A DNA stretch of 64,000 nucleotides from Methanohalophilus portucalensis (GTDB lineage: Archaea; Halobacteriota; Methanosarcinia; Methanosarcinales; Methanosarcinaceae). Shown here one piece after another: positions 1-64,000 of this stretch. Each line of letters starts with the position of its first letter. Within the stretch, counting starts at the first letter, position 1. The notes below the pieces were generated by a model. That model saw only the letters and a program-made list of their open reading frames with translations, was not told the origin of the DNA and searched no databases. The stretch spans positions 1,859,750 to 1,923,749 of the forward strand of contig NZ_CP017881.1 of NCBI RefSeq assembly GCF_002761295.1. The letters run 5' to 3'. The translations under genes were made by a program, and so were the position numbers.

Positions 1-699
1 ACCATTTCAAGTACATACGGGGATGTGGAGTGTTTTATTGGTAAAACCAGGGGTATCAACTTTGCCTTCATACCCAGACATTCGATATCAGGGCCGCATA
101 TCCCTCCTCACAGGATCAACTATCATGCCATAATATGTGCAGTAAAAAAACTTGGCATCAAACAGGTAATAGCCACAAATTCTGTAGGTTCCATGAAAGG
201 CCACCCTACAGGCTCGTTTTTTATCCCTGATGATTTCATTGATTTTACTAAAGGGCGCGAATCCACATATTATCATAACCAGACCGTACATGTGGACATG
301 AACCAACCATACTGCCCAAGGCTCAGAGAATCTCTCATGAATGCTTTGCAAGAAAACAGGGAAGACCTCTTTGAAGGAACATACGTATGTACTGAAGGGC
401 CACGTTTTGAAACAAAAGCAGAGATACAAATGATGGCTTCATTTGGGGATGTTGTAGGTATGACCGGCCTGCCGGAAGTTATACTTGCCCGTGAAATGAA
501 AATATGTTATGCCTCAATATGTACAGTTACCAACCCTGCATGTGGCATGGAAAATGAAAGATTGACCGCAGATGAAGTGGTTGGTGTACTTAAAAAACGG
601 GAAAAAGTACTATTTGATCTTATTATCAACACATTCCTTTGTATGGATGAGAAAAGGACATGTATATGCAGCCTGGCAAAAGATCAGGCATGTCTTTAA
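1..699 (+). CDS. Purine nucleoside / methylthioadenosine (inosine) phosphorylase, 5'-truncated
   Basis: The frame is open from base 1, so the gene begins outside the window; 232 residues are visible and an internal GTG at 25 is not the start. The fold is the MTAP/PNP phosphorylase family: RH pair of the phosphate site at visible residues 26-27, the NSVGS and EGPRFET motifs, then GMTGLPE near the ribose pocket. These enzymes split methylthio- or purine nucleosides with phosphate in nucleoside and methionine salvage. In the base-recognition loop the protein has VTNPAC, with Asn where strict MTA phosphorylases have Asp. That favours a 6-oxopurine such as methylthioinosine, by family knowledge. 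The extreme C-terminus has an unusual Cys-rich tail (CICSLAKDQAC). Confidence 0.85.
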   Translation, partial: TISSTYGDVECFIGKTRGINFAFIPRHSISGPHIPPHRINYHAIICAVKKLGIKQVIATNSVGSMKGHPTGSFFIPDDFIDFTKGRESTYYHNQTVHVDMNQPYCPRLRESLMNALQENREDLFEGTYVCTEGPRFETKAEIQMMASFGDVVGMTGLPEVILAREMKICYASICTVTNPACGMENERLTADEVVGVLKKREKVLFDLIINTFLCMDEKRTCICSLAKDQACL

Positions 700-701
700 G
701 A

Positions 702-1526
702 TCAGACAACATCCTTAGATGTATCAATATGGACTCCGTCTGCCACATTGAACTTGATAACATCAGAAGTAGGTACCATACCCCTGATCTTCGGGATTGA
801 GAGTTTGTTTATTATTTGATCCGATGATCTTTCAATGAGTACGTCAAATATCACATCTGCAGAATTGAAGAGATCACTTTCAAGTGCTTCAGGACTACTT
901 CTTTTAAGGCTGTAAAGGTAGGTTTGGGAAGCCATCTGTTTTGTTGTTTCATAGAGCATGTTTAATAGACGTTTTACCAGGCCTCTATGGACATTAAGAT
1001 TGGTATAAAAGGAAAAAGTATCAAATATTACATTCACCTCATCATCCTCCGCATCCAGAGCAATATTCTGTAGATTGTATTCGGTGAATTCTATTATCTT
1101 CGAATCAACAAACTCATTGCCCACACTGCTGACCATTTCTCCAGTTTGCGTAAAGTAGTATTCTCCATAAACATCAACAAAAATAATATTGGATGGATCA
1201 AAGCCTAAGTTTACTATGTCCTGATGGATATATTTAGGTCGCCGACCCGTAGCAAAATAATAGGTTTTCCTTGTCTGAGAAAACTGGTACAGGAAAACCT
1301 CGGACATCGAGAGAGGATCTGCAGAAAAATAGACCAATGAACTTGACGGAAGACCACCACTGAGACTGTCATCAAGTAAGGATATGCCCGTGGGCATAAC
1401 AATAGATTTTGATTCATCAGCAGATGCACTTCCTGAATATCTATTTGAATTGCCCAGGACATTCTTGTTCCTGGGAGGTTGTGTCATTTGCTGAACTTCA
1501 AGATGTCCATTATTGTTATTCTGCAT
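702..1526 (-). CDS. KaiC/RadA-like domain protein without a P-loop
   Basis: 274 residues with the layout of archaeal KaiC-like RecA-fold proteins: a polar N-terminal tail (about 1-40), then TGISLLDDSLSGGLP, which aligns to the segment just before Walker A, and a Walker B-like strand (VNVIFDTFSFY). The Walker A itself is gone: residues 67-76 read FSADPLSMSE with no GK(T/S), so ATP hydrolysis is unlikely. It may be a regulatory or structural paralogue. It ends 2 bp from the convergent phosphorylase and is divergent from the helicase at 1675. The start at 1526 sits behind AGGGT. Specific function is unknown. Confidence 0.7.
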   Translation of the reverse strand: MQNNNNGHLEVQQMTQPPRNKNVLGNSNRYSGSASADESKSIVMPTGISLLDDSLSGGLPSSSLVYFSADPLSMSEVFLYQFSQTRKTYYFATGRRPKYIHQDIVNLGFDPSNIIFVDVYGEYYFTQTGEMVSSVGNEFVDSKIIEFTEYNLQNIALDAEDDEVNVIFDTFSFYTNLNVHRGLVKRLLNMLYETTKQMASQTYLYSLKRSSPEALESDLFNSADVIFDVLIERSSDQIINKLSIPKIRGMVPTSDVIKFNVADGVHIDTSKDVV

Positions 1527-1642
1527 ATCCTACCCTTCACTACTAACTATTAGTATATGGAGCATATTTATAAAACTTTACGCTAAAATATATTGAATAA
1601 TATTTGATTAAATATATATTACTATACGAAGAAGACGCTTAC

Positions 1643-1651
1643 TTTATAAAA
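1643..1651 (+). promoter_or_regulatory. TATA box for the helicase gene
   Basis: TTTATAAAA lies about 25-30 bp upstream of base 1672-1675, where the first ATG of the helicase occurs. This spacing would make the mRNA leaderless or nearly so if the 1675 start is used. The region 1527-1674 is a divergent, very A+T-rich promoter region. Confidence 0.55.
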
Positions 1652-1674
1652 GGGAAATACGTCTATCAGAGAAT

Positions 1675-4158
1675 ATGACCCTCTGGACTCTTCTCTATCC
1701 TTTAAAAGGAAAGGTCACAGTAATGCTGATTAAAGACCGAAAAAAAACTCCTGCAATAGTAGGTGAACTAACCCTGCGAAGTACCAGCGCAGGACCACGA
1801 CCCTTACGATTTCTGGTATCGAAAGATAAGAAGCAGGATTACCGTTCACCCGAGGAATTTATTGAGCTACTCAGACGTTCGGAGAGAATATTGATTACCA
1901 GGCAGGGAAATGCCAAAACCCACCAAAAAATTATCGAAATGCTCGGAGGTTTCCACCTTACGGGTGAAATGGTAGATGTGTGTCGTTTTTGTCTGCTCAA
2001 TAAGGAATTCAATTTTGTGAACAAGAAATCTATTTCTCATCAGGGAGAACGCATCTGTGAAACGTGTGCACAGGAAGAACTGAAACGAGCGCTGCGTAAT
2101 TCCCAATGCCATTATTCTGATGAGGCCATACAGCGTATATTTGATGTTTTAAACAAGACAAAAGACCTTGACCGCACCATAGGCATGCTAAATCCTGAAG
2201 AAATTGATTCGGAAGTTACAAGATACGACACAATAGCTTCAAAAGAAGATCAGAACCCATATCCAATAAATAAACTTCCAATATCCGATCAATTCAAGAA
2301 ATCATTATTAAAAAAATCTAAAACCCTATTACCGGTACAGAGTATTGCTGTACGCAAGGGTTTACTAAAAGGAAATAACCTGCTTGTGACCTCTGCAACA
2401 GCTACCGGTAAAACATTGATCGGGGAGATGGCCGGTATTGAGAATATTCTTAAAAAAAGAGGCAAGATGCTTTATCTTGTGCCGCTGGTTGCTCTGGCAA
2501 ACCAGAAATATAGCCAGTTCACTGGAAAGTATAAAGATTTTGGACTCCAGACCTCAATACGCATAGGAAGTTCTCGTATAAAAACGCGCAAAACGGAAAA
2601 AATGTCACGTTCTCTTGATACGGACATTATTGTCGGAACCTATGAAGGGATCGACCACATTATGCGTTCTTCCAAAGCAGATATGCTGGGTCAAATTGGT
2701 ACAGTGGTTATAGATGAAGTCCATATGCTGGAAGATGAAGAACGCGGGCACCGTCTTGATGGTGTTATCGGACGTCTCAAATATGCATCACCAGGGGCAC
2801 AGTTCATTTATCTTTCTGCAACAGTAGGAAGTCCCCACGCCCTTGCAAAACATCTGGATGCTGAGCTTGTGGAGTATGAACATCGTCCGGTCCCGATTGA
2901 GAGACACCTTATATTTTGCCCCCAGCAAAGCAAATTGAGAATAATGACCCGTCTTATACGTGAGGAATATAATCAGGTATCTTCAAAGGGTCATAAGGGC
3001 CAGACCATCGTCTTTACAAATTCCCGTAGAAACTGCCACCGTCTTGCAAATGCCCTGCCAATCCCGGCATCTGCTTATCATGCGGGACTGGCCAATCCGG
3101 AACGTAAAAAAGTTGAGGACAGATTTGCCTCCGGAAAACTTCCTGTGGTAGTGACAACAGCAGCCCTGGCAGCAGGTGTTGATTTCCCTGCCTCACAGGT
3201 GATATTTGAATCCCTTGCAATGGGAATTGACTGGATAAACCTGCAAGAATTCTTACAAATGCTTGGAAGAGCAGGAAGACCGGACTATCATGACAGAGGC
3301 GTGGTAGTTTTACTTGCAAGTCCTGATAAGACATACGGGGGCGGACAGGCCGTGACAGAAGACGAGATGGCGGTAAAACTGCTCAAAGGCCAGATGGAAG
3401 AAATGAATTTGAAATATGGCCAGGAAGAGCAGGAAGAGGAAGTACTGGCTTCGGTCGCGGTCACAAATTCAAAAGCCGACCTGAACTATATATGCAGCAA
3501 GATGGTGGAGGATATTGACCTTAATTCCATTGTAAATAAATTGAAAAGATACCGATTCCTGACACAGAAAGGCGATGCTATCAAATTGACCCGAATGGGC
3601 GGTATTGCAGCCCGACATTTCCTCTCTGCTTCACGTGCGTTCCTTATCCGGGATGCAGTACGTGCAGGTCAGGACCCGATCGAGATTGCAGCTAATCTAG
3701 AATTCTTCGATGCGGTTTACTTTAAGTTTGCACCCCAGATATCAGCAGCGCTGAACGTGAATATGCCATCCCGGGTATTTCAGGGAGCTGCTCTGGATAT
3801 TGTATTTGAAGGAGATAATCTATCCCAGCTGGAAGAGAAGATCCGGGATCAACTCTTCGAATTTGCTACTGATTTTTTGACATGCGGATGTAAAGAAAGC
3901 CCTTATTGTGGATGTGCTGAAAAGAATTTTTCCGAAATGATAATCAGGATGCGCGCTAGTGGTCGCGATCCAGAGAAGATTGCAGCCAGGCTGAACGAAA
4001 AGTATGGTATAAGTGCCTATGTGGGTGATCTTTATGGTTACCTTGATGGAGTTATCCGCAACCTTGATGCCATTGAAATGATGGCAAGTGCCCATTCAAA
4101 ACCGGATATAGCAAAACAGGCAAAGGATCTGAAAAAGAGTGTGGAAGCCGGCAGATGA
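1675..4158 (+). CDS. Archaeal SF2 DEAD/DEAH-box helicase with zinc knuckles
   Basis: 827 residues. An N-terminal archaeal extension carries a zinc knuckle (C103, C106, C128, C131), followed by the two RecA-like helicase domains: Walker A SATATGKT at 240-247, DEVH near 350, SAT, and motif VI QMLGRAGRP. A second cysteine group (CGCKESPYCGC) is near 740-750, followed by a helical tail. The order resembles Hel308/Ski2-type helicases, and the zinc-bearing version is a methanogen/Archaeoglobus family (DUF5814-like). Expected role: ATP-driven DNA or RNA unwinding in repair or RNA processing. An alternative start is Met17 (1723), preceded by GGTCAC. The TATA position favours 1675, while archaeal homologues should decide. 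Confidence 0.85.
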   Translation: MTLWTLLYPLKGKVTVMLIKDRKKTPAIVGELTLRSTSAGPRPLRFLVSKDKKQDYRSPEEFIELLRRSERILITRQGNAKTHQKIIEMLGGFHLTGEMVDVCRFCLLNKEFNFVNKKSISHQGERICETCAQEELKRALRNSQCHYSDEAIQRIFDVLNKTKDLDRTIGMLNPEEIDSEVTRYDTIASKEDQNPYPINKLPISDQFKKSLLKKSKTLLPVQSIAVRKGLLKGNNLLVTSATATGKTLIGEMAGIENILKKRGKMLYLVPLVALANQKYSQFTGKYKDFGLQTSIRIGSSRIKTRKTEKMSRSLDTDIIVGTYEGIDHIMRSSKADMLGQIGTVVIDEVHMLEDEERGHRLDGVIGRLKYASPGAQFIYLSATVGSPHALAKHLDAELVEYEHRPVPIERHLIFCPQQSKLRIMTRLIREEYNQVSSKGHKGQTIVFTNSRRNCHRLANALPIPASAYHAGLANPERKKVEDRFASGKLPVVVTTAALAAGVDFPASQVIFESLAMGIDWINLQEFLQMLGRAGRPDYHDRGVVVLLASPDKTYGGGQAVTEDEMAVKLLKGQMEEMNLKYGQEEQEEEVLASVAVTNSKADLNYICSKMVEDIDLNSIVNKLKRYRFLTQKGDAIKLTRMGGIAARHFLSASRAFLIRDAVRAGQDPIEIAANLEFFDAVYFKFAPQISAALNVNMPSRVFQGAALDIVFEGDNLSQLEEKIRDQLFEFATDFLTCGCKESPYCGCAEKNFSEMIIRMRASGRDPEKIAARLNEKYGISAYVGDLYGYLDGVIRNLDAIEMMASAHSKPDIAKQAKDLKKSVEAGR

Positions 4159-4214
4159 AATGCAAAACATATTAAGGCATAAGGTTTATGAAATCTGGAA
4201 ACGAGGACAAGGTT

Positions 4215-4586
4215 ATGGCTGAGGAAAAAAAAGAAGGGCAATCCCAAAAAAAGAATATGAAAATTAAGTTGCATAAACCAGAGCATTTCAATCAGGTATA
4301 CGCCATCGGGGCAATGGGGGGACACAGTCCCTATGATTTCAGGATATGTTTTTATAATGATACCCCTCGCGGAGTATCAAATGACAATGAACAGGTTATA
4401 GAGCGTAACTTAGAATCAGAAGTAATCCTGTCACCTCTGGCCGCACTGGAACTCTCCAGATGGCTCGACCAACACATCAAGGAATATGAAACTGCTTTTG
4501 GCCCGATTTCCAGAAAAAGTGCGCAAAGTACTTCTACCAAAAAGCCGGTAGATGATGACAGTTCACATCTTCAGGGGTATATCTGA
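4215..4586 (+). CDS. DUF3467 family protein
   Basis: A 123-residue protein with a charged Lys/Glu-rich head and then the compact DUF3467 pattern: VYAIGAMGGHSPYDFRICF, a short variable strand, VILSPLAALELSRWLDQHIKEYE. Such proteins are small cytosolic proteins of unknown function found in bacteria and archaea. An upstream ATG at 4188 would add nine residues, but GAGG at 4203-4206 lies 8 bp before 4215, so 4215 is preferred. It follows the helicase by 56 bp and could share its transcript. The C-terminal tail is Ser/Thr-rich and probably disordered. Confidence 0.75.
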   Translation: MAEEKKEGQSQKKNMKIKLHKPEHFNQVYAIGAMGGHSPYDFRICFYNDTPRGVSNDNEQVIERNLESEVILSPLAALELSRWLDQHIKEYETAFGPISRKSAQSTSTKKPVDDDSSHLQGYI

Positions 4587-4596
4587 ACAGGTAGCA

Positions 4597-4610
4597 AATA
4601 TATTTAAACC
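4597..4610 (+). promoter_or_regulatory. TATA-like element upstream of the Sm-like gene
   Basis: AATATATTTAAACC would give a transcript with about an 80-nt leader. A second TATA-like stretch at 4678-4691 (CTATATTTAAAAAT) would start transcription almost at the gene. The sequence does not decide between them. Confidence 0.4.
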
Positions 4611-4715
4611 TGCAGGATTATAATCGTTAGGCATAAATAGGGGAGACTACAGTTTACATTCGCGTATTTTAACTTAATCTATATTTAAAAATAATATTTG
4701 TGTGAGGATTTTATT

Positions 4716-4943
4716 TTGTTCCCGAATAAGAAGGTACAGAAACTTGTTGGATCCAGAATTCAGGTTGAAATGAAAGGTGACCACAGTTTACTTGATGGTA
4801 TTCTGAAAAGCGCCGATGATTATATGAATCTCCATCTGGAAGACACGTTTGAGATGGTTGAAGAGGAGCGTCAGCGTTCATTGGGCTCTGTAGTATTGAG
4901 AGGAAACAACATTATCTTGATCGTACCGGCTGAAACACAATAA
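4716..4943 (+). CDS. Archaeal Sm-like (LSm) RNA-binding protein
   Basis: A 75-residue protein with Sm1 (GSRIQVEMKGDHSLLDGILKSADDYMNLHL) and Sm2 (GSVVLRGNNIILI) motifs spanning almost all of it, typical of the heptameric archaeal SmAP ring that binds U-rich RNA. The true start is most likely TTG at 4716: TGAGG at 4703-4707 lies 8 bp ahead and archaeal homologues begin at this FPNKKVQKL segment. A longer frame from TTG 4698 would add six residues with no ribosome site. In many archaea this gene is followed by rpl37e; here it is followed by a winged-helix gene instead. Confidence 0.9.
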   Translation: MFPNKKVQKLVGSRIQVEMKGDHSLLDGILKSADDYMNLHLEDTFEMVEEERQRSLGSVVLRGNNIILIVPAETQ

Positions 4944-4957
4944 TTCACGGGTTATTC

Positions 4958-5302
4958 ATGGAAATTGAAGAAGAGGCATTGAGTCTAATTCGCAAGCATC
5001 ATGACGGCGTATATCAGAATGAGCTATGGAAGGACCTAAACATTGATAGTCGTAAGTGCTCCCGCCTGATTTCCCGCATGATGAAAGAAGGAAAGATTAT
5101 CAGGGAACCAGCTGTAGCTAACGGGTCACGCACCTATCTTATTAAAGCGACAACACCGGATGAGAAATCCTATGAACTTATGCTTGCAGCAGGAATGTTC
5201 TCTCCGTGTACAGGTTGCAGGCTTGCGTGCCACCCCGAACATTGCGAATCTCTTACAGAATGGATATTAAGGCTTGTCAAGGAAAAACAAAATCAGGCCT
5301 GA
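4958..5302 (+). CDS. Winged-helix protein with a C-terminal four-cysteine cluster
   Basis: 114 residues. The first 60 form a winged helix (EEEALSLIRKHHDGVYQNELWKDLNI, then SRLISRMMKEGKIIREP, then a wing ending TYLIKA). The tail holds C84-x2-C87-x3-C91-x4-C96, a spacing suited to a metal ion or Fe-S cluster. It lies 14 bp after the Sm-like gene, so co-transcription is likely. Similar small wHTH-plus-Cys proteins recall the Rpc34/TFE-type winged helices that carry an Fe-S cluster, but this is a resemblance, not an assignment. A transcriptional or RNA-polymerase-associated role is inferred. Confidence 0.7.
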   Translation: MEIEEEALSLIRKHHDGVYQNELWKDLNIDSRKCSRLISRMMKEGKIIREPAVANGSRTYLIKATTPDEKSYELMLAAGMFSPCTGCRLACHPEHCESLTEWILRLVKEKQNQA

Positions 5303-5361
5303 CAAAAACTATATATACTAGTAACGTATAGTAGGGTCGCTTTTAGATAGCGGCCAACTGT

Positions 5362-5436
5362 GCTCCGATAGTGTAGTCCGGCCAATCATTCCGGCCTTTC
5401 GAGCCGAAGACTCGGGTTCGAATCCCGATCGGAGCA
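5362..5436 (+). tRNA. tRNA-Glu (anticodon TTC)
   Basis: Acceptor arms GCTCCGA/TCGGAGC pair over 7 bp; the anticodon loop is CTTTCGA, giving TTC at 34-36. The T-arm has GGTTCGAATCC, discriminator A is at 5436 and CCA is encoded at 5437-5439. A TATA-like ACTATATATACT lies at about 5308-5319, a normal promoter distance. Confidence 0.95.
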
Positions 5437-5439
5437 CCA

Positions 5440-5723
5440 TACATCTCTTTCGTAGTTCTGTGACATACTGTTTCTTTTCATAATTATGAATAAGAAGTAA
5501 GGATTCTTTTTCCCACTTCCCAAAATCAATCCATTTAGTATTTAAACAAGGATGCTGGAGCGCTGTAGAAATGCCATTAACAATCAGACCTATTATCTAA
5601 AGAGCAGCCACATCCTGCATTTTATAAAATTACATTTACCAAAAAAATCTCTGCATATTTTATACAGAAATTGAAAATGGCTTAAATGCAATTGATTTCA
5701 CTTCTAATTTTAATGGAAGAAAA
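5440..5723. other. Intergenic, no gene recognised
   Basis: A+T-rich spacer between tRNA-Glu and the end of the DUF1699 gene. Only very short open frames occur, none with a ribosome binding site and recognisable sequence. Confidence 0.6.
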
Positions 5724-5996
5724 TTATTTATCTATAACTTCCATATATTTTATGACCTTTGTTCCCTTCAAATCCCCTTTAAGTAATTCCACTCCCTGCA
5801 TTTTCAGTATTTTTGGCACGTTTCCTGAAAGGGACTTCATGTAAGAAGGCGGAATCTGGGCTGCTTTGAGATTTGGACAATGTTTGAGTATTTCCAGAAT
5901 ATCTATGTCGCTTGGTCTGAACGAAAAGTGGATGAAATTTTCATCTTCGCCCAGTCTGTTAATTTCATTTCTTGAATTCAACATTCTTATTTTCAA
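5724..5996 (-). CDS. DUF1699 family methanogen protein
   Basis: A 90-residue protein of the Methanosarcinales-specific DUF1699 family: an N-terminal KIRMLNSRNEI segment, then HFSFRPSDIDILEILKHCPNLKAAQIPPSY and the C-terminal EGLKGD-like strand (GVELLKGDLKG). Family members are small, often multicopy and uncharacterised. The start is probably TTG at 5996, giving MKIRMLNSRNE like its relatives, with GGGGGT about 10 bp upstream. The longer frame from 6065 has no support. It is separated from its neighbours, so probably monocistronic. Confidence 0.75.
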   Translation of the reverse strand: MKIRMLNSRNEINRLGEDENFIHFSFRPSDIDILEILKHCPNLKAAQIPPSYMKSLSGNVPKILKMQGVELLKGDLKGTKVIKYMEVIDK

Positions 5997-6183
5997 ATAA
6001 TATACCCCCATATACAATTTTACAGCATAGATTATAAACTTTATTATTGCAATTTTTAGAAACAAAGTTACTTTCTATGAATAATTGTATTGAGGAATTA
6101 GTAAAAATAGTTAGCATTACCGCCGATACGACGGCAATGATCAATAAATATAATAATTGTAAAATTCAGTACCTAAAGTTATT

Positions 6184-6432
6184 TCAACAGGTTGGTGCTT
6201 CTAACACCTCTCTGACATCACTCATTTTCTGGAGATAACCTGCCCCCAGATTTGTAATTAAATAGCGATTTGATGCTTTTGTGATAAGTCCCTGATCTAT
6301 AAGAGCTTCAAGGTAATTATCTGCACGATTAAAATTCAGATTTGCCTTATATACGATAGAAGTTTTTGTTGCTTCTGTTCTCTGTACAACTTTAAGTATG
6401 TCTATCATAATTTCGAGTTTACCACGTCTCAT
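6184..6432 (-). CDS. Small winged-helix regulator (HTH_45-like)
   Basis: An 82-residue archaeal winged helix. Its core is KLEIMIDILKVVQ, a recognition helix around FNRADNYLEALIDQGLI and a wing (RYLITNLGAGYL), the usual pattern of single-domain HTH_45 DNA-binding proteins. The start at 6432 is set by GGTGGT five bases upstream; a longer frame to 6582 lacks a ribosome site and its extra residues are low-quality. It is divergent from the aldo/keto reductase at 6630, with about 200 bp between them, so it may regulate that gene or itself. This is inference only. Confidence 0.7.
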   Translation of the reverse strand: MRRGKLEIMIDILKVVQRTEATKTSIVYKANLNFNRADNYLEALIDQGLITKASNRYLITNLGAGYLQKMSDVREVLEAPTC

Positions 6433-6629
6433 GTGTACCACCACTTGCAATTCATAATGAATATGAATTTGCTTGCAATATACTATCTGTGCAAAATTAC
6501 TATAAATAACTTGTGAATTTTTAAAAATGTCATACTCATCATTATTATGTACTAAAGGTTCGTAAGAATCATCAGAACGCAATAGTCAGAATACCAAAGC
6601 TTATTATCGCCGAAATACCACATTTGAGC

Positions 6630-7766
6630 ATGTTATACCGTACACTTGGAAAAACAGGTGAGAAAGTTTCATCCCTTGGGCTGGGTTGTATGCGGCTGCC
6701 CACCATAGACGGCGATCCAGGGCACATTGATGAGCAAAGAGCTTGCGAGATAATTCACTATGCCATTGACCAGGGCATAAATTATCTTGATACCGCATAC
6801 CCCTACCATGAAGGTAAAAGTGAACCCATGCTGGCTAAAGCGTTGCAAAATGGTTACAGAGACAAAGTAAATATTGCCACCAAAATGCCATCATGGAACA
6901 TTGAAAGCCGGGAAGACATGGATCTTTACTTTGATGAACAGCTTGAAAGGCTTGGTACAGATTACGTTGATTTCTATCTAATTCATACTCTCAACCGGGA
7001 TTTTTGGCCAAAACTATTGGAACTTGGCCTGTTTGATTTCCTTGATCAGATTAAAAAAGATGGAAGAGCTCGTTATGTGGGATTTTCTTTCCACGATGAG
7101 ACCTCTTTATTCAAGGAAATCGTTGATGCCTACCCCTGGGATGTCTGTCAGATCCAGTACAACTACCTTGACATCGATTATCAGGCAGGCCACGAAGGTT
7201 TACTTTATGCAGCATCGCGAAACCTTGGAGTGATAATCATGGAGCCTTTAAGGGGAGGCTGCCTGGCCGATATGGTACCAGATGACATTATGAAAATCTG
7301 GGACAAAAGCGAAGTCAAACGTACCCCGGCAGAATGGGGATTGAGCTATATCTGGGATCTTGAACAGGTAAGTATGGTCTTAAGCGGTATGAGCAATCTC
7401 GAGCAACTGAAAGAAAATCTAGCAACAGCAAATAAGGCATTGCCACATTCCCTGACTGAAAAAGACCATTCACTGATACGTGAGGTACGGGAAATCTACC
7501 GCGACAAACTTGTTGTTGATTGCACAGGTTGCAGGTATTGCCTGCCATGTCCTGCAGGTGTGCAGATCCCCCTCAATTTCAAGTACCTCAATAATGCTAT
7601 GCTTTATGAAAATATAGAAGATGCCAGCAGGGCTTATGCATCCCACGTAGGAGATGAACGTAAGGCATCAAACTGCATAGATTGCGGACAATGTGCAGAG
7701 CGCTGCCCCCAGGAAATACCCATTCCGGAAATGCTTGCAGAAGTCACAAGGTTACTGGAAAAATAA
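6630..7766 (+). CDS. Aldo/keto reductase with a C-terminal 2x[4Fe-4S] ferredoxin domain
   Basis: A 378-residue enzyme. Residues 1-280 form the aldo/keto reductase barrel with its catalytic set visible: Asp in LDTAYPYHEG, Lys in ATKMP and His in LIHTLN. The C-terminus has two cysteine clusters, CTGCRYCLPCP (about 298) and CIDCGQCAERCP (about 348), typical of bacterial-type ferredoxin 4Fe-4S pairs. Such fused reductases are common in methanogens and clostridia and are thought to reduce carbonyls using ferredoxin-linked or NADPH electrons. The substrate is unknown. The ATG at 6630 is preferred to the in-frame TTG two codons upstream. It is followed 130 bp later by a MATE transporter. Confidence 0.85.
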   Translation: MLYRTLGKTGEKVSSLGLGCMRLPTIDGDPGHIDEQRACEIIHYAIDQGINYLDTAYPYHEGKSEPMLAKALQNGYRDKVNIATKMPSWNIESREDMDLYFDEQLERLGTDYVDFYLIHTLNRDFWPKLLELGLFDFLDQIKKDGRARYVGFSFHDETSLFKEIVDAYPWDVCQIQYNYLDIDYQAGHEGLLYAASRNLGVIIMEPLRGGCLADMVPDDIMKIWDKSEVKRTPAEWGLSYIWDLEQVSMVLSGMSNLEQLKENLATANKALPHSLTEKDHSLIREVREIYRDKLVVDCTGCRYCLPCPAGVQIPLNFKYLNNAMLYENIEDASRAYASHVGDERKASNCIDCGQCAERCPQEIPIPEMLAEVTRLLEK

Positions 7767-7897
7767 GTTCTTTTCTTTTGAGCAGGGGACAAATTTGACA
7801 TTAAATGTTGCGTGCCTATTGCTTTTCCTTCCTGATAATAATTATACAATTGTCAGGCATACATTGGCAAAAAAGGTAAATTGAAAGGTAATAGATA

Positions 7898-9247
7898 ATG
7901 CCCCATGAACGCAACACAATGCTGGCACAGGAGAATATTGGCAGCCTGATAGTAAAACTGGCAGCTCCGGCTATAGTTGGTCTTGTAGTGCAGGCCTTAT
8001 ATAATCTGGTTGACACAATTTTCATCGGCCGCGGGCTTGGCGAGGATAGTGTACTGGGAATTGCCGGGATTTCAGTGGCGTTCCCGGTACAAATGCTGAT
8101 GCTGGCAATTGCACTTGGCGTGGGAGTTGGGGGCGCATCAATTATCTCCAGATCCCTGGGCGGTGGAAAGCAGCAGATTGCAGAAAAGACTGTGGGCAAC
8201 ATGGCCACCATGGTAACAGTTGCAAGCCTGCTGTTCACAGTTGCAGGTTTGGCCTTTATGGAAGAGTTGCTCGCCCTCTTTGGTGCCTCTGCTGAAGTGA
8301 TGCCCTATGCTGCAGACTATACATATTACATCCTGCTTGGAACGGTCTTTTTCACCTTTTCGGCTGCCATGAACAACTCAATCCGCGCCGAAGGAAACAC
8401 TTCATTTGCAATGCTTATTATGGTCATATCCAGTGTTGCCAACATTGTGCTGGACCCTCTTTTTATCTTTGAATTTGGAATGGGAATAAAAGGTGCTGCT
8501 ATTGCAACGGTGATCTCGCAGATAATAGGCACCATAATGGTATTCTACTATTACGCCTCCGGAAAAGCCACAGTTCCATTCAGTTTAACCTCCCTGCGCC
8601 CTGATATGTCAATAGTAAACGAGTCAACATACATCGGCATGTCAGAATTCCTTTTTAACGTGGTGGAAAGCGGCCTTTTCCTCATTTTTAACCAGAGTTT
8701 ACTCTACTATGGCAGCGATGTTGCAATTGCTGTATTTGGCATTATAATCAAGGTATTCATGCTAACCCTGATGCCGGTTATAGGTATCAAACAGGGTATA
8801 CAACCAATCTTTGGTTTCAACTACGGGGCAAACCAGATGCAGCGCGTGAGGAGAACGATATCCCTTTCTACCTACCTGGCCACAGGACTCAGTCTGATTT
8901 TTGCAATAGTCGTTTTTATTATACCCGAGCAAATTATAGGTGTTTTCAGCAATGACCCTGTGCTTATAGAGATGGGCGTGCCCGCAATCAAGATATGTTA
9001 CATTATGATGCCCTTTATCGGAGCACAAATCGTAGCAACAGCCCTTCTACAATCACTGGGCAAATCCAAGGAATCCCTGCTTGTAACTCTGTCACGGCAG
9101 TTAATCTTCCTTCCGCCCCTATTGATCATACTACCAATGTATTTCGGCCTGACCGGCATATGGCTATCCCTGCCAGTTTCAGATTTTCTTGCATTCGTAG
9201 TGGCTGTAATCTTCCTGCAAAGGGAATCAAAAAAATTGGAAGTTTGA
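7898..9247 (+). CDS. MATE-family multidrug / toxin exporter
   Basis: 449 residues with 12 predicted membrane helices in two homologous halves, each beginning with a P-rich first helix (KLAAPAIVGLVVQALYN in the N half, GMSEFLFNVVESGLF in the C half). IFIGRGLGEDSVLGIAGISVAFP and GGASIISRSLGGG are typical MATE signatures. These are sodium- or proton-driven antiporters that export cationic compounds through the cytoplasmic membrane. The start is preceded by GAAAGGT. Its substrate cannot be told. Mrp antiporters elsewhere in the window could supply the sodium gradient. Confidence 0.9.
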   Translation: MPHERNTMLAQENIGSLIVKLAAPAIVGLVVQALYNLVDTIFIGRGLGEDSVLGIAGISVAFPVQMLMLAIALGVGVGGASIISRSLGGGKQQIAEKTVGNMATMVTVASLLFTVAGLAFMEELLALFGASAEVMPYAADYTYYILLGTVFFTFSAAMNNSIRAEGNTSFAMLIMVISSVANIVLDPLFIFEFGMGIKGAAIATVISQIIGTIMVFYYYASGKATVPFSLTSLRPDMSIVNESTYIGMSEFLFNVVESGLFLIFNQSLLYYGSDVAIAVFGIIIKVFMLTLMPVIGIKQGIQPIFGFNYGANQMQRVRRTISLSTYLATGLSLIFAIVVFIIPEQIIGVFSNDPVLIEMGVPAIKICYIMMPFIGAQIVATALLQSLGKSKESLLVTLSRQLIFLPPLLIILPMYFGLTGIWLSLPVSDFLAFVVAVIFLQRESKKLEV

Positions 9248-9366
9248 CCTCTTGTTGCAGAATCCATATTTATTGAAACGACAAGTATATATTATCAATA
9301 GAAATCACGAATTGATTATGGTTTTATAGGGAAAGATGCAATTAAAGAACGATCAAAAGTGGTTTA

Positions 9367-9966
9367 ATGTCCCTTATAAAAACGATACATGGCAATGGAT
9401 TAGCGATAAAAGAATTTAAAAAATCCAGATTCATAGGTAACGCATTTCCGGTTGCAAACGAAACTGAAGCAAAGCGTTTTGTAGAAGACATCCGACAAAG
9501 ATATCCTGATGCCAACCATAATGTGTTTGCATACCGCATCACAGGTGACGGAAACCTGGTTATGAAATATGATGATGATGGAGAACCCACAGGAAGCTCT
9601 GGCAAACCTGTTTTCAAAGTCCTTGAAATGAAGGAGCTTAATAATGTTGTGGTGATAATTACCCGATATTTTGGCGGAATCAAACTTGGCTTTGGCGGAT
9701 TGTCCCGTGCTTACAAAAAAACCGCTATTGAAGCTATAGACGATGCTGGTATTGTTGAGCAGAGACCCACAAAGGAAATGAAAATCATAGTTGACTATGG
9801 GAATATTCAGTTTGTAAAACATTTGCTTGAAAATTGTGCCACAATCCTGGATGAACACTATTCTGATATAGTGGAAATAGTAGTTGCTGTTGCAGAAGAC
9901 AAAATTGATGAATTGGAAAAACTGATTAATGAGAAAATTCCCAACACTAAGATAACCCGACTTTAA
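9367..9966 (+). CDS. YigZ / IMPACT family protein (UPF0029)
   Basis: 199 residues with the N-terminal UPF0029 domain: KKSRFIGNAFPV, then DANHNVFAYRI, DDGEPTGSSGKPV and ITRYFGGIKLGFGGLSRAY, and a C-terminal DUF1949-like ferredoxin-fold domain (about 135-199). The family includes eukaryotic IMPACT (inhibitor of the GCN2 kinase) and bacterial YigZ; ribosome-linked or regulatory roles are proposed but unproven in archaea. A TATA-like AAGTATATATTA at about 9284-9295 lies upstream. The start was kept at the first ATG. Confidence 0.85.
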   Translation: MSLIKTIHGNGLAIKEFKKSRFIGNAFPVANETEAKRFVEDIRQRYPDANHNVFAYRITGDGNLVMKYDDDGEPTGSSGKPVFKVLEMKELNNVVVIITRYFGGIKLGFGGLSRAYKKTAIEAIDDAGIVEQRPTKEMKIIVDYGNIQFVKHLLENCATILDEHYSDIVEIVVAVAEDKIDELEKLINEKIPNTKITRL

Positions 9967-10275
9967 AAGAAAAAAGAAAACAAATTCACCCATAAAAAGG
10001 AAATGCAATCTCTGATTTGAAGAACAATAATTACACCAACTTCCCCTATAATAGATCTACAACCAACATTTGGCAAACAATCCAGTATCCAGGATCATTT
10101 TATAATCCACTCAATATTTTTACTGCTATATGTACATGCATACGATGCTATCATCGTAGATGAATAGCAGGATGAGTAGGCAAGGGCGTATACGCCTGTT
10201 GGGATCAGACGCAGAGATGAAATATTCAAATTGCGTTTCTTATTAAATTTTATTCATGGATGCCAATTTGACGAA

Positions 10276-10287
10276 AAATATATAAAC
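10276..10287 (+). promoter_or_regulatory. TATA box of the winged-helix regulator gene
   Basis: AAATATATAAAC places transcription start near 10310, giving an approximately 85-nt leader before the ATG at 10395. Confidence 0.55.
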
Positions 10288-10324
10288 CATGTGTCATATA
10301 ATGGCTTATATAGAAGTGGTGGTA

Positions 10325-10369
10325 TCGAAGAAAAAAATATTCCAATTACCTTTGGGTATAATTCTTCGA
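10325..10369 (+). promoter_or_regulatory. Inverted repeat in the regulator leader
   Basis: Arms TCGAAGAA (10325-10332) and TTCTTCGA (10362-10369) are perfect reverse complements with a 29-nt loop, inside the predicted 5' UTR of the adjacent DNA-binding protein. They could be an autoregulatory operator or an RNA hairpin. Confidence 0.45.
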
Positions 10370-10394
10370 CAAACGATATGAAAGGAAGGATTAG

Positions 10395-10763
10395 ATGTAC
10401 ATGACAAGAATAAACGAGTCAGATGAAGAGATGATAGAAGCATTTAGAGGCCTTGGAGTTTCACGAAACCTGGCAACTACTATTGCTTACTTAAAAAATG
10501 TTGACGAAGCTTCATCTCTGGATATTGAGATGAATACAGGATTGCGACAACCTGAAGTAAGTGTTGCAATGCGCTCCATGAGAAAGAATAACTGGATCGA
10601 GGAAAGCAGCAAAAAACTAAATGGCAAAGGAAGGCCTACAAAGATTTACAGTCTTGCAGCTCCTCTCAACAAGATCGTCAGACATTTTGAAGATAAAGTG
10701 AAAGAAGAGAACGATGCAAGGCTCACCCTCGTCAAGAGGCTGAGATCGCTTTCCAAAGACTGA
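10395..10763 (+). CDS. Archaeal winged-helix transcriptional regulator (COG4738-like)
   Basis: 122 residues, with a helix-turn-helix between about 28 and 75 (ATTIAYLKNVDEASSLDIEMNTGLRQPEVSVAM), a wing ending TKIYSLA, and a C-terminal helix (HFEDKVKEENDARLTLVKRL) suited to dimerisation. It belongs to the predicted archaeal regulators of the ArsR/TrmB-like superfamily. AGGATTAG immediately precedes the start. Strong initiation signals, a structured leader and a strong terminator indicate an independently transcribed, probably well-expressed gene. The regulon is unknown. Confidence 0.75.
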   Translation: MYMTRINESDEEMIEAFRGLGVSRNLATTIAYLKNVDEASSLDIEMNTGLRQPEVSVAMRSMRKNNWIEESSKKLNGKGRPTKIYSLAAPLNKIVRHFEDKVKEENDARLTLVKRLRSLSKD

Positions 10764-10785
10764 TTTTTTATATTTAATAGAGAGA

Positions 10786-10823
10786 CAACCGGCCCATAAA
10801 TGGCCGGTTGGGTCTTTTTTTAA
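10786..10823 (+). terminator. Hairpin plus T-tract terminator
   Basis: Arms CAACCGGCC (10786-10794) and GGCCGGTTG (10802-10810) pair perfectly over 9 bp around a 7-nt loop, followed by GGTCTTTTTTT. It lies 23 bp after the regulator stop codon. This looks like a bacterial intrinsic terminator, unusual in being so clear in an archaeon. Confidence 0.8.
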
Positions 10824-10932
10824 TCAATAATGTTTCTTGATATCTGTCAAGAATATTCAACTACTTTTCGCAGGCCATCCTGAGATGCAGAAAACAGACT
10901 GCAAAAGGGATAACCTCACACCATCAAAGTTT

Positions 10933-11058
10933 TTATTCCGGAACTTCATCACCTTCCGATTTAAGGTCATCCAGATTTTCCTGAATGAGTTTTTCCTCAA
11001 GGTTTTCATTTTTTTTCGCACCCTTTCTTTCTGTATCCCTTTTGTTGAACTTAGACAT
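10933..11058 (-). CDS. Small highly charged protein, 41 residues
   Basis: An ATG at 11058 preceded at 6 bp by GGTGA opens a 41-codon frame: MSKFNKRDTERKGAKKNENL at the N-terminus, then EEKLIQENLDDLKSEGDEVPE, ending TAA. The Lys/Arg-rich first half and Glu/Asp-rich second half suggest a helical, possibly nucleic-acid- or protein-binding microprotein. It has no Cys and no membrane segment. The overlapping longer frame at 10857-11111 has no such ribosome site. It sits alone between a terminator and a divergent HAD gene. Function unknown. Confidence 0.55.
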   Translation of the reverse strand: MSKFNKRDTERKGAKKNENLEEKLIQENLDDLKSEGDEVPE

Positions 11059-11144
11059 GCGAATTCACCATAATAACATGGGACCTGTATCGTTATAATC
11101 TTTTCGAACAACCTTTTAATAAGCTAGAATAGTACTCAACCGTG

Positions 11145-11813
11145 ATGGATAAAACTGCAATACCTGAAAACTTAGAGGCAATCATATCAGATGTCGATGG
11201 AGTGCTGGTAGATTCGATGTCATTCCACGCACAGGCCTGGAAAACTTCCTTCAAAGAAGCAGGGATAGATATCGAAAAAGAAGAAATATACATTCTCGAA
11301 GGATCAAATCACAGAGGGATTATAGAAAAAATATTTGAAAAGCAAGGGATGGTGCCTACTGAAGAGAATATTGAGCAGATACATGAAAGAAAAAAAGAAC
11401 TTTTTTTCAAGAATCAGAAAGCATATGTATTTGATGGAATGGATGAAACTTTCAAATCCCTGCAAACAAAGTTCAAACTTGCAGTAGTCTCAGGATCCGA
11501 CCGCACTATTGTTGAAACGCTGATGGGAAAATTCTACCCAAAAATATTCAATACAATTATTGCAGGAACAGATGTAAAGAAGGGCAAACCCGATCCTGAG
11601 CCTTATTTGACTGCTGTGGAAAGGCTTGCAGTACAAAAAGATAAATGCATTGTCCTGGAAAATGCACCCTTAGGAGTTGAATCCGCAAAGAATGCAGGAT
11701 TGTTTTGCATTGCAGTTCCAACCTATGTCAGCGCTGATCTTCTCAACAAGGCAGATATTGTTGTAAGAGACCACAGGGAACTTGTAGAGTACCTCTGCAG
11801 CCTCCTTGATTAA
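11145..11813 (+). CDS. HAD-family phosphatase (beta-phosphoglucomutase-like)
   Basis: 222 residues with all HAD motifs: DVDGVLVDS (motif I, both Asp present), VVSGSD (motif II), the motif III lysine in KKGKPDPEPYL and VLENAPLGV (motif IV). The four-helix cap after motif I is the C1 type of phosphoglycolate phosphatase/beta-phosphoglucomutase relatives. The substrate is a small phosphorylated metabolite that cannot be named. The start is ATG at 11145; the overlapping GTG at 11142 adds one codon. Confidence 0.8.
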   Translation: MDKTAIPENLEAIISDVDGVLVDSMSFHAQAWKTSFKEAGIDIEKEEIYILEGSNHRGIIEKIFEKQGMVPTEENIEQIHERKKELFFKNQKAYVFDGMDETFKSLQTKFKLAVVSGSDRTIVETLMGKFYPKIFNTIIAGTDVKKGKPDPEPYLTAVERLAVQKDKCIVLENAPLGVESAKNAGLFCIAVPTYVSADLLNKADIVVRDHRELVEYLCSLLD

Positions 11814-11817
11814 AGCT

Positions 11818-13731
11818 TTATACCAATCTTATAGTTTCCAGGTTGGTAAGAGCCCTTGTTTCAATTTTCTTTCTTTTATGGATAGAACTTGCAAGATCTA
11901 TGCACGAGCGTTCATCACCGTGCTCGGTGAAAACACGTTCTGGTTGTGGTTTCATGCGTTTGAAATACTCCATGAGTTGCCTGCGGTCAGAATGTCCGGA
12001 GAAACCATCCACAATTTCAACATCCATGTTCATTCGCACGGTTTCTGAACCCTTGCCTCCGGAAGACAGGGGAATTTCCTTCCAGCCTTTCTGAATGCGA
12101 CGACCCATAGTTCCATCAGCCTGATAACCAACAAACACTAAAGTATTCCTTTCATTCGGTGCAAAGGCTTTGAAATATTCCATTATCGGCCCACCGCTCA
12201 TCATACCGGAAGTCGACAGGATCACACATGGATGTGGATTTTCAATGATATTCCTCCTTAGCTCATTGGAATCCACGGGTTTGAAACATTCAGATAAGAA
12301 TGGATTCTGTCCTTTCTGGAAAATAAGGCGCCTCAGGTCATTATTTAGATATTCCGGATAGGTAGCGTGGATGGCAGTTGCCTCCCATATCATACCATCG
12401 AGATAAACCGGGACCTCATCGATAATTCCTTTTCTGATAGCTTCTTCTATGACAATCATAACTTCCTGACTTCTTCCCACAGCAAATGCAGGAATAAGCA
12501 CAACACCCTGTCGATCTATAGTTTCCTTGATAATTCTTTGTAGGTTCTTTTCAGCATCTTTCAATGCAGGCTGCATAGAATTAGAGGCTCCATAAGTTGA
12601 TTCCGTAATTACGGTCTCAACCCGGGGGAACTTGTTTACTGCAGGATTGAAAAGACGTGATGGCCCAAACTTGAAGTCCCCGGTTATTACCACATTATGC
12701 AAACCATCCCCTATATGGAAATGGGATACTGCAGATCCAATGATATGGCCTGCGTTGTGGAAAGTAAGCTTGATGTCAGGGGCAATATCAGTCACTTCTT
12801 CATATTCCAGTACGATGCTGTGCTTTAGTGCATTACGTACATCAGCAGATTCATATGGGACCCGTTTTCCATCTTTGGCGGCCACGTCGATAAAGTCCAG
12901 TTCAAGCAGGACCATCATGTCCCTGGTGGGATGAGTACAATAAATTGGTCCATCATAACCATATTTATAGAGAAGAGGCACCAGACCCTGATGATCAAGG
13001 TGTGCATGAGTAATAACTACCGCATCAATCTGGTTTAATGGCTGTACTTCAGGAATGTAAAGATAAGGAGTCATATCATCGTCAGAACCTACATTGACAC
13101 CACAATCGATCATGATCTTGGATTCCGGAGTGGAGAGCAGGAAACAACTTCTGCCTACTTCACGACAGCCACCAAGGGACGTAAGACGTACCCACTGATC
13201 CTTGGAAGTACATTCCCTGTGAATTTTCCTCCCGATTGTTTTAAGGATATCTTTTCTATCGGAATGGTTCTTTTTCATGAATTCCCGTATATTTTTCACA
13301 GTACGGGATTTTATCGGCGGAGTCCTGACAACTTTCGGGGTCCAGCCTACCTTCTTGGTTATTTCCCGAAGGGTTTCCCCATGCTTGCCTATTACAAGGC
13401 CGGGTTTTTCCGCCTCAATTATCACTTCCCCGACATCCGGAGCAAAATCATAATTTGTAACTCCTGAATCTTCGGGAACGGTTTGATTAATAAGTTCGAT
13501 AGATTCTTCTGGTGCCAAAAGTACCTTTGGATCAGGCCGAACAACTATTCTGGTCCTTAAATTTTTGGCCAGGGTCCGTACGATGTTTCCATTATCTGCA
13601 AATTTTCGGGGTTCTTCTGTATATACCACAAGCTGAGGACCCTCAAATTCTACATTTGAAATTGTAGTGCCAGCCGGAAGATTCTTCTCGATTTTTTTCT
13701 TTAATCCTTCTAGGATATCTTCTATGACCAT
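11818..13731 (-). CDS. fttA: FttA / aCPSF1: KH-domain beta-CASP ribonuclease and transcription terminator
   Basis: 637 residues. The N-terminal 170 residues hold two KH-type RNA-binding domains (VIGKHGETLREITKKVGW is the KH loop). These are followed by a metallo-beta-lactamase domain with THAHLDHQG near 240, GHIIGSA and TGDFKFG, the beta-CASP insert, and the C-terminal GFSGHSDRRQL and TEHGDE motifs. In euryarchaea this endonuclease/5'-3' exonuclease cleaves nascent RNA at U-rich 3' ends and terminates transcription. Size and all zinc ligands match the family. It lies 78 bp downstream of the proteasome gene psmB in the same direction, a conserved pairing. Confidence 0.95.
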   Translation of the reverse strand: MVIEDILEGLKKKIEKNLPAGTTISNVEFEGPQLVVYTEEPRKFADNGNIVRTLAKNLRTRIVVRPDPKVLLAPEESIELINQTVPEDSGVTNYDFAPDVGEVIIEAEKPGLVIGKHGETLREITKKVGWTPKVVRTPPIKSRTVKNIREFMKKNHSDRKDILKTIGRKIHRECTSKDQWVRLTSLGGCREVGRSCFLLSTPESKIMIDCGVNVGSDDDMTPYLYIPEVQPLNQIDAVVITHAHLDHQGLVPLLYKYGYDGPIYCTHPTRDMMVLLELDFIDVAAKDGKRVPYESADVRNALKHSIVLEYEEVTDIAPDIKLTFHNAGHIIGSAVSHFHIGDGLHNVVITGDFKFGPSRLFNPAVNKFPRVETVITESTYGASNSMQPALKDAEKNLQRIIKETIDRQGVVLIPAFAVGRSQEVMIVIEEAIRKGIIDEVPVYLDGMIWEATAIHATYPEYLNNDLRRLIFQKGQNPFLSECFKPVDSNELRRNIIENPHPCVILSTSGMMSGGPIMEYFKAFAPNERNTLVFVGYQADGTMGRRIQKGWKEIPLSSGGKGSETVRMNMDVEIVDGFSGHSDRRQLMEYFKRMKPQPERVFTEHGDERSCIDLASSIHKRKKIETRALTNLETIRLV

Positions 13732-13809
13732 TAAAAATGCCTTCCTGTATTATAAAAAAGTAGAAAATATGGGAAAGAGTATTTTAAAAAATAAGATAAA
13801 TAAGGTAGC

Positions 13810-14442
13810 TTAGTTCAGGTTTTCAAGTATTTTGTCCACCTCTCCAGTCTCAATCCTATTATAGCTATCCGCGGTTATTTTGACAACATCGATACCATTT
13901 CCAGAAGCTGAATCTCTTTTCATGGCATTGTAAAGAGCACGGATTGCAAGTTCCATACCCTCTTCGACATTGATACCTTCATGATAGCGGTCTTCAAGAA
14001 CACCATAAGCCATCGGTGACCCAGAGCCCGTAGCAACGGCCTTTGTCTCCTCAATATTTCCACCCATCGCATCGAGTGAAAATATGGCAGGTCCATTCTT
14101 ATCTACGCCACCTATCAGGAGCTGGACCATTAGAGGGAAATAGCGTTGCCCACCAAGGATGTTGGAGAGTAAAGTTGTGAGGCCTTTGATGGTTATTGAT
14201 TCCTGTCTCCTCATTTTATAGAGTTTGGATTCCACACTAATCATCCGCACAAGTTGCTGGGCATCACCTACCGAGCCAGCAGTGGTCATCCCGACCAGGT
14301 CATCGATCTGGTAAATCTTCTTTGCGGTTTTGCTGGCTATGAAGTTGCCCATAGTTGCCCTTTTTTCAGTGGCAAGAACAACTCCATCACTGCAAACTAT
14401 GCCTACAGTGGTCGTGCCTTTTAAATGCTTGTCATTATCCAT
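13810..14442 (-). CDS. psmB: Proteasome beta subunit (20S core, catalytic)
   Basis: 210 residues. A 9-residue propeptide (MDNDKHLKG) precedes Thr10, which after self-processing is the N-terminal nucleophile ([21 protein letters not shown]). The Lys in TEKRA, SVGDAQ, and the GSGSPMAYG and YHEG blocks are all present. It forms the inner rings of the archaeal 20S proteasome. It is followed by fttA. A TATA-like element (CTTATATAT, minus strand, about 14526-14534) lies upstream. Confidence 0.96.
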
Positions 14443-14841
14443 CAGTATACCTCAGCAAAAAACGAGAAATCAATTTGTAAAAACACACCTATGGTATAGG
14501 GTAATAGTAGATGATTGGCAATTTAGATATATAAGGGTTTCTGTTGAAAAGATATTGCACTAATAATTTAGTCCATCAAAACCATATGAAGCAATCGTAA
14601 TTGGCCAACAGCAAATAATCCCTAAAACACAGACATTGATTCCATGTGATAAAAATACATATACAAAATACCAATATATATTATATATTGACAAAATATA
14701 TAATTTACTAACCGTATTAATACACATTGATCCGCCCCTGATCAACAACGGATACATCATAAATAAACCAAGCAACATATCGAAACAGCTACTCCTGTAA
14801 AATTAGCAAAACTATTTTTATGAAAATCAAAGGAAAATATC
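14443..14841. other. 399-bp divergent intergenic region
   Basis: Very A+T-rich spacer between psmB and the phoU-like gene, carrying promoters for both. A hydrophobic 72-codon frame on the minus strand (14560-14778) has no ribosome site and biased composition, and is not called. Confidence 0.6.
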
Positions 14842-15885
14842 ATGTCTGAAAGAAGAAAAGTACAACTCACAGGAGGGTCCACCTTTATAGTATCCCTCCC
14901 CATAAACTGGGTGAGAGGGGCCGGTCTTGAAGCTGGAGATAGCGTAATCCTTGCACCACAGAATAAAAGTTCACTCTTGATATCCTCTGATACACTCAAC
15001 AAAAATCAAAGATACGAAACCAAAATTGAAATTAATCGCCTGATCCCCAAAAAAGGAAAAATGTATAATCAGCCTCCTGTAGCCGAGTCGGAAGACATCT
15101 TCAGGATACTTATTTCGCATTATCTTGCTGGCTATGATATAATTAAAATGGAGTCAAAAGAGGGATTCAGTGCAGCCGATCGTAAATTCATAAAAGATGC
15201 ATCCCGCAAAAGGCTTGTAGGTCTTGAAGTGGTGGAGGAAAGCCACCATGAACTTGTGCTGCAAAGCCTGCTCAATTACAGGGACCTTTCCCTCCACAGG
15301 GCTATGCAAAATATGTCCGGCTTATTAACATCAATGTTAAGCGACATGATGGAAGCAATTGAGAAAAATGACAAAGAAGTCGCCCAGGATATAATCCTCA
15401 GGGACAATGAGATAGACAGGTTTTACCTTTTGACTGTAAGACAGTTGAAAGCAGCCATTGAAGACCGCAACCTTTCAGAAAAGATTGGTATAGAAAGGCC
15501 CAGGGAGTGTCTGGGCTATCGGCTTGTTACTAAAAGCATGGAAAGGATCGGAGATCATGTGGTCAGGATTGCAAAGAACATGATTGAAATGGAAAATGAA
15601 GTGGAACCTGATGACCCCATATTCAAGATGGCAGAAGATGTCCAGACTATCTTCAGGCAGTCCATGGCCCTGCTTTCAAATCTCGATCCCATGGAAGCAA
15701 ATATGGTCATAAAGAATGCAAAGAAAATTTCCCTGGAAGGTACTGCATTATACAAGAATAAGCAGGCAAACACCAACTCACACCAATTTGGCTTCATTGT
15801 GGAAAGCCTGCAAAGGATTGCTGAATACAGTGGCGATATCGCAGAAATATCCATTAATATGAGTACAAAGGACTTGAACACATAA
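14842..15885 (+). CDS. AbrB-PhoU phosphate-signalling regulator
   Basis: 347 residues. Residues 1-50 are a SpoVT/AbrB DNA-binding domain (RKVQLTGGSTFIVSLPINWVR, then LEAGDSVIL). Residues about 120-340 contain two PhoU-type three-helix repeats with the metal-binding E/D signatures (RDNEIDRF, RIGDHVVRIAKN, IAEYSGDIAE). Archaeal fusions of this type are predicted phosphate-responsive repressors. AAGGA lies just before the ATG. It heads a polyphosphate gene group (CHAD protein, ppk1, ppx, PPK2), which suggests it senses phosphate status for them; that link is inference. Confidence 0.85.
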   Translation: MSERRKVQLTGGSTFIVSLPINWVRGAGLEAGDSVILAPQNKSSLLISSDTLNKNQRYETKIEINRLIPKKGKMYNQPPVAESEDIFRILISHYLAGYDIIKMESKEGFSAADRKFIKDASRKRLVGLEVVEESHHELVLQSLLNYRDLSLHRAMQNMSGLLTSMLSDMMEAIEKNDKEVAQDIILRDNEIDRFYLLTVRQLKAAIEDRNLSEKIGIERPRECLGYRLVTKSMERIGDHVVRIAKNMIEMENEVEPDDPIFKMAEDVQTIFRQSMALLSNLDPMEANMVIKNAKKISLEGTALYKNKQANTNSHQFGFIVESLQRIAEYSGDIAEISINMSTKDLNT

Positions 15886-15900
15886 TTTACTTTTTTAGGA

Positions 15901-16275
15901 TCAGACTATCAAACTTGTTTGGGTCAGCATAACCATCAAATTATTCACTACAAGTACAATACCCAAAAAAGCAATAGCAAATTTGGACGTATTCCACAGA
16001 AATGAACTCCAGGACAGGCCGGATTGCCTGATGAGTTTGTAGTTCAAATAAACCACCCCAATAAAGAGAAGTTTCAAAAACAAAAAGGCTCCCAGGCCAA
16101 ATTCCGCCAGTACGACTGCTATAAATCCGTTTTGCTCGACCCCGAAATTCAGAGCCCCAATGGTAGTAAGGAAATCCCCGAAGACATAGAATAGGATAAT
16201 GTATTTGATGTCAGAAAGGAAAACAAACAAATCCTTTCCTGAATACTCAAAGGTGGATGAGTCGAGGAAATCCAT
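15901..16275 (-). CDS. Small four-helix membrane protein (DUF5658-like)
   Basis: 124 residues with about four transmembrane helices (IKYIILFYVFGDFLTTIGAL, FIAVVLAEFGLGAFLFLKLLFIGVVY, and a last one ending LVVNNLMVML). The FGDFLTTIGALNFGVEQN segment, with a polar DxxTT in the first helix followed by E/N, resembles DUF5658-type archaeal membrane proteins. Function is unknown. It is convergent to the phoU-like gene and divergent from the CHAD gene, embedded in the polyphosphate cluster. Confidence 0.6.
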   Translation of the reverse strand: MDFLDSSTFEYSGKDLFVFLSDIKYIILFYVFGDFLTTIGALNFGVEQNGFIAVVLAEFGLGAFLFLKLLFIGVVYLNYKLIRQSGLSWSSFLWNTSKFAIAFLGIVLVVNNLMVMLTQTSLIV

Positions 16276-16417
16276 AATTAGAAAGTTGTATGTACATTGC
16301 TATTAACTTGATGTACACATATTGAGTAACAATGTTCATGAAGTCCAGACCTTCATCTAAAAATAGTTCTGTTTACGATGGGAAGTTTTTAAAATAATCA
16401 AATATACATAGGTAATC

Positions 16418-18022
16418 ATGGGCTCGGGTAAATCATTAATAATTGGTCTTTTTGCAGTAATAGCAGGCGCAACACTGGGAATCGGGGGCGCTGTGGCCCT
16501 TATGCTGATGGAATTGAACCGTTATTCTCCGGCAGGGGAAATACTGGTGACCATGGGCGCATTTGCAACGGGGCTCGCGCTCATAATGCTGGGATTGAAT
16601 CTATTAATAAAACAGGAAATCGGTTACACCGTGGTAAGTGCCATCCTATACGCAATCATTATAGGCGGTTTTATTTCCCTCTATCCTGAAAAATGGATAT
16701 ATCCAAACGTGTCCTATATTGCACTGGGGTATCTAGCCACTACACTCTTTCTTATAGCAAGGATCTTCAAAGAAATGCTTACTCATCTTTTAGAGATCAA
16801 ACAACATAAATTAAAAAACAACCCTAAAAATAATTCATTTTTTATTGCCCTGGCCCAACTTATAATGATGGAACTTACAGGTAATCAAGAGGAAGAAGAC
16901 CAAAGCAAGATTGGGGGAGAATACATTATGAATCAGGATAACGAAGAACTAAAAGTTACAGAGGAGCTGAAAGAAAAGCCAATAGAAATCGCTCCCGAAG
17001 AAGAAAAAGAAGATAGCAAAAAATCAAAAAATAAGAATGAAATCCAAACCGATGACACAATGGCCGAAGCCGCCCGCAAGATCTTCCAGAAACATTTCAA
17101 GAAAATGCAAAAGCATGAAATGGGAACAAAAGTCGGCAGGGACATAGAAGAGCTACATGACATGCGCGTGGCTGCCATGCGTATCAAAGCCGGTTTTGAA
17201 GTCCTCAATCCCTACCTTGACATGAAAGAACTTGGCGGATATCTTAAAGGAATAAAACGTACCCGCAAAGCACTCGGTAATGTAAGGGACATGGACGTAT
17301 TCCTTGAACGTATTGACCACTATTGTGATGAGTTACCAGAAGAACGTAAAGGGGAACTCGATTTCCTGAAAGACAACATCGAGATCGAAAGGGCCAAAGA
17401 AAGAGGGAATATGCTGGAATATCTGGATGGCAAAAGGTACAACAGGTTCAAGAAAAAGTTTGAGGATGCCCTGGGGAAAAAGAAGTACTGGAAAATGGAA
17501 AATGAAAACAGTAAAGGCACACCACGCCCCACCAGTGTACGAGAAGTATTTCCCACACTTGTTTATGGCCAATATGCAAATGTCCTTGCCTATGAAGACA
17601 AAGTAGGTCCCGACCCCCATGAAGCACCTTTGGAAGTACTACACAGATTACGCATCGATGTGAAAATCCTGCGTTATACCTTTGAATTCTTCCAGGAAGT
17701 ACTGGGAGATGAAGCCAAACAGACAATAAAGCGGCTGAAAAGTCTTCAGGATAATTTGGGAGACATGCACGATGCAGCCGTTGCTGTCGAACTGCTGAAC
17801 GGGTTCAAGGAAAGTGGACACTGGGGAGACAAAAGTACCTCCGATGGAGAAGGGAAAAACAATGCTGTTGATGGCCACATTGATGCATTCATCCATTACA
17901 AAGAAGAAGAAATAAAAAAACTGCGGGATGAATTCCCTGCTGAATGGGAAAGTATTACCGGACCGGAATTTGGTAAGATGTTTGCAGAATCCATTGCAGG
18001 AATGTATTCAAAGAAAATCTGA
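16418..18022 (+). CDS. Membrane-anchored CHAD-domain (polyphosphate-binding) protein
   Basis: 534 residues. Four transmembrane helices occupy about 6-125, then a Glu/Lys-rich linker (about 160-210). A CHAD domain (about 212-530) has its conserved basic and histidine helices: ELHDMRVAAMRIKAGFEVL, RTRKALGNVRDMDVF, and in the second half LHRLRIDVKILRYTFEFF and SLQDNLGDMHDAAVA. CHAD domains bind polyphosphate and mark polyP granules in bacteria. Here the domain would be tethered to the cytoplasmic membrane. It stands directly before ppk1, ppx and a PPK2, so a role in docking or organising polyP is likely. The TM-CHAD arrangement is less usual than soluble CHAD. Confidence 0.85.
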   Translation: MGSGKSLIIGLFAVIAGATLGIGGAVALMLMELNRYSPAGEILVTMGAFATGLALIMLGLNLLIKQEIGYTVVSAILYAIIIGGFISLYPEKWIYPNVSYIALGYLATTLFLIARIFKEMLTHLLEIKQHKLKNNPKNNSFFIALAQLIMMELTGNQEEEDQSKIGGEYIMNQDNEELKVTEELKEKPIEIAPEEEKEDSKKSKNKNEIQTDDTMAEAARKIFQKHFKKMQKHEMGTKVGRDIEELHDMRVAAMRIKAGFEVLNPYLDMKELGGYLKGIKRTRKALGNVRDMDVFLERIDHYCDELPEERKGELDFLKDNIEIERAKERGNMLEYLDGKRYNRFKKKFEDALGKKKYWKMENENSKGTPRPTSVREVFPTLVYGQYANVLAYEDKVGPDPHEAPLEVLHRLRIDVKILRYTFEFFQEVLGDEAKQTIKRLKSLQDNLGDMHDAAVAVELLNGFKESGHWGDKSTSDGEGKNNAVDGHIDAFIHYKEEEIKKLRDEFPAEWESITGPEFGKMFAESIAGMYSKKI

Positions 18023-18131
18023 TTAATATTTTTAGTAGTAATATATAGAATACATACAAAATTGATATATATTCTCCAACCACTAAAATGCCACAAATAG
18101 ATACATCCAGAATTGTATACAATGGGATACC

Positions 18132-20204
18132 ATGAAAAGAGAATCACTTAAATATATCAATCGGGAAATTAGCTGGCTGTCCTTCAATGAAAGAGTATTG
18201 CAAGAAGCTGCCGATACCCGTGTACCCCTGATGGAAAGGCTGAAGTTCCTGGGCATCTTTTCATCAAACCTTGACGAATTTTTCAGTGTACGTGTGGGAA
18301 CAATCAGAAGAATGATTGATGCCGACATTAATGAAAAAGTGATGTTTGGAGGATCCCCCAGAGAAGTGTTGCAAAAAATACAGAGTACAGTTCTCACTTT
18401 GCAAAATGATTTTGACGATGTATTCAAGGAAATTAGTAAGGAACTCCAGAAGAATAAGATATACATACTTGATGAAAATAACCTCAAGGATTATCATAAA
18501 AACTACATTTCAGAGTATTTCAAACAAAAGATTCACTCTTTGCTTGTTCCCTTAATGCTCAATGAAAAGAAAAAGTTCCCCTACCTAAAAAATCATGTAA
18601 TATATCTTGCAATTCATATGTACAGGAAAGAGGATCCTGCAGATTATAAATATGCCCTGATAGAAGTTCCTGCCGATATTATACCCAGATATATCAGCCT
18701 GCCTTCAAAAGATGACAAGAAATATGTTATAATCCTGGATGATATCATAAGGTTTGGCCTGAAAGATATTTTTGCAATATTTAACTATGACAGGATCGAC
18801 GCTTATACAATAAAACTTACAAGGGATGCTGAGCTCGATTTTGAAGAAGATGTAACAAAAAGTTTCTTTGAAAAAGTGATGAAGAGTCTTGAAGAAAGAA
18901 AACGTGGACTGCCTGTAAGATTTGTATACGACAGGGAAATTCCCGAGCACTTGCTTAACTTTATCCTCAGAAAAAGCAAAATGAATAATTTTGAGAACCT
19001 GATTCCCGGAAGTCGCTACCATAACGCCAGAGATTTCATGGATTTCCCGCGCATGGGAATGGAAGATCTTGGATACCAGAATTCGCCTCCGTTGACACAC
19101 CCCTCGATCGAGGCACATACAAGTATCTTAAAAGCAATCAAAAGAAAAGATATTCTTCTCCACTATCCATACCAATCTTTTGATTATATGATAGACCTGC
19201 TCAGGGAAGCGGCTATTGACCCGATGGTCACCTCGATAAAAATTACCCTGTACAGGGTTGCAAAGAACTCAAAAGTTATCAATGCCCTGACAAACGCCAT
19301 CAAAAATGGCAAAAAAGTAACAGTAGTAATGGAATTACAGGCCAGGTTCGATGAAAAAGCCAATATTTACTGGACGCAAATGCTGGAAGATGCCGGTGCT
19401 ATCTTAATTGACGGTGTACCGGGATTGAAGGTGCATGCCAAACTCTGCCAGATAGAACGCAAAGAAGGGGACGAATCTGTTTCTTATAGTGCCGTGGCAA
19501 CAGGTAATTTCAATGAATCAACCGCGAGATTATACAGTGACCACTGTCTTCTTACCTTTAACAGTCAAATCAATGAAGAAATTAGCAACTTATTTGAATT
19601 TTTTGAACATAACTACAAAGTTTATGATTACCAGCATTTGCTGGTAGCTCCCCACCAGCTTAGAAAGAAATATTTGAACCTTATTCGAAAGGAAACAGAA
19701 AATGCATCCAGAGGAAAGGAGGCATTCATCTGTGCAAAAATGAATAGTCTTGTGGACAAGGAAATGATCGATGCACTCTATGAAGCAAACAATGCAGGCG
19801 TTAAGATAGATCTGATAATTAGAGGCATCTGCTCCCTTGTGCCCGGAGTTGAAGGACAGAGTGAAAACATCAGTGCCATTAGTATTGTAGATAAATATCT
19901 GGAACATTCAAGAATTTTTGTATTTTGCAATGAAGGGGATACTAAATACTATATTTCATCTGCTGACTGGATGGTACGCAATCTTGACAAAAGAGTAGAA
20001 GTTGCCACCCCCATATATGATCCGGATATACAGAAAGAACTCTGGGACTTCATGAAAATGCAGTTCAATGACAGGAAAAAAGCAAGGATCATCAATGAGA
20101 AACAGGACAATCCCTACCTGATAAGTGTTGACGATCAAGAAATCAGATGCCAGGATGAAATATATGATTATCTGGCCAGAAAGACCGGGCAGGCTAATAA
20201 ATGA
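18132..20204 (+). CDS. ppk1: Polyphosphate kinase 1
   Basis: 690 residues, full length for the family. The N domain begins YINREISWLSFNERVLQEA; SSNLDEFFSVRVG and the FxxPxxRLxxHP-like YQSFDYMIDLLREAA follow. The catalytic PLD-like histidines are in KVHAKLCQ (about 434, autophosphorylated) and LEHSRIFVFCN (about 591). The enzyme makes polyP from ATP reversibly. It follows the CHAD gene by 109 bp and overlaps ppx by 4 bp (ATGA), so synthesis and degradation enzymes are translationally coupled. Confidence 0.95.
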   Translation: MKRESLKYINREISWLSFNERVLQEAADTRVPLMERLKFLGIFSSNLDEFFSVRVGTIRRMIDADINEKVMFGGSPREVLQKIQSTVLTLQNDFDDVFKEISKELQKNKIYILDENNLKDYHKNYISEYFKQKIHSLLVPLMLNEKKKFPYLKNHVIYLAIHMYRKEDPADYKYALIEVPADIIPRYISLPSKDDKKYVIILDDIIRFGLKDIFAIFNYDRIDAYTIKLTRDAELDFEEDVTKSFFEKVMKSLEERKRGLPVRFVYDREIPEHLLNFILRKSKMNNFENLIPGSRYHNARDFMDFPRMGMEDLGYQNSPPLTHPSIEAHTSILKAIKRKDILLHYPYQSFDYMIDLLREAAIDPMVTSIKITLYRVAKNSKVINALTNAIKNGKKVTVVMELQARFDEKANIYWTQMLEDAGAILIDGVPGLKVHAKLCQIERKEGDESVSYSAVATGNFNESTARLYSDHCLLTFNSQINEEISNLFEFFEHNYKVYDYQHLLVAPHQLRKKYLNLIRKETENASRGKEAFICAKMNSLVDKEMIDALYEANNAGVKIDLIIRGICSLVPGVEGQSENISAISIVDKYLEHSRIFVFCNEGDTKYYISSADWMVRNLDKRVEVATPIYDPDIQKELWDFMKMQFNDRKKARIINEKQDNPYLISVDDQEIRCQDEIYDYLARKTGQANK

Positions 20205-21088
20205 AATTCGCTGCTATTGATGTAGGATCCAATGCTATCAGACTCCTGTTTTCAAGGGTGGAGGATGAAACGGGCCAGCCCTTTTTTGAAAAGGTGTCCT
20301 TGCTCAGGATACCCCTTAGGCTTGGTGATGATGCATTCATCAACAAGAAAATATCTGAAGAAAAAGCCGACAAACTTGTAGAATTAATGCAGGCTTTCAG
20401 ACACCTCATAAATGTCTACCAGCCTATAGAATACATGGCTTATGCAACATCGGCAATGCGAGAGTCAAAAAATCACAAAAAAATAGTAAACCGGATCAAA
20501 AAAGAATGTGATATCGATTTGCAGGTCATTGAAGGAAAAAGGGAAGCAAAGGTAATTTATTCCAATCATATAGAAAAAATACTGGACAAGAATGGATCCT
20601 ACCTATACATAGATGTAGGAGGAGGAAGTACCGAAATTACTTTTTTTAAGGGAAAACATGCAGTCAGATCCCGCTCTTTTAACATTGGAACAATCCGGAT
20701 AAAAGAAGGGTTGGTGCCAAAGAGGAATTGGAAGAGAATGAAAAAATGGATCAAAGACACTCTTGAAGGGGAAGATAATGTTTGCGCAATCGGTACTGGA
20801 GGAAATATAAACAAGTTATTCAAACATGCCGGAAAAAAGGAAGGAAAACCTCTGAAATATAAAAAACTCAAAAACACGGCAAATTATCTGGGCAAGTTTA
20901 CTGTTGAAGAGCGCATAATAAAATTCAATATGAAACCGGATCGTGCTGATGTAATCGTACCGGCATCAAAGGTTTACCTATCAGCTATGAAGTGGGGAAA
21001 TATCAATAAAATCTATGTGCCAAAGATTGGCCTTGTCGATGGTATGGTCCATGTAATGTACAAAAAACATAAAGAAAATTTTGTCTGA
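20201..21088 (+). CDS. ppx: Exopolyphosphatase / Ppx-GppA family
   Basis: 295 residues with the ASKHA fold of Ppx/GppA: AAIDVGSNAIRLLF, YATSAMRES, the catalytic Glu in VIEGKREAKVIY, IDVGGGSTEITFF and IGTGGNINKL. It lacks the C-terminal helical extension of E. coli Ppx, as is usual for short archaeal and actinobacterial Ppx. It removes terminal phosphate from polyP or pppGpp. Its ATG overlaps the ppk1 stop codon by 4 bp. It converges with the PPK2 gene with no gap. Confidence 0.92.
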   Translation: MKFAAIDVGSNAIRLLFSRVEDETGQPFFEKVSLLRIPLRLGDDAFINKKISEEKADKLVELMQAFRHLINVYQPIEYMAYATSAMRESKNHKKIVNRIKKECDIDLQVIEGKREAKVIYSNHIEKILDKNGSYLYIDVGGGSTEITFFKGKHAVRSRSFNIGTIRIKEGLVPKRNWKRMKKWIKDTLEGEDNVCAIGTGGNINKLFKHAGKKEGKPLKYKKLKNTANYLGKFTVEERIIKFNMKPDRADVIVPASKVYLSAMKWGNINKIYVPKIGLVDGMVHVMYKKHKENFV

Positions 21089-22588
21089 TTAACTTTTAAG
21101 TTTTTCTTCAATTGCTTCCGTGACGGTTTTCATGGCCTTTATACGGGCATATTTTTTATCGTTACCTTCCACAATTGTCCAGGGGGCATAAGTAGTGCTT
21201 GTTTTTTCAAGCATCTCATCTACAGCTTCACGATAGGCATCCCAATTTTCACGGTTTCGCCAATCCTCTTGAGTGATTTTCCATTGTTTGTGAGGTGTTT
21301 CACTCCTTTTCTGGAACCTTTCAAACTGGGTCTCCTGATCTATATGCAACCAGAACTTAACAACTACAGCATTCCAGTCAGTAAGCATCGCTTCAAATTC
21401 ATTAATCTCCCGATAAGCACGTTTCCACTCGTTTTCCGTGCATAGCTGTTCTACCCGTTCCACCATGACCCTGCCATACCAGCTACGATCAAAAATAGCA
21501 ATTCTACCGGCGGGTGGAATTTCCTTTAAGAACCTCCAGAGATAATGACGCGAGACCTCATAATCATTGGGAGCGCCAATGGGAATAACTGAATAGAGAC
21601 GTGGATTGAGCCGGTGAGCAAGCCTCCGGATATTACCCCCTTTACCTGATGCATCCCAGCCTTCATAAATAATAATTACAGGAATCTGGCGCTTCAACAG
21701 TTCATATTGCAAATGCCTCAAACGTTCCTGATAGTCTTTCTTCTTCTTTTTATATTCCTTTTTATCGATAGTTTTTTCCATATCGGTGCGTGCCAGTATA
21801 GAAGTTTTAAGGGATGGTATTCCCGGTAAATCCTCTTTAGGAAAGAGGTCCACAGTAGTTTCAGTAACGGATTTATAATCTACCTCTTTGAGTTTATCTT
21901 CCATTGCATTTATAAAAGCCGTCATGATCTTGACAGTGGCAAAATTCCTGTTATTTGCTTCTACAATTGTCCAGGGGGCCCTGAAAGAATCCGTGTTTTC
22001 CAGGATTTTTTCTACGGTGTGAAGATAGGTTTCGTATTCATTTGCATAATCCACCTCATCTTCCCCCACAATAAAAAGATCCCCATTATTCTTTTCCAGT
22101 TCTTTAAATCGCTGTTGCTGTTTTTCTTTGCTTATGTGCAGGAAGAACTTGATTATAAGGTAACCATCGTCTGCAAGTTGCCTCTCAAAACTCCTGATTC
22201 CCTGCAGGCATCTTTCAAGTCCCTTTCCATTGTTTTTTTCAATATGTTCTATAATTGCTCGCCTGTACCAGCTGCGATCAAAGATTGCCACCTGGCCACG
22301 GGCAGGAACTTTGGTCCAGAATCGCCACAAAAGCGGCCGGAGTTTTTCCTCATCTGTGGGACTGGTAGCTGTATGGAAACGGAATCCCCTGGGGTCCATG
22401 GGAAGAATGAAACGGTTTATTATATCACTCATACCCGAAGCATGCCAGCCTTCGAAGACAACAATTATGGGAAGCTGCATTTTCCAGCTCTTGCGCTGTA
22501 ATTCCCCCATTTTGATCTCAAGTTTATCGACTAAATCCTTGTACTCCTTATCATCTATTCTTTTTGAGAGATCAACTTTTTCCAGCAT
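21089..22588 (-). CDS. Two-domain PPK2 (polyphosphate:AMP phosphotransferase type)
   Basis: About 499 residues in two tandem PPK2 kinase domains. The C-terminal copy has an intact Walker A (YEGWDASGKGG) and IAIFDRSWYGRV. In the N-terminal copy Walker A reads FEGWHASGMSD, losing the Lys and one Asp, while IFDRSWYRRA is kept. This is the class II PPK2/PAP pattern in which the C domain is the active one and phosphorylates AMP using polyP. The ATG at 22588 has GGGG eight bases ahead; 22600 would add four residues. It would return polyP energy to the adenylate pool, complementing Ppk1. Confidence 0.9.
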   Translation of the reverse strand: MLEKVDLSKRIDDKEYKDLVDKLEIKMGELQRKSWKMQLPIIVVFEGWHASGMSDIINRFILPMDPRGFRFHTATSPTDEEKLRPLLWRFWTKVPARGQVAIFDRSWYRRAIIEHIEKNNGKGLERCLQGIRSFERQLADDGYLIIKFFLHISKEKQQQRFKELEKNNGDLFIVGEDEVDYANEYETYLHTVEKILENTDSFRAPWTIVEANNRNFATVKIMTAFINAMEDKLKEVDYKSVTETTVDLFPKEDLPGIPSLKTSILARTDMEKTIDKKEYKKKKKDYQERLRHLQYELLKRQIPVIIIYEGWDASGKGGNIRRLAHRLNPRLYSVIPIGAPNDYEVSRHYLWRFLKEIPPAGRIAIFDRSWYGRVMVERVEQLCTENEWKRAYREINEFEAMLTDWNAVVVKFWLHIDQETQFERFQKRSETPHKQWKITQEDWRNRENWDAYREAVDEMLEKTSTTYAPWTIVEGNDKKYARIKAMKTVTEAIEEKLKS

Positions 22589-22645
22589 TGAAAGCCCCAT
22601 ATAATTGCAATATTCTATTATAGCTCTTTACTCATATTTTTATTT

Positions 22646-23104
22646 ATGCTAGAAGAATACAGGAAAAAAAGAGATTTCGACAGGACATCTGAACCTGAAG
22701 CCAAAGAGACTTCCAGATCCGATGAACCTATTTTTGTAATACAGAAACATGACGCCAGCAATCTGCATTACGATCTCAGGCTAGAGATTGATGGCGTACT
22801 GAAAAGCTGGGCAGTTCCCAAACAACCTCCAAAAAAAGCCGGAATCAAGAGACTTGCCATACAGACGGAAGACCATCCAATGGAATATGCCGATTTTGAG
22901 GGAGAAATACCTGAAGGACAATACGGAGCCGGCAAAGTTGAAATATGGGACAGGGGGAACTACGAAGCAAAAAAGATTGAAGAAAAGGAAATCGTCTTCA
23001 CACTAAAAGGAAAACAATTGACTGGTGACTATGTTCTTGTTAAGACGAAGTACGGCAAGAACAATAAGGGCTGGTTATTTTTCAAAATGAAAGCAGAAAA
23101 CTGA
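22646..23104 (+). CDS. Stand-alone LigD-type 3'-phosphoesterase
   Basis: 152 residues matching only the phosphoesterase module of bacterial LigD: FVIQKHDASNLHYDLRLEIDGVLKSWAVPK (metal- and phosphate-binding His/Asp/Arg), EDHPMEYADFEGEIPEGQYGAGKVEIWD and a final strand (WLFFKMK). The domain trims 3' phosphate and 3' ribonucleotides at breaks during end joining. Neither the ligase nor polymerase domain is attached and no Ku gene is nearby, as in several archaea. It shares a short divergent promoter region with the PPK2 gene. Confidence 0.9.
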   Translation: MLEEYRKKRDFDRTSEPEAKETSRSDEPIFVIQKHDASNLHYDLRLEIDGVLKSWAVPKQPPKKAGIKRLAIQTEDHPMEYADFEGEIPEGQYGAGKVEIWDRGNYEAKKIEEKEIVFTLKGKQLTGDYVLVKTKYGKNNKGWLFFKMKAEN

Positions 23105-23191
23105 ATCCTGGTACCCCATACAAATAATCATAAAAATACACCCATCCCGGATATTAAAGGCACATCGATCCCCGGAAGTCAAATGTAAAAG

Positions 23192-23201
23192 CATTTATAC
23201 C
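23192..23201 (+). promoter_or_regulatory. TATA box of the hydantoinase/oxoprolinase gene
   Basis: CATTTATACC sits about 30 bp before the GGAG-containing leader at 23221 and 43 bp before the ATG at 23235. A mini-hairpin CTCC-TTTT-GGAG (23213-23224) overlaps the ribosome site. Confidence 0.45.
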
Positions 23202-23234
23202 TACCGGAAAATCTCCTTTTGGAGTGAAAGGAAA

Positions 23235-25160
23235 ATGCAATACAGTCTGGGAATTGATGCTGGCGGAACGTACACGGATGCAGTTCTTATCCGTAACCGG
23301 GACGGGAAAGTCGTAGACAGTGCTAAATCCCTTACTACCTATCCGGATCTCATTATGGGCATACATAATGTCCTGGGATTGCTGAACAGGGAATATATGG
23401 AAAACATAAACCTAGTGTCCGTATCCACAACACTTTCCACAAATACCCTCCTGGAAAAAACCGGCGCATCCGCCTCCCTAATCCTGATCGGCGACCACCC
23501 CCTGGAAAGGGAACTTGCCGCAGAGAATTATGTATTCATAGCCGGAGGACACGACCAAAACGGTGAAGAGTCGAGCCCCCTGGATATGAAAAAAGTGGAG
23601 GAATATATCAAAAAAGTGCAGAGCAACGTTTCAGTATTCGCAGTTTCTGGCTATTTTGGAACCCGTAATCCGGAACATGAACTTAAGGTAAAGGATAAAA
23701 TTCTCAAACTTACCGGCAAACCTGTTGTATGCGGCCATGAGCTTTCCCAAGAACTCGGAGCTTATGAACGAGCTGTCACTGCCCTTCTCAATGCCCAGCT
23801 TATTCCTGTTACTACAAAATTCATCCGGTCAGTCATCCATGAAATCGAAAAGCTCGGAATACAGGAAAAAATGCTGATGTTGCGTTGTGATGGGTCTGTG
23901 GTCAATATAGAGGATGCTCTGCATCGGCCAATAGAAACTATTTTTTCCGGACCTGCAGCAAGTCTTGTGGGTGCTTCTTACCTGGCAGACCTGAATACCT
24001 GTGCCGTTATGGACGTTGGAGGCACAAGCACCGATGTTTCTGCTATCTACAAAGGACTACCGGAGTTAAAAGCAGAGGGGGCTACAGTTGGTGGCTGGAA
24101 GACAAGGGTCAAAGCAATCGACATGGAAACTTCTGCCATGGGAGGAGATAGTCACATATGGATTACTAAAAAGAGCATAAATATCGGACCCAGAAGAGTA
24201 ATACCCCTCTGTGTGGCTGCTACACATCACCCACAACTTATGGAGATCCTGAGTAAGCAGGCACCTACCTTCCGTGTAATGGAAAATGAAAATTTCCAGC
24301 CAACCCGCTTTTTCATGAAGAATCAATCAGACCACCAGCATATTAATCCACAAGAGAAAGAAATCCTGGACTTACTGGATGAACAGCCAGTTTCCATACA
24401 AACTATTTCCCATCAACTAAATGGGATGCCTTCTGCAAATGTATTGGATTCCCTGATACAGAAAAGACTTGTCCAGGCAATAGGATTCACTCCGACAGAT
24501 GCCCTGCATGTACTGGGAGATTATACCGAGTGGAATGTGGAAGCTTCTGAAAAAGGGGCTGAGATGCTTTCAAAACTTCTCAGGAAGAACAAGGTAGAGT
24601 TTTGTAAAAATATCAAAGAAATGTTTGCAAAAAATATGTCAAGAGAATTGATTCACTTCCTGCTACCAGATGTTGATGAAAAAGTTATCATGGACATACT
24701 TAACGGCAAATATCCGGCACGTTTGAATCTGGATATTCCTGTAGTCCTGGTTGGGGGACCTGTTAAGGCTTACGTGGATGAAATACAAAAAATATTGATC
24801 GCAGACATAAAGGTACCTGAAAGTTTCGAAGTTGGCAATGCGGTAGGAGCACTTATGGGAAAAGGGATCAAACGCGTGGATATTATGATCAGGCCACATT
24901 CCCTGCAACGACCCGAAGAGGATTTTCTTGTATTTGCACCCGGGCAAAGAAGGCAGTTTAAGAAATATGTGGATGCCCTGGATTTTGCAAGAAAGACCGG
25001 AGAAGATACTGTAAAAGCATACATGAACAAATGCCGTATAGATTCTGACAGGGTGAAAATCACATTTGAAAAGAAAACCGTGGTCCCGGACGGGTGGCAT
25101 CACCCACCAATGGAAACACGCCTGATAGTGATGGGTGTAGGCACCCCAAACATCGGATAA
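23235..25160 (+). CDS. Hydantoinase A / oxoprolinase family protein
   Basis: 641 residues: an N-terminal Hydantoinase_A-N segment (YSLGIDAGGTYTDAVLI; STTLSTNTLLEKTGA) and the central ATPase-like domain with VMDVGGTSTDVSAI. ATP-dependent hydrolysis of cyclic amides (hydantoin, 5-oxoproline) is the family activity, but methanogen members have no proven substrate. The usual HyuB partner is not adjacent. Residues about 370-440 look like a winged-helix-like insert (QEKEILDLLDEQPVSIQTISHQL), an unusual feature. GGAGTGA and AGGA precede the start. Confidence 0.8.
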   Translation: MQYSLGIDAGGTYTDAVLIRNRDGKVVDSAKSLTTYPDLIMGIHNVLGLLNREYMENINLVSVSTTLSTNTLLEKTGASASLILIGDHPLERELAAENYVFIAGGHDQNGEESSPLDMKKVEEYIKKVQSNVSVFAVSGYFGTRNPEHELKVKDKILKLTGKPVVCGHELSQELGAYERAVTALLNAQLIPVTTKFIRSVIHEIEKLGIQEKMLMLRCDGSVVNIEDALHRPIETIFSGPAASLVGASYLADLNTCAVMDVGGTSTDVSAIYKGLPELKAEGATVGGWKTRVKAIDMETSAMGGDSHIWITKKSINIGPRRVIPLCVAATHHPQLMEILSKQAPTFRVMENENFQPTRFFMKNQSDHQHINPQEKEILDLLDEQPVSIQTISHQLNGMPSANVLDSLIQKRLVQAIGFTPTDALHVLGDYTEWNVEASEKGAEMLSKLLRKNKVEFCKNIKEMFAKNMSRELIHFLLPDVDEKVIMDILNGKYPARLNLDIPVVLVGGPVKAYVDEIQKILIADIKVPESFEVGNAVGALMGKGIKRVDIMIRPHSLQRPEEDFLVFAPGQRRQFKKYVDALDFARKTGEDTVKAYMNKCRIDSDRVKITFEKKTVVPDGWHHPPMETRLIVMGVGTPNIG

Positions 25161-25206
25161 ACATAAGAATAACCAATCCTCTATACCACCCCAGCCAGCT
25201 TGCCGT

Positions 25207-25217
25207 CATTATATACA
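25207..25217 (+). promoter_or_regulatory. TATA box of the MrfA-like helicase gene
   Basis: CATTATATACA places transcription start near 25240. This is downstream of the ATG at 25233 and supports the ATG at 25251 as the real start. Confidence 0.5.
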
Positions 25218-25250
25218 CATTTATTCAGGGGCATGGAAGAGGACAAAACA

Positions 25251-28040
25251 ATGGATATTGAAAAAATACTTTCCAAAATAAAATCATCCAGGGGTTACGA
25301 AGGACAAATCGTACACAGTGAATCCATAAAAGAAAAACAGGGAAAGTATGATAATGTCGATATCAAACCATTGCTCAGATTTGCCCTGCATGAAAGAGGA
25401 ATTAAAAGACTATATTCCCATCAGACAGAAGCTATTGAAAAGATCAGAAGTGGAAAAGATATCGTACTGGCAACCAGTACTGCCAGCGGAAAATCCCTGG
25501 CATATACAATACCTGTTTTTGAAGAAATAATGGATCATCCTGACTCCACTGTCCTTTATATATCGCCCTTAAATGCCCTTGCCAATGATCAGTATTCAAA
25601 TTTTGTGAAATTGAGAGATGTACTGGGTGAAAGTATTGACATTGCCCGTTTTGTAGGATCATCCTCAAAAGAAGAGAGATGGCAGGCAAAAGCCGATGCA
25701 AATATTATTTTTACCAATCCCGAAATGCTGCATATGAGTGTACTGGGCTGGAAACAGCAGTGGTACAGAGTATTATCCAACCTGAAATACATAATCCTGG
25801 ATGAAAGCCATTATTACACCGGTGTCACCGGCAGCAACATGGCAAATCTGTTGCGCCGGCTGCAGAGAATATGCGACCACTACGGCTCCAATCCCCAATA
25901 CATATGCTGCAGTGCCACCATTGGCAACCCCGGGAAACATGCATGCAGCCTGACTGGAAAAAACGTGGAGGTCATTGACAGGGATGGTTCAGGCAGGGGA
26001 GCACAAAAGTTTGTATTCTGGAACCCCCCCGCATACTATAACAAAAAGGGTTATTTCTTGCGCAAAAGCAGTTTTGCAGATTCAAACCGGCTGTTTACCA
26101 CATTAATACAGGAAGGGTTACAAACTATTCTTTTTACCCGTTCCCGCCAGAAAATGGAGAGAATGTACCTCCAATCAAAAAATGAACTGCAAAACCGGGG
26201 GTTGAAAGAAAAGATCTCCCCTTATCGTGGTGGCTATAGTCCAGAAGACAGGATTCTCATAGAAAAACAATTGCAGAATGGTACCCTTAAAGGCGTCCTT
26301 TCAACAAATGCCTTAGAACTCGGGATTGACATCGGAGGACTCGACGGTTGTATCCTTGATGGATTTCCAGGCACTATAATGAGCACACGACAGCAGGCCG
26401 GAAGAGCCGGCAGAGGAGAGAACGAAAGCATGGTGGTACTTGTTGCCGGCCAGGATGCCCTGGACCAGTACTACATGCGCAATCCAGAGAAATTTTTTGC
26501 AAAATCTTGCGAGGATGCTGTCATCAATCCTGAAAATACCTACATACAAACGGGACATATCCTGTGTGCAGCAAAAGAATTACCCCTGCAACAGGAGGAC
26601 GAGAAGTATTTCGGTAGCGGAATACGGGATGTCATTGACGTCCTGAAGGAAGAAAAATTGCTTGCAGAAAATGAAAAGGGTACAATCTGTCTTGATAATC
26701 ATCCTCATGGACAGGTGAACATAAGGGGAGCCGGGAGGAACGGATATTCCCTTATAGATATCACAGGTGGCAAGAGGAAAATTATTGAAAAAGATCTGGA
26801 ACGCTCAATGGCTTTCAGGGAAGCATTTGAAGGAGCCATCTATATCCATATGGGAAATCCCTATGTTGTGCAAAAAATGAACCACAGCAAGAAAGAGATC
26901 CTTGTTGAGAAGGGTAAAGCTGATTATTATACCAAACCAATGATTGCCTCCGAGATATTCCTCAGAGAAAAGTACGAGGAAAAAAAGCCCGGGAAACTGG
27001 ACGATATTACCGTCGGTTTGGGAAGGGTCGAGGTTGTCGAACAGGTAACAGGTTTCCGCAGAATACAGCACGGATCGGATGAAGAGATGGGCAGGAAGGA
27101 GATAGAAATGCCCCCCTCATCCCTTGAAACCGAAAGTTTGTGGATAGACCTGCCTGCAGGCTATGAAGAGATGGTGAATAAACAAAAGCGGGATTTTGCC
27201 GGTGGCCTGCATGCAATTGAACATGCAATGATAGCAATGTATCCAATACATCTGCTTGCAGATCGCAACGATGTCGGAGGAGTATCCACGCCATCACATG
27301 GAGATCTGGAGGGAAGAAGCGGGATATTCATCTATGATGGTCATGAAGGAGGCGTTGGTTTTGCAGAGAATGGTTTTGAAAAAATTGAAGAAATGCTTGA
27401 TGTTACCTTAAAAGCAATCAAGGGTTGCCCCTGTGAAGAGGGATGTCCTTCATGTATCCAGTCCCCGAAATGTGGCAATAACAATGAGCCACTGGATAAA
27501 CATGCAGCTATAATGATAATGCATGAAATACTTGGATTGGAGAAATACATCCCCCCTGCAAAGAAGGAAAGAAAAACCGTCTCAAAATCGCAGGGCAAAC
27601 TTTCTACAGATAATACAAGCAACACAGATGCATTAAACCGTGCCCGAAGTAAATTGCGGAATAAGAAAAAAGCGAGTGTTGAAGAACTGATAATAAAGGG
27701 CCAGGAATGCAGGACAGATCACAAAAAGGCCTATGAATTGTTCAGTAAGGCACTGGAAATGGAGCCGTCCAACAAGAATGCCCTTTTCAATAAAGGAGTG
27801 GCCTGCATACAGCTGGGCAAGTATTCCCAGGCAAACAGGTGTTTTGATACCCTTGTGCAGCAAGGCATGAACAAACCGATAATATGGGAAATGAAGGGGC
27901 GGGCTTTTCATGGAATGCACAATTACGGGATGGCTGTACAGATGTACAAACAGGCACTTGGATTGCATCCAAAAGATAAAGATGACATAAAGCGGATTCA
28001 GGGATTGCTTGGAAAAGCACGCAAGAGCGCTAATGGCTGA
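25251..28040 (+). CDS. MrfA/Hrq1-type DEAD-box helicase with C-terminal TPRs
   Basis: About 929 residues. The helicase core has Walker A STASGKS, LDESHYY (motif II as DESH), SATIGNP, TNALELGIDIGG and QQAGRAGR. A DUF1998 region follows with the four-cysteine signature CPCEEGCPSCIQSPKC, as in MrfA and yeast Hrq1, which unwind DNA 3'-5' in crosslink repair. After about residue 800 come tetratricopeptide repeats (AYELFSKALEMEPSNKNALFNKG; AVQMYKQALGLHPKD), not part of ordinary MrfA. The ATG at 25251 follows GAGG by 8 bp. It ends 19 bp before a convergent lipoprotein pseudogene. Confidence 0.85.
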   Translation: MDIEKILSKIKSSRGYEGQIVHSESIKEKQGKYDNVDIKPLLRFALHERGIKRLYSHQTEAIEKIRSGKDIVLATSTASGKSLAYTIPVFEEIMDHPDSTVLYISPLNALANDQYSNFVKLRDVLGESIDIARFVGSSSKEERWQAKADANIIFTNPEMLHMSVLGWKQQWYRVLSNLKYIILDESHYYTGVTGSNMANLLRRLQRICDHYGSNPQYICCSATIGNPGKHACSLTGKNVEVIDRDGSGRGAQKFVFWNPPAYYNKKGYFLRKSSFADSNRLFTTLIQEGLQTILFTRSRQKMERMYLQSKNELQNRGLKEKISPYRGGYSPEDRILIEKQLQNGTLKGVLSTNALELGIDIGGLDGCILDGFPGTIMSTRQQAGRAGRGENESMVVLVAGQDALDQYYMRNPEKFFAKSCEDAVINPENTYIQTGHILCAAKELPLQQEDEKYFGSGIRDVIDVLKEEKLLAENEKGTICLDNHPHGQVNIRGAGRNGYSLIDITGGKRKIIEKDLERSMAFREAFEGAIYIHMGNPYVVQKMNHSKKEILVEKGKADYYTKPMIASEIFLREKYEEKKPGKLDDITVGLGRVEVVEQVTGFRRIQHGSDEEMGRKEIEMPPSSLETESLWIDLPAGYEEMVNKQKRDFAGGLHAIEHAMIAMYPIHLLADRNDVGGVSTPSHGDLEGRSGIFIYDGHEGGVGFAENGFEKIEEMLDVTLKAIKGCPCEEGCPSCIQSPKCGNNNEPLDKHAAIMIMHEILGLEKYIPPAKKERKTVSKSQGKLSTDNTSNTDALNRARSKLRNKKKASVEELIIKGQECRTDHKKAYELFSKALEMEPSNKNALFNKGVACIQLGKYSQANRCFDTLVQQGMNKPIIWEMKGRAFHGMHNYGMAVQMYKQALGLHPKDKDDIKRIQGLLGKARKSANG

Positions 28041-28058
28041 TAATAGAGATATCAAACA

Positions 28059-28477
28059 TTATTTTACTGTGACCTCAAGTGTCATTTCCGGGATATCTGT
28101 CACACTGAAAGTGTAGGTGCCTTTTTCAGTGAAAGTGTAGAAATAAACATCTTTGGAACTCATTTCCTGATTTTCAAAGAGGTTATCGTCGCTCACAAGT
28201 ACGTAGGTACCCTGTGGTTTATAGTTTCTCCAGGCTATAGCATCCCCTATTTCTAATTCCATTTCAGAAGGAGTCATTACCCCATAGTATTCCATTCTTA
28301 CACCATGATGTTTGCCATCATCGGCTATTTCACATCCCCTGATGAAACATTTTCTGGGGATGTATCTTCTTCCAACCCTTCCATACTAGAGGAACTATCC
28401 GAAGTACCAGCACAACCACTAACCACTATCATAGAGATTATCATTAATGCAAACAGAATTAACCAATTATATTTCAT
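28059..28477 (-). pseudogene. Frameshifted lipoprotein with cupredoxin-like C-terminal domain
   Basis: From ATG 28477 (GGTGT ribosome site) a 50-codon frame encodes a lipoprotein signal peptide (hydrophobic stretch ending VVSGC, Cys22 as the lipid site), a Ser/Glu-rich linker and ...VSSGDVK, then TAG. The frame that continues the protein (EIADDGKHHGVRMEYYGV... to the TAA at 28059) is shifted by one base at about 28329-28334, within GATGTGAAATAG. A single missing base would restore GDVEIADDG. The distal part (LEIGDAIAWRN, TYTFSVTDI) is a beta-sandwich with cupredoxin-like character, but without clear copper ligands. It is either a true pseudogene or a sequencing error. Confidence 0.7.
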
Positions 28478-28736
28478 ATCGACACCTTATTACCATCTGG
28501 CCCTTTACGCATATAAAATCTATATTTTTAACCTTTATATTTTTTATGAGAGAGGCATCGCTCTGACTAAATTTTTGTCCTTTTATAAGTGACTTAATAG
28601 CAAAACTCCGTTGCACAAATCCAAAGAAACAAAAAATATACTAAGATACATTACAGTAGAAAATAAAATAATATAAGGAAATTTACAGGATAATATAACA
28701 GACCGAACTAAGGGATAAAAGGATAAAAAATAGGTA
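28478..28736. other. Intergenic spacer before the tRNA cluster
   Basis: About 260 bp of A+T-rich sequence between the lipoprotein gene and tRNA-Gly; it contains the promoter of the former. No gene seen. Confidence 0.5.
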
Positions 28737-28808
28737 TACATCAGCCGGGATTCGAACCCGGGTTCGAGCGTTGGCAACGCCCGGTGATAACCACTACACT
28801 ACTGATGT
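28737..28808 (-). tRNA. tRNA-Gly (anticodon GCC)
   Basis: Acceptor arms ACATCAG and CTGATGT pair over 7 bp; the anticodon stem GGGCG/CGCTC encloses TTGCCAA (anticodon GCC). The T-arm is CCGGG-TTCGAAT-CCCGG, and discriminator A is at 28737. CCA is not encoded. The first pair is A1-U72 rather than the usual G1-C72. Confidence 0.92.
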
Positions 28809-28822
28809 TCATACTGAATTGG

Positions 28823-28896
28823 TGCCCAGACCCGGACTCGAACCGGGGACAACTGCCTCTTCAGGGCAGCGCTCTCCCAAACTGAGCTACCTGGGC
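28823..28896 (-). tRNA. tRNA-Phe (anticodon GAA)
   Basis: Acceptor GCCCAGG/TCTGGGC; anticodon stem CTGCC/GGCAG around CTGAAGA (GAA at 34-36); T-arm with GGTTCGAGTCC. Discriminator A at 28823 and encoded CCA at 28820-28822. It is transcribed between tRNA-Val and tRNA-Gly, probably as one precursor. Confidence 0.95.
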
Positions 28897-28953
28897 ATTG
28901 GGAGCACCACATAAATGCGGTTTTTTTATTTAAACATATCGCAATTTCGGAAG

Positions 28954-29027
28954 TGGGCCCGCTGAGAGTCGAACTCAGGATCCCCGCCATGTCAAGGCGA
29001 TGTCATAACCTACTAGACCACGGGCCC
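28954..29027 (-). tRNA. tRNA-Val (anticodon GAC)
   Basis: Acceptor GGGCCCG/CGGGCCC; anticodon loop TTGACAT (GAC); T-arm GAGTTCGACTC; discriminator A at 28954. CCA is not encoded. The body is almost identical to tRNA-Val(TAC) at 39142. Confidence 0.95.
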
Positions 29028-29336
29028 ATTTTGCTTATCAGACATCTACAAAAACGCAGACACCCTGTACCTCAGGGCCACCCTGAAGCACTCTCCCTAT
29101 ACAGATTTAACCTATATATATTTTGTTGCTCCCCAGAGAGGTATATATAAAGAAGACAGCGCCGTCAGGCCATAAAATCTGACAAAGCAAAATGAATAAT
29201 GATTAAGAACCGCGGTCTGACTTAAACAAAAAACAAGTGAAGAAGAACAATAGATAAATATGATCAAATAGACTTGATAAAAATGTTTATTGATCATGAA
29301 CAACAGTTATATATTGGAATTTAATTAAGGAGAGGC
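29028..29336. other. Intergenic region with divergent promoters
   Basis: 309 bp between tRNA-Val and mrpA. On the minus strand AAAATATATATAGG (about 29111-29124) may drive the tRNAs. On the plus strand GTTATATATTGG at about 29303-29314 lies about 25 bp before mrpA, whose ATG is preceded by AAGGAGAGG. No gene seen. Confidence 0.5.
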
Positions 29337-31706
29337 ATGGACTCCTTTACGGCAATCATACTGGCTATATTTTTACCCTTTGCCGCGGCGATATTCATAC
29401 CGCTGCTGGAAAAGTTCCTGAAACACAGGATCGGTTGGTTTGCAGCAGGAATTGCCTTCCTGAGTTTTGCATTAATAGGTATAGTAGCTCCCGAAATAAT
29501 TCATGGACATATAATACAACACTCAATTGAGTGGATGCCAAGCATCGGTGCAGAATTTAGCATTTATGCCGATGGGCTGGCCATGATGATCGGATTCATA
29601 GCATCCGGTATCGGTGTAATTATAATGTCCTATTCCAATGGGTACATGTCCCACAAGGAAGACCTCCCCCGTTATTACCAGTACTTGCTCTTATTCATGG
29701 GGTCCATGATCGGTATGGTCTTTGCAGGGAATACACTCCAGCTATTCATATTCTGGGAACTTACCAGTATCACATCATTCATGCTCATCGGTTACTGGAG
29801 AGGGAAACCCGCTTCCATCTACGGGGCCACCAAATCCCTGCTGCTCACAGCAGGTGGCGGTCTTTTCATGCTGGCAGGATTTATCCTGCTACATACTATT
29901 ACAGGGTCCTACGATATCGCTACTATTCTCCAGAACCCCGCCATAATTGAAAACATCAAAGCTCATCCTTTCTTCTTAATAACACTGGTCCTTATCCTGA
30001 TAGGTGCAGCTGCCAAATCCGCACAGGGGCCTTTTTACATATGGCTTCCAAATGCAATGGAGGCTCCCACACCAGTCAGTGCTTTTTTACATTCAGCAAC
30101 AATGGTTAAGGCCGGAATATATCTGGTAGCCAGGGTACACCCCATATTTTCAGGCACAGAAGCCTGGTTTATTCTGGTAAGTGGAATTGGCATATTCACA
30201 ATGCTGCTTGCGGGATTTTTGGCCTTCCGCCAGACAGACATCAAAGCAATCCTGGCATATTCAACTATCAGCCAGCTGGCATACATGATGACAATGTATG
30301 GTTACACATCCTACCACGAACCCGGTTTAGGAGTGGCAGCAGCAACATTCCATCTTCTCAACCACGCAACTTTCAAAGCGTGCCTTTTCCTGGTAGCAGG
30401 TATTGTTGCACACGAGGCAGCCACCAGGGACATACGCAAACTCGGTGGTTTGCGAAAGGACATGCCGATTACCTTTATCATTGCATCCATAGCAGCCCTT
30501 GCAATGGCAGGAATTCCACCTCTTAATGGTTTCCTTAGTAAGGAAATGTTCTACGAAACCTCTGTTGAGATGGGCCACATCATAGGAGGGCCTTTCACAT
30601 TCCTGATACCGGCAGCAGCAGTACTGGGAGGTGTATTTACCTTTGCTTATTCCATCAAACTTATCGACGGGATATTCCTGGGAGAAAAACACCATGACCA
30701 CCTACCTGAACATATACATGAACCACCGTACACAATGCTTGTTCCTGCAGCATTCCTTGCAGGTCTTGTCATCCTGTTTGGCCTTGTCCCTTCGATTCCG
30801 GTTCACAATATAATTGAACCTACAACCGCGGGAATCGTGCTCGAGGAAGTACATCTGCATGTTAAACTCTGGCATGGTTTTACACCGGCCCTTTTCATGA
30901 CAGTAATCACTTTCATAGCAGGCCTGACAATTTACACACGCTATGATAGTATAGCGGCCTGGCAGGACAGGTTTAATGCAAAATATCCGCGGGTAAGTGT
31001 GAACTATTACTATGACAGGATTGTTGATGGAGCAAAGGGAAGTGCAAAGGGATTTGCCAACTTTACCCAGCCCGGTAGCATAAAGCTCTACATCTATGCT
31101 ATATTATTTTTAATGGTCATACTGTTTGCCATACCAGCATTCATGATGGCAACACAGGTATTCCCTGCCAACCTTAATTTTGACATTCCCCCTTACGAGG
31201 CACTGATAATGACCCTTATGGTCATTGCAGCAGTCGCAGCAGCAACCCTGCATAGATATCTTCCTGCCGTAATAGCACTTTCTGCAGTTGGTTATATGGT
31301 CAGCTTGGTATTCATATATCTCAAAGCACCCGACCTTGCTCTTACACAGGTACTTGTGGAAACTCTGGCAACAATAATATTTTTGCTTGTGATAGCAAGG
31401 GTACCCCAGACATTCAAAGAAAAAATACCAAAAACCACATTGATAAGAGATATAGGAATTTCATTTACTGTTGCTGCCACTGTATTGATCCTATTACTTA
31501 ATGCAACACAGGGTATAGCACCACCATTTGAATCCCTGTCCCACTATTTCCTGGAGAACAGTGTAAAACTTGCAGGAGGACATAATGTTGTAAATGTAAT
31601 CCTTGTAGATTTCCGTGGCTATGATACCCTGGGAGAAATATCAGTATTATGTCTGGCAGCACTTGGGGTCTATAATCTTATAAAGAGCAGAGGTGAAGGA
31701 GAATGA
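29337..31706 (+). CDS. mrpA: Mrp-type Na+/H+ antiporter subunit A
   Basis: 789 residues and about 20 membrane helices. The NuoL/ND5-like core is clear: the Glu in WELTSITSFMLIGYW, the Lys in AAAKSAQGPFYIWLPNAMEAPTPVSAFLHSATMVKAG, and the second proton-channel helix with LLNHATFKACLFLVAG. The C-terminal part (after about 610) is the MrpB/MbhD-like extension (PDLALTQVLVETLATIIFLLV) seen in full-length MrpA. The complex swaps Na+ for H+ across the membrane. In Methanosarcina Mrp supports sodium balance during methanogenesis. First gene of a seven-gene operon; it overlaps mrpB by 4 bp. Confidence 0.96.
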   Translation: MDSFTAIILAIFLPFAAAIFIPLLEKFLKHRIGWFAAGIAFLSFALIGIVAPEIIHGHIIQHSIEWMPSIGAEFSIYADGLAMMIGFIASGIGVIIMSYSNGYMSHKEDLPRYYQYLLLFMGSMIGMVFAGNTLQLFIFWELTSITSFMLIGYWRGKPASIYGATKSLLLTAGGGLFMLAGFILLHTITGSYDIATILQNPAIIENIKAHPFFLITLVLILIGAAAKSAQGPFYIWLPNAMEAPTPVSAFLHSATMVKAGIYLVARVHPIFSGTEAWFILVSGIGIFTMLLAGFLAFRQTDIKAILAYSTISQLAYMMTMYGYTSYHEPGLGVAAATFHLLNHATFKACLFLVAGIVAHEAATRDIRKLGGLRKDMPITFIIASIAALAMAGIPPLNGFLSKEMFYETSVEMGHIIGGPFTFLIPAAAVLGGVFTFAYSIKLIDGIFLGEKHHDHLPEHIHEPPYTMLVPAAFLAGLVILFGLVPSIPVHNIIEPTTAGIVLEEVHLHVKLWHGFTPALFMTVITFIAGLTIYTRYDSIAAWQDRFNAKYPRVSVNYYYDRIVDGAKGSAKGFANFTQPGSIKLYIYAILFLMVILFAIPAFMMATQVFPANLNFDIPPYEALIMTLMVIAAVAAATLHRYLPAVIALSAVGYMVSLVFIYLKAPDLALTQVLVETLATIIFLLVIARVPQTFKEKIPKTTLIRDIGISFTVAATVLILLLNATQGIAPPFESLSHYFLENSVKLAGGHNVVNVILVDFRGYDTLGEISVLCLAALGVYNLIKSRGEGE

Positions 31707-32119
31707 CTACATTAATCACAAAGACAATTACAAAAATCTGTATCCCTCTTGTAAGTTTATTTTCTATATCCCTTTTATTGGCAGGACACAATAATCCCGG
31801 AGGAGGATTTATCGGCGGTGTAATGTTTGCCTCTGTAATTTCCCTTACCTACGTAGTATTTGGTTTAAAGTACACCAAATCATTCTTTAATCCTTCCTGG
31901 GACAAATTATTCGGGGCAGGATTACTCATTGCTTCATTGACCGCTTTTGGAGCAATACTATACGGAAACAATTTTTTCAGGAGTTCAATCAAATTTGTAG
32001 ATATCCCCCTCTACGGTGAAATAGAGTTGGCATCAGCCACCCTCTTTGATATTGGAGTATATTTTGTCGTAATTGGCACTCTGCTACATATATTCAAAAA
32101 CGTGGGTGAAGATAAATGA
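31703..32119 (+). CDS. mrpB: Mrp antiporter subunit B
   Basis: 138 residues and four membrane helices. It carries the MnhB hallmark GHNNPGGGFIGGVMFASVISLTYVVFG directly after the first helix and a C-terminal DIGVYFVVIGTLL helix. Small integral subunit needed for Mrp complex assembly. Both ends overlap neighbours by ATGA, indicating coupled translation. Confidence 0.95.
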   Translation: MTTLITKTITKICIPLVSLFSISLLLAGHNNPGGGFIGGVMFASVISLTYVVFGLKYTKSFFNPSWDKLFGAGLLIASLTAFGAILYGNNFFRSSIKFVDIPLYGEIELASATLFDIGVYFVVIGTLLHIFKNVGEDK

Positions 32120-32535
32120 ACAATACAATATTATCGATTACAATAGCCCTGATATTTGGAATTGGGACATTTTTAATCCTACGCAGGGACATCATAAAAA
32201 TCATTATTGGTTTATCCCTGATTTCCCATGCAGTAAACATGCTAATCGTTTCAACTGGAGTATTTGATGGTGAAAAAGCTCCTATAATAACAGACGGCCA
32301 TCATGGTTCTGGCAGCGGGATAATTTTTACAGATAAATTATCAGAAGGTATACTTGCACCAATTGTACCTTCTGGAGTGGAAACCCCTTTCGTAGACCCC
32401 CTGGTCCAGGCTCTTGTATTAACAGCTATTGTAATCAGCCTTGCGACTACTGCATTTATACTTATACTGGCCTACCGCATCCATGAAGAATACGGCACCA
32501 CAGATATCAGGAAACTCAGGAGGCTGCGGGGATGA
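32116..32535 (+). CDS. mrpC: Mrp antiporter subunit C (NuoK-like)
   Basis: 139 residues with three helices, homologous to complex I subunit NuoK/ND4L: GIGTFLILRRDIIKIIIGLSLISHAVNMLIV, then after a longer-than-usual loop (about 50-85, Gly/Ser/His-rich) DPLVQALVLTAIVISLATTAFILIL. The loop between helices 2 and 3 is on the outer side. Overlaps mrpB and mrpD by 4 bp each. Confidence 0.95.
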   Translation: MNNTILSITIALIFGIGTFLILRRDIIKIIIGLSLISHAVNMLIVSTGVFDGEKAPIITDGHHGSGSGIIFTDKLSEGILAPIVPSGVETPFVDPLVQALVLTAIVISLATTAFILILAYRIHEEYGTTDIRKLRRLRG

Positions 32536-34070
32536 ATATTCAGGAACATCTCCCAATATTACTGGTTGCAACACCTATTCTTATGTCAGCATTAATGATA
32601 ATGCTGCGTTCCAGGCCAACTTTCCAGAAAACACTCAACATAATTGTATCAGCATCCATATTATTGATGAGTATTATTCTCCTCTTGCAAGTATGGAACA
32701 GCGGGATACAGGTTTACGAAGTTGGAGAATGGGGTAAATATGGAATAATGCTCGTTGCCGACCTGCTGGGCTCCGGGATGGTTGTATTGAGTTCAGGGAT
32801 ATCCCTGCTTGCGCTTATATATTCCCTTGACTACATCGAAGGAAAGTCCCTGAACACAACATATCATTCCCTTTTTAACCTGCTTGTTGCAGGCTTAAAT
32901 GGAACATTCCTCACCGGGGACATCTTCAATATGTTTGTGTTTTTCGAAATACTGCTGCTTTCATCATGCGGACTGGTAGTAGCTTCGGAAAACGGAGGTG
33001 TCACAAAAATTTCCGATAAAATGGAGGCGACATTCAAGTATCTCATCTTGAACATAATCGGATCGATGGTAATGCTGATTGCAATTGCTTCCCTGTATGC
33101 CACCATGGGAACCCTGAATATGGCAGACCTGTCTGTCAAAATAGCTACACTGAGTGATGCAGGAACTATGCCCTGGCACATCTATTTCATTGCTTTGCTG
33201 TTTATCATCGTTTTTGGTAACAAGGCCGCCATATTCCCTCTTCATTACTGGCTGCCGGATGTTCACCCGACAGCCCCCTCACCCATAAGTGCCATGCTTA
33301 GCGGCGTTATGATAAAAGTGGGAGCATATGGAATTCTCAGGGTATATTTCCTGGTCTTTAAAGATGCACTGTTTTTACTACAACCAATTATCATCCTGCT
33401 TGCATTGATTACCATAGCAATAGGAGCCATTGCTGCTGTCGGCCAGAAAGATGTCAAAAGACTACTTGCCTATTCCAGTGTCAGCCAGATAGGTTATGTT
33501 TTCCTGGGGATTGGAATGGGAACAGCTTATGCCCTTGCAGCTTCTTTGGTATATCTTGTTAATCATGCAATTGCCAAATCTATGCTTTTCCTGACCTCCG
33601 GAGGAATTATTCACCATGCCGGAACAAGGGATATGCATCAGATGGGAGGAATGGTCAAAAGTGCGCCTCTGATGAGTAGCATGTTCCTTATAGGAGCAAT
33701 GTCCATTGCAGGATTGCCGCCGCTGGGAGGTTTTATAGCAAAATTTGTCCTTTTTGATGCGGCCATGTTGGGAGAATATTATTTGCCAGTGCTTATAGGA
33801 TTTGCATTCGCAGTTTTTACAATATTCTACATGTTCAGGGCATGGCTACTCATGTTCTGGGGTGAAGCAAGGGATTCTGAAAAATATGGCCCATATTCAT
33901 CACATGGACTTTCACCAATGATTACAGTACCAATAATTATACTTGCAGCCGCTGTACTCATCCTTGGTGTGTATTCAGAACCATTGATAGCTCTTTCAAG
34001 TGAGATTGCAAATCAGCTCCTTGATCCACAACCATATATCAACGCAGTACTCGGAGGGAGCGTAAGATGA
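32532..34070 (+). CDS. mrpD: Mrp antiporter subunit D
   Basis: 512 residues and about 14 helices. Second NuoL/M/N-type antiporter-like subunit: MFVFFEILLLSSCGLVV contains the key Glu, GNKAAIFPLHYWLPDVHPTAPSPISAMLSGVMIKVGAYG the lysine helix, and VNHAIAKSMLFLTSGG the third site. With MrpA it forms the proton and sodium path. Overlaps both neighbours by ATGA. Confidence 0.96.
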   Translation: MNIQEHLPILLVATPILMSALMIMLRSRPTFQKTLNIIVSASILLMSIILLLQVWNSGIQVYEVGEWGKYGIMLVADLLGSGMVVLSSGISLLALIYSLDYIEGKSLNTTYHSLFNLLVAGLNGTFLTGDIFNMFVFFEILLLSSCGLVVASENGGVTKISDKMEATFKYLILNIIGSMVMLIAIASLYATMGTLNMADLSVKIATLSDAGTMPWHIYFIALLFIIVFGNKAAIFPLHYWLPDVHPTAPSPISAMLSGVMIKVGAYGILRVYFLVFKDALFLLQPIIILLALITIAIGAIAAVGQKDVKRLLAYSSVSQIGYVFLGIGMGTAYALAASLVYLVNHAIAKSMLFLTSGGIIHHAGTRDMHQMGGMVKSAPLMSSMFLIGAMSIAGLPPLGGFIAKFVLFDAAMLGEYYLPVLIGFAFAVFTIFYMFRAWLLMFWGEARDSEKYGPYSSHGLSPMITVPIIILAAAVLILGVYSEPLIALSSEIANQLLDPQPYINAVLGGSVR

Positions 34071-34561
34071 AGAGATATGTTCTGTATTCAATTGCACTTG
34101 GTTTTGTCTGGTGTTTTGTTCATGGTGTCGTTAACCTGAGCAATTTCCTCATAGGTGCCATGATCGGACCATTCCTGATCAGGCCATTTAAGGAACTCTA
34201 TAGTTTCGGAGAGGAAATTTCTTACAGGGAAAAATTAAACCGCATACCAAAACAGATACATTATTTCTCCATACTTATAGTTGAGATTGTAAAGGCAAGT
34301 TTCGTTGTAGCAAAAATCGTACTGCAACCAAAAATCGATATAAAACCTGGCATTATAGCAGTTCCCATCAGGGCAAAAACAGATGTTGGTATTACAGCTA
34401 TCGCAAACACCATCACCCTTACGCCTGGAACCCTTACTATTGATGTATCTGATGACAAATCTGCATTATATGTACACTGTATTGACATCGACAATGCAAA
34501 AGAAATACGTGATTCCATAAAGGACGATCTGGAAGAATATGTACTGGAGGCCTTCGAATGA
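34067..34561 (+). CDS. mrpE: Mrp antiporter subunit E
   Basis: 164 residues: two N-terminal membrane helices (VLYSIALGFVWCFVHG; LSNFLIGAMIGPFLI), then a third helix region and a cytosolic alpha/beta domain with TDVGITAIANTITLTPGTLTIDV, the MnhE signature, and VHCIDI. Structural subunit of the complex. It overlaps mrpF by 4 bp. Confidence 0.94.
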   Translation: MKRYVLYSIALGFVWCFVHGVVNLSNFLIGAMIGPFLIRPFKELYSFGEEISYREKLNRIPKQIHYFSILIVEIVKASFVVAKIVLQPKIDIKPGIIAVPIRAKTDVGITAIANTITLTPGTLTIDVSDDKSALYVHCIDIDNAKEIRDSIKDDLEEYVLEAFE

Positions 34562-34827
34562 ACACAATCCATTTGCTGGACATAGCACTTGTATTCATGG
34601 TATTATCAATTATCCCCTGTATCCACAGGATTATCAAAGGTCCAACAATTCCGGACAGAGTAATCGCAGTGGATGCCCTGGCAACAGTAATTGTGGTCAT
34701 GCTGGGTGTTTATTCTTTTGTCCAGGAATCTGTGTTCTTCATGGATGTAGCCCTTGTGATTTCTATTATAGCCTTTGTTGGAACCGTCACAATAGCAAAA
34801 TATCTGGATGAGGGAGTGGTATTCTGA
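34558..34827 (+). CDS. mrpF: Mrp antiporter subunit F
   Basis: 89 residues and three helices. The MnhF/PhaF pattern RIIKGPTIPDRVIAVDALATVIVVMLG contains the conserved Asp residues, followed by a C-terminal FVGTVTIAKYLDEGVVF. Its TGA stop lies inside the sequence CTGA, which appears also to open mrpG. Confidence 0.94.
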   Translation: MNTIHLLDIALVFMVLSIIPCIHRIIKGPTIPDRVIAVDALATVIVVMLGVYSFVQESVFFMDVALVISIIAFVGTVTIAKYLDEGVVF

Positions 34828-35231
34828 GTAACATAACATTTATACAGGATATTCTTAGCAATTTTTTCTTCTTCGCAGGAATGTTCTTTGTATTCCTGGG
34901 AATGCTGGGACTTTATAGGCTCCCTGACGTATACAACCGGCTTCATGCAACAACCAAGATCGGAACACTGGGAGCCTTTGGAGTAATGATGGGAATCGTT
35001 GTAAAACTTGGATTCGGACCTATGGGAATCAAAGCAATTACTGTCGGTCTTTTTCTTCTGTTAACAGCTCCTGTAGCAGCTCACATGATCAGCCGGGCTG
35101 CTCACCGTCACGGAGTTGGACTTTGCGAAGAATCAACGGTAGATGACTACGGTAAAACCTATTGTCTAATAAATTCCAGCTGCCCGGTTAAACATGAAGA
35201 GACTATTGAAAATGACAATGAGAAGATGTGA
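34824..35231 (+). CDS. mrpG: Mrp antiporter subunit G, probable CTG start
   Basis: Residues after Met20 (ATG 34881) include the MnhG signature FLGMLGLYRLPDVYNRLHATTK and two more helices, ending in a hydrophilic tail. The first membrane helix extends upstream of that ATG in the same frame (FIQDILSNFFFFAGMFF), so 34881 would cut the helix in half. No ATG, GTG or TTG exists between an upstream stop at 34809 and 34881. A CTG at 34824 forms CTGA with the mrpF stop, exactly the 4-bp overlap (ATGA) used at the five other junctions, with GGAGTGG 4-5 bases ahead. The product is 135 residues, a normal MrpG size. Confidence 0.85.
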   Translation: MSNITFIQDILSNFFFFAGMFFVFLGMLGLYRLPDVYNRLHATTKIGTLGAFGVMMGIVVKLGFGPMGIKAITVGLFLLLTAPVAAHMISRAAHRHGVGLCEESTVDDYGKTYCLINSSCPVKHEETIENDNEKM

Positions 35232-35274
35232 AAGTTAAAGATATAAGGTTAGTCTGTCTTGAGATAGGGAAGAA

Positions 35275-36351
35275 ATGGATCAAGTACCCCATATGCAAAA
35301 AAAAACAGAGATTATGAGGATTGCTGAAGAAACAGCAGACGATATATTCAAAGAGGCAGGAAAGTTGTTGCGAGAAGGCAAAACTGTTGCCTTCCCTACA
35401 GAAACAGTTTATGGACTGGGAGCCGATGCACTTAACCCACAAGCTGTAGAGCAAATATTTAAAGCAAAGGGCAGGCCTGCTGATAATCCCCTTATAGTCC
35501 ATGTATCAAATCAGGACCAATGCAACCAACTTGTGAGCACTTTCACCCCGATTGCTAGAAAACTTGCAGAATGTTTCTGGCCGGGGCCCCTGACAATAAT
35601 TCTCGAAAAAACAGATATGGTGCCTTATATAACTACGGGAAGACTTGAAACCGTAGCAATCCGCATTCCTGCAAACCAGATTGCCCAAAATATTATAGAG
35701 GCAGCCTGCAAACCTATTGCTGCCCCCAGCGCAAACCTTTCCGGTCGGCCCAGCCCTACAACTGCATCCCATGTCGAGGAAGACCTTCAAGGCCGAATCG
35801 ATGCAATTGTAGACGGAGGGGAAGTAGAAATTGGTGTGGAATCCACAGTCGTCGATGCACGCGGAGAGGTCCCGGTGATATTGCGCCCGGGAAAGATATC
35901 TGCCGAAGATATACAGCAATGCACAAACACAGAAGTATGTATTGGATATGCAAAAAAGAACAATATGGAAAAACCTCTTTCACCCGGCATGAAATATACC
36001 CATTATTCACCTTCTGCAAAGGTTATACTTGTGCAGGGAAATGCAAAAGATGTATCTGCAAAAATTGCATACCTTGTTGGAAACACCAATGAGGAACAGG
36101 AAAGGGTAGGATTGTTACTTACAGAAGAGATCCAAAACGATTTCCAGTTGGAAGATAAATTATCTATAGGCCAGGCAACTAAACCCGATACAGCAGCAAA
36201 GCGTATTTTTGCAGGATTAAGAGAGATGGATTCAAAGTGTATGGATTTGATAATTGTAGACGGATCTTTTACTGAAAAAGGGATTGGAGCTGCAGTCCTT
36301 GAGAGACTGCAAAAAGCAGCTGATATGATTATAACTACACCACGGATGTGA
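35275..36351 (+). CDS. L-threonylcarbamoyladenylate synthase (Sua5/YrdC)
   Basis: 358 residues: an N-terminal YrdC domain (KTVAFPTETVYGLGADAL, KGRPADNPLIVHV, FWPGPLTIIL, PIAAPSANLSGRPSPT, STVVDARG) and a C-terminal Sua5 domain starting SPGMKYTHYSPSAKV. It condenses threonine, bicarbonate and ATP into TC-AMP, the first step of the universal t6A37 tRNA modification that KEOPS completes. AGGGA precedes the ATG. It lies 43 bp after mrpG and may share its transcript. Confidence 0.94.
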   Translation: MDQVPHMQKKTEIMRIAEETADDIFKEAGKLLREGKTVAFPTETVYGLGADALNPQAVEQIFKAKGRPADNPLIVHVSNQDQCNQLVSTFTPIARKLAECFWPGPLTIILEKTDMVPYITTGRLETVAIRIPANQIAQNIIEAACKPIAAPSANLSGRPSPTTASHVEEDLQGRIDAIVDGGEVEIGVESTVVDARGEVPVILRPGKISAEDIQQCTNTEVCIGYAKKNNMEKPLSPGMKYTHYSPSAKVILVQGNAKDVSAKIAYLVGNTNEEQERVGLLLTEEIQNDFQLEDKLSIGQATKPDTAAKRIFAGLREMDSKCMDLIIVDGSFTEKGIGAAVLERLQKAADMIITTPRM

Positions 36352-36357
36352 ACACCT

Positions 36358-36597
36358 ATGAAGGATGAGAAAAAAGAATATCTTGTACACAAGCAAATGT
36401 ATCAAAGTACCGTTAAAAGAAACAAAAAGATTGGTCTGGCAAACATGTTTGTCCTGGCTACAGGGCTTGCATTAAAATATTTAGGCAGACCGGATATCGG
36501 TGAGCATTTTATCTGGCTGGGAATTGTAATCCTTCTGTATACATTCGGATCCAACATGTTGGCAAAAAAAGAAATGCAAAAGCACCAGCCAAAATGA
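36358..36597 (+). CDS. Small two-helix membrane protein, unknown
   Basis: 79 residues: a charged cytosolic head (about 1-24), a helix NMFVLATGLALKYLG, a short loop RPDIGEH, a second helix FIWLGIVILLYTFGSNML, and a basic tail. No family is recognised. It begins 6 bp after the Sua5 stop, so it is the last gene of that unit, and converges 1 bp from the TrkA_C gene. Confidence 0.6.
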   Translation: MKDEKKEYLVHKQMYQSTVKRNKKIGLANMFVLATGLALKYLGRPDIGEHFIWLGIVILLYTFGSNMLAKKEMQKHQPK

Positions 36598-36598
36598 G

Positions 36599-37801
36599 TC
36601 AGTCCTCTCTCACCGGGCAGGCGCACATTTCCAGCAGAGCCTCTTCCCCGGTGCGGGAACCACGTCCTATAAGGATGTCGCCACCCTCAACACGGGTGCG
36701 GGCACTTGGACTGTAAAGCCATCTGCCTGCTCTTTTTACAGCCATTATGTGAACTCCTGTCTCCGTGGCAAGCTGCAGTTCCCCGAGAGTATCACCGACA
36801 ATAGGAGAGCAGTCTTCCACTTCAACCCTCGTGATAACTTCATCCGAACCCCTGACGGCAAGAGTAATAATGGGATGCAGTTCTATATCCCTGAGCACCG
36901 TATCAGCAATACCATAAGCAGCATCAGAGATGGCTTCAGATGCATTGGCAAGATGTAATAGACCCTTGAGCTCGTCAACATCAGATACGTGTTTTGCGGT
37001 TTCGAGTACCCAGTGCTGGAGATCATATTTCATGACATCCATCTCAGATTCAATGGCACGCACCTCTTCTGCTATGTCATTATTGTCGTAGAGTATGGCA
37101 AAATAGGCAAGTCCTACAGACATTTCAGCCATGTTTTTCATATCTACGATGATATCCACGGCTTTTTCCAGGTCTCTTAATAACCGCTCGTGTGAATTAT
37201 CCCGCAAAACATACTCTTTGTTTGTAGCTAATTTGATTAGAAGAGGGACCCCTTCATCATGTCCCCTTGCAAACAGGACATCCCCGGAACGTATGCGTGT
37301 TGAATGATCCGGATCGTATATCCAATCATTCTGGCGCCTGATAGCAATAAGCCACATCCCTGTTTCAGTATCAAGTTCAAGATCACCCAGCGTATAGCCA
37401 CTCATGCTGGAATCATCGCTTACTGTTACCCTTAAAATGGTTTCTTCAGCTTCTCTGAGTGCCATTTTTAGTTCCAGCGGAATACCCATTTGCATCAGGA
37501 CAATTTGAGCGATATCAGCAGCTGCATTTGCAATTTTTTCAGAAGAGGAAGCTACCTGAAGCACACCAGTCATTTCTTCGGCTTCCTCAACACGACGGGT
37601 GCTTAACATTGCAGCCATGTTCATGTGATAGTAGTAAGTATCCATCCTCTCTTCTAAGCGGAGGACTTCCTCAGCAATATCCTCATCGTCATAAACCATA
37701 GCAGAGTAAGCAAGATCTACCATCAGTTCTGACGTGTCTTTCATTTGAATAAGAAGGTCTTTGAGATTAGTAGGGCTGTATTTGATCTCTTTGGGACACA
37801 T
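36599..37801 (-). CDS. Duplicated PhoU-TrkA_C protein
   Basis: 400 residues made of two copies of the same unit: a PhoU-like helical region (about 5-110 and 210-305; compare SELMVDLAYSAMVYDDEDIAEEV with AEMSVGLAYFAILYDNNDIAEEV) followed by a TrkA_C/RCK_C domain (about 115-200 and 315-395; compare GYTLGDLELDTETGMWLIAIRR with GDTLGELQLATETGVHIMAVKR). RCK_C domains bind ligands and gate cation channels and transporters. Placed 64 bp after the split MgtE pair and in the same direction, it is probably their cytosolic regulator. Confidence 0.85.
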   Translation of the reverse strand: MCPKEIKYSPTNLKDLLIQMKDTSELMVDLAYSAMVYDDEDIAEEVLRLEERMDTYYYHMNMAAMLSTRRVEEAEEMTGVLQVASSSEKIANAAADIAQIVLMQMGIPLELKMALREAEETILRVTVSDDSSMSGYTLGDLELDTETGMWLIAIRRQNDWIYDPDHSTRIRSGDVLFARGHDEGVPLLIKLATNKEYVLRDNSHERLLRDLEKAVDIIVDMKNMAEMSVGLAYFAILYDNNDIAEEVRAIESEMDVMKYDLQHWVLETAKHVSDVDELKGLLHLANASEAISDAAYGIADTVLRDIELHPIITLAVRGSDEVITRVEVEDCSPIVGDTLGELQLATETGVHIMAVKRAGRWLYSPSARTRVEGGDILIGRGSRTGEEALLEMCACPVRED

Positions 37802-37865
37802 GATTCATTCTACCTTTGTTAACTAAAACTAATTCGCGAATATAAAAACATAATCATTATTAGTG

Positions 37866-38426
37866 TCAGACAAACTCCAACAATGCTATAACTCCAAATA
37901 TGGCAGAGATCCCTACAACATCACCGATAGTTGCAATTATAGGAATAACGGTATCATCCGGATCAAGCCCGAATTTGTGAGATGCAACTGCTACAACCAG
38001 TGTTACTGCATATACTATGACCAGTTCTACCAGGCATGCCAGTACCGAGATGGTGAAGAGGGTTGTAAACTCTATACCATCGTAAACAATCATCCCCACA
38101 ATCCATACCACTACACTCAGGAAACAGGAAGCTACAATACCTACAATAAAAGCGGCTATCAGGCTATTGCGTACAACAGGATTCTTATGGATACGTGTGG
38201 TACCAAGACCCATATGAAAAGCCGAGGCCAGTCTTGCTCCAAGCATGCTGCCGGTATCCCCACCTATTTTTATCAATGCGGGTATCAGGAGTAAAAGGAT
38301 CGGAAATGAGATCAAACTATCCAGATGCGAGTTCATGATCTGACCTGCAAAAAGACCGATGAAAGAAGTCAGGAAAAGGATCGGTGCACTGCTTTTTACA
38401 ATGCTTCCAATGGTGTAATAACTCAT
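37866..38426 (-). CDS. MgtE-type divalent cation transporter, half 2
   Basis: 186 residues and five membrane helices, matching one MgtE/SLC41 membrane domain: GGDTGSMLGARLASAFHMGLG and the last-third DPDDTVIPIIATIGDVVGISAIFG, containing the conserved Asp/Asn residues of the Mg2+ pore. No cytosolic N or CBS domains. It overlaps the upstream half by ATGA (38423-38426), so the two probably form a heterodimeric magnesium channel. Confidence 0.88.
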   Translation of the reverse strand: MSYYTIGSIVKSSAPILFLTSFIGLFAGQIMNSHLDSLISFPILLLLIPALIKIGGDTGSMLGARLASAFHMGLGTTRIHKNPVVRNSLIAAFIVGIVASCFLSVVVWIVGMIVYDGIEFTTLFTISVLACLVELVIVYAVTLVVAVASHKFGLDPDDTVIPIIATIGDVVGISAIFGVIALLEFV

Positions 38427-39043
38427 ATTGCCAACACCACCTTTGCAGAAAGAAATAGCATGAACATAGACACGATATCACCGATAGTTGCTATAGAAGG
38501 CGTGACTACATTATCCGGGTCAAAGCCAAACCTGAACATGCCTATGGCAAAAAACGTCGCTATTACAGAGAGAATCAAACCTGAAGACAAACCTGCCATC
38601 ACGGCTATTAATGTAAGGGTTAAAGCACCTGCACTTTCCAGACCCAGAGCAATTGTCATAAAATGACCCAACAAACCCAGTACAAAAGAGAGCAACAAAC
38701 TGAGCAAAAGAGAACCACCAATATTGTTGAGCAATTCAGGATTACGTTCGATTTTTGTGATCAGACCCATATGTATTGCACTGCCCAGACGGGATCCCAG
38801 AGTAGAGGAGATGTTACCCCGCATTCCAAGCACTGCCGGAGTTATCACTAACAAACCGGGAATTACCTGAAGTTCTTCTGTCATACCAGAAAGAATGAGG
38901 CCTGCAACAACACCTCCTACAGTAGCAAGAAGCTCAAAGGGAAGAACTTCCCTTACAATCGAACCAATACTTGCATAATCCCCGAGATAATAGGCTTCTA
39001 TATCTTCTTCATATTCATAATCTTCAGGGTCTGAATCCATCAA
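38423..39043 (-). CDS. MgtE-type divalent cation transporter, half 1
   Basis: 206 residues: an acidic N-terminal tail (DSDPEDYEYEEDIEAYY) and then five helices with RGNISSTLGSRLGSAIHMGL and DPDNVVTPSIATIGDIVSMFMLF, a paralogue of the next gene. The pair corresponds to the two halves of SLC41-type transporters. A TATA-like element (minus strand, about 39066-39075) lies upstream. Co-transcribed with its partner and the PhoU-TrkA_C protein. Confidence 0.88.
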   Translation of the reverse strand: MMDSDPEDYEYEEDIEAYYLGDYASIGSIVREVLPFELLATVGGVVAGLILSGMTEELQVIPGLLVITPAVLGMRGNISSTLGSRLGSAIHMGLITKIERNPELLNNIGGSLLLSLLLSFVLGLLGHFMTIALGLESAGALTLTLIAVMAGLSSGLILSVIATFFAIGMFRFGFDPDNVVTPSIATIGDIVSMFMLFLSAKVVLAI

Positions 39044-39141
39044 AACCTAATCAAATCTTACTATTATAAAAAGAATGGCATTCCATACATCAAAAATGAT
39101 ATATACAACTTGTAACATCTAGGGGATGCAAACGCAGGCAA

Positions 39142-39215
39142 GGGCCCGTGGTCTAGTAGGTTATGACATCGCCTTTACACGGCGAGGATCCTGAGTTCGA
39201 ATCTCAGCGGGCCCA
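39142..39215 (+). tRNA. tRNA-Val (anticodon TAC)
   Basis: Acceptor GGGCCCG/CGGGCCC; anticodon loop TTTACAC (TAC); T-arm GAGTTCGAATCTC; discriminator A at 39215, with CCA encoded at 39216-39218. GATATATACA at about 39097-39106 is a plausible TATA box. Confidence 0.95.
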
Positions 39216-39586
39216 CCAGACTTTTTATCGTCTTCTGATATTGATTTTTCAAGATTGTTAAGCTTATTTTCCAGATATTCTACTCTTGTCTCAAGATCAG
39301 ATTTGGTAATTGGTTGTACAACTTCGATTTCACTATCAAAATCTTCGTCCAGCGAGATTATGAATAATGAAGTGCCTTTGTTGCTAGTGTTCTGATAGTA
39401 CCCGTTTTTTGGAGAAGGATTTGTTGTAGGATTTTTTATTTTATTTTGAGACAGATTATTTTTACAGCGACTTAGTGTACACGGTATACACTCATCAACT
39501 GGAATTATGATATAGAAAGACTTGCCCTTCTGGAGAGTATAAAATTGGAATGCTTTGAAGTATATTGGTAAGAAACTGTACGCTTA
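39161..39586 (-). pseudogene. Startless open frame, possible gene remnant opposite tRNA-Val
   Basis: Between in-frame stops at 39586 and 39161 the minus strand is open for about 140 codons without any ATG, GTG or TTG until the last codons inside the tRNA. The text is protein-like: FYTLQKGKSFYIIIPVDECI (AbrB-like beginning), then SLFIISLDEDFDSEIEVV, and a coiled-coil heptad run (DLETRVEYLENKLNNLEKSI). The frame runs on into the antisense of the tRNA gene. Either a 5'-deleted remnant of a gene whose tail was replaced by the tRNA, or chance. The rest of 39219-39675 holds nothing else recognisable. Confidence 0.4.
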
Positions 39587-39675
39587 AAGAATATTAAGTA
39601 ATCAATAATTAGATGTTTAATGCTTAAATTAACAAGCATTTAAACCCTTATCTCAAAAAAAGGTAAAAATTGAAG

Positions 39676-40236
39676 TTATAGTTGGAGTTTTTTATCCAGC
39701 AACACTTGATTTGAATAGGCATCTATAATCTGTAAACGCCATTGACCCGAAGGTTTGAAAGGTTGTACAACTCCTTCTGTCACTCTTACCTTATCATTTG
39801 TTATCCAGAAATTTCCATCATACTCATGTTGATAATAAAAAATATAAAATCTTTCAGCTGTTTCTACTTCTTTTCCCGTCATTGTTATTGAATTGATTAC
39901 TTCATGCCTTTTGCCAACGGGGTCAAACAGATATATTTCAGTACCTTGTATCCCACTATGAGTATCCTCCTCATATTCCTGGGATAACTGGTCCCCTCCG
40001 GTTTTTTGTAAAATGACAATAGGAACCTCTGGGTTGTCATTATAAATTCCTGTTTCAGTTGTTACTTCAAATGCAGCGAAAGATGGTTTTTGGAGGTCTG
40101 TTACATCGGAACTCAAAAATTGAGATGCAACGACTGCTGCCAGTATTATTGTCACAATCAACATGAGGATAATACCAATAGCAGGTGCAATTCCATCGTC
40201 AGACTTTGAAGGAAACAAACTGGCAGGCTTTATCAT
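39676..40236 (-). CDS. Archaeal type IV pilin-like protein
   Basis: 186 residues with a class III signal peptide: a short polar head ending KSDDG, then IAPAIGIILMLIVTIILAAVVASQF, the hydrophobic assembly helix of archaeal type IV pilins (DUF1628/pilin N). Processing would be after DDG by an EppA/PibD peptidase. The remainder is an extracellular beta-rich domain. It is monocistronic here with no assembly ATPase or membrane platform nearby, so an adhesin or minor pilin is likely. Confidence 0.8.
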   Translation of the reverse strand: MIKPASLFPSKSDDGIAPAIGIILMLIVTIILAAVVASQFLSSDVTDLQKPSFAAFEVTTETGIYNDNPEVPIVILQKTGGDQLSQEYEEDTHSGIQGTEIYLFDPVGKRHEVINSITMTGKEVETAERFYIFYYQHEYDGNFWITNDKVRVTEGVVQPFKPSGQWRLQIIDAYSNQVLLDKKLQL

Positions 40237-40472
40237 ATGAAAAGAAATACAATTATAATTTATATATTTATTGATATTAGTAAACCGCAGTATACTGTTT
40301 TTCTTATTGTTTATTTTAAAATTATATGAATATTTTTATATTATAAAATTCAGGAATAAAAGAACTGTTCTTATTAGATATTTCAGGACTATTCAAAATA
40401 TACAGTGTCCTTACACAACATGTAAACAGCGTTATATGTTACAACGTATATTTGTTATATAAGGGGAGTAAC

Positions 40473-41129
40473 ATGACATCAGAAGACGAAATTCTCGGGC
40501 AATTATACAAATCCTTTATAGAAAACAATGAAGAAGGAGTACACAGGGCTATCGATAAGTGGTTTGAAAGAGGTTATGAGGAAAAACAACTCCTATTCAA
40601 ACTTATTGAAGCTCAGGAAGAGGTTGCCAGACGATTTGAAGAAAATGAATGTTTCCTTGCCACTTTGATTAATTCAACAACCATTCTTCAAAAATCCAAC
40701 AAGCTCATCACTGAAAAAATGGCCAACAAAGGTTTTGCTTCTAAAAATAAGGCAACTGTAGTCATAGGAACTGTAAAAAACGATACGCATGACCTGGGAA
40801 AAAATATTGCTGCATGCAGGCTGCAAATCGCAGGTTTCAAGGTAGTTGACCTTGGAAGGGATTTGCCTACATCAGAAATTGTTGATGCTACCATTAATAA
40901 TAAAGCCGACATACTTGCAGTGTCATCAATGACAAGCATCACAATGGATAACCTCAAGGAAATAGTTGATTTGGTAAAAGAAAAAGGATACAGAGAAAAT
41001 GTAAAAATAATAGTCAGTGGTGCTCCAGTAACAAAGGAATACGCTGATAGAATCGGGGCAGATGCGTATGTTAGGACTGCATCAGAAGCCGTGGAAACTG
41101 CAGAGAATTTTATAAGCCAGAAATGCTGA
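40473..41129 (+). CDS. Methyltransferase-type corrinoid protein
   Basis: 218 residues in the MtaC/MtmC/MtbC fold: an N-terminal four-helix cap (about 1-85) and a cobalamin-binding Rossmann domain with D104-x-H106-x-x-G109 (VKNDTHDLGKN; H106 is the lower cobalt ligand), then SSMTSITMDNLKEIV and VSGAPVTKEYADRIGADAY. Such proteins carry methyl groups from a substrate-specific methyltransferase to CoM. None of those enzymes is adjacent; the next gene is DUF1638. The start at 40473 follows GGGGAGT; TTG 40452 is upstream of that site. The substrate is unknown. Confidence 0.9.
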   Translation: MTSEDEILGQLYKSFIENNEEGVHRAIDKWFERGYEEKQLLFKLIEAQEEVARRFEENECFLATLINSTTILQKSNKLITEKMANKGFASKNKATVVIGTVKNDTHDLGKNIAACRLQIAGFKVVDLGRDLPTSEIVDATINNKADILAVSSMTSITMDNLKEIVDLVKEKGYRENVKIIVSGAPVTKEYADRIGADAYVRTASEAVETAENFISQKC

Positions 41130-41144
41130 AAAGAGGATGAAATC

Positions 41145-41948
41145 ATGCCATCACTATACATTGTTTCCTGTCGTATGTTTGAGGATGAACTGGTACATAT
41201 ATTTGAGGAAGAAGAGAATACTAACCTTCTAATTGTTGAAAATGAAAATACAGAAGGTATCGAAAGAAAGCTAAATGAACTTTCTATAAAATACGAAAAA
41301 ATAGCACCGGAAAATATTGATAAGTATCCAGGCAATAAGGAAGATTTCATTGTTGTATTGCATCTTCTCGAATTTGCACTGGATGCGGAACCTTCACTTC
41401 TCAAAGATAAAGTATACAAGACTATTGAAGACAACGGGAAATACTTCGATGGAATCCTTGTTTTTTACGGTCTTTGTGGCAATGTTCTTGGTTCACTCGA
41501 AGAAGATTTTGCCCATCTCAATATTCCAGTACGAATTCTCAAGGATGCTTACGGAAATATAGTAGATGACTGTATATGTACTGCATTCGGAAACAGGGAA
41601 TCCTACATGGAAGCAATGCAGGGAGATGAAAGGGGAGAAGGGACATACTTCCTTACACCAATGCAGGCAGCTAACTGGAGAGAAATGCTTGTTCTCGCAA
41701 AACTTACGCCTGATCCCAACAATATTGAAATGACTAAAACTGTTTTTGATTATTCCGGCTATAAAAATGTAGGGAAAGTTGATACAGGTTTGCACTACGA
41801 AAAGGATTTCGAAGACACTGTTGAAGAATTTGCCACCCTTTTTGATTTCAAAAAACGTAACTTTACAGGTTCCACGAAAATTACTGATCAGAATTATTAT
41901 TCAATAAAGAAGGATATGCTTAGAGAAAATGGACAGTTAGAATTGTAA
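41145..41948 (+). CDS. DUF1638 family protein
   Basis: 267 residues of the DUF1638 type: IVSCRMFEDEL at the start, LVFYGLCGN in the middle, DDCICTAFGNRESY and GTYFLTPMQAANW. The conserved cysteines (SCR, LCGN, DDCIC) could bind metal or cobalamin-linked thiols. The family is commonly found beside corrinoid proteins in methyltrophic methanogens and bacteria, and may serve as a helper or methyltransferase of unknown substrate. It follows the corrinoid gene by 15 bp in the same transcript. Confidence 0.8.
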   Translation: MPSLYIVSCRMFEDELVHIFEEEENTNLLIVENENTEGIERKLNELSIKYEKIAPENIDKYPGNKEDFIVVLHLLEFALDAEPSLLKDKVYKTIEDNGKYFDGILVFYGLCGNVLGSLEEDFAHLNIPVRILKDAYGNIVDDCICTAFGNRESYMEAMQGDERGEGTYFLTPMQAANWREMLVLAKLTPDPNNIEMTKTVFDYSGYKNVGKVDTGLHYEKDFEDTVEEFATLFDFKKRNFTGSTKITDQNYYSIKKDMLRENGQLEL

Positions 41949-42061
41949 ATCACAAATATATCGCTAAATTTTAAATTGAACTGGTTCGTTGCTGGATGAA
42001 TATACTTCAGCTGAAAAACTCATTATTTTTACCAGCCAATTTACCCATATAGGATGATTAC

Positions 42062-43990
42062 TTAATTTAAAGGAATCGTGAAAGTAAAAGTACTTCCTTT
42101 TCCGACCTCACTTTCTATCCAGATATCTCCACCATGCATCTCCACGTATTTTTTCACAAGTGCAAGACCCAGGCCAGTACCACCATATTCCCTGTTAGTT
42201 GAAGAATCGGCTTGCTTGAAAGGATCAAATATACTTTTTTGTTTATTTTCTGGGATGCCAATTCCAGTATCTGAAACTGATATTTGGGCAGTGTTACCAA
42301 CAGTGCTCAAACAAACCTTTACCTCTCCGTTTACAGGTGTGAATTTGATTGCATTACTCAGTAAGTTATGCAGGATTTGTTTAACTTTTACATTATCTGC
42401 AGATATTTCAAAAAAATCAGTAGTATTGATAAATTGGAGATTAATAGATTTTTTCATTGCCAGAGGTTTTACCAAACCAATTACGATTTTAATCGTTTGT
42501 GACAGATTAATTTGTTCAGGCTCATAATCCATCTTACCAGCTTCAACTTTTGAAATATCAAGAATGTCATTTATTAAGTCTAGCAAGTGGCTTCCGCTAT
42601 TGAAGATATTGGATAAATACTTTAATTCTTTCTCATTCAGATTACCAGAACTGTTTTGATCTAATATTTGTGAATAACCAATTATGGAATTAAGAGGAGT
42701 CCTTAGTTCATGGCTCATATTTGCAAGGAATTCCGATTTGGTACGATTTGCTTCTTCTGCAAGAATTTTTGATTGAATAATAGCATCTTCAGCATTTTTG
42801 CGATTCGTAATATCAATATGGGTGCCTGTCATCCTTATGGGTTTATTTCCGTCCTTACTCCATTCAACAACACACCCACGGTCTTCTATCCACACCCAGT
42901 GACCTTTCTTATGTTTCATACGCAGTTGACACTCATAAAATTCAGTTTCGCCTGCAAAATGTTTGTTTAACAATTTTTCAGCCCGTTTGTAGTCGTTGGT
43001 ATGAGTCAGGTTAATCCATGTTTGAATATTAATTGGTTTAAGTTCATCAAGTGTATATCCAACAATTTCAGCCCACCTTTCGTTAAAAAATGCCTCACCT
43101 GTCTGCACATACCAATCCCAAATTCCTGCTTTAGTACCTTTTAATGCAAGATCCAATCGTTTTTCACTTTGCTTGACTTTTGCTTGCGCCACTTTATGGT
43201 TCGTTATATCCTGAACGTGTACAAGATAACCATCTATACAATCCATACATAATGCAGATATTTTCACATTTACATAAATAATACCTGAACGACTTGTATT
43301 ATACAAGTCTAGTTTTTTGACAAGTTCAAAATCAAAAGTCGTTTCATACTCAACCGTTTCACCGGCAAGCAACTGTTCTCTTGTATAAGCAGGTAAATTT
43401 GGGTCATCAAAAAGATTGAAACCTTTTACCTCTGCAACATCAGATATACCAAAAAGCTTCAAGCAGGAAGTATTCACATCGATTAAGTGTCCTTCAGAAT
43501 TGTAAACTTCAATTGGGATTGGCGATTCTAAATAAATTTCCTTAAACCTTTGTTCACTTTTCTTTAATGCCTTTTCCACAGATTTACGTTCAGTGATATC
43601 TATGTGTTGCAGAAGGACATTTGTTGGTTTTTCTTTAGAAAGAGGTGTAACTTTCATCAAAAACCAGCGCTGCTTTTCCGGGCTATGGCAGGGATATTCC
43701 AGTTTAAAAGTATTTTTATTGCCATATATTACATCTTTTATGCCATCTAATGCAATTTGGGCTTCATCTGAATTTTTACCTGTTGCTTTTTCACATACCT
43801 TCAGATAATTGGCACCTGCATTACATTCTTCTGGATTCAAACCATTATCTTTTGCAAATTGTTTCCAGCTCTCATTGGCATAGGATATTATTCCATCTGG
43901 AGAAATAATTGCGATATTATCTTCCCATAAATCAAATAATTCCTTATTCAAAGAATCCCCATTGGTTGTTTTAGTAAAATTAAAATGCAC
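42062..43990 (-). CDS. PAS-domain sensor histidine kinase
   Basis: 642 residues, no membrane helix: three PAS domains (about 18-130, 145-265, 280-395; the third is a PAS_3 type with YTLDELKPINIQTW and HVKGHW-like ends), a HisKA dimerisation domain with the phospho-acceptor in NMSHELRTPLNSIIGYSQIL (near 425) and a HATPase with LLSNAIKFTP, SVSDTGIGIPENK and GGTGLGLALVKKYVEMHGG. A soluble redox or ligand sensor. No response regulator is adjacent, typical of Methanosarcinaceae. It lies convergent to DUF1638. Confidence 0.93.
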   Translation of the reverse strand: MHFNFTKTTNGDSLNKELFDLWEDNIAIISPDGIISYANESWKQFAKDNGLNPEECNAGANYLKVCEKATGKNSDEAQIALDGIKDVIYGNKNTFKLEYPCHSPEKQRWFLMKVTPLSKEKPTNVLLQHIDITERKSVEKALKKSEQRFKEIYLESPIPIEVYNSEGHLIDVNTSCLKLFGISDVAEVKGFNLFDDPNLPAYTREQLLAGETVEYETTFDFELVKKLDLYNTSRSGIIYVNVKISALCMDCIDGYLVHVQDITNHKVAQAKVKQSEKRLDLALKGTKAGIWDWYVQTGEAFFNERWAEIVGYTLDELKPINIQTWINLTHTNDYKRAEKLLNKHFAGETEFYECQLRMKHKKGHWVWIEDRGCVVEWSKDGNKPIRMTGTHIDITNRKNAEDAIIQSKILAEEANRTKSEFLANMSHELRTPLNSIIGYSQILDQNSSGNLNEKELKYLSNIFNSGSHLLDLINDILDISKVEAGKMDYEPEQINLSQTIKIVIGLVKPLAMKKSINLQFINTTDFFEISADNVKVKQILHNLLSNAIKFTPVNGEVKVCLSTVGNTAQISVSDTGIGIPENKQKSIFDPFKQADSSTNREYGGTGLGLALVKKYVEMHGGDIWIESEVGKGSTFTFTIPLN

Positions 43991-44114
43991 TTTTATGTTA
44001 AAGAAACAAATATTCAGTGAAATTAGTTGTCAAATTATATATTATTTCTGCATATAATATAAGCAAATTATATACCCAATCGTTTATATAATTTATTTTG
44101 TTTGAAATTTTTAA

Positions 44115-44200
44115 ATATAAAAATATTTATCCAGAGGTATTGCGAACTTAAAAGTACTTCCTTTTCAACTTCATTTTCCACCCAAATACTACCTCGATGA
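44115..44200 (-). pseudogene. Decayed histidine-kinase C-terminus (minus strand)
   Basis: The minus strand reads GSIWVENEVEK, then after a one-base shift STFKFAIPLDK, clearly matching GGDIWIESEVGKGSTFTFTIPL at the end of the intact kinase at 42062. The DNA also aligns with 42070-42140. Only about 25 codons remain and an A is missing in the A-run. Confidence 0.65.
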
Positions 44201-44205
44201 AAACA

Positions 44206-44360
44206 CTAAAAAAATATTCAGACACAGGATTGGGTTTATCCGTTGTAAAAAAATGGTTGAGTTACATGGCGAAAAGGTGTGGGTAAAAAGTCAATACGGC
44301 AAATACAGTGTATTCGGATTCAACCTTCCCTTAAACCTCAATGATAAAAATTTACAATAA
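44206..44360 (+). pseudogene. Decayed histidine-kinase C-terminus (plus strand)
   Basis: The plus strand reads DTGLGLSVVKK in one frame and, after loss of one A in a 7-A run near 44250, MVELHGEKVWVKSQYGKYS and VFGFNLPLNL, ending TAA at 44358. This is the G2 box and tail of a HATPase domain. It lies head to head with the minus-strand remnant. The rest of 43991-44483 has no other recognisable content. Confidence 0.65.
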
Positions 44361-44483
44361 GGAGTGGAATCCAAAAAGCTCCACACCAGTACTAAAATCG
44401 CAACAAATAGTCTACTTTTTGCCCTATTATACTAAATACAATCATATCCATATTTTATCTAGAGATTAATGTGGGGGTATTAG

Positions 44484-45776
44484 TTGCTCAAAATAGTTGT
44501 AACACTAGCTTTGTTATTATTCTTATTAACAGGTATGGCAGGGGCCTGGCAGCCAGAAACGTGCAAGGATTGTCATCTTGAAAAATATGAGATATGGAAT
44601 TCTTCTGCACATGCAGAATCCTTAAACTCTGCAGGGGGGTCGGTTGTTGATATTGAAAGGTGTACTGAGTGTCATGTTGAATCTTCCATTAAAGAAACCT
44701 GGGGGAGGGAAGATGTGGAAAACACAATTGAACCAATCACCTGTGAAGTATGCCATCTCCCCCCGGATGAAGGCTATGATGCCCATCTGGACACTCCATC
44801 AGCCCATATCCCGGAAGTTACCCTTTCTGCTGAAATGTGTGGGAACTGCCACAGGGATTCCCACCATCCGTTCATCGAGGAATGGGGTGAATATGACACC
44901 GAAAGCTTTGAGATGGAGTCCATGGCAAGTCATTCCGAACCCACTGATGTGGCGGAACCCTTCATTCTGGACAGGGATAACTCATGTGTCGCATGCAAGA
45001 GCACTGATGGGGCTATTCCATCTCTGGAAGATGAAAGCATCTATGGCCTAAACCTGAATGATGTTCCACAACCTGAATATGTAGAAGAATGGCGTGTCAC
45101 CTGTGTAGCCTGCCATGAACCACATTCCGCCGAATACCGTAGAGAAGGGCCTCTTCTTTGTGGAAATTGTCATAATGGTATGGGTGCCACGGCAGATGGC
45201 ATGACTACGGAAATCCACCATCCCAACTGGGAAATGTATAACGATTCCATCTATAACACAGGCAACCACCCTGAGATCGGGTGTTCGGATTGTCATATGG
45301 CTTCAAGGCAGTACAATGACACCACACATGAAACAGCCGTGACAGGCCATACGTTCGATTATGAACCCGAACTGTTATTCAGTTTAGAATCATCCGGGGA
45401 ATGCTATGATTGCCATGATGAAGAGTTTGCAGAGGTTATTGAAACAAGACAGGATTTGATTGCGCAAAGGATTGAAGAACTCAAAAGTGTACAGAACAAT
45501 GCCAGTGTTGTTCTGGAAAATCTCAATGGTACGGCTTCCTATGAAACAAAACTTGAGGATTACAACAATGCAGTCTTTTACATGCATTTTGTTGAAGAGG
45601 ACGGAAGTCTTGGCATTCACAACATGGAAAAGGCCAATGAATACCTGGACAAATCAGATAAATTATTCAATTCTGTAACTGAAACTGAAGAGCCTGTTGA
45701 GCAACCCGGATTTGAAGCAATTGTTGCAGTCTTTGGCCTGATGTTTATGTTCTGGATAGCAAGGAAAAGGGATTGA
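44484..45776 (+). CDS. Nine-motif multiheme cytochrome c with a PGF-CTERM-like anchor
   Basis: 430 residues. Signal peptide about 1-21 (ending AGA). Then eight CxxCH motifs (CKDCH at 27-31, CTECH, CEVCH, CGNCH, CVACH, CGNCH, CSDCH, CYDCH) and one CVACK between the fourth and fifth. CxxCK is the lysine-ligated active-site heme of nitrite reductase NrfA and octaheme tetrathionate reductase. After the hemes, DGSLGIHNMEKANEYL resembles the C-terminal helix of that superfamily. The end PGFEAIVAVFGLMFMFWIARKRD is a PGF motif, a membrane helix and basic residues, an archaeosortase-type tail. The start is TTG after GGGGGT. Located on the outer face of the membrane; role in extracellular electron transfer or N/S-oxide reduction is open. 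Confidence 0.85.
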   Translation: MLKIVVTLALLLFLLTGMAGAWQPETCKDCHLEKYEIWNSSAHAESLNSAGGSVVDIERCTECHVESSIKETWGREDVENTIEPITCEVCHLPPDEGYDAHLDTPSAHIPEVTLSAEMCGNCHRDSHHPFIEEWGEYDTESFEMESMASHSEPTDVAEPFILDRDNSCVACKSTDGAIPSLEDESIYGLNLNDVPQPEYVEEWRVTCVACHEPHSAEYRREGPLLCGNCHNGMGATADGMTTEIHHPNWEMYNDSIYNTGNHPEIGCSDCHMASRQYNDTTHETAVTGHTFDYEPELLFSLESSGECYDCHDEEFAEVIETRQDLIAQRIEELKSVQNNASVVLENLNGTASYETKLEDYNNAVFYMHFVEEDGSLGIHNMEKANEYLDKSDKLFNSVTETEEPVEQPGFEAIVAVFGLMFMFWIARKRD

Positions 45777-45791
45777 ATTATCCCTTAACTT

Positions 45792-46553
45792 TTAATTTTC
45801 TTTGTTCTTTTCAATTTGCTCTCTGAGTGCCTTAATACCCATTGTGGGTGGAACTTTTTTCGGGCAGACTGCCACACATTTATAGACAAGGTCACAACCC
45901 CATACACCAGACTCTGAATCAACAAAATCCAGTCTTTCCTTACGACTGGCATTATTCTCCCGGGGATCGAGATGCATACGCCAGGCCTTTGCAAGAGTTG
46001 CAGGGCTGAGATACGTGTCATCTCTTGCAGCCACCGGACATGCACCGTGACAACAGGCGCACAGTATACAGTTGGTATACTTCTCAATCTTTTCCCGCAG
46101 GTCCGGACTCACCAGGTTACCCCCTTCAGGATGTTGTTCAGGAGAATTTATCCAGGGCTTGATAGAATCCACCAGATTATAGAATGTATCCATATCCACA
46201 ATCAGATCACGAATTACCTCCAGATTAGACAGGGGTTCAATTAAGATTACTTCATTTTCTGCTTCTGATTTCTGACCTGCTACAAATATATCATCTGAAC
46301 CTTCTCTGGTATTTTCTTTTTTAGCAATGCCTACCTGTGTCCTGCAGGCAAGCCGGGGAACCCTGTTGATAAGCATTCCACAACTCCCGCATACGGCACC
46401 CCGGCATGCATACCTGAAACAAAGACTGCCATCCATGTGTTCCTGCACATAGAAGAGGGCCTCCAGTACCGTCATCCCTGCAGTTTCCTCAATCTCGAAA
46501 GAATCATACCACTCCCTGCTTTCATCCTGGCGCTTGATTTTCAGGTAAACCAT
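45792..46553 (-). CDS. Succinate dehydrogenase / fumarate reductase iron-sulfur subunit
   Basis: 253 residues: a [2Fe-2S] plant-ferredoxin domain with CFRYACRGAVCGSCGM and a later Cys in RLACRT, then two clusters as in SdhB/FrdB, CILCACCHGACP ([4Fe-4S]) and CDLVYKCVAVCPK ([3Fe-4S]-type). It lacks the CCG domain that would make it a TfrB of thiol:fumarate reductase. It starts on the stop of the flavoprotein gene (TGATG overlap) and is the last gene of fumC-sdhA-sdhB. No membrane anchor gene follows, so the electron partner is unknown. Confidence 0.92.
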   Translation of the reverse strand: MVYLKIKRQDESREWYDSFEIEETAGMTVLEALFYVQEHMDGSLCFRYACRGAVCGSCGMLINRVPRLACRTQVGIAKKENTREGSDDIFVAGQKSEAENEVILIEPLSNLEVIRDLIVDMDTFYNLVDSIKPWINSPEQHPEGGNLVSPDLREKIEKYTNCILCACCHGACPVAARDDTYLSPATLAKAWRMHLDPRENNASRKERLDFVDSESGVWGCDLVYKCVAVCPKKVPPTMGIKALREQIEKNKEN

Positions 46554-48229
46554 CAGTATTCCCTCCTTTTTGGTTGGAACTGCGTAATCGTCACATCCTT
46601 GTATTTCAGCTTAGGTTCGCCATCCTCCAGATAGGCAAGAGTGTGCTTGAGCCAGTTTCCATCATCCCTTTCCAGAAAATCGGTCCTGTAATGCGCACCC
46701 CGGCTTTCCTCCCGCACCAGTGCACCTTCAGTTATAACCCGGGCAATATTCAGCATTCCTTTAACTTCAAGTACATTCGTCAATTCCATATTGAATGCCC
46801 TGACCCTGCTTTTCACATGGATGTTTTCACCCCGTTTTTCCAGGCCCTTCACACTTGCAAGCCCGGTTTCAAGATCTTCACGGTTGCGATAAACACCCAC
46901 ATATTTCTGCATGGTCTGTCTTAATTCATCTTTTACATCGGCAAAACTTTCCCCGCTGTCACCCATCATTGAATCAATATTGGATCTTTCTTCCGCAAGG
47001 CTTTCATTGAGGCTGTCTTCAGAAGGCATATCAATGTTTTTCACAGCATTGGCCGCATGTTCCCCTGCTCTTTTTCCAAATACAATTGTATCAAGTAATG
47101 AATTGCCTCCCAGCCGGTTTGCCCCATGCACACTGATACAGGCACATTCCCCAATTGCGTACAATCCGTCCAGCGGTGTCAATCCATCTTTGCCGGAAGA
47201 GATGCCCCCCATGGAGTAATGATGGCCCGGTTGTACCGGAATCGGCTCCTTTATAGGATCCACTCCGGCAAAATCAATACATATCTGACGGATGCCGCTC
47301 AGTCGCTCATTGATCAGTTCCTTACCCAGATGGGTTATATCAAGCTGCACATAACCTCCGGGAAAGCCCCGTCCTTCATCGATCTCGGTCTGGATGGAAC
47401 GTGCAACGATATCTCTGGGAGCCAGTTCCATTGAGTCAGGTGCATATTGATCCATGAATCTTTCATGGTCTTTGTTGTAGAGGTAGCCCCCTTCCCCCCT
47501 TACACCCTCGGTTATCAGTATATTGGCACCCCACAACGTAGTTGGATGGAATTGTACAAACTCCATGTCCTGAATGGGAACTCCGGCGCGGTAGGCCAGA
47601 CTTATTCCAAAACCTGTATTGATTATGGAGTTCGTGGAACGCTGGTATATACGTCCGTAACCGCCTGTTGCAAGTATAACCGCTTTGGCCCTGAACGTTT
47701 CCAGCTCAGAATCAAGCAAATTGAGTGCCACAAAGCCAGTGCACCTATTGCTATCCGTAGCCAGGCGGGTTACCATCCACTCATTGTAGATCCTGACACC
47801 GGACCTTAACACCTGTTCGTACAGGGTGTGCAGCAAATTATGCCCCGTTCTGTCCCCGGCATAACATGTCCTGGGAAAGCCGGCACCTCCGAAAGGGCGC
47901 TGGGCTATTTTCCCATCTTCAGTGCGGGAAAACAGTGTTCCCCAATTCTCCATTTCATAAACTCTTTCGGGGGCCTCCTTGCAAAGAATTTCGACTGTAT
48001 CCTGATCTGCAAGGTAATCACTCCCTTTTACTGTATCATAGGCGTGACTGTCCCAGCTGTCATCGGAACCTATGGATGCATTTATCCCTCCCTGTGCAGC
48101 TACGGAATGGCTGCGGATGGGTGGAACTTTCGAGATTACTGCCACATCAGCCCCATGATTTTTAGCCTCAAGCGCAGCCCTGAGACCGGATAAACCTCCA
48201 CCTATCACTATAATATCATGTTCTATCAT
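46553..48229 (-). CDS. Succinate dehydrogenase / fumarate reductase flavoprotein subunit
   Basis: 558 residues, standard length. FAD-binding GGGLSGLRAALEA, the covalent-flavin region with RSHSVAAQGGINASIG, FVQFHPTTLW, the catalytic Arg segment TEGVRGEGGYLYN, ARSIQTEIDEGRG and GGNSLLDTIVFGKRAG. It interconverts succinate and fumarate with the Fe-S subunit encoded next. The start overlaps the upstream fumC by 14 bp. In a methanogen it probably runs as fumarate reductase in the reductive branch making 2-oxoglutarate precursors; direction is inferred. Confidence 0.93.
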   Translation of the reverse strand: MIEHDIIVIGGGLSGLRAALEAKNHGADVAVISKVPPIRSHSVAAQGGINASIGSDDSWDSHAYDTVKGSDYLADQDTVEILCKEAPERVYEMENWGTLFSRTEDGKIAQRPFGGAGFPRTCYAGDRTGHNLLHTLYEQVLRSGVRIYNEWMVTRLATDSNRCTGFVALNLLDSELETFRAKAVILATGGYGRIYQRSTNSIINTGFGISLAYRAGVPIQDMEFVQFHPTTLWGANILITEGVRGEGGYLYNKDHERFMDQYAPDSMELAPRDIVARSIQTEIDEGRGFPGGYVQLDITHLGKELINERLSGIRQICIDFAGVDPIKEPIPVQPGHHYSMGGISSGKDGLTPLDGLYAIGECACISVHGANRLGGNSLLDTIVFGKRAGEHAANAVKNIDMPSEDSLNESLAEERSNIDSMMGDSGESFADVKDELRQTMQKYVGVYRNREDLETGLASVKGLEKRGENIHVKSRVRAFNMELTNVLEVKGMLNIARVITEGALVREESRGAHYRTDFLERDDGNWLKHTLAYLEDGEPKLKYKDVTITQFQPKRREY

Positions 48230-49616
48230 TTCCTGCCCCCGTCATATTAAGTGGATCCAACAGGTCATCGATCTCCTCTTTTGAAAGACCCAAATCTTTT
48301 CTTTCTACTACTTCACGTATGGTACTGTTTGTCCTGTATGCTTCATATGTGATTTCCGCAGCCCTTTCATAACCGATTATAGGTGCCAGGGAAGTTCCCA
48401 ATGCAAGACTGGATTCTGCCATTCTTGAACAGTGATCCGCATTGACGGTTAAACCCCTGAGACAGCGTTCATTGAAAGAATCGATTCCCCCTGTCAGAAT
48501 TGTTATCGAATTAAGAATATTATGAGCAAGAACCGGCGTAAATACGTTCAATTCACATTGTCCCGCCTGTGCTGCCATCATTATGGCAGTATCGTTTCCA
48601 ACCACCTGGAAACACACCATGTTCAGCATCTCTGCCATCACAGGGTTGACCTTACCCGGCATGATCGAGGAGCCAGGCTGCACTGCCGGCAGCACGATTT
48701 CCCCGAAACCGGTGCGTGGACCGCTGGATAACAATCTTAGGTCATTTGCAACCTTAATAAGGCTCACTGCAATACCCTTTAAGGCCGCAGAGGTGCCCAG
48801 AATAGCCCCTGCACCCTGTGTGGCTTCAAAGGGATTTTCCACTAACCTGAAATCAATACCTGTGATATGATTCATTTCCTGAATCGCTGTATCACCAAAT
48901 CCTTCAGGAGTATTGAGACCAGTACCCGTGGCCGTACCCCCCATATTAAGTTCCTTCAAATCCTCCAGTGTACTTTCCAGTCGTTGTTTATCCAGTTCCA
49001 GCATCCTCGAATAGCCACTGAATTCCTGCCCCAGGGTCACTGGCACGGCATCCTGCAGATGGGTTCTGCCGGGTTTTACCACCCCAATATACTCTTTGGC
49101 TTTTGCATCAATTTCATCCTGCAGGGTATTAAGTACAGGCAAGAGTTTATTTGTTATCTTTTCCGTAGCAGCAATATGGATTGCCGTATGAGTCGCGTCA
49201 TTGGAGGACTGGGACATATTAACATGATCATTGGGATGGACCACATCATAGCGACCCTTATGATAACCCAGGATTTCAAGAGCCCTGTTGGCAATAACCT
49301 CGTTGGCATTCATATTCTGGGACGTGCCAGCACCTGACTGGAAAGCATCCAGCACGAAATGGCCATCAAATCTTCCACTTCGCACTTCCTGAGCGGCTTT
49401 GTAGATTGCCTCACCCAGATTACGGTCAAGTTTGGCGGCTTTCATATTGGCTTTTGCAGATGCCATTTTGATCGCAGCCTGTGCCCTGATAAAAGCAGGA
49501 GGCAGCCTCTGACCACTTACCCTGAAATTTATCACAGCACGGGCGGTTTGAGGACCATAATAAACATTGTCTGGAACCTCTACCTCCCCAAGTGTGTCTT
49601 TTTCAACCCTCACCAT
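48216..49616 (-). CDS. Class II fumarase (aspartase/fumarase family)
   Basis: 466 residues of the fumarase/aspartase superfamily: SQSSNDATHTAIHIAA, GRTHLQDAVPVTLGQEFSGY, GGTATGTGLNTPEGF and the signature GSSIMPGKVNPV. The neighbours, both fumarate/succinate subunits, make fumarate hydratase more likely than aspartate ammonia-lyase, although both fit the motifs. Most methanogens use a two-subunit class I Fe-S fumarase; a class II enzyme is less usual and may have been acquired. The start at 49616 is set by GGTGAT 3 bp upstream; a frame to 49646 lacks a ribosome site. Confidence 0.85.
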   Translation of the reverse strand: MVRVEKDTLGEVEVPDNVYYGPQTARAVINFRVSGQRLPPAFIRAQAAIKMASAKANMKAAKLDRNLGEAIYKAAQEVRSGRFDGHFVLDAFQSGAGTSQNMNANEVIANRALEILGYHKGRYDVVHPNDHVNMSQSSNDATHTAIHIAATEKITNKLLPVLNTLQDEIDAKAKEYIGVVKPGRTHLQDAVPVTLGQEFSGYSRMLELDKQRLESTLEDLKELNMGGTATGTGLNTPEGFGDTAIQEMNHITGIDFRLVENPFEATQGAGAILGTSAALKGIAVSLIKVANDLRLLSSGPRTGFGEIVLPAVQPGSSIMPGKVNPVMAEMLNMVCFQVVGNDTAIMMAAQAGQCELNVFTPVLAHNILNSITILTGGIDSFNERCLRGLTVNADHCSRMAESSLALGTSLAPIIGYERAAEITYEAYRTNSTIREVVERKDLGLSKEEIDDLLDPLNMTGAGNDRT

Positions 49617-49753
49617 TATATCACCTGTAAAAGGCATTTTATACACCGGCTTTACGTCATTTCAAACCGGCAATTCCAAAACTACCTGATAAAAATAAAA
49701 TATCTTCAGTAATAAGTGTATGTAACGAACTGGAATGCCCAGAGGGATACAGA

Positions 49754-50881
49754 TTAATAATTGGATTCCAGGGGGTAGAAAATCACATGTCTTATGTGAG
49801 ATTTTGCCAGATCAAGAATTTGTTCTTCCAGATAAGATTTTGAGGGAAATTCGGGGTGGGATGTAGAAAAGAACGAATGTTTTATTTTTTCTCCCACTAT
49901 ATCGTCACAACCGCTTTCAACCTGTATTATCGTAGAACCTTCGCAATATTCATTTTCAGCAAGCACATTGTCCCTGTCACCATCAGTAATTCCTATCAAT
50001 GGTATTTCCAGACGTTTCAGGATACTTCCTGCAATCGCCGTTGTGTCATCCCCAACTGAAATTACCAGATCCGCTTTTCTTGCAAGTTCGAATGTCCTTT
50101 CCGCTTCATGGTTAATAATTACGGCCCTCCATAACTGGTGCTTATGAACATCAATTCTTTCCCTGTTCATTGATTCCAGAACAGGAGTGCGGCGTAAATT
50201 TCCACTTTTTATCCACGCATTTTCAGGGTCAATCTTACCGATGTATGAAGCAAGTTTTTCCACACCATGTTTTTTCAATTGTCCGCCCTTGATAGCAGTA
50301 ATAATCCCATCCTCAAATATTAATTCCACATTCTCACTATTGGCGTAACCGATTACAAGGCCGTTGACCATTATGGATTCTCCGGGCAGGACCCCTGAAA
50401 TCGCGCGTATCTTTTTATTATCGTTTTTTCTGATAGATGGTTGCCTTGCAGTTTCAGGGTACACCAGTGGCATACCCAATTTCCTGCATAGCCAGTATAC
50501 ATCGGAATTTACATCTTTTCCCCTGTGAATAACTTTCCCGTCCGAATTCCCGGGTCTTTCAACCTGTACAAGCGGGACGCCAATGTCCACCCTCTCCGCC
50601 ACCAGATTTCCAAAAACAGTCCCACTTTCAATGGTTTTTCCATGATTTAAAAGGAATATACATTCACACTCTTTTGCAAGTTCAGTGATCGCCTCACTGG
50701 GTTTGCTCAGGCTCCAGATATCAATTAACTCTTCAAGAAAAGAATCCAGAACGGCCAGTTTACACATCGTCCCGGCAGCTACAGCATACACATCTGCCCT
50801 TGCTGAAAGAAGTTGTATTATTTTGCCGGCCCAGCCACTATCTATTATTTCCGGGCCGTGTATTATAATTCCATATTTCAT
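49754..50881 (-). CDS. DUF2117 family methanogen protein
   Basis: 375 residues. The N-terminal half has a Rossmann-like MKYGIIIHGPEIIDSGWAGKII and ARADVYAVAAGTMCKLAVLD; the middle has PGESIMVNGLVIGYANS; the C-terminal half has ARKADLVISVGDDTTAIAGSIL and a GITDGDRDNVL segment suggestive of nucleotide or metal binding. It matches the DUF2117 family, found mainly in methanogens, without known activity. Divergent from larA with about 170 bp between starts. Confidence 0.7.
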   Translation of the reverse strand: MKYGIIIHGPEIIDSGWAGKIIQLLSARADVYAVAAGTMCKLAVLDSFLEELIDIWSLSKPSEAITELAKECECIFLLNHGKTIESGTVFGNLVAERVDIGVPLVQVERPGNSDGKVIHRGKDVNSDVYWLCRKLGMPLVYPETARQPSIRKNDNKKIRAISGVLPGESIMVNGLVIGYANSENVELIFEDGIITAIKGGQLKKHGVEKLASYIGKIDPENAWIKSGNLRRTPVLESMNRERIDVHKHQLWRAVIINHEAERTFELARKADLVISVGDDTTAIAGSILKRLEIPLIGITDGDRDNVLAENEYCEGSTIIQVESGCDDIVGEKIKHSFFSTSHPEFPSKSYLEEQILDLAKSHIRHVIFYPLESNY

Positions 50882-50921
50882 CCTGTCATCCTTGTACTTA
50901 ATGTCTCATAGGTGAAGATAA

Positions 50922-50930
50922 ATTTATATC
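50922..50930 (+). promoter_or_regulatory. TATA box of the larA-like gene
   Basis: ATTTATATC places transcription start at about 50953-50957, at the very edge of the inverted repeat that follows. Confidence 0.5.
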
Positions 50931-50953
50931 TTATCGATTCAAACCCTCAACCT

Positions 50954-51020
50954 GACAAAAGTCGGTCTATTCTGAGTAATATCCATCCCCTCCATTTTAC
51001 CGTCATATGCGACTTTTGTC
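50954..51020 (+). promoter_or_regulatory. Long-arm inverted repeat in the larA-like leader
   Basis: GACAAAAGTCG (50954-50964) and CGACTTTTGTC (51010-51020) are perfect 11-bp reverse complements 45 bp apart, ending 30 bp before the start codon. With the TATA box at 50922, the predicted mRNA begins at the first arm, so the leader could fold into one closed hairpin. It may be an RNA regulator or a split operator. Confidence 0.55.
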
Positions 51021-51049
51021 TTCATTGCAAATAAATGAGGACCGACAAA

Positions 51050-52294
51050 ATGACCGTAATCACTGTACCCTATGGTAACGAAAGTATTGATGTCAATATT
51101 CCGGATTCCAATATGGGTGATATCCTGATGCCCTCTGAAATAGAAGTACAATCTCCCCCCGATGAGCTTGTAAAAAATGCTCTTGCAAATCCGGTAGACA
51201 GCAAACGACTTTCAGAAATCGTAACACCAGAATCCAGTGTAGCCATCATAGTCAGTGATATTACCCGTCCATCCCCTTCTTCAACAATGCTCCCAATACT
51301 TCTTGAAGAATTAAAATCCGGAGGATGTACCGAAGAAAATGTAACGGTGGTCTGTGCCCTGGGACTTCATCGCCAGCAGACTGAAGAAGAGATTAAAAAG
51401 ATACTTGGACATCTTTATGGAAAAGTCAGGTTTGTTGAACACAATAAAGAGAATTGTGTAAAGGTGGGAACAACTTCCAGAGGGACCCCGGTAGAAATAT
51501 TCAAAGAAGTTTATGAGTCTGATATAGTAGTGTGTACCGGCAACATTGAATTCCATTATTATGCAGGTTACAGTGGAGGTGCAAAAGCGATCCTTCCCGG
51601 AGTAAGTTCCAATAATTCTGTTATTACAAACCATAAGATGATGACCTTTGAAGAGGCAACTACCGGCAATATCGACAGTCCTGTAAGACAGGATATGGAG
51701 GAAGCGGCGAAAATATTCGGCCCGGATTTTTTAATCAATGTGGTCCTCAACAGCAAAAAAGAAATCGTCCGGGCTGTAGCCGGTGATATTATAGCTGCCC
51801 ATAGAAAGGGAGTTGAATGTGTGGATAAAATGTACAAGGTGAAAGTGGAACCTGCAGAGGTTGTCATTACAGCAACCGATGCCTCAAAAGGGATGAACCT
51901 CTATCAGGCCTACAAACCACTGGACAATGCAAAAATGGCAGTTATTGACGGAGGCACCATCTTGCTTGCAGCCCCCTGCGGGGAAGGGTTTGGTCATGAA
52001 ATATTTGAGCGCTGGAGCCGACAATGCAGTTGTCCTGCAGAAACAATTGAAAAATTCGACTCAGATTTTGAGTTTGGGGCTCATAAAGCGGCATTTATCG
52101 CACAGCTTGCAATGAAACATGATTTGCTCATGTATTCAGAAATGCCTGAAAAGGATGTACAGGATGTGTATTTCAAGCCTGTAGCAGACATCCAGCAGGC
52201 AATTGATTCAATCATTGCAGAGAATCCGGCCGTGAGAATCCATTTTATGCCCCATGGCCAGAGTACCCTTCCAATTACAAAAGAAAAAAATTAA
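51050..52294 (+). CDS. LarA-family nickel-pincer racemase/epimerase-like protein
   Basis: 414 residues with all residues that bind the nickel-pincer cofactor in lactate racemase: H107 (LGLHRQ), H169 (IEFHYYAGYSGG), K179 (GGAKAILPG) and H195 (ITNHKM), at nearly the same spacing as Lactobacillus LarA (H108, H174, K184, H200). The family racemises or epimerises 2-hydroxy acids. Cofactor genes larB, larC and larE are not nearby and would have to lie elsewhere. ATG 51050 follows GAGG by 9 bp; an in-frame ATG at 51035 is less likely. Substrate unknown. Confidence 0.88.
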   Translation: MTVITVPYGNESIDVNIPDSNMGDILMPSEIEVQSPPDELVKNALANPVDSKRLSEIVTPESSVAIIVSDITRPSPSSTMLPILLEELKSGGCTEENVTVVCALGLHRQQTEEEIKKILGHLYGKVRFVEHNKENCVKVGTTSRGTPVEIFKEVYESDIVVCTGNIEFHYYAGYSGGAKAILPGVSSNNSVITNHKMMTFEEATTGNIDSPVRQDMEEAAKIFGPDFLINVVLNSKKEIVRAVAGDIIAAHRKGVECVDKMYKVKVEPAEVVITATDASKGMNLYQAYKPLDNAKMAVIDGGTILLAAPCGEGFGHEIFERWSRQCSCPAETIEKFDSDFEFGAHKAAFIAQLAMKHDLLMYSEMPEKDVQDVYFKPVADIQQAIDSIIAENPAVRIHFMPHGQSTLPITKEKN

Positions 52295-52305
52295 ACTAGG
52301 GGGTT

Positions 52306-53130
52306 TCACGCATGATCGTGGACCCAGAAATCACCTTCCATGGTGACTTCTTTTTTCCATATGGGCACCTCTGACTTTACTCTTTCAATCGCATCACTCA
52401 GGGCTTTAAACAGCTCCTGCCTGTGGGCCGATGCTACAACAATATACACAATATCCTCTCCCCGCATGAGCCGGCCACTTTTGTGATGGATTAACACTTC
52501 GATAATTCCTTCTCTTTGTTTAAGGTCATTACATATCTTTTCTATACGCTCATCAGCAACACTCTCATATTTCTCAAATTCGAGCATTTTTGTGCTGATA
52601 TCATCTGTCTCCCCTCTTACTACACCGGTGAAAGTACCGATACTTCCAGCCAGAGGAAATTCAGGTATACGACGTATTTTGTTAATCATACTGTTCAGGG
52701 TTACGAATTCAGATGTTTGGTGTACAATTCCTGCAACTTCGTCCATATCCCAGTCAGAACACGGAGCAAGCCTGAGTACAACATTCCCTGCTTCCCCTTC
52801 CATCTCTCCCAGCATTATTTTGGGTAAGTCACTATTTGTAGCTCCTTCCACGATAGCGTACTCCATACCCCTGTCAGCAAGGACTTCAAGGGCTTCATCC
52901 AGTCCTGCCCCACGTTGAATAGAAACCATACCTTCCTCGGAGACTGCAGTCACGTTTTCAGCCCCAGAATCAAAATGTTTTCCCGTATCTTTTTCGGGGG
53001 AATCAAAACGATGGTCATGCATGATTTTTACAGTACCAACTTTACCCTTCAAAGCAAGTTTTTCAACCAGCCTGCAAACAAAAGTTGTCTTGCCGGTATT
53101 TTTGTAACCAATAACAGCTACGGCTTTCAT
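52306..53130 (-). CDS. MobB-MoaE fusion (molybdopterin guanine dinucleotide and MPT synthase)
   Basis: 274 residues. Residues 1-130 are MobB, a P-loop GTPase (Walker A IGYKNTGKTTFV) that aids molybdopterin-dinucleotide loading. Residues about 140-274 are MoaE, the large subunit of molybdopterin synthase (GSIGTFTGVVRGE, MLEFEKYESVADERI, IHHKSGRLMRGEDIVYIVVASAHR, PIWKKEV). The pterin is needed for formylmethanofuran dehydrogenase (Mo or W) in this metabolism. MobB-MoaE fusions are known in archaea. It converges with larA 11 bp apart. Confidence 0.92.
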   Translation of the reverse strand: MKAVAVIGYKNTGKTTFVCRLVEKLALKGKVGTVKIMHDHRFDSPEKDTGKHFDSGAENVTAVSEEGMVSIQRGAGLDEALEVLADRGMEYAIVEGATNSDLPKIMLGEMEGEAGNVVLRLAPCSDWDMDEVAGIVHQTSEFVTLNSMINKIRRIPEFPLAGSIGTFTGVVRGETDDISTKMLEFEKYESVADERIEKICNDLKQREGIIEVLIHHKSGRLMRGEDIVYIVVASAHRQELFKALSDAIERVKSEVPIWKKEVTMEGDFWVHDHA

Positions 53131-53241
53131 AATTATGGCATGGAATTATAAGTATAAGTAGGCATTGGATTGGCTGACATAATTTGATAATTAAAAAATA
53201 TTACGAATTATTTATATATAAGATTATTATTTATTTAATGT

Positions 53242-53931
53242 ATGGATGAACAGAAATTAAGGGTACAGGATATGCCCCATGAAGAAAGGCCAAGGGAAAG
53301 AATTGCAAAATATGGGCCTTCGGGCCTTTCCAATACGGAATTGCTTGCAATAATCCTGCGAACCGGAACGGCAAAGGAAAATGTGATCAATCTATGTAGC
53401 CGTATTTTTTCAAATTATTCTATCAAAAATTTGAGTCAGGCCAATATCACAAAACTGACCGAAATCCATGGAGTAGGGATTGCAAAGGCATCCCAGATCT
53501 CTGCAATATTCGAACTGGCTCGCAGGCTTGAGAAACATTCAGATGAACCGCTGCCACGCATCCGTTCCCCGGATGATGTGTACAAGCTCCTGTATCCCCA
53601 GTTGAGGTGCCAGAAAAAGGAACATCTTACAACCCTTCACCTTGATACAAAAAACCAGGTCCTTCGGGAAGAAGTGGTATCTATAGGCAGTCTCAACGCT
53701 AACATTGTTCATCCAAGGGAAGTATTCAAATCAGCCCTTCTGGAATCAGCAGCCTCTGTAATTCTTACACACAATCATCCATCGGGAGATCCCACACCAA
53801 GCAGGGAAGATATAAACGTTACCCGTAAACTTGTTGATGGCGGTAAAATACTCGGAATTGATGTACTGGATCATGTGATAATCGGGGAAGGAAAATTTGT
53901 GAGTTTGAAGGATGAAGGATATATTTCCTGA
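53242..53931 (+). CDS. RadC family JAMM-domain protein
   Basis: 229 residues: an N-terminal UPF0758 helix-hairpin-helix segment (PRERIAKYGPSGLSNTELLAIILRTG; EIHGVGIAKASQI) and a C-terminal JAMM-type domain with THNHPSGDPTPSREDI carrying the metal ligands. Widespread in bacteria and found in several Methanosarcinales; function in DNA metabolism is unproven. The start follows a T-rich promoter without a clear ribosome site, so it may be leaderless. Confidence 0.92.
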   Translation: MDEQKLRVQDMPHEERPRERIAKYGPSGLSNTELLAIILRTGTAKENVINLCSRIFSNYSIKNLSQANITKLTEIHGVGIAKASQISAIFELARRLEKHSDEPLPRIRSPDDVYKLLYPQLRCQKKEHLTTLHLDTKNQVLREEVVSIGSLNANIVHPREVFKSALLESAASVILTHNHPSGDPTPSREDINVTRKLVDGGKILGIDVLDHVIIGEGKFVSLKDEGYIS

Positions 53932-53970
53932 CAAAAGATTTAAAGCATTTTCCGACAATTATCCAGCCGA

Positions 53971-54882
53971 ATGAAAGAGATAGAACTTGATGAACCGTAC
54001 TCGATTCCCTACAGGGCAATCTATGCCATATGTGATGAAACGGATGAATGTGCGGAGATAATTGAACATAGTAACTGTTATGGTGGTGCTGCATGGGCCA
54101 GGCACCATTATTCTCACTCCCCAATTGTCCGGCAGGTAAGGACACTGGGAAATATGACCCGCTATCTTGTAAAAACCGGTAATATACCCCTTGAACTAAA
54201 ACCATCGTCTGCGGCTGCAGGTATTGAAGCGGTGGAAGTCAAAGATAATGAGGTTGCAATTACCTATGCCGGACTGGGTGGAGGGGGCGTCGGTGCCACG
54301 CGTTGTCGTGCACAGGCAGCCGGTGTTGTGCGTTCTGAAACCACTCCCTCAGGAGGTGGAAGGGCGGCAAAAGGTACCATCGTTGTCCCAAAACGCAAGC
54401 GTGTACTGATAGGAATTGATGATACTGACACCAAAGAAACGGGTGCTACCTGGTGTCTGACCCACAACATCGCAAAAGAACTGGATTGTGCGGAAAGTGT
54501 GTACCTCTCCCACTCCCTGGTGCAACTTTTCCCTGTATCCGCAAAAACCCAGAACTGTGTTTCAACAGTCCTGGAATTTGGATGTGTGGATGAAAGGGCA
54601 CAGAATGCACTGCTTGAAAATATTCGCAGTGCACTGGAAAAGTACAGTGTATCAAAGGATACAGGAATGGTTGTCCTTGACTCCTTTAATGCTTCCAGTA
54701 TTAAGGAATACAGCAGATTGTGCAGGTCTGCTGAGCTGACCTATGAGTTTGCAATGGAGTATGCTGAAAATCATGGTGTGGATGTCTGGATGGATGGTAA
54801 AGGTGTAATAGGTGCCCTTGCTGCCCTCCCCTGGTTTGCCAGACCTGATGATTCAGTAATAATGGATGCTGAACTTCCATGA
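53971..54882 (+). CDS. Methanogenesis marker protein 11 (TiaS-related)
   Basis: 303 residues. The C-terminal half begins VLIGIDDTDTKETGATW, the ATP-binding motif of tRNA-Ile2 agmatidine synthetase TiaS, but the protein is far shorter than TiaS and lacks its zinc-ribbon tail. The N-terminal half (SNCYGGAAWARHHYSHSP, then a GGGGVGATRCRAQAAGV loop) is particular to the methanogenesis-marker-11 family, present in nearly all methanogens with no assigned reaction. An ATP-dependent modification of a small molecule, protein or RNA is plausible. It overlaps the next gene by 4 bp (ATGA), so both are translated together. Confidence 0.85.
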   Translation: MKEIELDEPYSIPYRAIYAICDETDECAEIIEHSNCYGGAAWARHHYSHSPIVRQVRTLGNMTRYLVKTGNIPLELKPSSAAAGIEAVEVKDNEVAITYAGLGGGGVGATRCRAQAAGVVRSETTPSGGGRAAKGTIVVPKRKRVLIGIDDTDTKETGATWCLTHNIAKELDCAESVYLSHSLVQLFPVSAKTQNCVSTVLEFGCVDERAQNALLENIRSALEKYSVSKDTGMVVLDSFNASSIKEYSRLCRSAELTYEFAMEYAENHGVDVWMDGKGVIGALAALPWFARPDDSVIMDAELP

Positions 54883-56378
54883 ATGAACGTCAAATAAGCG
54901 GCAAAGATGTGATATTAAAAGCTGCCAGCCTGCTGGAAGTTAAGCTGGTCAGTGCGGTTGCCGGCTATCCTGTTACTTCGATTGTGGACCTTTTCAGAAA
55001 TGATGATTTTTGGGCGGACAATACTTTCTGGATGATTAATGAAAAAGTGGCTCTTGAAACTGCCCTGGGAGCCTCGATTGACGGTCGCAGGTCTTTTGTC
55101 CTGACAAAACATGTAGGCATGAATGTACTCTGTGACCCTCTGGTTACATCCGCCACCCATACAATAGGTGCAGGTTTAGTGATAATCGCAGGGGATGACC
55201 CCGGCGCCAAAGCCTCCCAGAATGAACAGGACTCACGCTATTTCGGACCTCTTGCCGAAGTACCTGTCTTTGATCCTGCAACTCCTGAAAAGTTGTTTGG
55301 TTCACTGACAGAAGCGATCGAACTTTCGGAAAAGGCGAGTATGCCTGTTATCGTCAGAGTAACTTCCCGTCTTCTGGAATCGTTTTGTGAAAGTGCCTTA
55401 TTACAGCCAAAGGGGTTGTTACCACCTGAATTTGACAAGTCTGTATGGGACTACACCATGAAAGGCAAGCATCAGCGTTTCCATTCAATGACATACCCTT
55501 TAATGGAAGATTATTCCCAATCACAGGATTGCCTGTGTCATATCAATACAACAAAAACAGGAATTATTTCCTCAGGTTATCCTGCCTGCCTTGTGGAAAA
55601 ATTCATTGAAGAAAGCAACTCCCGGATTTCACATCTGGCTCTGGACATGGTTTACCCACTGCCGATTAAAAAATTGAAAGAATTTATTGATCATCATGAA
55701 TATGTGCTTGTGGTTGAGGAAACAGAAGATTACATAGAATCTCATATTTCAATCGAAGACACCATAAAGGGCAAGTCCACAGGACATATACCCCATGGTA
55801 AAATAGAAAAAGAACATATACTGCATGCTCTTGAAAATATCAAAAAAACACATATGAATAAAGTGGTCAAACCGGAGACTGTTAAAGAGAGAGGACCGCG
55901 ATCTATTTGTGATACATGTCCCTATCTGCCTCTATACAGAGTGCTTGGAAAAATCGATAAACCAATTGCAGGGGACATGGGTTGTTCCATATTAAGTACT
56001 TCTGCACCCCTTCAGGCCGTGGATGCAGGTTTTGCACTTGGCTCTGCCGTATCGGTCGCCTGTGGTTTCAAAGGAAAAGGTATTGCAGTCATCGGAGATT
56101 TCGGCCTGGCACATACAGGTCTACAGGGATTAATCAATGCAAAATCCAACGGTTTTGACCTGCTGGTTATTATACTGCAAAATGATGTTGCAGCTATGAC
56201 GGGAGGACAGGATGTACCGGACCTTACTCATGTTCTTGAAGCACTTCATGATGACATTGAAGTGGTAGATTTTGCAGAAAAAATCAAAGAAAATGAATTA
56301 CAGGCCCTTCTGATGGAAAAAATGGAAACAAAGGGAATATCCATAATAATTGCAAAGGGTACCTGTCCCAAATACTGA
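54879..56378 (+). CDS. IorA-like thiamine-diphosphate enzyme without the ferredoxin domain
   Basis: 499 residues with the two parts of indolepyruvate:ferredoxin oxidoreductase alpha: a Pyr-type N domain (SAVAGYPVTSIVDLF, NEKVALETALGASIDGRRSFVLTKHVGMN) and a C domain that binds ThDP (AGDMGCSILSTSAPLQAVDAGFALGSAVSVACG, GDFGLAHTGLQGLI). CDTCPYLPLYR precedes that domain. The usual C-terminal 2x[4Fe-4S] ferredoxin module of IorA (about 100 residues) is absent, as is an iorB partner. It may be a decarboxylase or carboligase rather than an oxidoreductase. Coupled to mmp11 upstream and a nitrilase 11 bp downstream. Confidence 0.8.
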   Translation: MNERQISGKDVILKAASLLEVKLVSAVAGYPVTSIVDLFRNDDFWADNTFWMINEKVALETALGASIDGRRSFVLTKHVGMNVLCDPLVTSATHTIGAGLVIIAGDDPGAKASQNEQDSRYFGPLAEVPVFDPATPEKLFGSLTEAIELSEKASMPVIVRVTSRLLESFCESALLQPKGLLPPEFDKSVWDYTMKGKHQRFHSMTYPLMEDYSQSQDCLCHINTTKTGIISSGYPACLVEKFIEESNSRISHLALDMVYPLPIKKLKEFIDHHEYVLVVEETEDYIESHISIEDTIKGKSTGHIPHGKIEKEHILHALENIKKTHMNKVVKPETVKERGPRSICDTCPYLPLYRVLGKIDKPIAGDMGCSILSTSAPLQAVDAGFALGSAVSVACGFKGKGIAVIGDFGLAHTGLQGLINAKSNGFDLLVIILQNDVAAMTGGQDVPDLTHVLEALHDDIEVVDFAEKIKENELQALLMEKMETKGISIIIAKGTCPKY

Positions 56379-56389
56379 GGAGATACATT

Positions 56390-57172
56390 ATGGTAAAAGT
56401 TGCCTGTATCCAGATGGACGTTGAGCATTGTAATAAGAAAACAAACATCGAAAAAGCCCTCTCTATGGCTGATCGGGCCCTTGCCATGGGCGCTGAAATA
56501 ATTGTATTCCCGGAAGTGTTTTCCACAGGTTTCTGTTATGAAAAGATGGAAAAACTGGCTGAAAAGCCACCCTACCCCACAATAGGACAACTTGCGGATT
56601 TTTCAAAAAAAAACAAATGCATCCTTATCGGTTCAATCGTGGAAGAACTGGATACTGAAACCAAACCCTATGCCAATCTTGGGTTCTGTATTGAAAACGG
56701 TATAATTCGGGGAACTTATCGCAAAATCCACCCCTTTGGGGAAGAAAAAGGTCACTTCACCCCGGGTGATTCCATTCAGCCCATAAAACTTGAAAATATA
56801 TGTATCGGATTGGAAATATGCTACGAGATCAGGTTTCCTGAAGTGGCACGCAAACTTGTGCTTGAAGGAGCAGACTTACTGGTGACTATTGCCCAATTTC
56901 CGGACCCCCGGGGCAATCACTGGAGAATCCTGGGTCCTGCCAGGGCAGTGGAAAACCAGATTCCTCATGTGATGTGCAACCGCACAGGTGAGGATCCGAC
57001 CAAATCGTTCCCTGGAAGTTCCATGATTATTGATGCCCTGGGAAATACTCTTGCAGATTCCGACCGCGATGAATGTATAATTATGGCAGACATCGACCTC
57101 TCACTTGCCAAAGAACTATCCAGTAAAATACCTGTACTGGATGACCGTAGGGAAGATCTATATTCCAATTGA
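56390..57172 (+). CDS. Carbon-nitrogen hydrolase (nitrilase superfamily)
   Basis: 260 residues with the catalytic triad of the superfamily: Glu in VFPEVFSTGF, Lys in YRKIHPFGEE and Cys in GLEICYEIRFPE, plus GHFTPGD. This arrangement suits omega-amidase or N-carbamoyl/amide hydrolases acting on small acids. Third gene of mmp11/IorA-like/nitrilase; GAGGAGAT precedes the start. It converges with mmp12, 3 bp apart. Its substrate may be the product of the same unknown pathway. Confidence 0.88.
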   Translation: MVKVACIQMDVEHCNKKTNIEKALSMADRALAMGAEIIVFPEVFSTGFCYEKMEKLAEKPPYPTIGQLADFSKKNKCILIGSIVEELDTETKPYANLGFCIENGIIRGTYRKIHPFGEEKGHFTPGDSIQPIKLENICIGLEICYEIRFPEVARKLVLEGADLLVTIAQFPDPRGNHWRILGPARAVENQIPHVMCNRTGEDPTKSFPGSSMIIDALGNTLADSDRDECIIMADIDLSLAKELSSKIPVLDDRREDLYSN

Positions 57173-57175
57173 GAT

Positions 57176-58150
57176 TCAGATCCTAACTTCGATACCCAGG
57201 ATTTGCTTTTTGCCTTTTGCAATATCCCTGGCCATACGGGCACATCCAGTAGCTGCACTCCATTTTCCCAGAATCCAGGGTTTCATATCCAGATAGTGAT
57301 GTATTTGTTCTACAAGGGGATCCACTTCTGCCATAGAGCCTGCAAGAAAAAGACAATCACATGTTGAATAATCCTTTAGCAGGACTTTCATGGCTTCTAT
57401 TTCCATGGATGCAAAAAGAGCAAGAGTATCAATTGCAAATTTTGCCTGATCCTCATTATCTTTTAATCCACCAAGCAAATCTGCAGTGTTTTTATAAGAC
57501 GTGTTTTTCAGCACACCACTGTTCATGAAAGCCTCATTTGCACCACACTTCCCGGCATCAACCTGCCTTATTGCATCAAGATCAAGAGGGCCGTGTACGG
57601 TCCCGGGTGCGAAAATACAGGCATCAAGGGCACCTACAATCTCCCCGTTTGCAACAGCCATAGTTACAGTATTTGAACTGATATCTGATACAATGAAATT
57701 ATTAATACCCCTGGATAATGCATCATAGGCAATTCCAAGTTTTTCAGGACTTGTGGAATGAGAAAATACGTTCATTCGAGAATCCGTATGGCTTTTTGAA
57801 TGTATCCCGGGTATTACAACTGCAGGGATTTGTGCCTTCTTGATAGTATCAAACACCAGAGTTCCCGCACCGGTCTTTTTACCGACTCCTTCAATACTTC
57901 TTACTCCACGATTGTGGACATCCTGTATATCCATAATATTGACAATTCCATCTCCCATAGAGTAAGTAAGAGCAATCATTTCAATCTGTTTGATATTGAT
58001 ATTGAATTGCTTTTGGATCAATTTAAGAATTTCACTGCTTTCCATCTCCTTCATTTCTGTTCGGGGAACTTCAAAATAGAAGAATTTTCCATGTTTATCA
58101 AGAGCTGCAAAACGCATTGCATTTGTGCCGTGATCAATACCTAAATACAT
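57176..58150 (-). CDS. Methanogenesis marker protein 12
   Basis: 324 residues of the ASKHA fold (sugar kinase/Hsp70/actin): MYLGIDHGTNAMRFAAL with a phosphate-1 loop, GAGTLVFDT, and a second nucleotide loop SDISSNTVTMAV. It matches the methanogenesis marker 12 family, restricted to methanogens, without known substrate. The start at 58150 is defined by an almost complete ribosome site, GGAGTGATC, 5 bp ahead, which also contains the stop codon of DUF2103; the 58177 alternative is rejected. Final gene of nothing larger than PaaK-ACT-DUF2103-mmp12. Confidence 0.88.
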   Translation of the reverse strand: MYLGIDHGTNAMRFAALDKHGKFFYFEVPRTEMKEMESSEILKLIQKQFNINIKQIEMIALTYSMGDGIVNIMDIQDVHNRGVRSIEGVGKKTGAGTLVFDTIKKAQIPAVVIPGIHSKSHTDSRMNVFSHSTSPEKLGIAYDALSRGINNFIVSDISSNTVTMAVANGEIVGALDACIFAPGTVHGPLDLDAIRQVDAGKCGANEAFMNSGVLKNTSYKNTADLLGGLKDNEDQAKFAIDTLALFASMEIEAMKVLLKDYSTCDCLFLAGSMAEVDPLVEQIHHYLDMKPWILGKWSAATGCARMARDIAKGKKQILGIEVRI

Positions 58151-58157
58151 ACACAGA

Positions 58158-58484
58158 TCACTCCATAAACATTGCATTTAATTCCTGCATTATTCTTTCC
58201 CCTTCTTCTTCTTTCCCAACGCTTGTAACAATTCTTACTTCCTGGGAAGAAGTACCATGTGTCAGGAGAGCCCTCAAATTGCCCCTGCTATCCGGACGAA
58301 GAATTTTCACATCTATCTTCCCACCGGGTGCACTCTTACCTTTAACAGTAATTACTGAAGGGATTATTCTTTTGACATCTGGATGATTACTGATTATTTT
58401 GAGCAGTTTCTTGCCATGTCTACCACCTATGATGGTGGAATGCGAACCCCCAAGCTTGCTTTGTAAGGTTGAATTAGGAGTCAT
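58158..58484 (-). CDS. DUF2103 protein, predicted metal-binding
   Basis: 108 residues matching DUF2103: HSTIIGGRHGKKLLKIISNHPDVKRIIPSV, a lysine-rich strand, VKILRPDSRGNLRALLTHG and SQEVRIVTSV. Small archaeal family, described as predicted metal-binding, with unknown function. Seven bases separate its end from mmp12; its last codons overlap that gene's ribosome site. ATG at 58484. Confidence 0.75.
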   Translation of the reverse strand: MTPNSTLQSKLGGSHSTIIGGRHGKKLLKIISNHPDVKRIIPSVITVKGKSAPGGKIDVKILRPDSRGNLRALLTHGTSSQEVRIVTSVGKEEEGERIMQELNAMFME

Positions 58485-58523
58485 ATATAGGAGCCGTGGT
58501 TTTACTTTTCAAAAAAAGAAAGA

Positions 58524-58961
58524 TTAGATGCTTTGCACATCACCCATATCCAGCAATGGAATTCCTTCTTCATAAAGTGTTTCAACAGCGGTTTTCAAAT
58601 CATTAACGCGTATTATGAGGAACGCTTTTTCTGTTTTTGTTACAAAAGCGTAAGCATAATCGATGTTGACACCTTTTTTGCCAAGTACCTCTGCTATTGT
58701 TGCAAGCTGGCCAGGTACATCTTCCATTTGTATACCCAGAACATCTGTTTCGGAAACTGTAAAACCTGCATCATGCAATACACGATGTGCTTTCTCCGGC
58801 TTGTCTACTACCATCCTTATAATTCCGAAATCTCCTGCTTCAGCAATAGTAAATGCTCTTATATTGACGGATGCCTCTTTAAAGCTGGATGCAATATTTG
58901 CAAGGCGGCCTGGCTTATTCTCTGCAAAGAGTGATATCTGTTTGATAAAATTTTCATCCAT
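58524..58961 (-). CDS. Tandem ACT-domain protein
   Basis: 145 residues forming two ACT folds: residues 5-70 (IKQISLFAENKPGRLANIASSFKEASVNIRAFTIAE) and 73-143 (VLGIQMEDVPGQLATIAEVLGKKGVNIDYAYAFV). ACT pairs bind amino acids and regulate enzymes. It lies 49 bp after an arylacetate-CoA ligase (PaaK), an arrangement known in archaea where the ACT protein is thought to sense aromatic amino acids. After its stop there is a T-rich stretch (minus strand, about 58505-58520). Confidence 0.9.
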   Translation of the reverse strand: MDENFIKQISLFAENKPGRLANIASSFKEASVNIRAFTIAEAGDFGIIRMVVDKPEKAHRVLHDAGFTVSETDVLGIQMEDVPGQLATIAEVLGKKGVNIDYAYAFVTKTEKAFLIIRVNDLKTAVETLYEEGIPLLDMGDVQSI

Positions 58962-59010
58962 GGAATCATCAACCTGTGGTGTTATGGTCTATAAATTACT
59001 CTGAAATTCT

Positions 59011-60315
59011 TTATAGCTTTCTATTATCGATTACCTTTTTGGATTTACCAATCGACCGCGGAAGTGTCCCATGTTCCACCAGTTCGACACCAACTGAAAG
59101 ATTAAGCACACTCTTTAGAGCAGAGGCAACTTTTTTCTCCAGGGAGATTATATCGTTGACCTTGTCACTAAAGGCTTCATCATTCATTTCAATCTGTATC
59201 TTCATTGTATCCATTTCATTGATACGATCCACATGTATCATGAAATGTTCTCCAACTTCGGGTATCTTCATAAGCACGGATTCTACCTGTCCAGGGAATA
59301 CGTTGATTCCACGGATAATCAGCATATCATCCACACGTCCGGTAACCCTCATTATTCTGGGATGTGTACGTCCGCATTCACAGGGTTCCTTGTTCAGGAT
59401 TGTATAATCCCCTATTCTGTAACGGATAAGAGGCAGGGCTTCTTTCGTAAGAGTGGTTATTACAATTTCTCCCCTTTCTCCTTCTGGTAGAGTTTCTTCT
59501 GTTTCGGGATCGATTATTTCCACAATAAACTGGTCGCCCCATATATGAATTCCATCCTGGCAAGTACATTCAGTAAAAAGAGGGCCACTGAGTTCAGAGG
59601 TACCGAACACATCATACGCCTTGATACCTGTAGCGTCTTCCATACGCTTGCGCATTTCCTCTGTCCAGGGTTCGGCTCCGAATATACCGGTTTTCAGGCC
59701 GGTATCCTCCTGGAAGTCAATACCCTTGTCCTTTGCTTCTTCTGCCATGTAAAGGAAATAAGAAGGAGTACATGCAAGCGTTGTGGTACCGAGATCCTGC
59801 ATCAGTTCAAGCTGTTTATCGGTGTTACCAACACTAATAGGCAGGACGGTGGAACCCACTTCTTCAGCACCATAATGCAGCCCGAGTCCACCTGTAAAAA
59901 GACCGTATCCGTAACTTACCTGAAGGACATCCCCGCGGCCCACACCAATTGATGTTAATGCTCTTCCAAGGGACTTTGCCCATTCATGAATGTCATTTTT
60001 GGTATAACCCACAACCGTAGGTTTTCCAGTAGTACCCGAAGAAACATGATAGCGTACAAGCTGAGTATCAGGTACACAAAACATTCCTTTAGGATAATTG
60101 TCTCTTAGGTCCTGTTTATACGTAAACGGAAGTTTTTGAAGATCATCCAGGGTCTTGATATCTTCCGGTTTCACTCCGGCTTCATCAAAACGTTTTTTGT
60201 AAAAAGGAGAGTGAGTATAGACATAGTCTACAAGATGGCGCAACCGCTCCTCCTGAATCTGTTCCAGCTCATCAAGGGACATTCTTTCAATCTGTGGGTT
60301 CCAGTATTCGATCAT
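59011..60315 (-). CDS. Phenylacetate/arylacetate-CoA ligase (PaaK-like)
   Basis: 434 residues of the adenylate-forming PaaK family: YHVSSGTTGKPTVVGYTKND (the P-loop), AEPWTEEMRKRMED, DVFGTSELSGPLFTEC, and RVDDMLIIRGINVFPGQVE near the C-terminus. It activates aryl acids to CoA thioesters. In methanogens this allows indole-, phenyl- and hydroxyphenylacetate to be turned into Trp, Phe and Tyr together with an IorAB. The start at 60315 has GTGAT 4-5 bp before; a frame from 60348 is longer but unsupported. First gene of its unit. Confidence 0.88.
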   Translation of the reverse strand: MIEYWNPQIERMSLDELEQIQEERLRHLVDYVYTHSPFYKKRFDEAGVKPEDIKTLDDLQKLPFTYKQDLRDNYPKGMFCVPDTQLVRYHVSSGTTGKPTVVGYTKNDIHEWAKSLGRALTSIGVGRGDVLQVSYGYGLFTGGLGLHYGAEEVGSTVLPISVGNTDKQLELMQDLGTTTLACTPSYFLYMAEEAKDKGIDFQEDTGLKTGIFGAEPWTEEMRKRMEDATGIKAYDVFGTSELSGPLFTECTCQDGIHIWGDQFIVEIIDPETEETLPEGERGEIVITTLTKEALPLIRYRIGDYTILNKEPCECGRTHPRIMRVTGRVDDMLIIRGINVFPGQVESVLMKIPEVGEHFMIHVDRINEMDTMKIQIEMNDEAFSDKVNDIISLEKKVASALKSVLNLSVGVELVEHGTLPRSIGKSKKVIDNRKL

Positions 60316-60383
60316 GTTATCACATAACAGCCATTTTGTCATGTACAAAGTACATCATTATTTATGGTATTTGAAATTAAGAT

Positions 60384-61349
60384 TTATAAACTAGACGGAT
60401 TCTTCTTATTCCGGAGAACTTCAATAACCTTTTGTTTGCAGGCCCAAAGTATCTCTTCCATATCGGCAACTACATCGATACCCGCAGCACCTGCATGTCC
60501 TCCACCTGTGCCATTGTAATCAGCACTCACATCTTCCATGATCTGACCCAGATTTACTCCGGCATTTACAGCATCTCTTTTTGCCCTTCCGCTAACCCGG
60601 ATAGAGTTTTCTTTCAGCGTACCTACAAATGCAACATCAGCACCTATATTGATCAGCATTGAAGAAGCAGAACCTCCAAAAGAGCTTACATGAGAGGTAG
60701 CCACAAGCCAGCTTTCCACTCTTTCAATCTCCGCACGATTGGCCGTCTTTAGCATGGCAATACGCATAGACACATCCTGTGGAGTAGAAGCCATCAGCTC
60801 CAGTACTTCCGCATATTCAACACCACTGCTTTCAATTATATTAGAAAATGTACGGAAAGTATCACTTGTTGCATGTTTGAAATGCCCGGTATCGGTCACA
60901 ATACCTGTCATAAGCCCCACAGCAGTGCGGTTCATAATAGGGGCACCCATGCATTTCAGTACATCATAAACTATTTCTGCAACAGATGTCTTATTGCGGT
61001 GCAGATAAAATGCTGCATTCTCTGTAAGAGCAGTTGTTGCGTGGTGATCAATCACGCCATAGTGACATAATTCAATATCATTTAACTGTGCAATTGTTGA
61101 AGTATCTACTACAACCGTAAGATCGTAGTCTTCGGGGTTTGGGTCTTCCACAACATCAATCTCAAGTTTGTCAACCAGCAAAGAAGCAACACGATTGCAA
61201 CCATCAACCAGCCCTACTTTGCCTCCAATAGCTTCAGATAGAGCAAAGGCACTGCTTACAGCATCGGGATCAGCATTGCGATGACATAGATACAGGATAT
61301 TATGGTAGTCAAGGAGTTTGTTGTAGAATCCCTCTTCATCTACTTTCAT
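60384..61349 (-). CDS. DHH-family phosphoesterase (NrnA/oligoribonuclease type)
   Basis: 321 residues: DHH domain with LYLCHRNADPDAVSSAFAL (metal ligands H and DAD), VVVDTSTIAQLN and the namesake VIDHHATT, followed by a DHHA1 domain with GGGHAGAAG. These manganese enzymes degrade short RNA or DNA, pAp or c-di-AMP-derived dinucleotides. Upstream, prefoldin beta is transcribed in the same direction, a combination often seen in euryarchaea. Confidence 0.9.
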   Translation of the reverse strand: MKVDEEGFYNKLLDYHNILYLCHRNADPDAVSSAFALSEAIGGKVGLVDGCNRVASLLVDKLEIDVVEDPNPEDYDLTVVVDTSTIAQLNDIELCHYGVIDHHATTALTENAAFYLHRNKTSVAEIVYDVLKCMGAPIMNRTAVGLMTGIVTDTGHFKHATSDTFRTFSNIIESSGVEYAEVLELMASTPQDVSMRIAMLKTANRAEIERVESWLVATSHVSSFGGSASSMLINIGADVAFVGTLKENSIRVSGRAKRDAVNAGVNLGQIMEDVSADYNGTGGGHAGAAGIDVVADMEEILWACKQKVIEVLRNKKNPSSL

Positions 61350-61414
61350 TTCAACCTCTACCTATCACTACCCGCAATTATGGCGGCAAATGATAGTTGG
61401 CAGGCAGGTCAGGC

Positions 61415-61780
61415 TCACTGTGCCTGATAACCGCCTTGGGTGCCCATAGCCTGTTTGACTTGTTCTTGAAGCTGGTTGAAACGTTTGGAGATGCGTTCTT
61501 CCTGACGAGAAATAGACTGCAATCTCAGTGAAAGGGTTTCATTTCTCTCTTTGAGCTTTTCGATAGCATCATCCTTGGTAGTACGTATCTGCATATCCCC
61601 AACAGTCCTGTAGACAACTGCATCTCCGGACAACTGTTCAAGTTCTTCCAGAGCAGTTTCCGTTTCTTTCAGTGTACTTTCGATCTGATTTTTTTGCATA
61701 GCAAGTGTCTGGGCCTGTTGTTGAACCTGCTGCAACTGTGCCAGCTGGTTCTGGACCTGTGGGGGTAGTTCTGAACTCAT
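61415..61780 (-). CDS. pfdB: Prefoldin beta subunit
   Basis: 121 residues: a long N-terminal coiled-coil helix (LPPQVQNQLAQLQQVQQQAQTLAMQKNQIE), the beta-hairpin region with DAVVYRTVGDMQIRTTKDDAIEKL, and a second helix. It assembles with prefoldin alpha into a hexamer that hands unfolded proteins to the thermosome. 65 bp upstream of the DHH gene. Confidence 0.95.
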   Translation of the reverse strand: MSSELPPQVQNQLAQLQQVQQQAQTLAMQKNQIESTLKETETALEELEQLSGDAVVYRTVGDMQIRTTKDDAIEKLKERNETLSLRLQSISRQEERISKRFNQLQEQVKQAMGTQGGYQAQ

Positions 61781-61896
61781 TTTAGTTTCACCTGAGCATC
61801 CAATAAACCTAAAATGATTTTAATGTTTCTATGGTTCATTCATCTTGAAAAGATGTCTGCAGTTGTTTATTAGAAGAGAGTCAAGCAACCTGAGAT

Positions 61897-62280
61897 TCAA
61901 TAGTACATCACAAGATAGATGTGTACCCCCAGCAGATAAGAAAGGAACCATAATGCAGCTATGAGTTTCATTGCAACGAACCTATTGAGAATATCCTTGA
62001 CCCTGCCCATAAAAAGTAATTCTACATAAAGGCCCAAAAGAAGGACAAAAAGGCCCAAACCATGATGGAAAAGCAGTTCAATATTGAAAAACGTGTTAAA
62101 GTAATAAGTAGATCTTACACCAGACATAGCGGGGTACATAAAAAATATTGTCGACAAAAACTGTGCAAACAAAGCAAAACCCATTATGCGACAATGGAGT
62201 TTAGTTTTATTATTACGAACAAGATATATTGAAACAAGTATAATAATTATCAGAATTGTTTGAACAATAAGGTTCAACAT
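61897..62280 (-). CDS. DUF420-like membrane protein
   Basis: 127 residues and four transmembrane helices. RNNKTKLHCRIMGFALFAQFLSTIFFM places a conserved His/Arg on the cytosolic edge and FHHGLGLFVLLLGLYVELLFM carries an HH pair in a later helix, similar to the DUF420 family and to heme-binding four-helix proteins. Function unknown; the histidines may bind heme. 117 bp before pfdB. Confidence 0.7.
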   Translation of the reverse strand: MLNLIVQTILIIIILVSIYLVRNNKTKLHCRIMGFALFAQFLSTIFFMYPAMSGVRSTYYFNTFFNIELLFHHGLGLFVLLLGLYVELLFMGRVKDILNRFVAMKLIAALWFLSYLLGVHIYLVMYY

Positions 62281-62375
62281 AAAATACCCCCTCCAAAGTG
62301 CCTGATTGAATATTGGGACAAAATGATATAAAAAACTGCCTTACAATAGAAATACAAAAAAGAGGTATATAACAC

Positions 62376-62894
62376 ATGGCAATGCTATCAAGGAAAGAAC
62401 TTAACAAACTACTGGAGGGTGAGCAGCCTCTTGTCGAAGGTTTTGTGGATAAAGAACTTCAGGTGCAACCCAATGGAATCGAACTTACACTTGAGAGTGT
62501 GCACAGACTAAATGGAAAGGGCACCATCGATTTTGATAATTCAAAAAGGCAAATCCCTGAAAGTATACCTCTTGATTTTTATGAGGAATGGATTGACCTC
62601 GAAAAAGGCATATACAAAATTATCTTCAATGAAATCGTTAATATTCCCAAAAATATTGCAGCACTCGCAACACCAAGGTCAAGCCTGATACGTGCCGGAG
62701 CGACACTGGAAACTGCTGTATGGGATGCCGGATACCGTGGCAGAAGCGAATGTTTACTTGTTGTTTATAACCCTGATGGCCTGAAACTGCAAAAAAATGC
62801 GCGTACGATACAACTTGTATTTTATACTCTGCACACAGAAGTTGATGAAGGATACAATGGTAAATACCAGAATGAGAATACCTGCTTACAATAA
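62376..62894 (+). CDS. dUTPase / dCTP deaminase family protein
   Basis: 172 residues with the trimeric dUTPase fold: [41 protein letters not shown] (substrate and metal loop), and [15 protein letters not shown]. The RSSLxR and DAGYxG motifs are shared by dUTPase and dCTP deaminase; the short C-terminus and sequence suggest the archaeal dUTPase type. It removes dUTP and supplies dUMP for thymidylate. GAGGT lies 10 bp before ATG 62376. Confidence 0.85.
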
Positions 62895-62938
62895 TTTTTT
62901 ATAAAAATACATGTACATATATGTACAGGAGAGTACAC

Positions 62939-63730
62939 ATGAGTGAAATTGGCAAATCCGTAAGAATCGAACGCATATTCGATCGTAATACACAAAACGC
63001 AATAATAATACCAATGGACCACGGAGTCGGAGCCGGGCCTCTAAGAGGACTGACAGATATGCCTACTACTGTAAATAAAGTCGCTGAAGGTGGTGCAAAC
63101 GCAGTATTGGGGCACATGGGTCTTCCCAAATACGGTCACAGAGGATATGGAAAAGACGTGGGATTGATAATCCATCTTTCCGGTTCAACATCCCTTGGAC
63201 CTGACCCAAATCACAAGGTACTGGTTACCACCATTGAAGAAGCAATAAAAGTTGGCGCTGATGCAGTATCAGTCCACATAAATATAGGTGCAGATGATGA
63301 AGCAAAGATGTTGCAGGACCTTGGTAGAATTGCAAAGGGCTGTGATGAGTGGGGAATTCCACTTCTGGCAATGATGTATCCCAGAGGACCCCGTGTAGCA
63401 TCAGAGCATGATGCAGAGTATGTGAAACATGCTGCAAGAGTTGGTGCCGAGCTGGGGGCAGATATCGTGAAAACAAATTACACAGGAGATATTGATTCAT
63501 TCAAAGAAGTCGTGGAAGGCTGCCCGGTACCTGTTGTTATAGCAGGCGGTCCCCAGATGGAAACAGAAGAAGACCTCCTGCAGATGATACATGATTCACT
63601 GGAGGCAGGTGGAAGAGGTGTTGCAATCGGCAGAAATGTATTCCAGTCCGAAGATCCGGTTGTTACCGTATCTAAAATATCCCGCATTGTACATGGAGGA
63701 GAATCTGTAGAAGAAGTACTCAATCGATAA
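62939..63730 (+). CDS. 2-amino-3,7-dideoxy-D-threo-hept-6-ulosonate (ADH) synthase
   Basis: 263 residues of the archaeal class I aldolase family, with catalytic residues D27 (IIPMDHGVG), Y147 (MMYPRG) and K178 (VKTNYTGD, Schiff-base lysine), matching the spacing of the M. jannaschii enzyme (D33, Y153, K184). It joins aspartate semialdehyde with a 6-deoxy-5-ketofructose derivative to open the non-DAHP route to dehydroquinate and aromatic amino acids. The start at 62939 follows AGGAGAG; a TTG-less extension to 62921 is not needed. The partner DHQ synthase II is expected just beyond the window. Confidence 0.92.
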
Positions 63731-64000
63731 AATTTGAAAAGAAGAGAGCAAGACCATGTAAGTGGTATGGCCAAATGAAGATATGTTAGGTGGTGGTGGT
63801 GGTACGATATGAAAATGGTCTTGCCTAATTATAGTGTATATACAGTCCTCTATAAATACTTTTTTGATAATATCATCATTATGATGAGAAATTATAAGAT
63901 ATATATACAAATGGATATGATCTAAAAATATTGACAGATCACACATTCCCAATAAATGAACAAATGTTATTGGATTTTAATTGTTCATAATTATAGTGCA
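63731..64000 (+). other. 3' intergenic region with GGT repeat and long inverted repeat
   Basis: GCAAGACCAT (63748-63757) and ATGGTCTTGC (63815-63824) are perfect 10-bp reverse complements. Between them lies a run of five GGT triplets (63789-63803). A 38-codon frame starts at 63809 after the GGT run but has no recognisable sequence. The remaining 130 bp are A+T-rich with TATA-like stretches. Confidence 0.5.

Follow-up and report, generated by a model that had tools for sequence, protein, structure and literature searches.

Outward electron transfer in cytochrome-bearing methanogens has been studied mainly via the multiheme cytochrome MmcA. Lysine-ligated heme, on the other hand, is an unusual heme type of nitrite reductases, and NrfE is an additional CcmF-like protein for attaching it. 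The solved protein nearest to the one analyzed here is OcwA of Thermincola potens (PDB 6i5b), a nonaheme cell-surface terminal reductase in which a c554-like tetraheme half is fused to an NrfA-like pentaheme half (PMC6703420). OcwA is an Fe(III) reductase that also binds flavin and has slow reductase activity on nitrite and hydroxylamine (PMC6703420). Its hemes 2 and 5 are five-coordinate under the His-His motifs 281/282 and 380/381, and the pair above heme 5 is unbound to it (PMC6703420).

We analyzed a window of 64,000 nucleotides (G000:C1:1859750-1923749) from the genome of the halophilic methanogen Methanohalophilus, which encodes a nine-heme c-type cytochrome with the architecture of OcwA. 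The nearest known protein carries CxxCH at heme 5, and what is new here is CxxCK at that position. We found no methanogen multiheme cytochrome with a CxxCK site described in the open literature, although the present one may be listed in the supplement of a 2015 survey of cytochromes in archaea.

Gene structure, heme sites, and export

The features of the gene are collected in Table 1. A GGGGGT ribosome site lies immediately 5' of the start codon, and the product carries eight CxxCH motifs and one CxxCK (CVACK, residues 168 to 172), the fifth of the nine. This is the arrangement given in an earlier note on the same DNA, and a second reading of the open reading frame and its motifs confirmed it. 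All 18 cysteines of the protein fall within heme motifs, and the CxxC[HK] count never exceeded two in 20,000 shuffles of its residues. Close homologs (86 to 94% identity) were found in named Methanohalophilus records. Upstream of the gene, window positions 44170 to 44360 hold a frameshifted remnant of a histidine-kinase C terminus, with 47% identity (E value of 2e-9) to the kinase at 42062 to 43990. Elsewhere in the genome (G000:C1, ca. 237 to 238 kb), another multiheme protein of 524 aa (L089) combines CxxCH with wider-spaced heme-like motifs.

Table 1. Features of the nine-heme cytochrome gene, in window coordinates
Feature	Position	Strand	Remarks
Nine-heme c-type cytochrome gene	44484..45776	+	430 aa, TTG start; homologs in 33/112 family genomes
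Sec-type signal peptide, residues 1-21	44484..44546	+	By eye; cleavage after AGA; Ala21 invariant
Heme 1 CKDCH, from residue 27	44562..44576	+	Motif scan
Heme 2 CTECH, from residue 60	44661..44675	+	Matches c554-type open heme of OcwA; missing in octaheme relatives
Heme 3 CEVCH, from residue 87	44742..44756	+	Motif scan
Heme 4 CGNCH, from residue 119	44838..44852	+	Motif scan
His127-His128	44862..44867	+	Aligned to distal His pair of OcwA heme 2 (HH281/282)
Heme 5 CVACK, from residue 168; putative NrfA-type lysine heme site	44985..44999	+	OcwA heme 5 = NrfA heme 1, by alignment
Heme 6 CVACH, from residue 207	45102..45116	+	Motif scan
Heme 7 CGNCH, from residue 226	45159..45173	+	Motif scan
His245-His246	45216..45221	+	Aligned to OcwA heme 5 distal pair (HH380/381) and NrfA QHPE catalytic His
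Heme 8 CSDCH, from residue 267	45282..45296	+	Motif scan
Heme 9 CYDCH, from residue 307	45402..45416	+	Motif scan
C-terminal three-helix bundle with GIHN, residues 315-399	45426..45680	+	AlphaFold2 pLDDT >90 across most
PGF-CTERM-like tail, residues 408-430	45705..45773	+	PGF, hydrophobic helix, basic end

We infer a surface location for the cytochrome. The archaeosortase-type tail proposed in the earlier note stood in part: a PGF-like tail is visible and archaeosortase A is encoded by the same genome (E value of 9e-91), but the PGF-CTERM score of the protein (16.3 bits) falls below the Pfam cutoff of 18.8. The domain matches 14 of 28 aligned homologs at an E value of ≤0.1 (best, 1.6e-8), and several octaheme relatives are without PGF.

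Distribution and conservation of the CxxCK site

The search among relatives that the earlier note had suggested recovered homologs (E value of ≤1e-10) in 33 of 112 genomes of the host family, representing 5 of its 14 genera. Not one of the 29 full-length homologs of the same type (the window protein included) has lost CxxCK; they come from several genera and, in the case of L079, from another class. The heme 5 lysine is encoded by AAG in 22 of them and AAA in 7, and the codons of both cysteines are also mixed. Complete conservation together with this synonymous variation indicates that CxxCK is not the mutation of a single strain. At the same site, the more distant homologs (L035 to L040 and L080) have CxxCH, with CxxCQ and CxxCM in one each.

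L079 (positions 1917 to 3515), whose host belongs to another class in the same phylum, has CASCK as its heme 5 motif and CGHCM at the heme 2 site. The only broken copy, that of M. euhalobius (L006/L033), is a pseudogene, with TGA at Cys168, Phe at Cys171, and TAG at the Trp of ETWGRED. Plasmid and viral contigs searched with a distant homolog gave no match.

Placement in the NrfA/octaheme superfamily

A family profile built from 24 homologs matched OcwA (6i5b; E value of 3.9e-44) and OmhA (6qvm; 7e-40) best in the PDB, followed by octaheme nitrite reductase (8rv0; 4.6e-18) and NrfA (2j7a; 3e-17). Against Escherichia coli NrfA, hhalign (96.8%; E value of 2.7e-10) begins with CxxCK on CxxCK and keeps the next four hemes in register; in profile alignments, CVACK also falls on the CxxCK of Desulfovibrio vulgaris NrfA and of the T. 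ammonificans octaheme nitrite reductase. The Pfam family Cytochrom_C552 was recognized in 22 of 28 homologs, with 3.8e-13 as the best value. An AlphaFold2 model from 28 close homologs was poor (pLDDT of 48) and was set aside, and the one used, from a 40-sequence alignment, reached a pLDDT of 80.6 and a pTM of 0.80; it is heme-free and weak at residues 47 to 57 and 65 to 83. With this model Foldseek ranked OcwA first (5e-9), then OmhA (4e-7), octaheme nitrite reductase (8e-7), NrfA, and HAO, the superposition being loose (TM of 0.57 and rmsd of 10.7).

Profile, AlphaFold2, and Foldseek thus recover the OcwA-type architecture, with nine heme sites, a c554-like half followed by an NrfA-like half, and a three-helix bundle, while profile and hhalign place CxxCK at the catalytic position of NrfA and octaheme nitrite reductase, with four CxxCH after it. 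The earlier note had read the CxxCK as a catalytic-position heme and the GIHN helix as a mark of this superfamily; the CxxCK-on-CxxCK alignment agrees with the former, and for the latter, G377, H379, and N380 are invariant among homologs and lie in the predicted bundle. Membership of the NrfA/octaheme superfamily, nearest to OcwA, is supported by sequence profiles and by the predicted fold.

In the tree, the archaeal CxxCK proteins form a clade of their own (97/99) that excludes the CxxCH homologs as well as OcwA and OmhA; their grouping with NrfA/ONR was not rejected (p-AU of 0.29), a result that fits descent of the lysine from NrfA/ONR as well as its independent gain.

Candidate distal residues of hemes 2 and 5

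In the Methanosarcinaceae members, seven histidines outside the CxxCH motifs are invariant (residues 43, 101, 150, 214, 262, 289, and 379), as many as there are CxxCH hemes other than heme 2, so that no invariant distal His remains for heme 2 or heme 5. This count would fit two five-coordinate hemes, as in OcwA. The pairs HH127/128 and HH245/246 match those over OcwA hemes 2 and 5 by alignment (residue numbers in the paper and in the chain differ by 29, which was allowed for). Every one of the 36 homologs with heme 5 has His or Tyr at residue 246, Tyr occurring in several lineages, and the 4 without this heme all have Gly there. With heme 5 bound through CVACK, the lysine is its likely proximal ligand.

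Heme 2 is missing from most g7 members, from g9, and from L011/L012; nine of the homologs without it also lack the HH127/128 segment and four keep one His, while L018 has heme 2 and no pair. The heme-5-less paralogs are nested in the CxxCK clade (one loss), and heme 2 was lost about three times. Coupled loss of a heme and its distal His is only suggestive, since it involves one event for heme 5 and some three for heme 2/HH127, too few for an independent-pairs test. In the paralogs in question (L030, L042, L043, and L045, all from one genus), heme 5 is gone along with its distal His; ahead of heme 9 these paralogs have a CKKCH site, which is also found in L028 and L041, where heme 5 is kept.

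In seven homologs (L013, L014, L015, L028, L041, L043, and L044), which come from two genera, an in-frame TAG occupies one exact column that aligns to Glu76 and lies between hemes 2 and 3. The next Tyr codon varies between TAT and TAC, and PylS is present in 7/7 host genomes, making this a candidate for pyrrolysine in a multiheme cytochrome.

Possible function

With moderate confidence, based on sequence, model, and analogy, we read this protein as an exported, probably membrane-anchored archaeal surface oxidoreductase of the OcwA type with a lysine-ligated, open heme 5. By profile and predicted fold, hemes 1 to 4 form the c554-like half and hemes 5 to 9 the NrfA-like half capped by the three-helix bundle; His245-His246 would lie over heme 5, as the OcwA alignment suggests. 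By analogy with OcwA, electrons from the membrane chain would travel along the hemes and exit at the open heme 5, perhaps also at heme 2, toward outside acceptors such as Fe(III), humics, or flavin-like shuttles; small N-oxides might be reduced too, either incidentally or to detoxify them. The earlier note's suggestion that the protein conducts electrons outward gains from the fact that the nearest solved relative is such a protein.

The nitrogen and sulfur oxide reductases that the note also considered fared differently. No conserved Arg precedes CxxCK in the homologs where NrfA has its substrate-binding Arg (ca. 20 residues before the Lys), and no conserved Tyr follows heme 7 as the catalytic Tyr (CHVEYY) does after NrfA heme 3. 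We found no partner gene common to the genera and no NrfH-like partner, the fumarate reductase gene tfrB adjoining the cytochrome gene in Methanohalophilus only. A canonical nitrite or tetrathionate reductase is unlikely, because the Arg, the Tyr, and conserved partner genes are all absent. An NrfE-type extra lyase is not evident in the genome, since it encodes just two PF01578 proteins.

It might still be argued that heme 5 is a true NrfA-like active site, working on nitrite, hydroxylamine, or another small N or S oxide in detoxification or respiration. The CxxCK and the aligned His stand at the catalytic position, the Cytochrom_C552 matches extend to most homologs, and the octaheme relatives share the 3+CxxCK+4 order with octaheme nitrite reductase. 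Without counterparts of the NrfA Arg and Tyr, with Tyr at 246 in several lineages, with neither an NrfH-like partner nor conserved neighbors, and with a clade with NrfA/ONR neither supported nor rejected, we regard such a reductase as quite unlikely. A plain carrier or conduit, in which heme 5 would be six-coordinate (Lys/His or Lys/Tyr) and the lysine would merely tune its potential, also seems unlikely. A distal ligand would be at hand, as 246 is His or Tyr whenever heme 5 is present; distant CxxCH, CxxCQ, and CxxCM homologs retain the same His, and paralogs without heme 5 persist. However, the aligned His of NrfA is catalytic and not a heme ligand. The aligned OcwA pair likewise leaves heme 5 unbound (PMC6703420).

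The last alternative, that CVACK is a decayed site no longer holding a heme, we consider highly improbable. That no NrfE-type extra lyase was found, and that two distant homologs have CxxCQ and CxxCM, could be taken as signs of decay, but both cysteines and the lysine are kept through synonymous codon changes in 29 homologs from several genera and one other class, and homologs without the site lack the entire segment along with its distal His. The OcwA-type surface oxidoreductase is thus the reading we retain, and the protein is a promising candidate for a surface redox enzyme of methanogens. More tentatively, and with considerable doubt, these proteins may be a methanogen surface reductase family with two substrate-type hemes (heme 5, bearing the lysine of NrfA, and an optional heme 2); both octaheme routes proposed from OcwA, heme 2 loss and heme 5 loss, would then occur within one archaeal family, and some members apparently contain pyrrolysine.

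The cytochrome would be a second exported methanogen multiheme cytochrome, unrelated to MmcA, with a recognizable active-site heme and kept in several genera of one family. Its homologs vary naturally, from the full nine hemes to loss of heme 2 or of heme 5, and with Lys, His, Gln, or Met as the last residue of the heme 5 motif, so that gain and loss of catalytic hemes in the NrfA superfamily can be tested on them.

Comparison with known systems

Seven-heme MmcA of Methanosarcina is likewise a methanogen surface cytochrome, but it can be aligned with the nine-heme protein only at CxxCH. A separate MmcA-like seven-heme protein in the same genome gave only weak, CxxCH-driven matches; with no full-length homology, MmcA membership was dropped, in agreement with the earlier note. 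Octaheme tetrathionate reductase (OTR), which that note had also brought up, has its CxxCK at the second heme rather than the fifth, and this likeness was abandoned, as neither an OTR family nor any OTR-named PDB entry matched by sequence or fold.

Octaheme nitrite reductase (Thioalkalivibrio and Trichlorobacter; PDB 2ot4 and 8rv0) has CxxCK followed by four CxxCH, as here, and its whole 3+CxxCK+4 order recurs in the octaheme archaeal relatives; its catalytic Arg and Tyr are absent from the Methanohalophilus protein, and identity in the fold alignment is about 14%. Hemes 1 to 5 of pentaheme NrfA correspond to hemes 5 to 9, CxxCK to CxxCK and the QHPE His to His246, but our protein has four additional hemes and is without the Arg and Tyr, and neither an NrfH or NrfBCD partner nor NrfE was seen. 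OmhA, the undecaheme S-layer cytochrome of Carboxydothermus ferrireducens, matches in profile and fold over most of the length and differs in its eleven hemes and in the CxxCH at the heme matching CVACK. OcwA shares the nine-heme order, both halves, the aligned His-His pairs over hemes 2 and 5, the three-helix bundle, and, as far as can be inferred here, the surface location. The Methanohalophilus protein departs from it in being shorter and archaeal, in its PGF-CTERM-like tail, and in carrying CxxCK at heme 5, where OcwA, like at all its other hemes, has CxxCH.
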